Of a DNA stretch of 35,417 nt, positions 1-35,417 are shown one piece after another. Position 1 is the first letter of the stretch; each line of letters starts with the position of its first letter. The notes below the pieces were generated by a model that saw only the letters and a program-made list of their open reading frames with translations, was not told where the DNA came from and made no database searches. Both the position numbers and the translations under genes were made by a program. This DNA comes from Fimbriiglobus sp. Its GTDB lineage: Bacteria; Planctomycetota; Planctomycetia; Gemmatales; Gemmataceae. The stretch lies in the NCBI GenBank assembly GCA_025459365.1, contig JALOQR010000011.1, forward strand, positions 1 to 35,417, read 5' to 3'.

Positions 1-1
1 C

Positions 2-364
2 CCGACCGACCGCGACCGCACCCTGCACCTGCTCAAGCGGATGGTGGGCAAGCTGGCCGACCACCGAGACGGGCTAGCCCACCGCTACTTCAATGTGTCG
101 GCGGTGGTAAGCACGCGGCAGATGCCCGGCGAACCAGGCGAGCGGCTGATGGTGGGCGTGCCATACCGTGGAGAGGATGGTCGGCGGATGCCGCGGGGCG
201 ACGAGCAGCGGTTCGGGGTGAGCGCGGTGCCCGACGACTGGCCAGCAGATTGGCCAGCGGGGAAGTATGCTTTCCCGGAGGTGTACCCGCTCGTCGCCAC
301 CCGCAAGGACTACCCGCCGGACCAGATCAACCTCGACGCCGTCCTCGACTTCGTGCTGGGGTGA
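2..364 (+). CDS. C-terminal part of an unrecognised protein (cut by window edge)
   Basis: The open frame runs from the window edge to a TGA at 362-364, so only the last 120 or so residues are visible. The first internal ATG (41) is probably not the start, because the frame is open and coding-like before it (PTDRDRTLHLLKR). The fragment is soluble and rich in charged residues, with segments such as YFNVSAVVSTRQ and FPEVYPLVATRKDYP. It ends in LDAVLDFVLG. I do not recognise a family and assign no function. It converges on the DUF2784 gene, with 33 bases between the stop codons and a strong hairpin there. Confidence 0.6.
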   Translation, partial: PTDRDRTLHLLKRMVGKLADHRDGLAHRYFNVSAVVSTRQMPGEPGERLMVGVPYRGEDGRRMPRGDEQRFGVSAVPDDWPADWPAGKYAFPEVYPLVATRKDYPPDQINLDAVLDFVLG

Positions 365-380
365 ACGGCCTGAAAGGCGT

Positions 381-426
381 CACCCTTTGTGAGTGCCCTA
401 CCTCACGGGCACCCACAAAGGGGGTG
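381..426. terminator. Nested hairpin between convergent genes
   Basis: The outer arms are CACCCTTTGTG (381-391) and CACAAAGGGGGTG (414-426, two extra G). The inner arms are GTGCCC (393-398) and GGGCAC (407-412), with an 8-base loop. It lies between the stop at 364 on the plus strand and overlaps the stop (398-400) of the minus-strand DUF2784 gene. There is no T-run on either side, so it may be a transcript-end stabiliser rather than a classical intrinsic terminator. Confidence 0.5.
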
Positions 427-829
427 CCCCTCCCTTGCGACGGCCAAACCACCGCGGAGGGAACATGAGTACTCCCTGGGCGACTACCACCCCCATCGCC
501 ACATGCACGGTGGTGAAGAACACCGCGGGCAGGTCGAAGAACAGGGTGTTGTGGGCGAGCCGGCCGAGGAACGTCTCGCTGTCGTTGAACCCCTGCCCGG
601 CCAGTTCGCGGAGCTGGTGCTCCCACACGGTGAGCGGGCACCGCCAGCCCATCGCCTCTTCCAGCACCACGTAGCCGATGGCCAGCAGGTGCGAGTACCG
701 GAACCACGGGTTCCGCGCCCACTCCCAGCGGAACGGGGCGGCGACCATGATGACCGCCTGCCCGAGCACGATGTACGCGCAGTAGAGCAGGTGGAAACAG
801 ACCAACGCATCGGCCAGGAAGCCGTACAT
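398..829 (-). CDS. DUF2784-family small membrane protein
   Basis: This is a 143-residue integral membrane protein of about four hydrophobic helices. The N-terminus MYGFLADALVCFHLLYCAYIV, the WEWARNPWFRYSHLLAIGYVV stretch and the CPLTVWEHQLRE motif are typical of the DUF2784 family, whose function is unknown. The start at 829 is supported by a strong ribosome site, GGAGGTGG, just upstream. The last 15 or so residues (RRKGGAPPLWVPVR) are encoded inside the hairpin at 381-426 and look like a non-conserved tail. It lies 103 bases downstream of corA on the same strand and could be read through from it. Family assignment is fairly sure; role is unknown. Confidence 0.8.
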   Translation of the reverse strand: MYGFLADALVCFHLLYCAYIVLGQAVIMVAAPFRWEWARNPWFRYSHLLAIGYVVLEEAMGWRCPLTVWEHQLRELAGQGFNDSETFLGRLAHNTLFFDLPAVFFTTVHVAMGVVVAQGVLMFPPRWFGRRKGGAPPLWVPVR

Positions 830-932
830 GGGCCACCTCCGGGGTGGGGTGATGTTCGTCGGGAAACGGTCGTCGGGACTTGGGCCGTCTGAGAGTGTGA
901 TGCGCCGCGGCGGGGATTATTCCCGGTCTGGT

Positions 933-2000
933 TCACACCCACTTCTTCCAGCGGAAAAACACGAACGCGGCCATCGCCGAAGCCGCCATCAGACCGAGGG
1001 CAAAGGCGAACCCGTGCTCCCACTTTAGCCCCGGTAGGTTCTCGAAGTTCATCCCGTAGATACCGGCGATCAGCCCACACACCAGCCCGACGGTGGAAAT
1101 CATGGTGAGCGCCTTCATCACCTCATTCAGCTTGTTCGAAGTGGCCGACAGGTGCGACTGCATGAGGTCGCTCACCATCTCGCGGGCGGCCTCGATCAGC
1201 TCGGTGTACCGCACCAGGTGGTCGTACACGTTCCGGTAGTACACCAACTCCCGCGCCTCAACCAGCCTGAACTCGCCCCGGATCAACCGGGCCAGCACCT
1301 CCCGCTCGAGGAGGAGCGTCTTGCGGAGGAACGACACCTGCCGTTTCAGCCGCAACAGCCGGGCGATGAGTTCGGCCGATGGGCGGGTGAACAAGCGACG
1401 TTCGAGCCGGTCGAGTCGATCGCTGATCCGCTCGACCACCGGGGCGTACTCGTCCACGATGCCGTCGAGAATGAGGTGGAACACGTAGTCCGGGCCGCGG
1501 GCGAGGCCATCGGCGTGACGGGCCAGGTATTTCTGCCCGTCCTGCACGCAGGGTAGCGGGGCGTAGTGGTGGGTAATGAGCACGTTGTGAGTGAGCACGG
1601 CCGAGAGCTGCGGGCGGGAGCGTGCCTTGGCGAGCCGGGAGGCAACGGTCAACAAGCCCGACACGCTCGCCGTTGGCTCGCAGTTCACCGGAGGGGGCAC
1701 CCGGCACAAGTCCGCCGGCAGCGGGTTGACGATCACAAACAGGTAATCCGGGAATTCCTCCACCTTCGGTAGGTGGGCACCCTCGCCGGGATCACGGCGG
1801 GGTTTGGTGATGTCCTCCAGCGTCAGCGGGTGAACGCAATGGAAGCGCCGGAGTACCCGTTCCTCTTCTTCAGGAGTCGGGGCGTCCAGGTCGATCCAGT
1901 ACACCGACTCACCCACCTCGACGGCGGTGGCCGGGAGTCGCTCCAGGGGAATCACCTCCGCCGTGTTCGATGACGTTTCCCAACGCAGGATGTGGATCAC
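933..2000 (-). CDS. corA: CorA-type magnesium/divalent metal channel
   Basis: CorA proteins are inner-membrane pentameric channels for Mg2+ and, in some members, Co2+, Ni2+ or Zn2+. This protein has 355 residues, normal for the family. A long cytoplasmic N-terminal domain begins MIHILRWETSS. It is followed by a charged helical stalk rich in ERLDRLERRLF-like segments, a first membrane helix (LTMISTVGLVCGLIAGIYGMNFE) with the signature GMN at residues 316-318, a second helix, and the basic tail FFRWKKWV. The family-defining YGMNF motif is intact. It is divergent from the epimerase gene at 2076, with 75 bases between starts. The substrate metal cannot be read from the sequence. Confidence 0.93.
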   Translation of the reverse strand: MIHILRWETSSNTAEVIPLERLPATAVEVGESVYWIDLDAPTPEEEERVLRRFHCVHPLTLEDITKPRRDPGEGAHLPKVEEFPDYLFVIVNPLPADLCRVPPPVNCEPTASVSGLLTVASRLAKARSRPQLSAVLTHNVLITHHYAPLPCVQDGQKYLARHADGLARGPDYVFHLILDGIVDEYAPVVERISDRLDRLERRLFTRPSAELIARLLRLKRQVSFLRKTLLLEREVLARLIRGEFRLVEARELVYYRNVYDHLVRYTELIEAAREMVSDLMQSHLSATSNKLNEVMKALTMISTVGLVCGLIAGIYGMNFENLPGLKWEHGFAFALGLMAASAMAAFVFFRWKKWV

Positions 2001-2075
2001 TTTCGGGTTCCCGGACGTTTCCGGAAGGGATACACTTCCCCTCCGCCTGTTTCAACCACGGCACGGAGGCACAGC

Positions 2076-3071
2076 ATGTCGGACGTCACCCTCGTCACCG
2101 GAGGAGCCGGGTTCATCGGCTCGCACCTCGTCGACGACCTCGTGAAGGCTGGGCAGAAGGTCCGCGTGCTGGACGACTTCAGCACTGGGCTGAGGTCAAA
2201 TCTCGCTCACCACGCCGGCCTCGACGTGGTGGACGGTAGCCTGACCGACCCGGCGGCGGTCGAGCGGGCGGTGAAGGGCATCCGCACCGTGTACCACCTC
2301 GGAGCTTTGGCGAGCGTGGCCCGGAGCGTGGAAATGCCGGCTGTGTCGCACGCGGCATGCGCCACCGGCACCGTGCTGCTTCTCGACGCGGCCCGGAAGA
2401 ACGGGGTGAAACGGGTGGTGTACGCCGCCTCAAGCAGTGCCTATGGCGGGAGCACGGGCGATGGCGGGCAGACGGAAGACCAACTGCCGGCAGCAAAGTC
2501 GCCCTACGCCGCGGCGAAGTTGGCTGGCGAGTTGTACATGCAGGCGTTTGCCGCCACCTATGGTATCGAAACCGTACGGGTGCGGTTCTTCAACATCTTC
2601 GGCCCGCGGCAGCGATCCGACTCACCCTACAGCGGGGTGATCGCTCTCTTTATCGCGGCGATGGCCCGCGGAGAGACACCGACCGTCCACGGCGACGGGT
2701 TGCAGTCTCGTGACTTCACCTATGTGGCGAATGCCGTTCAGGCCCTCCGCAAGGCCGCCGAAGCACCGGCGGGGGTGGCGAGTGAGAACGTCTACAACGT
2801 CGGCACCGGCCGCAGCGTGACCGTGCTCGATCTGGTGAATGCCCTGAACGACATTCTCGGCAAGAAACTCATCGCCGCTCATGCACCCACCCGCACCGGC
2901 GACGTCCGTTTCAGCCGGGCCGACATCTCCCGCACCCGCCGCGACCTCGGATACGACCCGGCCGTGACGTTCGAGGAGGGCCTGCAGCAAACCGTGCGAT
3001 GGCACCTGGAGCAGAAGAAGGACAGCCCGCCGATGAACAGCATCGGTGGAAAGAAGACGGCGCGGGTGTGA
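2076..3071 (+). CDS. NAD-dependent nucleotide-sugar epimerase/dehydratase (extended SDR)
   Basis: This 331-residue extended short-chain dehydrogenase resembles UDP-glucose/UDP-GlcNAc 4-epimerases (GalE/WbpP type). The NAD-binding Rossmann motif TGGAGFIGSH is at residues 8-17, the catalytic Ser within AASSSAYGG near 118-125, and the YxxxK pair is Y144/K148 in SPYAAAKLAGE. The sugar-nucleotide region FFNIFGPRQ and GDGLQSRDFTYV follows, with NVGTG near the C-terminus, all as in the family. I chose ATG 2076 because of the ribosome site ACGGAGG just upstream; an in-frame ATG at 1992 would run back into corA. The Lys-rich C-terminal tail (GGKKTARV) is not conserved. A likely role is envelope polysaccharide precursor synthesis; the exact substrate is not evident. 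Confidence 0.9.
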   Translation: MSDVTLVTGGAGFIGSHLVDDLVKAGQKVRVLDDFSTGLRSNLAHHAGLDVVDGSLTDPAAVERAVKGIRTVYHLGALASVARSVEMPAVSHAACATGTVLLLDAARKNGVKRVVYAASSSAYGGSTGDGGQTEDQLPAAKSPYAAAKLAGELYMQAFAATYGIETVRVRFFNIFGPRQRSDSPYSGVIALFIAAMARGETPTVHGDGLQSRDFTYVANAVQALRKAAEAPAGVASENVYNVGTGRSVTVLDLVNALNDILGKKLIAAHAPTRTGDVRFSRADISRTRRDLGYDPAVTFEEGLQQTVRWHLEQKKDSPPMNSIGGKKTARV

Positions 3072-3201
3072 ACTCCCCACTCGTTCGCCTCCAAATCGGA
3101 CCCCCTTCCAACTTCACCCTATTTCGCCAACTTCCGGAAAAGGTGCCGGCCGAACGTGCCGATACTTCTGGTGGTATCGGTTCGTCCCATTGGGTCGGCC
3201 C

Positions 3202-4422
3202 ATGCGATCGGCGGCGGCAACATTGCTACTTGGGTGCGGGCTGGTCGCGTCCACCGGGTGCCGTTGGCTTGGCTCTCCCATGTGGGATTCCCCACAACCG
3301 AAGCCGGCTGACCTACCTCTCGTAGAACGCATAGTGCCCCCACCCGACGTATCAGCGAGCGGCGAGCCCTCCGCCCCGCCGCCCTCGCCGGGCTACTATC
3401 AACTCACCGCCGACGAGTGCCGTGATCTCGCCTGCCGGAACAGCGCCGCCGCCAACCTGATCGAGTCGAGCGTGGTCGTTGAAGCCGGCGGGTGCCTGCC
3501 GCACTTCGCCGGACGAGACGCAGTCGATTACCTTCGGATTACCGCCGCCGACTATCTGAGCCGCGAAGCACGCAACCGCTCCGCCGCCGCCGCTCTGACG
3601 CTCTACTACCGAATCATGGAGTTGGAGCTGAAGGCCGACGTGCTGACCAACAGCGCGGAGGAGGTAGACGCGTTACTCAAGTCGGCAACGGCTTTGGATG
3701 ACCAGGGCTTCAAGGCCGCCGACGAGGTGTTCGCCCTGAAAAAAAAGCGTGTGGAACTGACCGGCGAGGCGGCCCGGCTGCGGTCGGGGATCGGTCGGCT
3801 GAACGCCGAGTTGAAGTCGCTGCTCGCCATCGACCCCGGTACTCCGGGACTGATCCTGCCAGCCGATCAGGTGAAGGTGGTGCCCGATCCGCTCGACCCC
3901 CAACTGGCTGTGCAGGTGGGACTGGCGAACCGCTCCGACCTGAACCTGATCCGCAGCGTGACCAACGCGGTGGACGTGCGGACGCTCGGGGCGGCCAAGC
4001 GGGTGCTGGCCGGGTTGGTGCCAGTACTCGGGGCGGTGAGCCGGCCGACGGGCGAGCCGTCGGTGCTGAGTCCGTTTGTGGATGGGGTGGCGAAGGCCGA
4101 GGGGTGTGCGGTACGGCGGCAGTTGGCCGGGCTGTTGCAGGACCGCGAGCGGGAGGCGGCGAAGGACATCCGCTCGGCGGTGGATGAATGGGCAACGGCG
4201 CGGGACTTGGTGGCCGTCGCCCGCAAGAAGTTCGAACTGGACACGCAGCGGGTGGACGACCTGAAGAAGCGCAGCGAAACGGGGGCGGCCGTGGAGGTGG
4301 AACTGCGGCGGGCGCGGCTGGAGTTGCTGAAGACGGAGGCGGACCTCATCTCGGCGGTGGTAGCGTGGAAGACGGCCGACGTGAAGGCCCGCGAGGCGAT
4401 GGGCCTGCTGTGCGGGCCATGA
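3202..4422 (+). CDS. TolC-like outer-membrane-factor lipoprotein
   Basis: The protein has 406 residues and opens with a lipoprotein signal: MRSAAATLLLGCGLVASTGC, with Cys20 as the likely lipidated residue. A Pro-rich linker follows, then a long helical region with heptad-like segments (ALTLYYRIMELELKADVL, KKRVELTGEAARLRSGIGRLNAELKSLL, RVDDLKKRSETGAAVEVELRRARLELLKTEADLI in overlapping pieces). The internal two-repeat organisation, AVQVGLANRSDLNLIRS, and the 'RRARLELLKTEADLISAVVAWKTA' end correspond to the coiled-coil repeats of TolC/OEP-family efflux proteins. Start 3202 is chosen because it places the signal peptide at the N-terminus; the open frame extends upstream to 3046. No membrane-fusion protein or pump gene is adjacent. 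TolC fold is likely; the partner is unknown. Confidence 0.72.
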   Translation: MRSAAATLLLGCGLVASTGCRWLGSPMWDSPQPKPADLPLVERIVPPPDVSASGEPSAPPPSPGYYQLTADECRDLACRNSAAANLIESSVVVEAGGCLPHFAGRDAVDYLRITAADYLSREARNRSAAAALTLYYRIMELELKADVLTNSAEEVDALLKSATALDDQGFKAADEVFALKKKRVELTGEAARLRSGIGRLNAELKSLLAIDPGTPGLILPADQVKVVPDPLDPQLAVQVGLANRSDLNLIRSVTNAVDVRTLGAAKRVLAGLVPVLGAVSRPTGEPSVLSPFVDGVAKAEGCAVRRQLAGLLQDREREAAKDIRSAVDEWATARDLVAVARKKFELDTQRVDDLKKRSETGAAVEVELRRARLELLKTEADLISAVVAWKTADVKAREAMGLLCGP

Positions 4423-4431
4423 GGCCATTTC

Positions 4432-4541
4432 GTAGGGTGGGTCCGCACGAACCGAAGGTTCGGCGCGACCCGCGTTGATTCAACCAACCGGCTCCCGCGT
4501 GGGTCGCGCCGGGTCTGACGACCCCTGCGGACCCACCCTAC
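4432..4541. repeat. 110-bp MITE-like inverted-repeat element
   Basis: Perfect 16-bp terminal inverted repeats, GTAGGGTGGGTCCGCA (4432-4447) and TGCGGACCCACCCTAC (4526-4541), bracket a near-palindromic interior. GGCGCGACCCGCG on the left pairs with CGCGTGGGTCGCGCC on the right with one extra base, and CGAACCGAAGGTTCG forms a small local hairpin. It starts 9 bases after the stop of the TolC-like gene. It has no coding capacity. Such elements are usually dispersed non-autonomous repeats or transcript-end structures; I see no convincing target-site duplication. Confidence 0.7.
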
Positions 4542-4584
4542 CATGTTGGCTACAATCGCTTCGACCCGCCCCCGGAGCGTTGTC

Positions 4585-5766
4585 ATGCGGTTCACACTTT
4601 CCATCTTGCTCCTCGCTTCCACTGTCGCCTTGGCCGCCCCGGTGCCGGCCGACCTGACCGGCGAGAAGGCCAAGCTCGATGCTCTGTGGAACGAGCTCAT
4701 CACCCCGCGGTGGGTGGACCGGGCGCGGGCGGTGTACGACCTGCTCGAACACCCCAAAGGCGTCGAGTTCCTGGCCGGCAAGGTGGTTCCCGTGTCGGCC
4801 ACCGCCGACGACCTGAAGAAGTGGCTGAAGGCGATCAACAGCGACGACGAGAAGGTGTGGAAGCCGGCCCTCCTCGGCCGCCCGGAATACATCGAGCGGA
4901 TGACCCTGAAGCAAAACGGGGCGAACGTGAAGTGCGAGTGGCGTGTCGGCGACTCCTGGCAGAGCACCGAGTTCAACCCCCACGACTACCTGGACACCGA
5001 TCGGGCGGTGTGGCAGCGGGCCGCCCTTGCCGCGCATGTGCTGCACCGGGCCGACACGAAGGCGAGCCGGCCCGCCCTGGCCCGCCTCGCCGGGGGGCAC
5101 GAGAAGTCCGGCCCCACTAGGACCGCCGCCGAGTTGCTGAAAGCCGAGGTGCCGAAGCCCGTCGCCGAGTTCACCGACAAGCTGTGGGACTGGCTGCTGT
5201 CCGGCTCCCCGTCGGAGGTGGTGGCGGCGGTGTTCGCACTCCGCGAGACGAAGAACGTCACGGGCGTGCTGAAGGCGAAGTTGCCAGCGATCAAGGCCAC
5301 GAAGGAGCAACTGACGAAGTGGGTGAAGGCACTGGATGGCGACGAGCGGGGAGCGGCGTTCCACAAACTCTGCTATTTCCACCCGTCGCTCGCTCTGACC
5401 TTGAGCGAGCAGTGCGACCTCGTTTCTACCGACCGCGGGCGTGGGACGCTCTTCCAATTCTGGTGGCAGGACTACGGGCGGCCGGCGGGGTGGATCACGT
5501 TCGCCAACAAGTTGCAACTCACCCCCGCCGACGACCAGCTCGTGATGAGTTGGCCGCGGCGGGATCCGCCGCCGCCGCTCGTCGCCCCGGTGCCGCCGCT
5601 GGAGAAGCAGACGTGCGCCCAGTGGCAGCGGGCGAGGTTGGCCATCGTGGTGCTGGAGAAGATCGGCACGGCGGAGGCGAAGGAAGTGCTAAAGCAATTG
5701 GCCGACGGGCATCCGGACATCCTCCCGACGAAGGAAGCGAAGGCGGCCCTCGGGCGGTTGAAGTGA
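4585..5766 (+). CDS. Secreted protein with two tandem planctomycete HEAT-like modules
   Basis: The protein has 393 residues and a clear signal peptide, MRFTLSILLLASTVALAAPVPA. The rest is an internal duplication. Module 1 starts at LDALWNELITPRWVDRARAVYDLLEHP and includes ADDLKKWLKAINSDDEKVWKPA; it ends near RAALAAHVLHRADTKASRPALARLAGG. Module 2 starts at KLWDWLLSGSPSEVVAAVFAL, includes EQLTKWVKALDGDERGAAF and ends ARLAIVVLEKIGTAEAKEVLKQLADGHP followed by KEAKAALGRL. This pattern resembles the HEAT-like region found C-terminal to WD40 domains in Gemmata proteins (from memory). ATG 4585 is preceded by GGAG; the upstream in-frame ATG 4543 would precede the signal peptide. Probably a periplasmic scaffold; function unknown. 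A 16-bp hairpin follows the stop. Confidence 0.72.
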   Translation: MRFTLSILLLASTVALAAPVPADLTGEKAKLDALWNELITPRWVDRARAVYDLLEHPKGVEFLAGKVVPVSATADDLKKWLKAINSDDEKVWKPALLGRPEYIERMTLKQNGANVKCEWRVGDSWQSTEFNPHDYLDTDRAVWQRAALAAHVLHRADTKASRPALARLAGGHEKSGPTRTAAELLKAEVPKPVAEFTDKLWDWLLSGSPSEVVAAVFALRETKNVTGVLKAKLPAIKATKEQLTKWVKALDGDERGAAFHKLCYFHPSLALTLSEQCDLVSTDRGRGTLFQFWWQDYGRPAGWITFANKLQLTPADDQLVMSWPRRDPPPPLVAPVPPLEKQTCAQWQRARLAIVVLEKIGTAEAKEVLKQLADGHPDILPTKEAKAALGRLK

Positions 5767-5769
5767 CGG

Positions 5770-5829
5770 TTCGCCGCGAGGCGGAAATGAGTGTGTCGAG
5801 GTACATGCGTATCTCCGCCTCACGGCGAA
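5770..5829 (+). terminator. Stem-loop 4 bases after a stop codon
   Basis: The arms TTCGCCGCGAGGCGGA (5770-5785) and TCCGCCTCACGGCGAA (5814-5829) pair at 15 of 16 positions around a 28-base loop. There is no T-run after it, so it is either a Rho-type or weak terminator, a mRNA 3'-end stabiliser, or a small dispersed repeat. Confidence 0.45.
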
Positions 5830-6100
5830 TCGGTGTAATTCCTTCAACTCGCCCATCGTCGCCCAGTCGGGTGGCAGGAAGCCGAGCGATTCAGCACACC
5901 TGCTCGCTACCCGAGAGAACGACCGGCCGCTTACATCCCGTAACCGGCACTGCACTCGCCGGTGGCGCAACCCGACCGGTCGCCAACGGTTCGCTAGTTC
6001 CCGCGGATCATGTGGTTTGCCAGCCGGTTTTCCGGGGGTATAATCGCGCAGGGTGATGAGGACGTGTGGCCCGCATGTCCGAACACGACGGGGAATATCG
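5830..6100. other. Intergenic stretch with promoter, no gene seen
   Basis: Together with the preceding hairpin this makes about 330 bases without a gene between 5766 and 6101. Apart from the promoter at 6017-6044 I see no conserved structure and no convincing short coding frame. Confidence 0.5.
6017..6044 (+). promoter_or_regulatory. Sigma70-type promoter for the TPR gene
   Basis: TTGCCA (6017-6022) and a perfect TATAAT (6039-6044) are separated by 16 bases. Transcription would begin near 6051, about 50 bases before the ATG at 6101. This is the closest match to the housekeeping consensus that I found in the window. Confidence 0.65.
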
Positions 6101-6526
6101 ATGGCACATCCGAGCAAGCGGTCGCAGGCGTCGAACCCTCCTCAGGGGTCGGTGTTAGCGATGCTCGCGGAACGTTCTCAGGTAGATTTTGAGCTGGGAT
6201 TCTACTCGGCAATCTTGACCCAGGTGCCCGACTTCGCCGATGTGCTCCGGGCCTACGCCCTGGACCTGGCGTCGAAGGGGATGCACAAGGAGGGGTTACT
6301 GGCCGAGCAGAAACTGGTCGCTCTGCGCCCGGACGACCCGGACGCCCATTACAGCCTCGCCTGCCGGTACGCCGCCCTCAAGCAACCCGACCTTGCCCTG
6401 CGGACCCTTCGGACGGCCGTCGAACTCGGCTACCGTGACTTTCGAGCGATGGTGCAGGACCGTCAACTGGAGTGCGTGCGGAAAGACCCCCGCTTCCGGG
6501 CGCTGCTACGGGAATATCAGGCGTAA
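6101..6526 (+). CDS. Small TPR-containing protein
   Basis: This is a 141-residue soluble protein without a signal peptide. A basic, Ser-rich start (MAHPSKRSQASNPPQGS) leads into helical hairpins with TPR spacing: VPDFADVLRAYALDLASKGMH, GLLAEQKLVALRPDDPDAHYSLACRYAALKQPDLALRTLRTAVELGYRD. The LRPDDPDAHYSLACRYA stretch is a canonical TPR. It ends with DPRFRALLREYQA, often seen after TPRs in this kind of protein. ATG 6101 is chosen because it follows the promoter at 6017-6044 and a weak GGGG ribosome site; upstream in-frame ATGs at 6053-6056 lie at the predicted transcript start. A protein-interaction role is likely; the partner is unknown. Confidence 0.75.
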   Translation: MAHPSKRSQASNPPQGSVLAMLAERSQVDFELGFYSAILTQVPDFADVLRAYALDLASKGMHKEGLLAEQKLVALRPDDPDAHYSLACRYAALKQPDLALRTLRTAVELGYRDFRAMVQDRQLECVRKDPRFRALLREYQA

Positions 6527-6529
6527 GCG

Positions 6530-6634
6530 GTAGATCGCGGTCGAGCCGCCTCAAGGTTAGTGCGGCCCAACGGTGAATCACGTCCAGCGACATCGGGCCA
6601 CACGCCCCTGTCGGGGCGCTCGACCGCGACCTAC
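6530..6634. repeat. 105-bp MITE-like inverted-repeat element
   Basis: Terminal arms GTAGATCGCGGTCGAGC (6530-6546) and GCTCGACCGCGACCTAC (6618-6634) pair at 16 of 17 positions. The element begins 4 bases after the stop of the TPR gene and ends 10 bases before the next ATG. Like the element at 4432-4541 it starts GTAG and ends CTAC and is close to 105-110 bp, but the arm sequences differ. Confidence 0.6.
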
Positions 6635-6644
6635 AAAGTGCGGC

Positions 6645-7628
6645 ATGACCCCCTTCACCTCCCCCGCCTCCGACGCCGCCCGGCAGGCCTTCGCCACCAA
6701 ACCGCGGGCGCTGGTCGATAAAGTCACCACCGTCGCGGATGCCGTCGCCCGACTGGTAAACGACGGCGACTATTTCTGTAGCGGTGGGTTCGGCAGCAAC
6801 CGCATCCCCACCGCTGTGTTGCACGAGATCTTGCGTCAGGGGAAGCAGAACCTCGGCTTCGCCGGGCACACCGCCACCCACGACTTCGAAATCCTTTGCG
6901 CTGGCAACCGCACCGGCCGTGGCCGGACACTGGCAAAGGTAGACATCTCTTACGTCCTCGGCCTGGAAGCTCGCGGCCTGTCCCCGCACGCCCGACGGGT
7001 GATCCAGAGCGGCGACGTAGACACGCAGGAGTGGAGCAACTACGCCCTTGCCCTACGGTTCGCGGCGGCCGCGGTGGGAGTGCCGTTTGCCGTCACGCGG
7101 TCGATGCAGGGCACCGATACTTTCTCCCGCAGTTCGGCGAAGTCGATCCCCTGCCCGTTTACCGGCGAGCAACTCGTCGCGGTGCCCGCCCTCTATCCAG
7201 ACGTGGCCGCAATTCACGTCCATGAGGCCGACCGCTACGGCAACTGCCGGTTCAAGGGCACCAGCGTGGCCGACATCGACCTCGCTCGCGCCGCCAAGAG
7301 GCTCATCATCACCTGCGAGCGATTGGTGCCACACGACGAGATGCGCCGCAATCCGCACGCCACCCAGATCCCCTTCCTGTGCGTCGATGCGGTCTGCGAG
7401 GTGCCGTTCGGTAGCTACCCCGGAAACATGCCGGGGGAATACTTCTCCGACGAAGACCATCTGAAACAGTGGCTGACAGCGGAGCAAGACGAGGAGAGGT
7501 TCAAGGCGTTTCTGGAGGAGTATGTCTACGGTGTGACCGACTTCGCCAAGTACATCGACAAGTGCGGTGGGCTACGCCGGCTACAAGCTCTTCGGCAGCG
7601 TGAGGTGCTCGTGGGGGACACCGCGTGA
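6645..7628 (+). CDS. CoA-transferase subunit A (glutaconate/IpdA-like family)
   Basis: This 327-residue protein resembles the alpha subunits of family I CoA-transferases of the glutaconate type (GctA/IpdA), which move CoA between acyl groups as alpha/beta complexes. Family features are VTTVADAVARLVNDGDYFCSGGFGSNRIPTAVLHEILRQ near the N-terminus (shown here in overlapping form), then FAGHTATHDFEIL, ALRFAAAAVGVPFAVTRSMQGTD, AIHVHEADRYGNCRFKG and DLARAAKRLIITCERLV. In characterised members the catalytic Glu is on the beta subunit. No beta gene follows; instead the stop overlaps the GTG start of an ABC ATPase (7625). ATG 6645 was chosen because upstream residues in the same frame fall inside the repeat element. 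Confidence 0.82.
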   Translation: MTPFTSPASDAARQAFATKPRALVDKVTTVADAVARLVNDGDYFCSGGFGSNRIPTAVLHEILRQGKQNLGFAGHTATHDFEILCAGNRTGRGRTLAKVDISYVLGLEARGLSPHARRVIQSGDVDTQEWSNYALALRFAAAAVGVPFAVTRSMQGTDTFSRSSAKSIPCPFTGEQLVAVPALYPDVAAIHVHEADRYGNCRFKGTSVADIDLARAAKRLIITCERLVPHDEMRRNPHATQIPFLCVDAVCEVPFGSYPGNMPGEYFSDEDHLKQWLTAEQDEERFKAFLEEYVYGVTDFAKYIDKCGGLRRLQALRQREVLVGDTA

Positions 7629-8296
7629 TCACCGCTGAACGTCTGTCAAAAACCTACGGCTCCGGCACCTCGGCCGTGCCCGCGCTCTCCGATGTGAACT
7701 TCACCATCGCGGCCGGCGAGCGAGTGGCCATTCTCGGCAAGTCCGGGTCGGGCAAGTCCACCCTCATGAACATCATCGGCGGACTGGACACCGCCACCAA
7801 CGGCACCCTTACCGTTGCAGGGCAACACCTCGCTACCCTCTCCCGCCGCCAACTTGCCGACTTCCGCCTCGGGTGCATCGGCTTTATCTTTCAGTCGTTT
7901 CACCTCATCCCCAGCCAGACGGTCGAGGAGAACGTGACTCTGCCACTGGTGCTGGCAAAGGTGGGGGCGGGTGAACGACGGCGACGGGTGCAAGAGATGC
8001 TGGAGGCGGTCGGTTTGGGCCACCGAATAGGGCATCGGCCGACGCAACTGAGCGGCGGAGAGCGGCAACGGGCGGCAGTGGCACGAGCCTTGATCAACGA
8101 GCCGGCAGTACTGTTAGCCGATGAGCCGACGGGCAACCTCGACTCGGCCAACGCCACTTCGGTGATGGAACTACTGCTGACCCAAGTCCAGACTCGCGGG
8201 ATGACGCTACTTCTGGTGACACACGATGAGGAGTTGGCGAGACGGCATACCGGGCGGGTGATTCGTATGTGTGATGGGCGGGTGGAGGTGAACTGA
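7625..8296 (+). CDS. LolD/MacB-type ABC transporter ATP-binding protein
   Basis: This 223-residue ATPase is of the LolD/MacB/FtsE-like group, which powers lipoprotein release or efflux from the inner membrane. Walker A GKSGSGKST is at residues 38-46. The Q-loop is in FIFQSFHLIPSQTVEENV, the signature is LSGGERQR, Walker B is AVLLADEPTGNLDS, and the H-loop is LLLVTHDEELARR. All catalytic positions are intact. It begins with GTG, overlapping the stop of the CoA-transferase gene by 4 bases, which implies translational coupling. No permease gene is adjacent, so the partner must be elsewhere. A strong hairpin overlaps its stop codon. Confidence 0.9.
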   Translation: MITAERLSKTYGSGTSAVPALSDVNFTIAAGERVAILGKSGSGKSTLMNIIGGLDTATNGTLTVAGQHLATLSRRQLADFRLGCIGFIFQSFHLIPSQTVEENVTLPLVLAKVGAGERRRRVQEMLEAVGLGHRIGHRPTQLSGGERQRAAVARALINEPAVLLADEPTGNLDSANATSVMELLLTQVQTRGMTLLLVTHDEELARRHTGRVIRMCDGRVEVN

Positions 8297-8335
8297 CAGT
8301 TGGGCCGGAGTCGGTGACAACCCGGCCCAACTGTC
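8295..8335. terminator. 14-bp hairpin between convergent genes
   Basis: GACAGTTGGGCCGG (8295-8308) and CCGGCCCAACTGTC (8322-8335) are perfectly complementary around a 13-base loop. The structure begins inside the TGA of the ABC ATPase gene and lies just after the stop of the minus-strand cytochrome gene (8342). It probably ends both transcripts, although there is no long T-run. Confidence 0.6.
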
Positions 8336-8341
8336 CGAGCA

Positions 8342-8755
8342 TTACTTCTTGAAGGTGCCGTGGCAGCCCTTGCAGTTGTTCTGATCGAGAAGAGCGGCGA
8401 CTGCTTTGCTCACGTCGTCGGCCTTCTTGGCCTTGGCCGCATCGTCCACCGCCTTGGTCTTCTCGCAGAACTCCTTGCAGATTTTCTCCCAGTCGTCCTT
8501 CTTGTCGGCGTTCTTGGTCGGCGTGTTCTTGCCAAGAGCCTGACCGATCTTGAACAACTCGGCCGACTGCTTCTGAGCGTCGTCCCACTTGTCCGCCTTG
8601 GCCGCCTCATTCACCTTGTTGGCGATACCGTTTTTTCCCTGAAACTTCATGCACTGCTTGATGGTCGGGGTTTTCTCATCAGCTGCGGTCAGACCGGTAG
8701 CGGAGAACACGAACCCAGCCAGCAACAGAGCGGCCACACCGAACTTGCGGAGCAT
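8342..8755 (-). CDS. Exported monoheme c-type cytochrome (cytochrome c'-like)
   Basis: The protein has 137 residues. A signal peptide (MLRKFGVAALLLAGFVFSATGLTAA) is followed by a Lys/Asp-rich helical domain and a single heme-attachment motif CKGCH at residues 128-132, five residues from the C-terminus. A C-terminal CxxCH on a four-helix-like chain is the arrangement of cytochrome c' and related small planctomycete proteins. Heme would be attached after export, so the protein acts in the periplasm as an electron carrier or ligand-binding cytochrome. The distal Cys in KQCMKFQGK is also notable. Its own promoter must lie in the 209-base gap shared with the divergent gene at 8965. Confidence 0.8.
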   Translation of the reverse strand: MLRKFGVAALLLAGFVFSATGLTAADEKTPTIKQCMKFQGKNGIANKVNEAAKADKWDDAQKQSAELFKIGQALGKNTPTKNADKKDDWEKICKEFCEKTKAVDDAAKAKKADDVSKAVAALLDQNNCKGCHGTFKK

Positions 8756-8964
8756 GTGCAGAAACCCTCATGATAGAGAGGACGGGCGAGCCGCAGCGGG
8801 CAACATACCCACCGGGTGGCCGGACTATATCGGCAGACGGCAGCGGACGGAACAGAATTCGCCAGCCATTGCGGTTTTTCGTAAACTGGCCGCACCATCG
8901 CCTGAACAGGGCGTGCTGAGCTTACCGCAGCCACCTCCGGCTCCGTATCTTCTCCGCGATTCTC

Positions 8965-11463
8965 ATGAAACCATTCCCCGCCGCCGGGAGTCGTCCGGCC
9001 ATACGTTCGGCGCTGTTTGAGTATGCCCTCAAGGGCCTGTTCCTCAGCCTTTGGGCCTACCTGGTGGCCGCCCATGCCGGGTGGCCGACCCTAAGCGGCG
9101 TCTTGCTTTGGGCGGTCGCCGGCACCGTTGTCGGCCTCGTCCTCGGCTGCGGCCAGCAACTTTTGCGGGGGTACAACCCTACCCGCAACCCGCTCGGCTT
9201 CCTGCTGTTGGTGCTGCTCGACAGTCCATTCTTCATCTACATCGGGGTGGTCGGTGGGCTGGGTATGGGGCTGGTGCTAACCCCCCCGGCCGAATCACCC
9301 CTACCCGACAACGCCCTTCTCTACTTCGCCCTCGCCGGCCTGCTCGGGGGCACCTGCTTCGTGTTCGTGCGACGGCTCCCGGCCGGCCTGACGCGATTGG
9401 CCGCCGGTGGGTTGCTCGGCGTCGGGCTGGTGCTCCTCGGCTTCCTCGGCGGGACCTATCTACCCCCGTTCGATCCAGACGGCACGTCGGCCGAGACGTT
9501 GGGGTTCATGCGGCAACTCGGCGGTATGCTGCTTGCCGGCCTGCCATTCTTCTACCTGCTGATGGTGTGCGGTGAAACGGACGAAACGGAGGTGGAGGTA
9601 GCCGCACTGTGTGCCGCCCTCGGCCTCGGGTTGTTCTGCCTTCGCCCGCTCGCCCAGGTGGATGGAGCGGCCGACAAGTACGTGTTCCTCGTGCCAGCCG
9701 CTCTGTACTTCGTGTACGCCACACGGGTGCTGCCCCGGCTGAAGGTGTTCAAGCACACCATCCGTGGGTACGGGTACATGTCGCTCGGGCGTGTGCGGGA
9801 CAGCCTCGCCAGCTTCGGCCGGGCGCTCACGCTCGACAAGAAGAATCAACTCGCGGGCAAGGGGCTGATGGAGCTTCACCGCAAGCTCGACGTTACCAAA
9901 CTCGACCCCGATACCACCCGCCTGCTCAACTTCGACTACTGCCTACGGCTGGCCGAGGAGGGGCTTCTTGGCGGGGGCACGCCGACCGCCGAGAAGCGGG
10001 CCGAGGCGATGCGAATGCTCGACCTGGTCGAGCAGTTCAGCCCACCGCTCCGCCCGAGGGTGGATTACCTCAAGGCGGTCGCCCTTACCCACGCCAAGGA
10101 CTTCGACCTCGCTGCTGGATACCTGTCGCAATTGCTCGACCCGACCCACCCGGCCGACCCCACGAACCGCAAAGTGGTGCTCTTCGACGGCTGGAACCTC
10201 GCCCTGCGGCTGCACCCGGAGATCGTCCGCCGGCTTGGCCTCCCGCATCTCGAACTGGCCGGCCGCCGCATCGACGCCATCGCCGCCGTCGAACGACAAC
10301 TGGCCAAGACGCCCGACGATCCGACGGCCATCGAGCTGAAGAAACTCGTCTATGCTGGACTCACCGAGGCCGAGTTCCTGGCTGTTGCCGCCAACGGCCC
10401 GCCACCGGAATTCAACTACGAGTACGCCGAACAACTCGGCCTCGCCCTGGTCGACGACGCCAACCCGACCCAGGTCGATCGTGGAATGGCGTTCCTGCGG
10501 ACGGCCGGCCGTGGGCTGCCTCAGCGGGGGCCGTGGATCTTCACCAAGCTGGCCCAGGTAGCGGAGCGGCGGAACGACCCCGACGCCGCCCGAGGGTACT
10601 GGGAACAGGTGAAGCGAGCTGGGCTGGTGGTCGGCCCGCAGCGGCTCCCCGCCGACCAGAAGGAACTGTACTTCGCGGGGCTGGACAAACTCGTCGCCGA
10701 CGCCGTGCGGCGGGGCGACTACGCGGCGGCAGTGGCCGACCAGCGGGCCATCCTTGAAGGCGGCCGGGAGGAGGTGAACACCCTCCGCACGCTGGCCGAG
10801 TTGCACGCCAAGAACGGCGACCCGCTGAACGCCCTGCTCATCGTCTCGCGGGCGCTCCTCTCGGCGAAATCCGATCCCGATCTGTTGGCGAAGAAGGACA
10901 GCTACTACTACTCGGTCGACGTGGAGAAGGTGCAGCAGGTGCGGGACAAGATCGCACCGTGGTTCGATGTAGAGTATTGCCTGATCAAGGCCCGGAAGGT
11001 GGCCGACATGAAGGAGCCGGACCTCGACACGCTCGACTACGGCCTGCACCTCGCCCGGCTGGCCCGGGTGATGAAGCCGGATCTGCTCGGCGGCATGGTG
11101 GCCGAGGCGCGGTTGTTGCTGCGGAAGGGCGAACGGGACCGGGGCGTGAGCCTGCTCGAAGACGTGCGGGAGCGAGATAAAGGGAGCGGCGAGGAGGAAG
11201 ACGCCTGGTATCTGGCCACACGGATGCTCGGCGACCTGTACCTGAACGAGCTGCAACGGCCCGACTTGGCGGTGACGGCATACAGCGACTACCGTAGCTA
11301 CCACAAGAGTGGGGCGGAGACGCTCTACCAACTTGCCCTGGCACACGAGGCCGCCGGCAACGCGGGGGCAGCGCTCAAGTGTTTTGAGGCCGTCACCGGG
11401 TACAAGGAACACCCGCGATACTGGGACGCAACTGAGGCGGTGCGTCGGTTGAAGGGCGCGTAG
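8965..11463 (+). CDS. Large membrane protein with C-terminal TPR/helical repeat region
   Basis: The protein has 832 residues. The first 260 or so hold about six or seven membrane helices (for example LGFLLLVLLDSPFFIYIGVV, LLYFALAGLLGGTCFVFV, GGLLGVGLVLLGFLGGTYL and YVFLVPAALYFVYATRV). A basic linker leads into YGYMSLGRVRDSLASFGRALTLDKKN, the first TPR-like hairpin. The rest is soluble alpha-helical repeats, with clear TPR units such as TLRTLAELHAKNGDPLNALLIVSRALL and ETLYQLALAHEAAGNAGAALKCFEAV. There is no catalytic motif. It stands alone, with no same-strand neighbour close by. It may be a membrane-anchored scaffold. The start is the first ATG of a clean N-terminus; the ribosome site is weak. 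Confidence 0.8.
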   Translation: MKPFPAAGSRPAIRSALFEYALKGLFLSLWAYLVAAHAGWPTLSGVLLWAVAGTVVGLVLGCGQQLLRGYNPTRNPLGFLLLVLLDSPFFIYIGVVGGLGMGLVLTPPAESPLPDNALLYFALAGLLGGTCFVFVRRLPAGLTRLAAGGLLGVGLVLLGFLGGTYLPPFDPDGTSAETLGFMRQLGGMLLAGLPFFYLLMVCGETDETEVEVAALCAALGLGLFCLRPLAQVDGAADKYVFLVPAALYFVYATRVLPRLKVFKHTIRGYGYMSLGRVRDSLASFGRALTLDKKNQLAGKGLMELHRKLDVTKLDPDTTRLLNFDYCLRLAEEGLLGGGTPTAEKRAEAMRMLDLVEQFSPPLRPRVDYLKAVALTHAKDFDLAAGYLSQLLDPTHPADPTNRKVVLFDGWNLALRLHPEIVRRLGLPHLELAGRRIDAIAAVERQLAKTPDDPTAIELKKLVYAGLTEAEFLAVAANGPPPEFNYEYAEQLGLALVDDANPTQVDRGMAFLRTAGRGLPQRGPWIFTKLAQVAERRNDPDAARGYWEQVKRAGLVVGPQRLPADQKELYFAGLDKLVADAVRRGDYAAAVADQRAILEGGREEVNTLRTLAELHAKNGDPLNALLIVSRALLSAKSDPDLLAKKDSYYYSVDVEKVQQVRDKIAPWFDVEYCLIKARKVADMKEPDLDTLDYGLHLARLARVMKPDLLGGMVAEARLLLRKGERDRGVSLLEDVRERDKGSGEEEDAWYLATRMLGDLYLNELQRPDLAVTAYSDYRSYHKSGAETLYQLALAHEAAGNAGAALKCFEAVTGYKEHPRYWDATEAVRRLKGA

Positions 11464-12163
11464 CCTCACCCCGAAGAAAAAGTGCGATCGATGAGTGGCA
11501 GGCCGGCTGTCAGACCGCCAAAATCGACGTTCGTACCAGCCGTGTTTGGCGTAATTTTGGCTGAATCTTTGGCACATTCGCTGCCACTGTGCCCTGGTTG
11601 TAGGGCAGGTCGCTGGTGCAGTGAGCCCTCGTGGTGGGCACGAGCGGTGTGTTCGCAGTCTGACTGCGGCCTTGCATAACCGGAGAGTATCCCCATCGGG
11701 ACGCCCGCTCGCACCCCGACAGATACGCCCCCCCACCGGCATGCCAAACAACAGATCTACGATGATCCATACAAACCCCACCAATTCGGCCATCACCAGC
11801 CACCGCCCCGACCACTTGGCGGGTGGCGCTTGGAGCCGCTGCCAAGGGCGAGTTTGGCAGCAGTGTTAATGCTGACGGTCACGCACACGGGCTGGGCGGT
11901 CGGCGGACCATCCTGGGGTTGGTTGGGGCACCGGATAGGTGGAGATGCTCCCTCCACCGACATCGGCCCGCCGGCCGTGTGACGGAGCCGGGGAAAAATC
12001 ACGGTCCGCACCTCGATTCCTTCCCGCCCGGCAGACCGGCTGCTAAAGTAGGAGAACGCTCTCGGTCGCCGTCTCAACCGGCCGGGGCGGATTGGACCGG
12101 GATGGTTACCTTCAACCTCCTCCCGAAAACGCCTGCCGAAGTCTCAATTCCGGAGGACGGGTC
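11464..12163. other. 700-base gene-poor region
   Basis: No frame here has convincing protein sequence. Base composition is less GC-rich around 11520-11580 than in the neighbouring genes. Minus-strand frames contain a few protein-like patches (a hydrophobic MMAELVGFVWIIVDLLFGMP near 11796-11740 and VPKIQPKLRQTRLVRTSI near 11550) but they are in different frames and lead nowhere. This may be decayed coding DNA. A possible tatA promoter lies at 12021-12049. Confidence 0.4.
12021..12049 (+). promoter_or_regulatory. Possible tatA promoter
   Basis: TTCCCG (12021-12026) and TAAAGT (12044-12049) are spaced 17 bases apart, about 115 bases before the tatA ATG. The match to consensus is only moderate. 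Confidence 0.3.
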
Positions 12164-12448
12164 ATGTTCGCATTCCTACCCAACATCGGGGTGCCTGAAC
12201 TCATTGTTCTGCTGCTGCTTGGGGTACTGCTGTTCGGGCGCAAACTGCCGGACATTGGCCGCAGCCTGGGCAAAACGGTGACCGAGTTCAAAAAGGGATT
12301 TAGCGGGGTGGAGGAGGAAATCACCACGACGAGCAGTGCGCGGGCGGTGGAGCCAGAAGCGGTGAAGCCGCCGCAACGGGTGACACCATCGACGACCGCC
12401 CCGAAATTCGACGATGCTCCGGCCAGCAACCTGCCGCCGACAGTGTGA
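12164..12448 (+). CDS. tatA: Sec-independent translocase protein TatA
   Basis: This is a 94-residue TatA/TatE-type subunit of the twin-arginine export system, which forms the channel-like oligomer for folded proteins. The short N-terminus MFAFLPNIGVPE precedes the single membrane helix LIVLLLLGVLLFG. Then comes the hinge and amphipathic helix with the FGRKLPDIGRSLGKTVTEFKKGF signature (residues 24-46, overlapping pieces), and a variable Pro/Thr-rich tail. The start is fixed by GGAGG six bases upstream. TatC and TatB are not in the window, so the gene is detached from the rest of the system. The length and the polar residue pattern favour TatA over TatB. Confidence 0.93.
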   Translation: MFAFLPNIGVPELIVLLLLGVLLFGRKLPDIGRSLGKTVTEFKKGFSGVEEEITTTSSARAVEPEAVKPPQRVTPSTTAPKFDDAPASNLPPTV

Positions 12449-12451
12449 ACC

Positions 12452-12480
12452 TTGACGACCCGCGGTATGTCTGCTAAACA
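12452..12480 (+). promoter_or_regulatory. Promoter of tRNA-Val
   Basis: TTGACG (12452-12457) and TAAACA (12475-12480) are spaced 17 bases apart. Transcription would start near 12487, 30 bases before the tRNA. The -35 box is close to consensus. Confidence 0.5.
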
Positions 12481-12516
12481 ATACCTTCCCGGAGAGACGA
12501 TACTCTTCGGGATGAC

Positions 12517-12589
12517 GGGCCTTTAACTCAGTGGCTAGAGTGCGTTCTTCACACGGACGAAGTCGCAGGTTCAAATCCTGCAAGGCCCA
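12517..12589 (+). tRNA. tRNA-Val (anticodon CAC)
   Basis: The cloverleaf can be folded by eye. Acceptor arms GGGCCTT and AAGGCCC are perfectly paired, the D-arm is ACTC/GAGT, and the anticodon stem CGTTC/GGACG holds loop TTCACAC (anticodon CAC, reading GTG). The variable loop is AAGTC, and the T-arm is GCAGG/CCTGC with loop TTCAAAT. The discriminator base is A; CCA is not encoded. Confidence 0.95.
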
Positions 12590-12662
12590 CTCGCTTCAAT
12601 CCCCTTCTGCCGAAGCGTTTCACGCTTAACCCCGTGATCTTCGTGTGCGGCATCCAAACCGG

Positions 12663-12691
12663 GCGAACTGTGGAACGGTTCCACAGTTCGC
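12663..12691. repeat. Perfect 29-bp hyphenated palindrome
   Basis: GCGAACTGTGGAAC and its exact reverse complement GTTCCACAGTTCGC are separated by a single G. It lies 74 bases after tRNA-Val and 135 bases beyond the stop of the minus-strand MFS gene. It could be a transcript-end hairpin for either, or a binding site for a dimeric regulator. There is no T-run. Confidence 0.55.
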
Positions 12692-12825
12692 GGTCAAGGA
12701 ACCCGCCAGCGTGAACACCCGCCGGAAATCCACCCCCTCCTATCTCCCGCACAAGTAGTCCGGCCGCGGCCAAGACCAGTATCTCCTCCCCAACCCACAC
12801 AACTCACCCCCGATCAGAAGCCGCT

Positions 12826-14121
12826 TTAACGGGTGTCGAGCGGTTTGCGGGCGTCCAGGCCGAGGGCTGCAACGGCGGCGATCAGTTGGGTCGCGGCACA
12901 CACGGCGAACACGTACTGCCACCCAGCGGCCGGGTCGTCTGGCACCAGTTGGCGGATGCGGACGAACACGCTCGGGGCCACCGCCGCCCCAAAGTTGCCC
13001 CACATATTCGCCCACCCGATCACCCCGCCGGTATGCCGCCCACCCACGTCCTGTGACCAAGCCCACACCGGGGCCACACCCATATCGGTGGCGAATGCCA
13101 CCACGCACATCATCACCGTCACCATCACCGGGTCGCCGAGGAACAGGCACCCGAGGTACGCCGCCCCAACGAACACCCGCGACCCGGCCACCGGCAGCCC
13201 CCGCCCCCAACGCGGACCGAACCGTTGCATCGCCCGATCGCTCAACCAACCGCCGAGGAGCATGCCAACGATCCCGGCATACAGCGGGAGCGACTGAAGC
13301 GTGGCCCGCGTCCCCTCCGAGGTGCCAAACACCTGACTGAGATAGTTGGGGAACAGGGTGATGATGAACACCCAGGCGAAGTTGGCCAGGAACTGCACGA
13401 GTGAGTTCAGCCAGAGGGGCACACTGGCGACGAACGCCCCGACTGGCGGTAAGCCGATCGGAGTGGAGACGGCGGGCGGGTGACCACCGGTGATGAGGTC
13501 GGCCTCGATCGGGTTCACCCTCGGGTGGTCCCGGGGACGGTCGCGGTACCACAGCCAGAACGGGATAGCGCCGACCACACCGACCAGCCCATAGGCAAAA
13601 AACGGCCACCGCCACCCGTCCGCCCCGCCGGTAGTGAGGGCAACGGTGAGCGGAGGGGCGATCGCCCCGCCCAGCCGCCCGCCGACCGCCACGCACCCGC
13701 TGGCGAACCCACGCACCCCCGCCGGCATCCACGCCCGCACAACGCCGGCCGCCAGCGGGTAGGCCCCGGCCTCGAACATGCCACACGCCAGCCGTAGCAC
13801 GAACAGTGCGAGAAACCCGTTTGCCAGCCCCATCAGAGCCGTGGCCGCCGACCACAGAAAGAGGTATGTCGACAGCACCCGCCGCGCCCCGAAGCGATCA
13901 CCTAGCCACCCGGCCGGTAGTTGAAACAGGGCGTATGTCCAGAAGAAGGCGGACGTCAGGTCGGCAAAGCGCCGCTCCCGCTCGTCCGGGGTGTCGCCGA
14001 GGAGCGGAATGATCCGCTCACTCAGAATGCTGAGGCAGACGCGGTCGAGATACAGCATGATCGCCACCCCGGTGGTGACGGCGATCATGCTATACCGCAC
14101 GCGGGTCGGGCGTTCGCTCAC
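12826..14121 (-). CDS. MFS transporter, anion:cation symporter-like (ACS family)
   Basis: This 431-residue carrier has twelve predicted helices. Major-facilitator motifs are visible: YLDRVCLSILSERI in helix 1, LPAGWLGDRFGARRVLSTYLF (the loop 2-3 G-x-L-x-D-R-F-G-x-R signature), and GMFEAGAYPLAAGVVRAWMP around helix 4-5, all as in hexuronate/galactarate-type ACS carriers. The WLSDRAMQRFG loop in the second half repeats the signature. I prefer the GTG at 14121 because GGAGG lies 5 bases upstream; an ATG at 14139 in the same frame overlaps that ribosome site. The substrate is probably an organic acid or sugar acid. It is the only gene of its transcript; neighbours are a tRNA and a GH15 gene. Confidence 0.88.
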   Translation of the reverse strand: MSERPTRVRYSMIAVTTGVAIMLYLDRVCLSILSERIIPLLGDTPDERERRFADLTSAFFWTYALFQLPAGWLGDRFGARRVLSTYLFLWSAATALMGLANGFLALFVLRLACGMFEAGAYPLAAGVVRAWMPAGVRGFASGCVAVGGRLGGAIAPPLTVALTTGGADGWRWPFFAYGLVGVVGAIPFWLWYRDRPRDHPRVNPIEADLITGGHPPAVSTPIGLPPVGAFVASVPLWLNSLVQFLANFAWVFIITLFPNYLSQVFGTSEGTRATLQSLPLYAGIVGMLLGGWLSDRAMQRFGPRWGRGLPVAGSRVFVGAAYLGCLFLGDPVMVTVMMCVVAFATDMGVAPVWAWSQDVGGRHTGGVIGWANMWGNFGAAVAPSVFVRIRQLVPDDPAAGWQYVFAVCAATQLIAAVAALGLDARKPLDTR

Positions 14122-14486
14122 ATGGCCTCCGGGATGCAACGGGCGTCAGATTCGAACGACAGGCAGTCGATCAGGATTGCTAGCCCACGGATTCTGCTGA
14201 ACAGCATGGCCAGCCCTCCGTGGTGTTCGGGTGGGGGATGGCACTGTACACGAGGCGGTCCGACAAGCGACTCCGTATTCACCGACGAACCACCACTTTT
14301 CCCAAGCTTACCACGTTGTGTACCTCAACCATCACCTACGCCGATGTGAAGTGCCTGGAATACCACGCAAAAGTGGAGATGTCACCCCTCAGTCGAGCAC
14401 GGTTGTAGATGGGCGGGGAACGGGGATCGACCGCAAGCCCCCGGTGAACACGTCGGCGATTCGCCCACTTTCTGGGCCGTCGCTCA
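14122..14486. other. 365-base intergenic region, no gene seen
   Basis: This lies between the start of the MFS gene and the stop of the GH15 gene, both on the minus strand. It is less GC-rich than the flanking genes around 14280-14370. It must hold the MFS promoter, but I could not identify one with confidence. No coding frame looks real. Confidence 0.4.
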
Positions 14487-16274
14487 TCAGGTGGACGAGC
14501 GGGCGGCGGTCGGGCTGTCTGGCTGGGTGAGGTTGCGGGCGGTGTTGATCAGGCCGAGGTGGCTGAACGCCTGGGGGAAGTTGCCGAGTTGCCGGCCAAC
14601 CACCGGATCGTACTCCTCGGCCAGCAAGCCAACATCGTTGCGGACGGCGAGCAACCGCTCAAACAGCTGCCGGGCATCGGCGGTGCGGCCAGCCAGGGCG
14701 TAGTTGTCGGCCAACCAGAAAGAGCACAGCAGAAACGCCCCCTCGCCGGCCGGCAGCCCATCGACTCCACTCTCGGTGCGATAGCGTTCGACGAACCCGT
14801 GCCGCATCAACTCCCGCTCGACGGCTGCCACCGTGCCGGCAATCCGCGGGTCGTCGGCTGGCAAGAACCCGACCTCGGCCATCATCAGCAGGGCAGCGTC
14901 CACCTCGGTGCCGCCATAGTGCTGGGTGAAACACCCACGGTCTGGGTTCCACCCGCGTGTACACACCTCGGCGTGCAGGTCGTCCCGCAGCCGTCGCCAG
15001 CGCTCGACTGGGCCGGGCAGGCCGAACCGCTCAACGTCTTTCACCGCCCGGTCGAACGCTACCCACGCCATGACTTTCGAGTGTGTGAAGTGCTGCCGCG
15101 GGCCGCGGACCTCCCAGATGCCCTCGTCCGCCTCCGGCCACACCTCTTCCAGACGGGCGAGCAATTCTCGCTCGATCCGCCACCCGCCGTCGTCGGTCAT
15201 GCCGCTCCGCCGGGCCAGGTGCAAGCAGTCCATCACCTCGCCGAACACGTCGAGCTGGAACTGGTTGTACGCCCCGTTGCCAGTCCGCACCGGCCGCGAC
15301 CCCTCGTACCCCGGCAACCAGGGCAAAGTGGTCTCGCCCAGCCGCCGCTCGCCAGCCAGCCCGTACATGATCTGGAGTTCGTCCCCACGGCCGGCCACCG
15401 CCCGTAGCAGCCAGTCCCGCCATGCCCTGGCTTCGTCCTTGAAGCCGCATTGCAACAACGCGGCCAGGGTGAAGGTGGCATCTCTCAGCCAGCAGTAGCG
15501 ATAGTCCCAGTTCCGTGGGCCGCCGATCTGCTCGGGCAGGCTGGTGGTGGGGGCGGCGACGATCCCACCGGTTGGAGAGTATGTCAGCGCCTTCAGTGTG
15601 ATGAGAGACCGCGTCACCGCCTCCCGCCACTCGCCGCGGTAGGTGCAGTTAGCCACCCATGCCCGCCACCATTCCTCAGTATCGGCCAGGGCAGTGTGCG
15701 GGTCGAGTAGCGGCGGCGACTCCAGGTGCGACGGGTGCCAGTTGAGCACGAACGGCACCTCGTCCCCCTCGCTCACCTCGAACTCGCCCACCACCGCTGC
15801 CCCCTCGCGGCGGAGGCCGACAGGAGTACGGACGTGGACCGTCTCCGGCCCGGCCGTCATCCGCACCCCGCCCGCCTCCGGCCGTACCCACGGGGTGACG
15901 CTACCGTAGTCGAATCGGGCGATCAACTCGGCCCGCAACCGCACCCGCCCGCCGACCCCGCGGGCAATCCGCACCAAATCAGGCTGGTCGTAGCGAATGG
16001 GCATGAAGTCGGTCAGGGTGACCGCCCCGGAGTCCGTCTCGAAGGTGGTGTCGAGCACCAGGGTGTCGCCGCGGTAGGCCCGGCGGACGATCCGCGGTTC
16101 GTCCGTGGGGGCGATCCGCCAACGGCCGTGGTCTGGAGTGCCGAGAAGGGCTGCGAAACAGGCGGGAGAGTCGAACCGGGGGAAGCAGAGCCAGTCGATC
16201 GACCCGTCGCGCCCAACGAGCGCAGCCGTGTGACAGTCGCCGATCAGTGCATAGTCTTCGATGCGGCCGGGCAT
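14487..16274 (-). CDS. GH15-family glycoside hydrolase (glucoamylase/trehalase-like)
   Basis: This 595-residue protein belongs to glycoside hydrolase family 15, whose members release glucose from starch-like glucans or trehalose. The N-terminal beta-domain opens MPGRIEDYALIGDCHTAALVGRDGSIDWLCFPRFDSPACFAALLG, the usual GH15 start (given here as overlapping recognisable pieces). The catalytic (alpha/alpha)6 barrel carries NWDYRYCWLRDATFTL, the substrate-site hallmark with Arg-Asp, and EEVWPEADEGIWEVRGP, which contains the likely general acid Glu. The FLLCSFWLADNYALAG and LLAEEYDPVVGRQLGNFPQAFSHLGLI stretches match the family end and its second catalytic Glu. There is no signal peptide, so it is cytoplasmic. 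Start 16274 follows GGAG. It lies 83 bases downstream of the AGE-type epimerase on the same strand. Confidence 0.9.
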   Translation of the reverse strand: MPGRIEDYALIGDCHTAALVGRDGSIDWLCFPRFDSPACFAALLGTPDHGRWRIAPTDEPRIVRRAYRGDTLVLDTTFETDSGAVTLTDFMPIRYDQPDLVRIARGVGGRVRLRAELIARFDYGSVTPWVRPEAGGVRMTAGPETVHVRTPVGLRREGAAVVGEFEVSEGDEVPFVLNWHPSHLESPPLLDPHTALADTEEWWRAWVANCTYRGEWREAVTRSLITLKALTYSPTGGIVAAPTTSLPEQIGGPRNWDYRYCWLRDATFTLAALLQCGFKDEARAWRDWLLRAVAGRGDELQIMYGLAGERRLGETTLPWLPGYEGSRPVRTGNGAYNQFQLDVFGEVMDCLHLARRSGMTDDGGWRIERELLARLEEVWPEADEGIWEVRGPRQHFTHSKVMAWVAFDRAVKDVERFGLPGPVERWRRLRDDLHAEVCTRGWNPDRGCFTQHYGGTEVDAALLMMAEVGFLPADDPRIAGTVAAVERELMRHGFVERYRTESGVDGLPAGEGAFLLCSFWLADNYALAGRTADARQLFERLLAVRNDVGLLAEEYDPVVGRQLGNFPQAFSHLGLINTARNLTQPDSPTAARSST

Positions 16275-16357
16275 AACGTCTCCGCGGGCGTCCACCCGCC
16301 GGGGGGGCGTGATGGGTTCACATTCTGCACGGGCGGTCGCGTGCGTGGGCTGTGGCA

Positions 16358-17566
16358 TCAGCAGCCCGCGTGCCATGCCCCGCCGGCCAGTCGCCAGCAA
16401 TACCACAGCATCCGCGGCAGGTGGTATGGCCCCTTCCACAGATTCCCCTTGAGCTGCACGCTCACGCGCCCATCGCGGTGCAGGTAACCATACCATTCGC
16501 CGTACTTGGGGTCCGGGAAGTGACGGAAACTCCAGTCGTGAACCTGCCGGTGCCAGCGGGCATACTTCTCGTCGTCGGTGAGCGTGCGGGCGAGCAGAGT
16601 GGCGATGACCGCCTCGCAGTGGGGCCACCAGAACTTCATGTCGTGCCAGTATTCCTGCACCGGCAACCCACGCAGGTCGCGGAAGTAGAACAGCCCGCCG
16701 AACTCGCCGTCCCACCCCCGCTCCCACATCCAATCCAGGATCGTCAGGCCGAGGCGGATCAGGCGCTGGTCGCCGCGGCGGTTCCCCTCATGCATCACGA
16801 ACCAGGCGCACTCGATGGCGTGCCCGGGGTTCAGAGTGCGACCGTCGAAGTGGTCAAGAATCTCGCCATCCGGCCCGACGGTCTCCATCAGGGCACGGTG
16901 TTCGGGCTTGAGGAAGTCTCGTTCGATCTCGGCGATGCTGTGGTCGGCCCACTCGGTACACGTTCGCCCGCGAACGGTCACGTCGCCGAGGTGTTCGCGG
17001 ACCTCCTGAGCGACATGCAGTGCGAACATGAGCGGGCCGACGCCCTTCGCCGGGCGGGTGGCGAGGTGAGTCTTCGCCGGCATCCGGCCTGGCGTGAACG
17101 AGTAATCGAGGTAGGCGTCGAACAAGCGGACAGCATCGTCGGCCGCCCGGCCATCGCCGCAGGCCTTCGCGTAGGCGGCATTGGCCATCGCCGCGAATGC
17201 CTCGCTGTACACGTATCGCCGCATCCGCAGCGGCCGGCCGTCACGGGTGAGGGTGAAGTACAGCTTGCCGTCCGGGGCGGCGGCGTACCGGCGGAGGAAG
17301 TCGATGCCGCTGGCGGCGGCGGTCAGCCACTCGGGGTTCCGCTCGACCGTGTTGTAGAGGGTGGCGAACATCCATGCCCCGCGGCCCTGGAACCACACCG
17401 ACTTGTCCGTGTCGATCACCGTGCCGTCGCGGTCGAGGGCGGTCAGGTAGCCGCCGTGCTCGCGGTCGAGGCCGTGGTCGAGCCAGAATGGGATGACGTC
17501 GCCAAGAAGGGCCTCGCGGTACACGGCGGCGAGGGCGGGGTCGGTAGCTGGCACGAGAGGTCCCAA
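16358..17566 (-). CDS. N-acylglucosamine 2-epimerase (AGE/RenBP family)
   Basis: This 402-residue (alpha/alpha)6-barrel enzyme interconverts GlcNAc and ManNAc or related sugars. Typical segments are VYREALLGDVIPFWLDHGLD, EHGGYLTALDRDG, KSVWFQGRGAWMFATLYN, RRYVYSEAFAAMANAAYAKA, LNPGHAIECAWFVMHEG and EYWHDMKFWWPHCEAVIA. The GHAIE and WPHCE His residues sit where the family places its catalytic histidines. The start is uncertain: TTG 17566 gives the full-length frame, and GTG 17554 (four codons later) is an alternative with GGGA upstream. It is divergent from the NanM-like gene 109 bases away, which suggests shared control with the NanA-like lyase cluster. In Bacteroides, enzymes of this family replace classical NanE in sialic-acid use. 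Confidence 0.9.
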   Translation of the reverse strand: MGPLVPATDPALAAVYREALLGDVIPFWLDHGLDREHGGYLTALDRDGTVIDTDKSVWFQGRGAWMFATLYNTVERNPEWLTAAASGIDFLRRYAAAPDGKLYFTLTRDGRPLRMRRYVYSEAFAAMANAAYAKACGDGRAADDAVRLFDAYLDYSFTPGRMPAKTHLATRPAKGVGPLMFALHVAQEVREHLGDVTVRGRTCTEWADHSIAEIERDFLKPEHRALMETVGPDGEILDHFDGRTLNPGHAIECAWFVMHEGNRRGDQRLIRLGLTILDWMWERGWDGEFGGLFYFRDLRGLPVQEYWHDMKFWWPHCEAVIATLLARTLTDDEKYARWHRQVHDWSFRHFPDPKYGEWYGYLHRDGRVSVQLKGNLWKGPYHLPRMLWYCWRLAGGAWHAGC

Positions 17567-17675
17567 CGGGTCGGCGGCAGGCCGGGGCTACTCCTCACGG
17601 CCGGGTGGGGCTATCGTGTCCGGCACCAGACCCAGCGGCAAGCCGGGCCACACCCCGCCGGCCGGAGGCGACACG

Positions 17676-18704
17676 ATGGCACGATCGTCGGTGGCGTTGG
17701 CCACACTCCTTACCTTTGCTCTCCTTGCCCGTGGGGCCGACCTCCCCCCACTGCCCGACAACGAGGGCGTGGCCGGGACATTCGCAGGGGTGACCCACGG
17801 CGCGCTTGTCGTCGCCGGCGGGGCCAACTTCCCCAACAAGAAGCCGTGGCAGGGCGGCAAGAAGGTGTGGCACGATGCGGCGTACGTGCTGGACCAACCC
17901 GGCGGGAAGTGGCTACCCGCTGGCAAACTGCCACGGCCACTTGGTTACGGCGTGAGCGTGACACACGGGAACGCGGTCGTGTGCGTCGGCGGGAGCGACG
18001 CCGTGCAGCACTACGCCGACGCCTTCCGACTGGAATGGACGGGCGGCAAACTGAGCACGACCCCTCTCCCGCCACTGCCGAAGCCGCTCGCCAATGCCTG
18101 CGGGGCACTGGTCGGCGACATTCTCTACGTCGCGGGTGGGCAGGAGAAACCGGACTCAGCGGGCACCTCGAAGTCGGCATGGCGGATCGACCTTGCAGCC
18201 AGGGAACCGAAGTGGGAGGGGATCACCGACTGCCCCGGCGGGGGGCGGATGCTCGCCACCGCGGCGGCGTTCGACGGCGCATTCTGGCTGATCGGCGGCG
18301 TGGATCTGGTGCCCGGGAAACACGGCATGGCCGAGCGGAAGTACCTCACCGACGCCCACCGCTTCGACCCCGGCAAGGGGTGGACGAAAGTTGCCGACCT
18401 ACCCCGCCCGTCGGCCGCCGCTCCCTCGCCCGCTCCGGCCGACACCGACGGCTTCTTCCTACTCGGCGGCGACGATGGCACCCAGATCGGTGCCGCCCCC
18501 GAGGAACACCGTGGGTTCTCAAAGTGCATCCTCCGATACGATGCCAAGGCCGCCAAGTGGTCCGAGACGGGCAAACTGGCCACTCCACATGTGACGGTGC
18601 CCTGCGTGCGGTGGGGTATGGGGTGGGTGGTGCCAAGTGGTGAGGTGCGGCCGGGAGTGAGGTCGCCTGCGATCGCGGCGTTCCCACCAACGAAGAAGGA
18701 GTAG
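17676..18704 (+). CDS. nanM: Exported Kelch-type sialic acid mutarotase (NanM-like)
   Basis: The 342-residue protein carries a signal peptide (MARSSVALATLLTFALLARGA) and a six-bladed Kelch beta-propeller. The first repeat, LPPLPDNEGVAGTFAGVTHGALVVAGGANFPNKKPWQGGKK (overlapping pieces), is the hallmark of the cyclically permuted mutarotase/NanM family, which converts alpha- to beta-N-acetylneuraminate in the periplasm. Later blades show VCVGGSDAVQHYADAFRLEW, ILYVAGGQEKPDSAGTSKSAW and FWLIGGVDLVPGKHG. ATG 17676 has GGAGG seven bases upstream. The stop is 7 bases before the MFS carrier start, so they form one operon. Role is inferred from family plus the neighbouring lyase and epimerase. Confidence 0.85.
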   Translation: MARSSVALATLLTFALLARGADLPPLPDNEGVAGTFAGVTHGALVVAGGANFPNKKPWQGGKKVWHDAAYVLDQPGGKWLPAGKLPRPLGYGVSVTHGNAVVCVGGSDAVQHYADAFRLEWTGGKLSTTPLPPLPKPLANACGALVGDILYVAGGQEKPDSAGTSKSAWRIDLAAREPKWEGITDCPGGGRMLATAAAFDGAFWLIGGVDLVPGKHGMAERKYLTDAHRFDPGKGWTKVADLPRPSAAAPSPAPADTDGFFLLGGDDGTQIGAAPEEHRGFSKCILRYDAKAAKWSETGKLATPHVTVPCVRWGMGWVVPSGEVRPGVRSPAIAAFPPTKKE

Positions 18705-18711
18705 TACGACC

Positions 18712-19953
18712 ATGTCCCCGCCCCTCGCCCGCACCGCCTGGCTGGTCGTCGGGTTGCTCATGCCGGTCGCCCTGCTCAACTACCTCGACCGGCAGATGCT
18801 CGCGTCCATGAAGTCGTCGGTCATGGCCGATATCCCCGACATCGGCACGGAAACCAACTGGGGATTCATGCTCGGCCAGTTCAAGTGGGTGTACGCCGCC
18901 CTCTCCCCGCTGGGTGGCTACCTCGCCGACCGCTTCAGCCGGCGAGTCGCCATCGCAGGCAGCCTGTTCGTCTGGTCCGCAGTAACGTGGTGGACGGGCC
19001 AAGTGACCACCTACGACGAACTGCTCCTCGCCCGCTCGCTCATGGGCTTCAGCGAGGCGTTCTACATCCCCGCCGCCCTGGCCCTCATCGCCGACTACCA
19101 CACCGGATCGACCCGCTCGCGGGCCGTTGGCCTGCACCAGATGGCCATCTACGCCGGGGTGATCGCCGGTGGCTTCGCCGGGCACGTCGCCGACGCTCCG
19201 GCCCTCGGCTGGCGGTTCGCCTTCACCGCCTGCGGAGTGGTCGGCATGGCCTATGCCCTGCCCCTGGTGCTGCTCGTGCAGGATGCCCCGCGGGCGGATG
19301 GCGACCGCCGCGACAAGTCGCCGCCTCCCCTCCGGGCCGCGATCGAGTTGTTCACCAACCGCTCGTTCCTGCTGCTCGTCCTCTACTTCACGCTGCCGGC
19401 GTTGGCCGGTTGGGTCGTGCGGGACTGGATGCCAGCCATCCTGAAAGAGCAGTTCGGCATCGGGCAGGGGCAGGCGGGGGTAGCGGCGACGCTCTACTGG
19501 CAGGTGGCGGCGGTCGGCGGGGCGATCCTCGGCGGCGTTCTGGCCGACCGCTGGGTCCGCCGCGACGCTCGCGGACGGGTGTACGTCAGCGCCATCGGCA
19601 TGAGCCTGATCGTGCCCGCTATCTTCGGCGTGGGCAACGCGGGCACGCTCGAAACGGCGGTCGCCTTCCTCGCCCTGTTCGGCCTCGGCTGGGGGTTCTT
19701 CGACTGCAACAACATGCCCATCCTCGCCCAGGTCGTGCGGCCGCATTTGCGGGCGACCGGGTACGGGGTGATGAACTTCGTGAGCATCAGTTGCGGCGGG
19801 CTGGCCGACTGGGGGTTCGGCGCCCTCCGGGACCGGGCGGTGCCGCTGAACGTGATCTTCGGCCTGTTCGCCGCCGCTGCTGTCGCATCTGTTGCTCTTG
19901 TCTTGCTTGTCCGCCCTCGCCCCGACCTCACCCGCCCGGAGTCGCCCGCATGA
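18712..19953 (+). CDS. MFS transporter, probable sialic acid/sugar acid carrier
   Basis: This 413-residue carrier has twelve predicted helices. NYLDRQMLASMKSSVMADI in helix 1 and SPLGGYLADRFSRRVAIAGSLF with the loop 2-3 signature are clear, and GGVLADRWVRRDARGRVYVS is the second-half copy. It starts 7 bases after the NanM-like gene, with GGAG inside that gene's last codons, and its TGA overlaps the ATG of the lyase gene (ATGA at 19950-19953). The tight coupling argues that it brings in the lyase substrate. In Bacteroides a MFS NanT plays this role; whether the substrate here is N-acetylneuraminate is inference from context only. Confidence 0.85.
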   Translation: MSPPLARTAWLVVGLLMPVALLNYLDRQMLASMKSSVMADIPDIGTETNWGFMLGQFKWVYAALSPLGGYLADRFSRRVAIAGSLFVWSAVTWWTGQVTTYDELLLARSLMGFSEAFYIPAALALIADYHTGSTRSRAVGLHQMAIYAGVIAGGFAGHVADAPALGWRFAFTACGVVGMAYALPLVLLVQDAPRADGDRRDKSPPPLRAAIELFTNRSFLLLVLYFTLPALAGWVVRDWMPAILKEQFGIGQGQAGVAATLYWQVAAVGGAILGGVLADRWVRRDARGRVYVSAIGMSLIVPAIFGVGNAGTLETAVAFLALFGLGWGFFDCNNMPILAQVVRPHLRATGYGVMNFVSISCGGLADWGFGALRDRAVPLNVIFGLFAAAAVASVALVLLVRPRPDLTRPESPA

Positions 19954-20858
19954 CGGTGAAACTGACCGGCCTCGTCGCCGCTACCCACACGCCGTTCCAC
20001 GCCGACGGCTCGCTCAACTTGGCCGCCGTTGAGCGGCAGGCCGAGCACCTGATCCGCTCCGGCGTCGGCACGGCGTTCATCGGCGGGAGTACCGGCGAGA
20101 GCCACTCCCTCGCGGTCGACGAGCGACTTCAGCTAGCCGAGCGGTGGGCGGCGGTGGCCCGTGGGTCCGAACTGCGGTTCGTGGTTCACGTTGGCTCGAA
20201 CTGCCTGGCCGACGCTCGCCGACTGGCCGCCCAGGCCCAGACGCTGGGGGCGGCGGCCGTCGCGGCACTGGCCCCGAGTTACTTCAAGCCGAAGTCGCTC
20301 GACGCACTGATCGCCTGCTGCGGCGAGATCGCCGGAGTCGCTCCGGCGGTGCCGTTCTACTTCTACGACATCCCGGTGCTCACCGGCGTACAGTTCCCGA
20401 TGCCCGAGTTCCTGGCCCGCGCCGCCGACCGCATCCCCACGCTCGCCGGTATCAAGTTCACCAACCCCGATCTGATGGCTTACCAGCAGTGCCTCCGGGT
20501 GGGCGTCGGGCGGTTCGACATCCCCTGGGGCGTGGACGAGTACCTGCTGGCGGCGGTGGCGCTCGGGGCGACCGGCGCGGTGGGGAGCAGCTACAACTTC
20601 GCCGCCCCGGTGTACCGCCGGCTGATGACTGCCTTCGACCGCGGCGACCTGACTGCGGCACGGGCTGAGCAGTTCCGCTCGGTGCAGTTGATCGAACTGT
20701 TGGCCGGGTATGGGTACATGGGAGCGGCCAAGGCGGTGATGGGCTTTCTGGGGGTGAACGTCGGCCCGGCCCGACTGCCGAACACGAACCCGACGGCGGA
20801 ACAGGCCGCGGGCCTCCGGGCGGCACTCGACCACCTCGGCTTCTTCGACTGGCTGTGA
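19950..20858 (+). CDS. nanA: N-acetylneuraminate lyase-like aldolase (DHDPS/NAL family)
   Basis: This 302-residue TIM-barrel class I aldolase is of the DapA/NanA family. The pyruvate-binding loop IGGSTGES is near residue 44. The catalytic Tyr139 lies in FYFYDIPVLTG, and the Schiff-base Lys169 lies in LAGIKFTNPDL. The YDIPVLTG and KFTN context is closer to N-acetylneuraminate lyases (YNIPALSG type) than to DHDPS. The reaction would split a sialic acid into ManNAc and pyruvate, which the AGE-type epimerase could then process. The start overlaps the carrier stop by 4 bases; the same frame is open upstream to 18885, but that part is a shadow of the carrier. A related sugar-acid aldolase cannot be excluded. 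Confidence 0.85.
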   Translation: MTVKLTGLVAATHTPFHADGSLNLAAVERQAEHLIRSGVGTAFIGGSTGESHSLAVDERLQLAERWAAVARGSELRFVVHVGSNCLADARRLAAQAQTLGAAAVAALAPSYFKPKSLDALIACCGEIAGVAPAVPFYFYDIPVLTGVQFPMPEFLARAADRIPTLAGIKFTNPDLMAYQQCLRVGVGRFDIPWGVDEYLLAAVALGATGAVGSSYNFAAPVYRRLMTAFDRGDLTAARAEQFRSVQLIELLAGYGYMGAAKAVMGFLGVNVGPARLPNTNPTAEQAAGLRAALDHLGFFDWL

Positions 20859-20978
20859 CGCGGCTCCGACCCACTGCTGCCACCTGCCACCGACCGAGAG
20901 TACACGCGGACCCGGTGGAGTGCAGCGGGCAGTCATGGGTCGAGTGTTAGTCGTAGTCGCCGAACGCCAGGTCGCGGG

Positions 20979-21347
20979 TCACTTCTTCGGCAGCTGGCGG
21001 CGGAACTCCTCGGTCTTGCCGTCCGGGTCGACCACCACCAGCACCTCGGCAGTGAGCGTCTTCACGGTCAAAGTTTCGCTCCGCTCGCCCGACCCGGTGT
21101 TCAGCGAGTACGCCAGTTTGCCTGCGTTCAGCTTGTACCGCCCCTTGTGGACCACGTCCCGCCTTGGATCGCCGGTGTCGAACCGCAGAAGCATGCCACC
21201 ATCGGCAGCGAAGACGGTGATGAACGTCACCCCTTTCGGCAAGTCGGCCGAACCCTTGGCCAGCACCCAGGTGCCAGCGAGCGGGGACGGTGCCGGGTGT
21301 GGGTTCAGGAGGAAAGCACAGGCGACCAGTGCAGAGATCGGAGACAT
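20979..21347 (-). CDS. Small secreted protein, Gemmata TIGR03066-like family
   Basis: The protein has 122 residues. A short signal peptide (MSPISALVACAFLLNPHPA) is followed by a compact beta-rich domain: LAGTWVLAKGSADLPKGVTF, VFAADGGMLLRFDT, YKLNAGKLAYSLNT, SETLTVKTLTAEVLVVVDPDGKTEEFRRQ. This lipocalin-like order (GTW, then DG, then YK, then L-T-V-K-L-T, then DPDGK-EEF) matches my memory of TIGR03066, described as a paralogous family in Gemmata obscuriglobus. The function is unknown. ATG 21347 is chosen because it starts the signal peptide; a longer frame reaches back to 21422. It converges on the lyase gene and lies 108 bases downstream of the next minus-strand gene. Confidence 0.72.
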   Translation of the reverse strand: MSPISALVACAFLLNPHPAPSPLAGTWVLAKGSADLPKGVTFITVFAADGGMLLRFDTGDPRRDVVHKGRYKLNAGKLAYSLNTGSGERSETLTVKTLTAEVLVVVDPDGKTEEFRRQLPKK

Positions 21348-21455
21348 GATCACCCCGGCTTCGGGCGTGTCGGTAAGAATTGCAAGGATGTTAGACCACA
21401 CAGGGCGATTCGGCCAGATCAAGTGAACGCCGAGTCGAGCCGGGTCGTCAGTGGC

Positions 21456-22733
21456 TCACCCGTCCTTTTTCTCCTCCTTCTTTTCGTCTCCTTTCTTCTG
21501 CTTCTCCTTCGGCGGGGGCGCTTTCGGGTATCCCTTCACGTTTTTCCCGGCCCACTCGTACCACCGGCCGACGGCCTCAGCACGCCGCTCCTCGGCTTTG
21601 CCGTCCTGGTCGTCAAAAAAGAAGTTGTAGTAGCTGTACTTCAGGCTATCGGAGGGAGTACCTGGGTACCGTGAGGTCATGCCGTAATCGATTGGTTCCT
21701 TCTTGGCGAGTAGCAGGCTCATGGCCAGGGCCACGTCGCGCAACTGGATAGGATTGTTCTGCCGCTGGCCATTGACCACGATCACCCCATTAAACGCCAC
21801 CGCCTCGTTGTCCAGCAGAGGGGCGAACACGGCGAGGTCGTCGAGCGTGCCGGCCTGGGCCACCTTGCAGAGGGCCGTCGCTCGTTGCGACGGGGTCGCT
21901 TTCTCGTTGGCCAGCAACTTCCGGGCGAGCGGCACCACTGGCTGCCGCAAGGTGGCGGCCACGCTCATGGCCAGCGACAGGGTGCGGACGTCGGTGCGGG
22001 TGTCGAGCCAGCGAGCGGTGATGGCAGCCAGAGCCTCCCGCCGTGGGTCGGAGTCGAGCGCGGTGCGAAGCTGGCTTTGAGTAAGCAAGTATGTCGGGGC
22101 GTTCACCCCGACCCCACCGCCGCCGTCCGGGATGGTGCTCTCGACGAACAGCACGGCGATTACATCGTCGGCCGAGGCCTGAGTGGTGTTCGTTGCCACG
22201 CCTGGTGTTCGGCGTGGGGTGAGTTCGGCCCGCCGGGCGTTGACCCGCTCGGCCACCTCGTCGTTTGGTTGCCCGACGGAGGTGACGAGATCGCGGTTCG
22301 GAGAGAGAAGCAGATCGCGGTAGAGTTGCCGGGCGGCGGGAGTGCGACCAGTGATGGCAAAGAACTGATCGGCCCCTGGCAGGTCGTGCTTGAACCGGCC
22401 GGCAGTGTCGGCAGAGAAACAATCGACGCGGGCGCGGACTTCCAGTGCGTAGGCTCGCGGTTGCAGCAACTCGCAGCGCCGGGCCACCTCCGGAATCTGC
22501 GAATTCTCGATCGCATCCACGATTGCGGGCAGAGCGAGCCGGCCGAGTTCACGGAGTTCGAGAAAGGCTTCTTCTCGGGCCGGAAAGTAGGGGTTGCCGA
22601 GAGCGGCCACCAGTTCACGGGCTTTGGCGTCGTCGTCGGCGGTCACGACCAGAGACGCGGGATCGGGGTCCAGGGCGAGCGGAGGGATGCGAGGGAGAGT
22701 GGCAAGGGCGACGGCCAGGGAGATTGGGCACAT
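21456..22733 (-). CDS. Secreted HEAT-like protein with Lys-rich tail (paralog A)
   Basis: The 425-residue protein has a probable signal peptide (MCPISLAVALATLPRIPPLA). A HEAT-like repeat follows (ELVAALGNPYFPAREEAFLELRELGRLALPAIVDAIEN in overlapping pieces), then a domain with RVDCFSADTAGRFKHDLPGADQF, a central region (NPIQLRDVALAMSLLLAKKEPIDYGM), and a highly charged C-terminus (KEKQKKGDEKKEEKKDG). It is clearly paralogous to the next gene upstream (22973-24613): the order of segments is the same, with DLPGADQF matching TLPGWDQF and IQLRDVALAMSL-DYGM matching IQLRDYALAYAI-DYGM. ATG 22733 begins the signal peptide; the longer frame starts in the intergenic hairpin region. Function unknown. 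Confidence 0.75.
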   Translation of the reverse strand: MCPISLAVALATLPRIPPLALDPDPASLVVTADDDAKARELVAALGNPYFPAREEAFLELRELGRLALPAIVDAIENSQIPEVARRCELLQPRAYALEVRARVDCFSADTAGRFKHDLPGADQFFAITGRTPAARQLYRDLLLSPNRDLVTSVGQPNDEVAERVNARRAELTPRRTPGVATNTTQASADDVIAVLFVESTIPDGGGGVGVNAPTYLLTQSQLRTALDSDPRREALAAITARWLDTRTDVRTLSLAMSVAATLRQPVVPLARKLLANEKATPSQRATALCKVAQAGTLDDLAVFAPLLDNEAVAFNGVIVVNGQRQNNPIQLRDVALAMSLLLAKKEPIDYGMTSRYPGTPSDSLKYSYYNFFFDDQDGKAEERRAEAVGRWYEWAGKNVKGYPKAPPPKEKQKKGDEKKEEKKDG

Positions 22734-22902
22734 GGGATAGCCCTGGGAAGGTGAGGGATCGATTGGACGGTGAGGCAGGAGGGTTCGAGTCACCAACACC
22801 TTACCGCCAATGGGAGCACAGTTCCAGACAATCACTCCGAACTCAAGCGGACGGGTGAGGTGGTGGGTGCTGATCGGTACCATGCGAGACATATGAACGG
22901 CA

Positions 22903-22931
22903 CAGGGCACCCCGACGACTGGGGTGCCCTG
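22903..22931 (-). terminator. 11-bp hairpin after paralog B
   Basis: CAGGGCACCCC (22903-22913) and GGGGTGCCCTG (22921-22931) form a perfect stem with a 7-base loop, 42 bases beyond the stop of the minus-strand gene ending at 22973. The following bases on that strand are only mildly T-rich. Confidence 0.55.
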
Positions 22932-22972
22932 CAAGTCTAACCGATTCAACCCCTCCGACGGCCAGAAGGTTC

Positions 22973-24613
22973 TTACTTCTTCGGCTCCTCTTTCTTCGGC
23001 TCTTCTTTCTTCGGCTCCTCTTTTTTCGGCTCGGTCTTCTTGGGTGGAGTGGCAGCCCATGCCTCCCACTTCTTGCGTGCGTCCTCAGCCGGTTCTTTCT
23101 CGCCAATGCCGATGTTCGCCTGTACCCATTCGTTCCATTTCTTGACCGCCGCCTTACGGCGGTCGTCCTGCGACAACTTATTCCCCTCTTCCTTCTTCTC
23201 GTCTTTCTTGTCGCCCTTCTTCGGCTCCACAGGCTCGATGGGGACTCCACGGCCAGGGCGAACGAGTACCGCGCCCCCCGGCCCATTCTTGGGCGGAGTG
23301 TCGTCCTTGAAATAGAAGGCGTTAAACCCGAACGCCTTGCCCGTCCCCTGCCCGCTGGTGCGGCTCATTCCATAGTCTTCCGGTTTCTGGTCGGTCAGTT
23401 GAATGGCGTAGGCGAGAGCATAGTCGCGGAGTTGGATGTCGAACCCCGGATTGCCACTCTGCCAGTTCCACAAGAGGTGGGTGTCGTCGAAGCACTTGGC
23501 GATGGCTGGCACGAGCGGGCGGAGCAAATCGGGCTGGTTGGCCAGGTTCTGGAGGACGTTTTGTTTGTTGTAGCCGCTGTTCTGCCCACCTTCGCTTTCC
23601 AGCACGCGGGCAGCGTACTTCAGTTTCTTCTTTGGGTCGTTGGCGAACATGTTCTGGGCGAACTGATAGGCCTGGTTGGCGTTGGCAGCAGTCGTGCGGG
23701 TATCCATCCATTGCAGGATGATCTTGCGGATCGGTGCGCCGTACTCGCCTGACCCGGTGTACATGGCGTTCGACACTTCGGGCACGTTGTAAACGTAGTT
23801 GGCCGCCGATTGAGCGCCGTTGTTCCCCCACCCGAACGGGATGCTCGCCTGGATCATCAGATCCTTGTCGCTGAACTGACCCTCGACGAACAGAGCGGCC
23901 ACCAGATCGCCCAGTTTTGCCTGCCCCCCATTCCCACCGCCGAACCCGCCGCGGCGGGCGAACCCGTTCTGGGCCTCCCACACGCGGGTGACGTACTGGC
24001 TCAGGACGGAGTTCGCCTCTTCCAACCCCTTATCGACCACCAGTAGCATCTGGTGGGTGACAGACGACTTGAGCATCTCGGCGAAGAGTTTGCGACTGGA
24101 GGCATCGTTCCCGGCGACCAGCTTGAATTGATCCCACCCTGGCAGAGTGTGGGTGAATTTTCCGCCGACATCGGCCAGGAAGCAGGCCACCCGCGCTTTC
24201 ATGTCGTCGGCCTCGGCCCTCGGCAGCAACGCCTCGGCCCGCTGCACAACCTCCGGCTCGTTTGACCCGAGCGCTTCCTGTATGGCCGGCAGAGCCATCC
24301 GCCCCATTTTGGCCAGTTCGCGGCTGGCCTTCTCCCGCACCGGATACGAGGGGTGGCCAAGTTGATTTGCCAGTTCCTTCGCTTGCTTCAACTCCTGCTC
24401 AGGCACCACGAGCGATTTCGGGTTGGGGTCGGCGGCCACGGCCGGTTTGGTTTCCTCTGGTTTGTCGGTCGGGGTGGCAGGGAGAGAGGGTACAGGGTCG
24501 ACCAGTGCCGGGCGGACCTGCACCCTCTGGATCTGCACCTGCACCGGCTGGGCGGCGGCCACACCGGCGGCGGCAATGGCGGCGGACAATGCCAGCGGAT
24601 ACCGAATCTTCAT
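22973..24613 (-). CDS. Secreted HEAT-like protein with PKKEE repeat tail (paralog B)
   Basis: The 546-residue protein has a signal peptide (MKIRYPLALSAAIAAAGVAAA) and a Gln/Val-rich segment, then a Pro-rich linker. The HEAT-like unit is QLGHPSYPVREKASRELAKMGRMALPAIQEAL (overlapping pieces). The shared domain follows with ARVACFLADVGGKFTHTLPGWDQFKLVAG, a Gly/Asn-rich insert (RRGGFGGGNGGQAKL), and IQLRDYALAYAIQLTDQKPEDYGM. The C-terminus is strongly charged and ends in four EPKK units. It is longer than paralog A mainly through the linker, the insert and a WNEWVQANIG/WEAWAATPPKK tail. Both probably arose by tandem duplication. No enzyme motif is visible; the Lys-rich tail could bind acidic polymers or nucleic acid, which is speculation. 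Confidence 0.77.
   Translation of the reverse strand: MKIRYPLALSAAIAAAGVAAAQPVQVQIQRVQVRPALVDPVPSLPATPTDKPEETKPAVAADPNPKSLVVPEQELKQAKELANQLGHPSYPVREKASRELAKMGRMALPAIQEALGSNEPEVVQRAEALLPRAEADDMKARVACFLADVGGKFTHTLPGWDQFKLVAGNDASSRKLFAEMLKSSVTHQMLLVVDKGLEEANSVLSQYVTRVWEAQNGFARRGGFGGGNGGQAKLGDLVAALFVEGQFSDKDLMIQASIPFGWGNNGAQSAANYVYNVPEVSNAMYTGSGEYGAPIRKIILQWMDTRTTAANANQAYQFAQNMFANDPKKKLKYAARVLESEGGQNSGYNKQNVLQNLANQPDLLRPLVPAIAKCFDDTHLLWNWQSGNPGFDIQLRDYALAYAIQLTDQKPEDYGMSRTSGQGTGKAFGFNAFYFKDDTPPKNGPGGAVLVRPGRGVPIEPVEPKKGDKKDEKKEEGNKLSQDDRRKAAVKKWNEWVQANIGIGEKEPAEDARKKWEAWAATPPKKTEPKKEEPKKEEPKKEEPKK
22976..23035 (-). repeat. 15-bp tandem repeat coding for EPKKE units
   Basis: TTCTTCGGCTCCTCT-like units recur about four times at the 3' end of paralog B, with small changes. 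They code for the EPKKE repeat tail. This is a coding minisatellite, so copy number may vary between strains. Confidence 0.75.
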
Positions 24614-24655
24614 AGGTCGCTCCGGGTGAGGTCCGGCAGACATGTCGGGTGACTC

Positions 24656-24685
24656 ATCGTAGAGGCGGCGTACGAGAAGGGGCAA
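24656..24685 (-). promoter_or_regulatory. Promoter for paralog B
   Basis: On the minus strand, TTGCCC (24685-24680) and TACGAT (24661-24656) are spaced 18 bases apart, about 43 bases upstream of the ATG at 24613. This is a moderate match to the housekeeping consensus. Confidence 0.42.
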
Positions 24686-24727
24686 CGGCAAACCCCGCCG
24701 GCTCACCCGACCCGTTACACAACGCAA

Positions 24728-24760
24728 CGACGCCGGTGGACGGTTGGCCCACCGGCGTCG
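24728..24760 (-). terminator. 12-bp hairpin after the sugar ABC operon
   Basis: CGACGCCGGTGG (24728-24739) and CCACCGGCGTCG (24749-24760) pair perfectly around a 9-base loop, 66 bases past the permease stop. On the minus strand the hairpin is followed by a T/G-rich tract (TTGCGTTGTGT). It probably ends the ABC operon and insulates the downstream paralog B promoter. Confidence 0.6.
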
Positions 24761-24826
24761 ATTACTATATCGGGCGAACGGCTGTCTGGACCTCAATGGG
24801 GGAGTGGAAATCCCCACCGAGGTTCG

Positions 24827-26131
24827 TTATCGCCCACCCCGCGACCGGCGGATGAGTTCGTCCGCCACCGTGCCGAAGAGCAGGATCAGGCCGATCAGCC
24901 ACGGCTCCCACTCCGAAGGGATCTTGGCGAAGTTCATCAGGGTGTTCACCACCGGCAGCACTAGCGCCCCGAGCACCATCCCCACTGCCGTCCCCTCGCC
25001 CCCCTTGAGGCTCACCCCACCGAGGACAGCAGCGGTGATGGCATACAACTCGAAGCTCTGCCCCTCGCTACTCGGCGTGACCGACCCGGCCCCGAGAAAG
25101 CGAATCACCCCGGCCAGTGCCGCCAGCAGCGAGCAAACAGCGAACACGGCGACCTTGTGTCGCCACACTGTCACGCCGGCGTAGCGTGCGGCCTGCTCGT
25201 TGTAGCCAATGGCGTACCAGTAACGGCCGAATGCCGAACGGTGTAGGAATACCGCCGCCACTGCCGCCAACACCAGCATGAGGACGAATACACCGGGGAA
25301 GCCGAGCCGCTCATCAGCACCAATCCCGGTCAGCCACTGCCGCAATTGCATCAGCGGGGCGGAGAAGTCCGGCCACACCTCCTGCGCCCGCACCATGCCG
25401 GGACTGCCGGGGGAAATGGTGCGGGCCAGCCCGCGGTACACGAACATGCCGCACAGCGTGACGAGGAACGCTTGCACTCGTACTTGCGTTACCATCAGCC
25501 CGTGAATCAGCCCGACTGTCCCCCCGACGGCCAGCACCGCCGGCAGCGCCAGGAACGGGTGGACCCCCTTCTCCACCAGCACCCCGAACAAGACTGCTGC
25601 CAGGCCGACCAGTGACCCGACCGACAGATCAATACCGCCGGCCAGGATGAGCAAGCCGGCCCCGATGCAGAGGATGCCGTATTCGCCGTGCCGGTTCAGT
25701 TTCTCGAATACGTTGGTCCGCCCGAACGCCGGGTTCTGTTGAAGCTTCACCACCTGCTCCCGCAGGTCGGTCGCCTCGGCCGTATTCCCTTCGCGTTGCA
25801 GCCGTTCGATGCGGCTGGTGAGGGTGTCGATGAGTGGCTCGTTTTCTTGCACCTTCTGGTGCCCGCTGTACCCGAGGGCGGCGAGCAACCCGCCGAGCAA
25901 GAGAGTGACACCTGCCAGACGCTGGAGGTTGCGGCGGGTGAGTTCGAACGAGTACGCCAGCACGCCAACCGCCACCGCCGCAGCGATGAACCAGGCGGTG
26001 AGGGTTGCCTCCGACCACGGGGCGGGGAGGTGGTCTTTCGGGTCGTGGTATGTGTGTGTGGCGAACCACACCCCGGCAGCGACGGCAAACCCGCCCCCGA
26101 GAGCCGCACCGAACTTGACCTTCTCGTTCAT
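24827..26131 (-). CDS. CUT2-family sugar ABC transporter permease with N-terminal extension
   Basis: This 434-residue inner-membrane permease is of the RbsC/XylH type. The core begins at GEYGILCIGAGLLILAGGIDLSVGS, the family signature around helix 2-3, and continues through GTVGLIHGLMVTQVRVQAFLVTLCGMFVYRG, RYWYAIGYNEQAARYAGV (the ATPase-contact EAA-like loop), and ITAAVLGGVSLKGGEGTAVGM. Unlike RbsC (about 320 residues), it has roughly 150 extra residues in front of the signature: three predicted helices and a soluble stretch (QKVQENEPLIDTLTSRIERL, then EATDLREQVVKLQQN) that looks like coiled coil. ATG 26131 has GGAGG upstream. It is the last gene of the binding protein-ATPase-permease operon. 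Confidence 0.9.
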   Translation of the reverse strand: MNEKVKFGAALGGGFAVAAGVWFATHTYHDPKDHLPAPWSEATLTAWFIAAAVAVGVLAYSFELTRRNLQRLAGVTLLLGGLLAALGYSGHQKVQENEPLIDTLTSRIERLQREGNTAEATDLREQVVKLQQNPAFGRTNVFEKLNRHGEYGILCIGAGLLILAGGIDLSVGSLVGLAAVLFGVLVEKGVHPFLALPAVLAVGGTVGLIHGLMVTQVRVQAFLVTLCGMFVYRGLARTISPGSPGMVRAQEVWPDFSAPLMQLRQWLTGIGADERLGFPGVFVLMLVLAAVAAVFLHRSAFGRYWYAIGYNEQAARYAGVTVWRHKVAVFAVCSLLAALAGVIRFLGAGSVTPSSEGQSFELYAITAAVLGGVSLKGGEGTAVGMVLGALVLPVVNTLMNFAKIPSEWEPWLIGLILLFGTVADELIRRSRGGR

Positions 26132-26211
26132 CGTGCCTCCATCGGCGAGCGGGGGGCGTTTGCTCCCTGGTCACCAATCACACCAGCGGGCTATTGCCCG
26201 TCACTCGCCAA

Positions 26212-27723
26212 TCAGGACGCGCCTGTGGCCAGCCGCATCACTGCTTCTTCGTTCAGTTGGCTTCGGGCCAGTTCGCCGGCCAACCGCCCCTCGTGCATGA
26301 CCACCACCCGATCCGAGACTCCGAGCAACTCTTCCATATCGGAGGTGATCATCCACACCGCGACTCCGCGGGCGGCCAGGTCATCGATGAGGGCGTAGAT
26401 CTCGGTCTTCGCGCCCACGTCCACCCCGCGGGTCGGTTCGTCGAGGATGAGCACCTTCGGCCCGCGGGCCAGCCACTTACCGAAGACTACTTTCTGTTGA
26501 TTGCCACCGCTCAACAACCCAACCGCTTGCCGGGCTGAAGGCGTTTTGACTCGCAGCGAGGCGATCCCCTCCGCGTGCAACTTCGCCTCATCCCGCGGGC
26601 GGATGAGCAGGCCGGTCGAGAGCCGGCCCAGGTTCGGCAGGCTCAGGTTGAACCCGACGCTCTGTTCCAGCACCAGCCCGTGCGCCCGCCGGTCCTCGGG
26701 CACTAGCAGCACCCCCGCCCGCACCGCGTCGCCCGGCCGACGGATGCGGAGCGGCTTTCCCTCCAGGGTGATCGACCCGCCGGTGACCGGCCGCAACCCG
26801 AACACCGCCTCGCTCAGTTCCGTCCGCCCGGCCCCGACCAACCCGGCCATGCCGAGCACTTCACCGGGCCGAACCGCCAACGACACCGTATGCGGAGGGC
26901 CGTTGCGGTAGGTCAGGCCGGACAGTTCAAGAAGAGGAGGGGTGTCGGCTGGCACTGGCGGGCGGGTACGGGGGAAGAACGACTTCAGGTCGCGGCCGAC
27001 CATCAACCGCACGAGGTTGTCGTGGGTGATCTCGGCCTTCGTCAGTTCGCCGGCGTTCTTGCCGTCGCGGAGGACGACGGCCCGATCGCAGCATCGTTTG
27101 ATCTCGGCGAGGCGGTGCGAGATATACATCACCGACACGCCGCCCGCTTTCAGGTCATCGATCACGGCATACAGCCGATCCGTTTCCTTTTGGGTGAGGC
27201 TGCTGGTCGGTTCATCCATGATGAGCAACTTGGCATCGAGGCCGAGCGCGCGGGCGATCTCGACGAGTTGCTTCTGACCGGGGGCGAGTTCCCCGACAGT
27301 GCGGGACAGGTCGTCGGGTGGCAGGCCAACCCGTTCGAGCAGGCGGCGGCCAGCAGCGATGGTGCCGCGGCGGTCGAGCAGACGGAGCGGCCCGCCGACG
27401 GTCGGCTCGCGACCGAGGAACAGGTTGTCGAGGACCGACAAGTTCTCGGCGAGGTTCAACTCCTGGTGGATGAGGCTGACGCCCGCCCGCATGGCTGCCT
27501 GCGGCGTGGGGAACTTCACCGGTTCGCCGTTCAGCCTCACCTCACCACCGTCGGGCTGGTACACGCCGGCAAGCACCTTCATCAGTGTGGACTTACCTGC
27601 TCCGTTCTCACCGACGATGGCCAGCACCTCACCGCGGTTTACCCGGCAGTTCACCCCATCGAGGGCGAGCACGCCGGGGAACTGCTTGCGGACGCCAACC
27701 GCTTCGATGAGTGGGGTGGACAT
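26212..27723 (-). CDS. CUT2-family sugar ABC transporter double ATPase (RbsA/XylG-like)
   Basis: The 503-residue protein consists of two fused ATPase domains, typical of ribose/xylose/galactose importers. Domain 1 has Walker A GENGAGKST, the CUT2-specific LIHQELNLAENLSV Q-loop, a degenerate signature (LAPGQKQLVEIARAL) and Walker B LLIMDEPTSSLTQKE. Domain 2 has the usual reduced Walker A (GLVGAGRTEL), the intact signature LSGGNQQKVVFGKWLA and Walker B VLILDEPTRGVDVGAK. The YISHRLAEI and WMITSDMEELLG regions mark the H-loops. The start 27723 is the ATG before the family-typical MSTPLIEAVGVRKQFPGV. Substrate specificity cannot be read from an ATPase. Confidence 0.94.
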   Translation of the reverse strand: MSTPLIEAVGVRKQFPGVLALDGVNCRVNRGEVLAIVGENGAGKSTLMKVLAGVYQPDGGEVRLNGEPVKFPTPQAAMRAGVSLIHQELNLAENLSVLDNLFLGREPTVGGPLRLLDRRGTIAAGRRLLERVGLPPDDLSRTVGELAPGQKQLVEIARALGLDAKLLIMDEPTSSLTQKETDRLYAVIDDLKAGGVSVMYISHRLAEIKRCCDRAVVLRDGKNAGELTKAEITHDNLVRLMVGRDLKSFFPRTRPPVPADTPPLLELSGLTYRNGPPHTVSLAVRPGEVLGMAGLVGAGRTELSEAVFGLRPVTGGSITLEGKPLRIRRPGDAVRAGVLLVPEDRRAHGLVLEQSVGFNLSLPNLGRLSTGLLIRPRDEAKLHAEGIASLRVKTPSARQAVGLLSGGNQQKVVFGKWLARGPKVLILDEPTRGVDVGAKTEIYALIDDLAARGVAVWMITSDMEELLGVSDRVVVMHEGRLAGELARSQLNEEAVMRLATGAS

Positions 27724-27742
27724 GGCACGAACGGGGAGGGAT

Positions 27743-27813
27743 GGGTCGGCACGGACGGTTTCGTCCGGCGCGACCCACGTGGAGGTGGGTATTGCGTGGG
27801 GCATTACTGCCCC
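27743..27813 (-). promoter_or_regulatory. Intercistronic hairpins between binding-protein and ATPase genes
   Basis: Two stem-loops lie in the 105-base gap: one at 27743-27776 (GGGTCG paired with CGACCC, plus an inner CGGAC/GTCCG) and one at 27798-27813 (GGGGCA, loop TTAC, TGCCCC). In sugar importers such structures after the binding-protein gene often protect its mRNA and give excess binding protein over ATPase. That role is inferred. Confidence 0.45.
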
Positions 27814-27828
27814 GACGGCCCTACGAGA

Positions 27829-28956
27829 TTACTTCGCCGCCTTGGCCGCAGCGTAGGCGTCCTGCACCAACTTGCTGTACTCGCTCGCCTTCCGCTGCTT
27901 CACCTCGATCTCTTTCTGCACGCCGTTCACGCTCACCGTCCGTTTCACCGGGGCACCGCCATCCTTCGTCACCAGGCTGAATGGGGTGGGATCTTGCGGG
28001 AGTTGTTTCTTGTCTTTGCCGTCGATGGTGTGCCGCAGCCACTTCACCGTTTCGTAGCCGTAGTTGTAGGGGTCTTGCGACACACTGCCGACGATCTCGC
28101 CTTTGTCGATGCCATCGAGGGTGACGGTGTCTTCGTCGAACCCGATGATCTTCACCTTCCCGGCCATCCCCTTGGTACGGGCGGCTTCGAGGATCTTCGC
28201 CGGGTTGTACGCATACAGGCCGACGAACACCAGGTTTGGCGTGCCCTTGAGTTGCTCCAGGGTGTCGCCGGCATTGGCAGCGGCCTTGTTCTTGTCTCCG
28301 CCGTCGGTGATCGGCTGGCTGCGGTGGAGGGTGAAGCCGCCGTACTTGGCCTCGTACTTCCCGGCCGCCACTTCGGACCGCACGTCTTTGCCGGCCAGTT
28401 CGCTCAGCACGCCGGCCACCCGCTTCACTCCGTTGTCCGAGTCGGTGCTACCGATGAATAGCGCGAGAGTGCCCCCGTTGGGCAGGGTCGCCTTTACCAT
28501 CCGCCCGACCTCTTTCCCGGCCTCGTAGTTGTCGACCCCGACGTAACACAGCCGCCCGCTCTCGGGGGCGTCGTTGTCCATGGTCAGGAAGTTGTTTAGC
28601 GGCAGGTCCTGGGCAATGGCCTTGAGCTTGGGCGTTTGTTCTTTGGGGTTGATGACGCTGACGGCCAAGCCCTTGATGCCGACCTTGGTCAGGTCGTCGA
28701 CGATGTCCATCTGCGTCTTGACCACCATCTCGGCCGGTTGCTTGAAGGTCACGTCGAGGTCGAAGTCGGCCGCGCCCTTCACCGCCCCGGCCTGGCAGAT
28801 GTCCCAGAACGGGTCGGCGACGTTGGTGACGATCGCCACACGCACCTTGCCGGCCCGGCCGCTCCCACCGCCGCCGCTCCCGCCGCACGCCGGGATGACC
28901 GCCACGAGGGCCGCCGCCAGGACGGCTGCCGCCGCCCGCCATATGTTCCGTTTCAC
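27829..28956 (-). CDS. Periplasmic sugar-binding lipoprotein of the ABC importer
   Basis: This 375-residue periplasmic-binding protein is of the type I (ribose/xylose/LacI-like) fold. A lipoprotein signal (AAALVAVIPAC, then a Gly/Ser linker GGSGGGGSG) is followed by KVRVAIVTNVADPFWDICQAG, the standard first strand and helix. Then come VGIKGLAVSVINPKEQTPKLKAIA, YVGVDNYEAGKEVGRMV, LVFVGLYAYNPAKILEAA, KIIGFDEDTVTLDGIDKGEIVGSVSQDPYNYGYETV, the usual ligand-contact order (overlapping pieces). The start is GTG 28956: it directly precedes KRNIWRAAAAV and there is no ATG near it. It is first in the operon with the ATPase and permease. Ligand unknown; likely a monosaccharide. Confidence 0.92.
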   Translation of the reverse strand: MKRNIWRAAAAVLAAALVAVIPACGGSGGGGSGRAGKVRVAIVTNVADPFWDICQAGAVKGAADFDLDVTFKQPAEMVVKTQMDIVDDLTKVGIKGLAVSVINPKEQTPKLKAIAQDLPLNNFLTMDNDAPESGRLCYVGVDNYEAGKEVGRMVKATLPNGGTLALFIGSTDSDNGVKRVAGVLSELAGKDVRSEVAAGKYEAKYGGFTLHRSQPITDGGDKNKAAANAGDTLEQLKGTPNLVFVGLYAYNPAKILEAARTKGMAGKVKIIGFDEDTVTLDGIDKGEIVGSVSQDPYNYGYETVKWLRHTIDGKDKKQLPQDPTPFSLVTKDGGAPVKRTVSVNGVQKEIEVKQRKASEYSKLVQDAYAAAKAAK

Positions 28957-29027
28957 GACGCACCACCTTCGACGGATGGGAGAGGATGTCGAAGGGTCAG
29001 TAAATGTGGCCGGCCGGGGAGCGTCAA

Positions 29028-29708
29028 TCACCACGACCACTTCGGAGCGGCGGCGGCGGTGCCGAGGCGGCCGGCGTTCGGCCCGTTGTTCGCGTCTCGC
29101 ACCAGTGGCACCACCTCGATGAGCCGTTTCGGGTCACGGCCGGCGTTCTTCAGCAGTTCGGCGGCGATCTCTTTCGGATCGACGGTCGGCCAGTCCTGGC
29201 GGGCGGCGGGCGACTGTCGGGCCTTGTCCAGTTGGGCGAGTTGCATGTCGCGGGCCGGGTCGAAGTCGGTGGTGCCGTCGAACTTCGGCCCATTGGCGAC
29301 CGTTGGCATCGGCTCGCGGGCCTGTTTCCGCACCCCACGGCGGAACTCGGCGGTGATCTGGCCGATCTCCAAGGCGAGCACGGCGGCCAGTTCGTCGTCG
29401 GTCTTGCAGTGATTCACCAGGGCATCGCTGATGTAGAGCGTGCGGCCGTTCTGGTGGTACAACTCCATCGTCTTCGACCCGACCACGAAGAAATCGACTT
29501 CCGGAATGCCGAGCGGGGTGTTGGCGAGCAGTTCGTTGCCGACGTGATCGACCCGTTCGGCCACCTCACCATCGGCCGGCGTGGCTTGTGGAGTCTCGAC
29601 CACCTTACCAGCCGGGTGCGGGACAGCGGAGGGCGAAGGCCAGGTCAGGCAACCGGTGAGTGAAACGGCGTACCCAGCCGCGGCAAGCGCGATTAGCCGA
29701 CGAGTCAT
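29028..29708 (-). CDS. Lipoprotein resembling an M48 peptidase with a lost active site
   Basis: The protein has 226 residues. The signal MTRRLIALAAAGYAVSLTGC ends in a lipobox with Cys20. Residues 47-124 look like the core of M48 (Oma1/BepA-like) peptidases: EVAERVDHVGNELLAN, then a strand where M48 enzymes have the NAFA loop (VDFFVVGSKTMELYHQNG), TLYISDALVNHCKTDDELAAVL, then ALEIGQITAEF. In M48 enzymes the last segment is the zinc site HExxH (AHELGH). Here it reads L113-E-I-G-Q117: both His are gone and only Glu114 remains. The second half is unrelated and low-complexity, ending in AAAAPKWSW. It is probably a non-catalytic scaffold. It is divergent from the degenerate ABC gene at 30001. Confidence 0.65.
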   Translation of the reverse strand: MTRRLIALAAAGYAVSLTGCLTWPSPSAVPHPAGKVVETPQATPADGEVAERVDHVGNELLANTPLGIPEVDFFVVGSKTMELYHQNGRTLYISDALVNHCKTDDELAAVLALEIGQITAEFRRGVRKQAREPMPTVANGPKFDGTTDFDPARDMQLAQLDKARQSPAARQDWPTVDPKEIAAELLKNAGRDPKRLIEVVPLVRDANNGPNAGRLGTAAAAPKWSW

Positions 29709-30000
29709 GGCGGTCCCCCCGGTCCGCGGAGTCAGGCGAGCCAGGGGCATAACCGAGGCAGACGGCCCCTGCAAGGCCGGCTGCGAAGGGCGAGTTTTGC
29801 GCAATTGAGCGTCGGCGGCGATGCGGTCGCCCTCGCCGCCCTCCGAGGTGAACCATGACCAACGCTCGTTTCCAGCCCCCCAATCCCGACATTCCCCCCG
29901 GTCGCCGGCTGCGTTCGCGCGATTTGCCCTGTGCCAGCCATCCGGCCGGGTGGTACTTTTAATCCAGTTGACCCCGTCGCCGCGCCCACCGAGGTGCCCC

Positions 30001-31833
30001 GTGAGCAGTCCACCAACCGAATCCTCGCCGTCCGCCGCCGCCGGTGTAATGGCCGTCGCCTGCTCGGTGATGGCGACCGTCTGCCTTGTGCTGCTCATGC
30101 CGGTGGTGTTTCTGGCGGTGGATCAAGTGACGGGCCAAGGAGTGGGAGCGGAGGGTCTGCAAGCGACCGCTCTCCGGGTCGAGGGCCACTGGATCAGCCC
30201 AGCGGTAAAGCCGCTGCTCGAATGGGCGGCGGGTTGGAACACCTGGGCAAACACCGCCAATGGGTTGGTGACGCAACTCGCCATCGCTGCGATTGTGTTG
30301 CTCATCCTCCGCATCTTGTTGCTGAACGCCGCCGCTCACCTCGCCGGCACCGCTGCCATTGAAGACGCCCGCTTGCTCCGCCGCGATGTGTACACCCACT
30401 GCTACCGACTCGGCACCCTAGCCACCGATTCCGACGAACAGAGCGAAGTAGGCCGGCTCATCACCGACAAAATCGAAGACATCCAGGAAGCCGACATCGC
30501 CGCACGCACCACCGTCCCACGGGTGGTGACTCTCCTGGCCACCGCCGGCATTGTCCTGCTCGTCGTTCACCTGTGGGTCGGGCTGGCGGTGCTGTTTCTG
30601 GGCGGGCTGGTGTGGCTGATCGCCGGGCAGTCGGCCGCATGGTTCCGCCGCGACGCGCGCGTGGCTGAGCGGCGATCCGCCCTGCAGATGTCGGTCATGC
30701 GAGAAAGTCTGCGGCTGATGCTGCTGGTGAAATGCTACTTGATGGAGCGGTTCAGCCAGACGCGAGTGGAGCGACAGTTGGCCGACCTGGCGAAAACGGC
30801 CCGTCGGCGGCACCGTGGTGAAGTGTTGTCGCGGCCGACACTCTACGGGGTCGCGGCCATCACCGGGGTGCTGGTGCTCTATGTCGCCGTGCGGGTGCTG
30901 CTGGGGGGTCAACTCAGCCCGGCTGGGTTGGCGGTGCAAGCGGCCTGCGCGGTAGCCATTGCCATCGGCACCCTCCGATGGGTCGCGGCGAATGTGAAGG
31001 TCCGCCGCGGGCGGGCCGCTGAGGAAGAAGTCGATGAATTCCTCGAGCGCCGCACCGACGCCGGCCAGCCGATCACTGCGAAGTTTCTGCAACCGCTCAC
31101 CCGTAAGCTGGACTTGCTCGAAGTGAGCTACCGTGAACCGGGCACCGGGCGAATGGTGCTGGAACAGGTGTCGGCGAGCATCCCGGCGGGCAAACGAACG
31201 GCCGTGCTCTGCTCCGACCCCGACGAGGCCCGCGCCTTCGCCTTCCTCCTCACCCGATTTGTCGAGCCGACTGCCGGCGAGATTCGATTCGATGGGGAGA
31301 ACACCCGGTGGGTGACTTTTGAATCGCTGCGTACTCAGGTGGCGATGGTGCTGGCCGAGCACACCACGTTCACCGACACCGTCGCGAACAACATCGGGTG
31401 TGGGGATTCGTTCACCCGCCCGCAGATCGTGGAGGCGGCCAAGGTGGCCCACGCACACGGGTTCGTCCAGCAACTGCCGAGCGGATACGAGACGATCGTC
31501 GGCGGAGGTGGGGTAGCCCTGCGACCGGGCGAGCGGTTCCGCATTGCCCTGGCACGGGCCGTACTCCGCGACCCCGCGGTGCTAGTGATTGAGGAACCGG
31601 CCGAGCCGTTCGACCCCGACAGCGTTGCCCTCATCGACGACGCCATCACCCGCCTTCAACCCGGTCGCACCATCGTGATCCTGGCCCGCCGGAGCAGTAC
31701 GGTGAAACGGGCCGATGTGGTCGTCGTCATTCAAGATGGTCGGGTAGTGAACGGGGGCGACCACGACGGAGCGGTCGGCGGGAGTCAGTCGCACAAGGCC
31801 CTCAACCGCCGGGCCGAGGCCGAGGCACGTTAA
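30001..31833 (+). CDS. MsbA-like ABC exporter half-transporter with a non-functional ATPase domain
   Basis: The 610-residue protein has an N-terminal membrane domain and a C-terminal nucleotide-binding-like domain. Membrane helices include VMATVCLVLLMPVVFLAV, LAIAAIVLLILRILLL, TLLATAGIVLLVVHLWVGLAV and YGVAAITGVLVLYVAVRVLL. Exporter-type coupling segments are visible (DKIEDIQEADIA, RRDARVAERRSALQMSVMRE). The C-terminal domain aligns along its whole length to MsbA-type domains, for example GEIRFDGENTRWVTFESLRTQ and NNIGCGDSFTRPQIVEAAKVAHAHGFVQQLPSGYETIV in pieces. Yet Walker A reads CSDPDEARA (404-412, Lys to Ala410) and the Q-loop Gln is Ala452. The signature is LRPGE (507-511), Walker B is VLVIEEP (Asp to Glu531), and the H-loop His is Arg563. 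GTG 30001 has GAGGT upstream. Confidence 0.85.
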   Translation: MSSPPTESSPSAAAGVMAVACSVMATVCLVLLMPVVFLAVDQVTGQGVGAEGLQATALRVEGHWISPAVKPLLEWAAGWNTWANTANGLVTQLAIAAIVLLILRILLLNAAAHLAGTAAIEDARLLRRDVYTHCYRLGTLATDSDEQSEVGRLITDKIEDIQEADIAARTTVPRVVTLLATAGIVLLVVHLWVGLAVLFLGGLVWLIAGQSAAWFRRDARVAERRSALQMSVMRESLRLMLLVKCYLMERFSQTRVERQLADLAKTARRRHRGEVLSRPTLYGVAAITGVLVLYVAVRVLLGGQLSPAGLAVQAACAVAIAIGTLRWVAANVKVRRGRAAEEEVDEFLERRTDAGQPITAKFLQPLTRKLDLLEVSYREPGTGRMVLEQVSASIPAGKRTAVLCSDPDEARAFAFLLTRFVEPTAGEIRFDGENTRWVTFESLRTQVAMVLAEHTTFTDTVANNIGCGDSFTRPQIVEAAKVAHAHGFVQQLPSGYETIVGGGGVALRPGERFRIALARAVLRDPAVLVIEEPAEPFDPDSVALIDDAITRLQPGRTIVILARRSSTVKRADVVVVIQDGRVVNGGDHDGAVGGSQSHKALNRRAEAEAR

Positions 31834-31861
31834 CCCGAGACGTCACCTGCCTCAATGCAAC

Positions 31862-32395
31862 TCACCCGCCCAGTAATCCCGCGAACTGCTTGCGGAACTT
31901 CGCCACTTTCGGTGACACCACCGCCATGCAATAGCCCTGCATCGGGTTGTTGCGGTAGAACCCCTGGTGGTAGTCTTCGGCCGGGTAGAACACGTCGAGC
32001 GGGGTCAGTTCGGTGACGATCTTCCCGCCGAATACGCTCATGTTGAGCGCAGCGATGACCTCCGCGGCGGTCTGCTTCTGGGCATCGGTGTGTAAGTAGA
32101 TCGCCGAGCGGTATTGTGGGCCGACGTCTGCCCCCTGGCGGTTGAGCGTCGTCGGGTCGTGAATAGCAAAGAACACTTCAAGCAGTTGCTGGTAGCTCAC
32201 CGCGGTCGGATCGAACGTGATTTGCACCACCTCGGCGTGGCCGGTCGTCTTCTCGCACACCGCTTCGTAAGTCGGGTTCGGCACATGCCCGCCGGTGTAC
32301 CCGGACACCACCCGGCTCACGCCCTTCACCTTCTCGAACACCGCTTCGAGGCACCAAAAGCACCCACCGCCCAAGGTGGCGATTTCGCTCGACAT
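31862..32395 (-). CDS. msrA: Peptide methionine sulfoxide reductase MsrA
   Basis: The 177-residue enzyme reduces methionine-S-sulfoxide in proteins and free methionine. The catalytic motif GCFWC is at residues 11-15, with Cys12 nucleophilic. [18 protein letters not shown], the hallmark [19 protein letters not shown] and [25 protein letters not shown] are all intact, and [15 protein letters not shown] is near the end. A second Cys in MQGYCMAV could act in resolution. ATG 32395 gives [15 protein letters not shown], the usual length before the motif. It lies 34 bases downstream of the photolyase gene on the same strand, probably one transcript, and converges with the ABC gene (28 bases). Confidence 0.96.
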
Positions 32396-32429
32396 GGCAG
32401 ACTCCACAGGGATGCCGAATTGTAGGCGG

Positions 32430-33980
32430 CTACTCGGCCATCTTCAGCCGCACCCGGCCGGCGGCGTCGCGGATCGCTTTCTTCTCGTCGGTCTTCATGC
32501 GGTTCAGATTTCGCACCTGCATCACCGTGCGAGGGTTGGCGGCGAGGAGTGCTTCGTGCCGCATCAGGAAGTCCCAGTAGAGGGTGGTGAACGGGCACGC
32601 CCGCTCGCCGGTGCTCTTCGCCGGGTCGTACCGGCAGCCGGTGCAGTAGTTGCTCATTCGTTGCACATACTTCCCGCTGGCGACATAGGGCTTGCTCGCC
32701 ATCACCCCGCCGTCGGCAAACTGCGACATCCCGACCACGTTCGGCACCTCCACCCACTCCACCGCATCGACATACACCGCCAGATACCACTCATGAACCT
32801 GCCGCGGTTCGACGCCCAGCAGCAGGCAGAACAGCCCAGTCACCATCAGTCGCTGGATGTGGTGGGCGTACCCGTACTCCAGCGTCTGCCCCAGAGCGTG
32901 CCGCAGGCAGTTCAGGTCGGTGTCGGCCGTCCAGAAAAAGCCGGGCAGTGGAGCGGTGGCGTTCAGGGCGTTGCGAGTGAGGTACTCCGGCATGAACCGC
33001 CAGTACACGCCACGGACATACTCCCGCCAGCCGAGAATCTGTCGGATGAAACCTTCCACTGCCGGCAGCGGTGCATGACCGTTCCGGTACGCCTCTTCGG
33101 CTGCGGCGACCACCCGCCGGGGGTCGATCAACTTCAAGTTCAGGGAGGCGCTCAACCGCGAGTGGTACAGGTACGGTTGGGCCGTCCACATCGCATCCTG
33201 ATACTGTCCGAACAGCGGCAGGCGGTGTTCGATGAAGTCGGCCAGTGCCAGCTCAGCGTCGGCGGGTGTCACTGGCCAGTCGAAGTGCCCGAGTGAGCCG
33301 GGGTGGTCGGCGAACTGCTCGCCGATCATCGCAAGCACCTCGCGAGTAACCGCATCGGGCGGAAACGAGAGGCACTCGGGCACTTCACCAGGGCCACCCT
33401 TGCCGAAACTACCGCGGTTCTCGATGTCGAAGTTCCATTCCCCGCCGACCGGCTCACCGTCAGCCATGAGCACCCCCGTCCGTTTCCGCAGTTCGCGGTA
33501 GAAGAATTCCAGGCGAAGTTGCTTACGCCCGGCGGCGTGGGCGTCGAAGTCGGCCCGCGTGCTGAAAAAGTGGCGGTCGGTGCGAACGTCAAGGGGCAGG
33601 CCGAGGGACTTCGCCGCTTCCTGGAGCGATTCGAGTACGCGGAAGTCGCCCGGTTCTACAACGATCAGCCGTAGTGGTTGAACCGCCTTCACCGCCCGTT
33701 TCAACTCCGCTGCCAGCGAGCCACGGTTCGTGGGGTCGGTGAGTTCACGGTACTCGACGCGGTACCCCTGAGATCTGAGCCGATCGCGAAAGTGCCGCAT
33801 GGCGGCGAGGAACACCGCCGTGCGGGCCTTGTGGCTCCACACATGCGTCGATTCCTCTTTCACTTCGGCCATCCACACGGCGTCGGTGGTGGGGTCGAAG
33901 GTATCGAAGGCGGACGAATCGGCGTTCAGTTGGTCGCCGAGTACGAGAACCAGGTCACGCGTGCGGGGCGTTTTGTTCAT
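32430..33980 (-). CDS. phrB: Iron-sulfur bacterial cryptochrome/photolyase (PhrB-like, 6-4 type)
   Basis: The 516-residue flavoprotein is of the FeS-BCP group, light-driven repair enzymes for (6-4) photoproducts. The N-terminal Rossmann-like domain starts [20 protein letters not shown]. The C-terminal FAD domain includes [44 protein letters not shown] and [17 protein letters not shown]. The four cluster cysteines are C358, C446, C449 and C462, with spacings 88, 3 and 13, identical to the C350/C438/C441/C454 of Agrobacterium PhrB as I recall it. This makes the family assignment firm. The start is the ATG at 33980, about 70 bases from the divergent tmRNA. Probably co-transcribed with msrA. Confidence 0.95.
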
Positions 33981-34011
33981 ACCCCATTCCTAGACGGTGG
34001 AGGGGTGGCCC

Positions 34012-34040
34012 TTCCTTTTCGCCGAGTGTCGGCGTACACT
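34012..34040 (+). promoter_or_regulatory. Possible tmRNA promoter
   Basis: TTCCTT (34012-34017) and TACACT (34035-34040) are spaced 17 bases apart, 11 bases before the mature 5' end. The -35 box is poor. Transcription would start a few bases before the mature tmRNA end, as expected for a precursor trimmed by RNase P. Confidence 0.35.
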
Positions 34041-34051
34041 GGCACTACTCC

Positions 34052-34450
34052 GGGGGCGAAATGGTTTCGACCGGGTGAATCGAGCTGTTGTGCCGCGTGC
34101 CGAGGTTGATCGGTTGGCCTCGTTAATAGCCGATCACAAATTATGTGCTGAAACTCAGTACTCCCTGGCGGCCTAACTAGCCCCCAGCCGTTTGCGGTCC
34201 TCCCGCCTGAGAGGAACGCATCCGGACGCAATTCAGGCTCGCGGACGCTCGAGGGTCGGGCAACCGGCTCGCTTCGGTGGCGGCGTTCGTTAAACTCCTG
34301 ACCGATAGCAACTTCCAGACTCCGCGTGTTGGGGCTGGTGGAAGCGAACGCGGGGCAGCCATTTGGTAGGCCCCGAGCCTAAGCACGCTACGCACGTAGA
34401 CGCCGGCAGACCGGCACTTCGGGACGCGGGTTCGATTCCCGCCGCCTCCA
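34052..34450 (+). ncRNA. ssrA: Transfer-messenger RNA (tmRNA)
   Basis: This one-piece tmRNA of about 399 nt rescues stalled ribosomes by trans-translation with SmpB. The 5' end GGGGGCGAAATGGTTTCGAC and the 3' end with T-arm GCGGG/CCCGC, loop TTCGATT and CGCCTCC-A are the diagnostic tRNA-like half. The acceptor GGGGGCG pairs with CGCCTCC with one G-U. The tag frame ends at TAA 34174-34176 and reads ...AETQYSLAA (34147-34173). The frame is open further upstream (ADHKLC...), so the resume codon is either GCT 34147 (9-residue tag) or GCC 34129 (15-residue). The shorter form is favoured because planctomycete tags, as I recall, have the AE-to-SLAA shape. CCA is not encoded. Confidence 0.96.
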
Positions 34451-34456
34451 AATTGA

Positions 34457-34487
34457 CGCCACTTGGGCTTTCCCCAAGTGGCGTTTT
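34457..34487 (+). terminator. Intrinsic terminator of tmRNA
   Basis: CGCCACTTGGG (34457-34467) and CCCAAGTGGCG (34473-34483) form a perfect 11-bp stem with loop CTTTC, followed by TTTTCCTTT. It lies 7 bases after the mature 3' end. This is the best classical terminator in the window. Confidence 0.92.
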
Positions 34488-34536
34488 CCTTTGGACTTAG
34501 AGCTTTTCAGATGTGGACGACGGGTGGAATTCCCCA

Positions 34537-34665
34537 CTACTTGTTGACGGTGTGGGTGGGTTGTTGGGATTCGAACGTCGCCGGGCTGACGTAGTTCAGT
34601 GATGAGTGCAATCGTTCGCGGTTGTAGAATACCTCGATGGACTCGAACATGGCCTGTTCCGCTTC
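34537..34665 (-). pseudogene. 3' remnant of an IS3-family transposase (OrfB)
   Basis: On the minus strand, the last 42 codons before TAG (34537-34539) read EAEQAMFESIEVFYNRERLHSSL then NYVSPATFE, followed by a short tail (SQQPTHTVNK). FIEVFYN-R-R-H-S-L-YxSPxxFE is the well-known C-terminal end of IS3/IS150-type OrfB transposases (rve_3 domain). Nothing of the catalytic DDE core is left, and the inverted repeats are not visible. The match stops at about 34665, where the remnant meets an unrelated fragment reading the other way. It lies 50 bases after the tmRNA terminator. Confidence 0.8.
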
Positions 34666-35118
34666 CACGGCATCTCCGAGGCCGGCGAGATCAGCGGGCG
34701 GTTCGTCGCCACGCCCGACTTCGACCCGTGTCCGACGGTGAGCCTCAAGCGAGTGAAGTTCCTGTTCCGGCTCGGCGGAGAGGGAGAGGCCGAGAGACCA
34801 CGACGTACTTCGCGGTGATCGCCACCCGCCGATCCGACCTAGGCGGGTGGATCGTGTCGCTGGTATCGACTGAGGCCCTGGCTCGCGCGACGGGCTGGCG
34901 GATGCTGGACGACATCCCCTTCGTACTCCGCTGTCGGGTGAAGCGGGTGTGGCTGACCAGGTCGGAAGTGTTCGAGGTCGTCAGGGCGTGGGGCGTCAGG
35001 GACGCGGAGGGGGGCAGGCCGATCTCGTTCGGACGTGGAGAAGCTGCCAGAGACGTTCCAGGTCGTGTATCTCGAATCGTTCACCGCAGCCCAAGCCGGG
35101 TCGAATCTGCACTCGTAA
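34666..35118 (+). pseudogene. Frame-broken remnant of an unrecognised gene
   Basis: Protein-like sequence continues through three frame segments: HGISEAGEISGRFVATPDFD and VSLKRVKFLFRLGGEGEAERP (to about 34790), then TTYFAVIATRRSDLGGWIVSL and ALARATGWRMLDDIPFVLRC (34800 to about 35005, shifted frame), then SDVEKLPETFQVVYLESFTA ending at TAA 35116-35118 (back in the first frame). The second shift falls near a G6 run at 35009-35014. Its 5' end is missing, cut at the IS3 remnant. I do not recognise the family. Compensating frameshifts could be sequence errors, but with the lost start a pseudogene is more likely. Confidence 0.5.
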
Positions 35119-35270
35119 ACTGGCCTGACAGACCGACGGATCGGCCACGGACCGAGGGCCAAACTTGCCGCCATGAGACGGGGAACGCCAGGGCGGACCA
35201 GATTCGGGTACAACCCTGGGTACAACCAAGCCGGCGTCCGATGAAAGTGCGGGCGGTGTGAAATAAAGAG

Positions 35271-35315
35271 AGCCGCCATAAACCACTGACTTGTCAGGGC
35301 TTGCGGCGGCTTTTT
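35271..35315. terminator. Hairpin between the remnant and tRNA-Phe, possibly bidirectional
   Basis: AGCCGCC (35271-35277) pairs with GGCGGCT (35305-35311), with an inner CTGAC/GTCAG stem in the long loop. On the plus strand it is followed by TTTTT. On the minus strand, downstream of tRNA-Phe, it is followed by a T-rich CTCTTTATTT. It can end transcripts from either side. Confidence 0.6.
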
Positions 35316-35320
35316 CCGAG

Positions 35321-35393
35321 TGGGCAGTCCCGGGGTTGAACCGGGGACCTAGCGATTTTCAGTCGCTCGCTCTACCAACTGAGCTAACTGCCC
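35321..35393 (-). tRNA. tRNA-Phe (anticodon GAA)
   Basis: Read on the minus strand, acceptor arms GGGCAGT and ACTGCCC are perfectly paired, and the D-arm GCTC/GAGC closes AGTTGGTA. The anticodon stem AGCGA/TCGCT holds loop CTGAAAA (anticodon GAA). The T-arm is CCCGG/CCGGG with loop TTCAACC. The discriminator base is A; CCA is not encoded. Confidence 0.96.
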
Positions 35394-35410
35394 CTACCAA
35401 TCGACTCCGT

Positions 35411-35416
35411 TTTATA
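35411..35416 (-). promoter_or_regulatory. -10 box of tRNA-Phe promoter
   Basis: TATAAA on the minus strand, 18 bases before the tRNA 5' end. The -35 box would be outside the window. Confidence 0.5.
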
Positions 35417-35417
35417 G

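Follow-up and report, generated by a model that had tools for sequence, protein, structure and literature searches.

ABC exporters are defined by their use of ATP, and SUR1/2 and CFTR still bind it through canonical motifs of the nucleotide-binding domain (NBD). Among the ABC-2 permeases, NosY is encoded together with the ATPase NosF, and the coupling helix of this fold has an established role in docking an NBD. The literature describes many ABC exporters with a degenerate site, in the form of one degenerate site beside one canonical site (PMC7756269). Here we describe a gene from a 35,417-nucleotide stretch of Fimbriiglobus sp. DNA (the window) whose product, which we term pABC for pseudo-ABC exporter, is an MsbA/ABCB-type exporter over its entire length. 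A search of the open-access literature, with subscription papers outside its scope, returned no description of a motif-free exporter family, and pABC is, as far as that literature shows, a novel, conserved pseudoenzyme variant of the exporter.

The pABC gene and its catalytic motif positions

The gene occupies 30001..31833 on the forward strand and encodes 610 amino acids, with a GTG start at 30001, GAGG about 7 nt ahead of it in the window sequence, and a frame that stays open for 610 codons up to a TAA stop at 31831-31833, in line with the open frame of the original prediction. Pfam and predicted helices place a transmembrane domain (TMD) with long exporter-type helices at 30025..31050, and Pfam, AlphaFold and structure comparison place an ATPase-like domain, an ABC fold without ATP motifs, at 31105..31800. 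The product thus has type IV exporter architecture, a six-helix exporter TMD lying N-terminal to the NBD in one chain. Both Pfam matches were over the cut-off (ABC_membrane, PF00664, 3e-9, residues 90-309; ABC_tran, 3e-8). In the profile search that had been suggested against MsbA, the best NCBIfam match was indeed MsbA, with pABC residues 69-589 aligned to 37-553 of 572 and the register intact. The phmmer alignments to the PDB chains of ABCB19 and MsbA likewise ran without a frame or register shift, so CSDPDEARA is truly the aligned Walker A. The AlphaFold model, also proposed at the outset, showed a complete exporter fold (mean pLDDT 76.9, about 90 across most of the NBD), with DALI-scale Z scores of about 31 against CmABCB1 and of 29-30 against both MsbA and Sav1866; it fitted the solitary NBD 2ghi at 2.2 A over 247 residues. 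Together, these end-to-end alignments and the predicted fold bear out the claim that the protein is a true MsbA-type homolog.

In the window, pABC is flanked by an M48-like lipoprotein gene on one side and by MsrA (31862-32407, reverse strand) on the other. MsrA in turn adjoins a deoxyribodipyrimidine photolyase-related gene (PF04244; 32430-33980, reverse strand). Alignment showed that the window copy has a shorter N-terminus and a shorter TM1-TM2 loop than other Gemmataceae. In the pABCs of this family (e.g. L007, L014 and L028), TM1 and TM2 are separated by an insert of ~100-150 residues, predicted to lie outside the membrane, which is nearly missing from the window copy.

All five replacements named in the original prediction were recovered in the alignment. 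They are CSDPDEARA for GxxGxGKST at the Walker A position (31210..31236; family consensus [GS]xDPxExxA) and, by column comparison, Ala452 at the Q-loop position (31354..31356), LRPGE for LSGGQ at the signature (31519..31533), Asp to Glu in the Walker B stretch VLVIEE (31579..31596) and Arg563 at the H-loop position (31687..31689), all on the forward strand. Both the catalytic Glu, E532, and the Asp of the D-loop, D538, are retained, and the product is left without the Walker A, LSGGQ and Walker B Asp-Glu of a functional ABC ATPase. The prediction had allowed that a shifted alignment might reveal a real P-loop; the register proved unshifted, and neither the sequence nor the alignments contained a hidden GxxGxGKST near the Walker A position.

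We compared these columns across the pABC family with those of 82 canonical exporters within the same alignment. The canonical exporters were invariant (100%) for the Walker A Gly/Gly/Gly/Lys, the signature Ser and the Walker B Asp. In essentially all pABCs the Walker A Gly triad and the signature Ser are replaced, Ser not being the majority residue at its position, and the Walker B Asp has become Glu (92%). The remaining positions are lost more unevenly: the Walker A Lys is present in 33% of the family against 100% of canonical exporters, the Q-loop Gln in 39% against 98%, and the H-loop His in 44% against 96%. The expectation that orthologs would carry the same five replacements therefore held family-wide for Walker A, the signature and Walker B, and only in part for the Q-loop and H-loop; in the window's own clade the Lys, Gln and His positions are all lost too. 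Because the 82 canonical exporters keep the catalytic residues at 96-100% in the same alignment, the loss of the motifs is not a matter of chance. Furthermore, the residues that occupy these positions recur: Asp406 replaces the Walker A Ser in 87% of the family, "EEP" replaces "DEA" (E531 92%, E532 100%, P533 94%), and Phe follows the signature in 74%. N464, R519, E532 and R564 are invariant (100%) and D538 is kept in 88%; from the standard motif positions, we take the kept residues to be those of the X-loop and TMD/NBD interface, the D-loop and the NBD core. As judged from the sequences, this is a specific replacement pattern and not random decay. The motif loss predicts, although it does not prove, that pABC does not bind nucleotide.

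Distribution and selection within Planctomycetia

When 59 relatives were searched, all genomes of the same genus and most members of the family and order gave a strong pABC match, with internal stops absent from the orthologs. Walker A and the signature are missing from all aligned orthologs, and Glu stands at the Walker B Asp in essentially all of them, whereas the motifs of the true exporters aligned with them are canonical. About two thirds of the class genomes (193/298) gave a match at E <= 1e-118, an approximate count that includes a few canonical exporters (e.g. G508) and leaves out some members that have diverged strongly. Across 392 scanned genomes of the phylum, the motif-dead family was recognised only in the window's class; out-of-class matches reached at most 439 bits, and the two inspected (G111, the best at 439 bits, and G130) were canonical. 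The assignment of this class to Planctomycetia rests on named records with a motif-dead pABC, which comprise Fimbriiglobus sp., several Gemmataceae, Planctomycetaceae, Schlesneria MAGs and others.

Borderline scorers that we fetched were either motif-dead with a permease upstream or canonical without one, with no intermediates. Among the orthologs inspected, borderline cases included, none had an intact Walker A or signature; such orthologs would have pointed to a decaying copy, and the window gene is not one. Six genomes that initially appeared to be without pABC (G022, G032, G025, G017, G028 and G544) do have one directly behind the permease, far more diverged in sequence and just as motif-dead. 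Two extremely divergent pABCs (L196:3419-5278 and L197:3663-5639, both on the reverse strand) could be recognised only from the family profile and from their location after the permease, and one of them has zero Pfam matches. Genomes with pABC also carry several to many canonical exporters.

With the motif columns dropped, a branch with an SH-aLRT support of 100 separated the pABC family from the other sequences, in a quick LG+G4 search for which the tool warned of long rows. Within-genus and within-family pairs gave dN/dS values for the NBD of 0.014, 0.042, 0.058, 0.087, 0.22 and 0.29, which shows purifying selection on the motif-dead domain; the G050/G054 pair, for which G054 had been read in a wrong frame, was excluded. 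The loosest value (0.29) belongs to the window's lineage, G000 against G003, compared with 0.07-0.09 for G001/G002 of the same genus. pABC is a class-wide family, not one odd gene, and we read it as old and vertically kept. The central proposal, that a genuine homolog is maintained by selection in a function other than that of an ATPase, survived both checks that could have overturned it and is supported.

The ABC-2 permease beside pABC

An ABC-2 permease gene lies directly upstream of pABC in 57 of the 68 independent lineages with upstream sequence, and upstream of none of 71 canonical exporters; in the other 11 lineages pABC is unlinked from the permease. The pair is on the same strand in every case (45/45), with a median gap of 64 bp as measured between stop-to-stop frames. 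The neighbourhood clustering held antisense shadow frames, and only Pfam-checked sense families were used. The permease belongs to PF12679, has NosY as its closest solved structure, and carries a strongly conserved EIEGKTAxTLLSKPxxRRxFxxGK motif, whose position presumably corresponds to that of the coupling helix in ABC-2 permeases. An ABC ATPase nearby was considered as a hidden motor and rejected: in neighbourhoods of 8-19 kb no ABC ATPase is conserved beside the pair, and only scattered, non-conserved cases occur. No canonical exporter was a conserved neighbour of pABC in 60 neighbourhoods.

Linkage differs within the genus of the window. The permease and pABC are linked in G001 and G002, and unlinked in G000, the genome that contains the window, and in the sister genome G003. 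In G000 the permease gene lies on contig C371 (L181:144-1475), away from pABC; as read from the sequence, RNA polymerase sigma-factor-like, rhodanese-like and thioredoxin-like genes stand beside it. The window gene thus has two of the traits proposed for the family, being motif-dead and grouping with the pABCs, and its permease is on another contig.

Around the pair, an inositol monophosphatase gene lies downstream in many Gemmataceae, and an acylphosphatase or NAD kinase gene lies upstream in some. Some genomes of the class (e.g. G047, G052 and G056) and genomes of other classes have the permease but no pABC; the permease therefore does not strictly need pABC. In those other classes, no ABC ATPase was found in the roughly 1.5 kb around the permease. 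Their permease homologs (L258, L260, L263, L265, L252 and L253) lie near parA/parB and acylphosphatase genes with no adjacent ATPase, and are followed by a calcineurin-like phosphoesterase (metallophosphoesterase) gene. This other-class locus may be linked to the division site or to the segregation of chromosomes.

Candidate roles and comparison with described systems

We lean, at somewhat better than even confidence, towards pABC being a family of pseudo-ATPase exporters that act independently of nucleotide as partners of the ABC-2 permease. pABC would form a homodimer, and its NBD-like domains may clamp the dimer or provide a platform for coupling beneath the membrane helices without any need for nucleotide, because the X-loop, TMD/NBD interface and D-loop residues are kept and the nucleotide contacts are not. 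It would then be a structural or regulatory partner of the permease, which might either be driven by an ATPase encoded elsewhere or have itself turned ATP-independent. Of the three roles envisaged originally, that of a scaffolding or regulatory membrane protein appears to fit best, with a channel as a further candidate. Several observations run counter to this reading. A domain with a purely structural role would not be expected to keep its catalytic Glu invariant. In G000 and G003 the gene is unlinked from the permease and, in the window's lineage, under looser constraint; the pair is apart in eleven lineages, and the permease also exists in genomes without pABC. More tentatively, the pair may constitute a two-permease machine without an ATPase of its own, in which an MsbA-fold, nucleotide-free platform and an ABC-2 permease carry out ATP-independent transport or membrane organisation across the class.

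Could pABC instead act alone, as an ATP-independent transporter or scramblase whose TMD moves its substrate by an ion gradient or downhill, the dead NBD merely holding the dimer together? Such a transporter is conceivable because MsbA without its NBD still performs proton-coupled ethidium efflux, and the same ATP-free transport has been described for NBD-less LmrA (PMC4979069); the preserved fold and TMD/NBD interface residues of pABC agree with it. However, it leaves the strong operon pairing with the ABC-2 permease unexplained. Nor did the TMD show any striking new conserved acidic residues within the membrane; its conserved charges fall at positions that are charged in canonical exporters too, or in the intracellular helices, and we regard this explanation as unlikely. 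The invariant Glu532 leaves room for an unusual ligand site, so that pABC might be a switch in which Glu532, the "GxDxxEK" loop and the retained Gln and His bind ATP or another ligand. The specific set of residues kept at the Asp406, Lys, Gln and His positions speaks for such a switch. Against it, the P-loop glycines have given way to mostly acidic or bulky residues that would be expected to repel phosphates, neither the Ser of the signature nor the Asp of Walker B survives, and the window's own clade is also without Lys, Gln and His; we therefore hold it to be improbable.

A heterodimer in the style of TM287/288, TAP or TmrAB, with pABC as the dead half and a canonical partner encoded elsewhere, would accord with the frequency of degenerate sites among heterodimeric type IV exporters (PMC7756269) and with the canonical exporters present in the same genomes. 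Known heterodimers, however, keep one canonical composite site. With Walker A and the signature lost on the same chain, each composite site of a pABC heterodimer would be incomplete on one side whatever the partner, and the conserved neighbour of pABC is an ABC-2 permease rather than an exporter. This role, also among those first envisaged, is weakened accordingly and seems to us quite improbable. Least credible of all is a decaying pseudogene in the window's genome. The unlinked genes of G000 and G003, the shortened N-terminus and the loosest dN/dS in the genus would suit decay, but the reading frame is complete, no ortholog has an internal stop, dN/dS is far under 1, and the whole class shares the core motif losses.

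Partnership with the ABC-2 permease thus remains our preferred reading, and both pABC and the permease appear repurposed. The family indicates that the exporter scaffold can turn pseudoenzyme, keeping the fold and coupling interface and dropping the core ATP motifs, and it offers a natural test of NBD roles other than ATP hydrolysis. The pairing with an ATPase-less ABC-2 permease supplies a directly testable partner. pABC genes are also prone to mis-annotation, because they match general ABC transporter families.

Set beside the MsbA/ABCB type IV exporters (E. coli MsbA, Sav1866), pABC shares their domain order and fold, the NBD helical subdomain, the X-loop, ALARA, the D-loop Asp and the post-H-loop arginine. 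Unlike them, it has no Walker A and no LSGGQ, and its Walker B Asp is Glu; as read from these motifs, pABC cannot be a normal ATP-driven flippase. With TM287/288, TmrAB, TAP and BmrCD it has in common degenerate catalytic residues that are kept by selection. Those heterodimers have one canonical composite site and a degenerate site that still binds ATP, whereas a single pABC chain has lost both Walker A and the signature, and no gene for a partner exporter is conserved with it. The planctomycete permease likewise departs from NosY of NosDFY, the solved structure closest to it, in having no conserved ATPase neighbour. In SUR1/2 (ABCC8/9) and CFTR (ABCC7) the exporter fold has similarly been turned to other ends, regulation for SUR and gating for CFTR (roles as listed in PMC7756269); in contrast to both, pABC is left without any core ATP motif.
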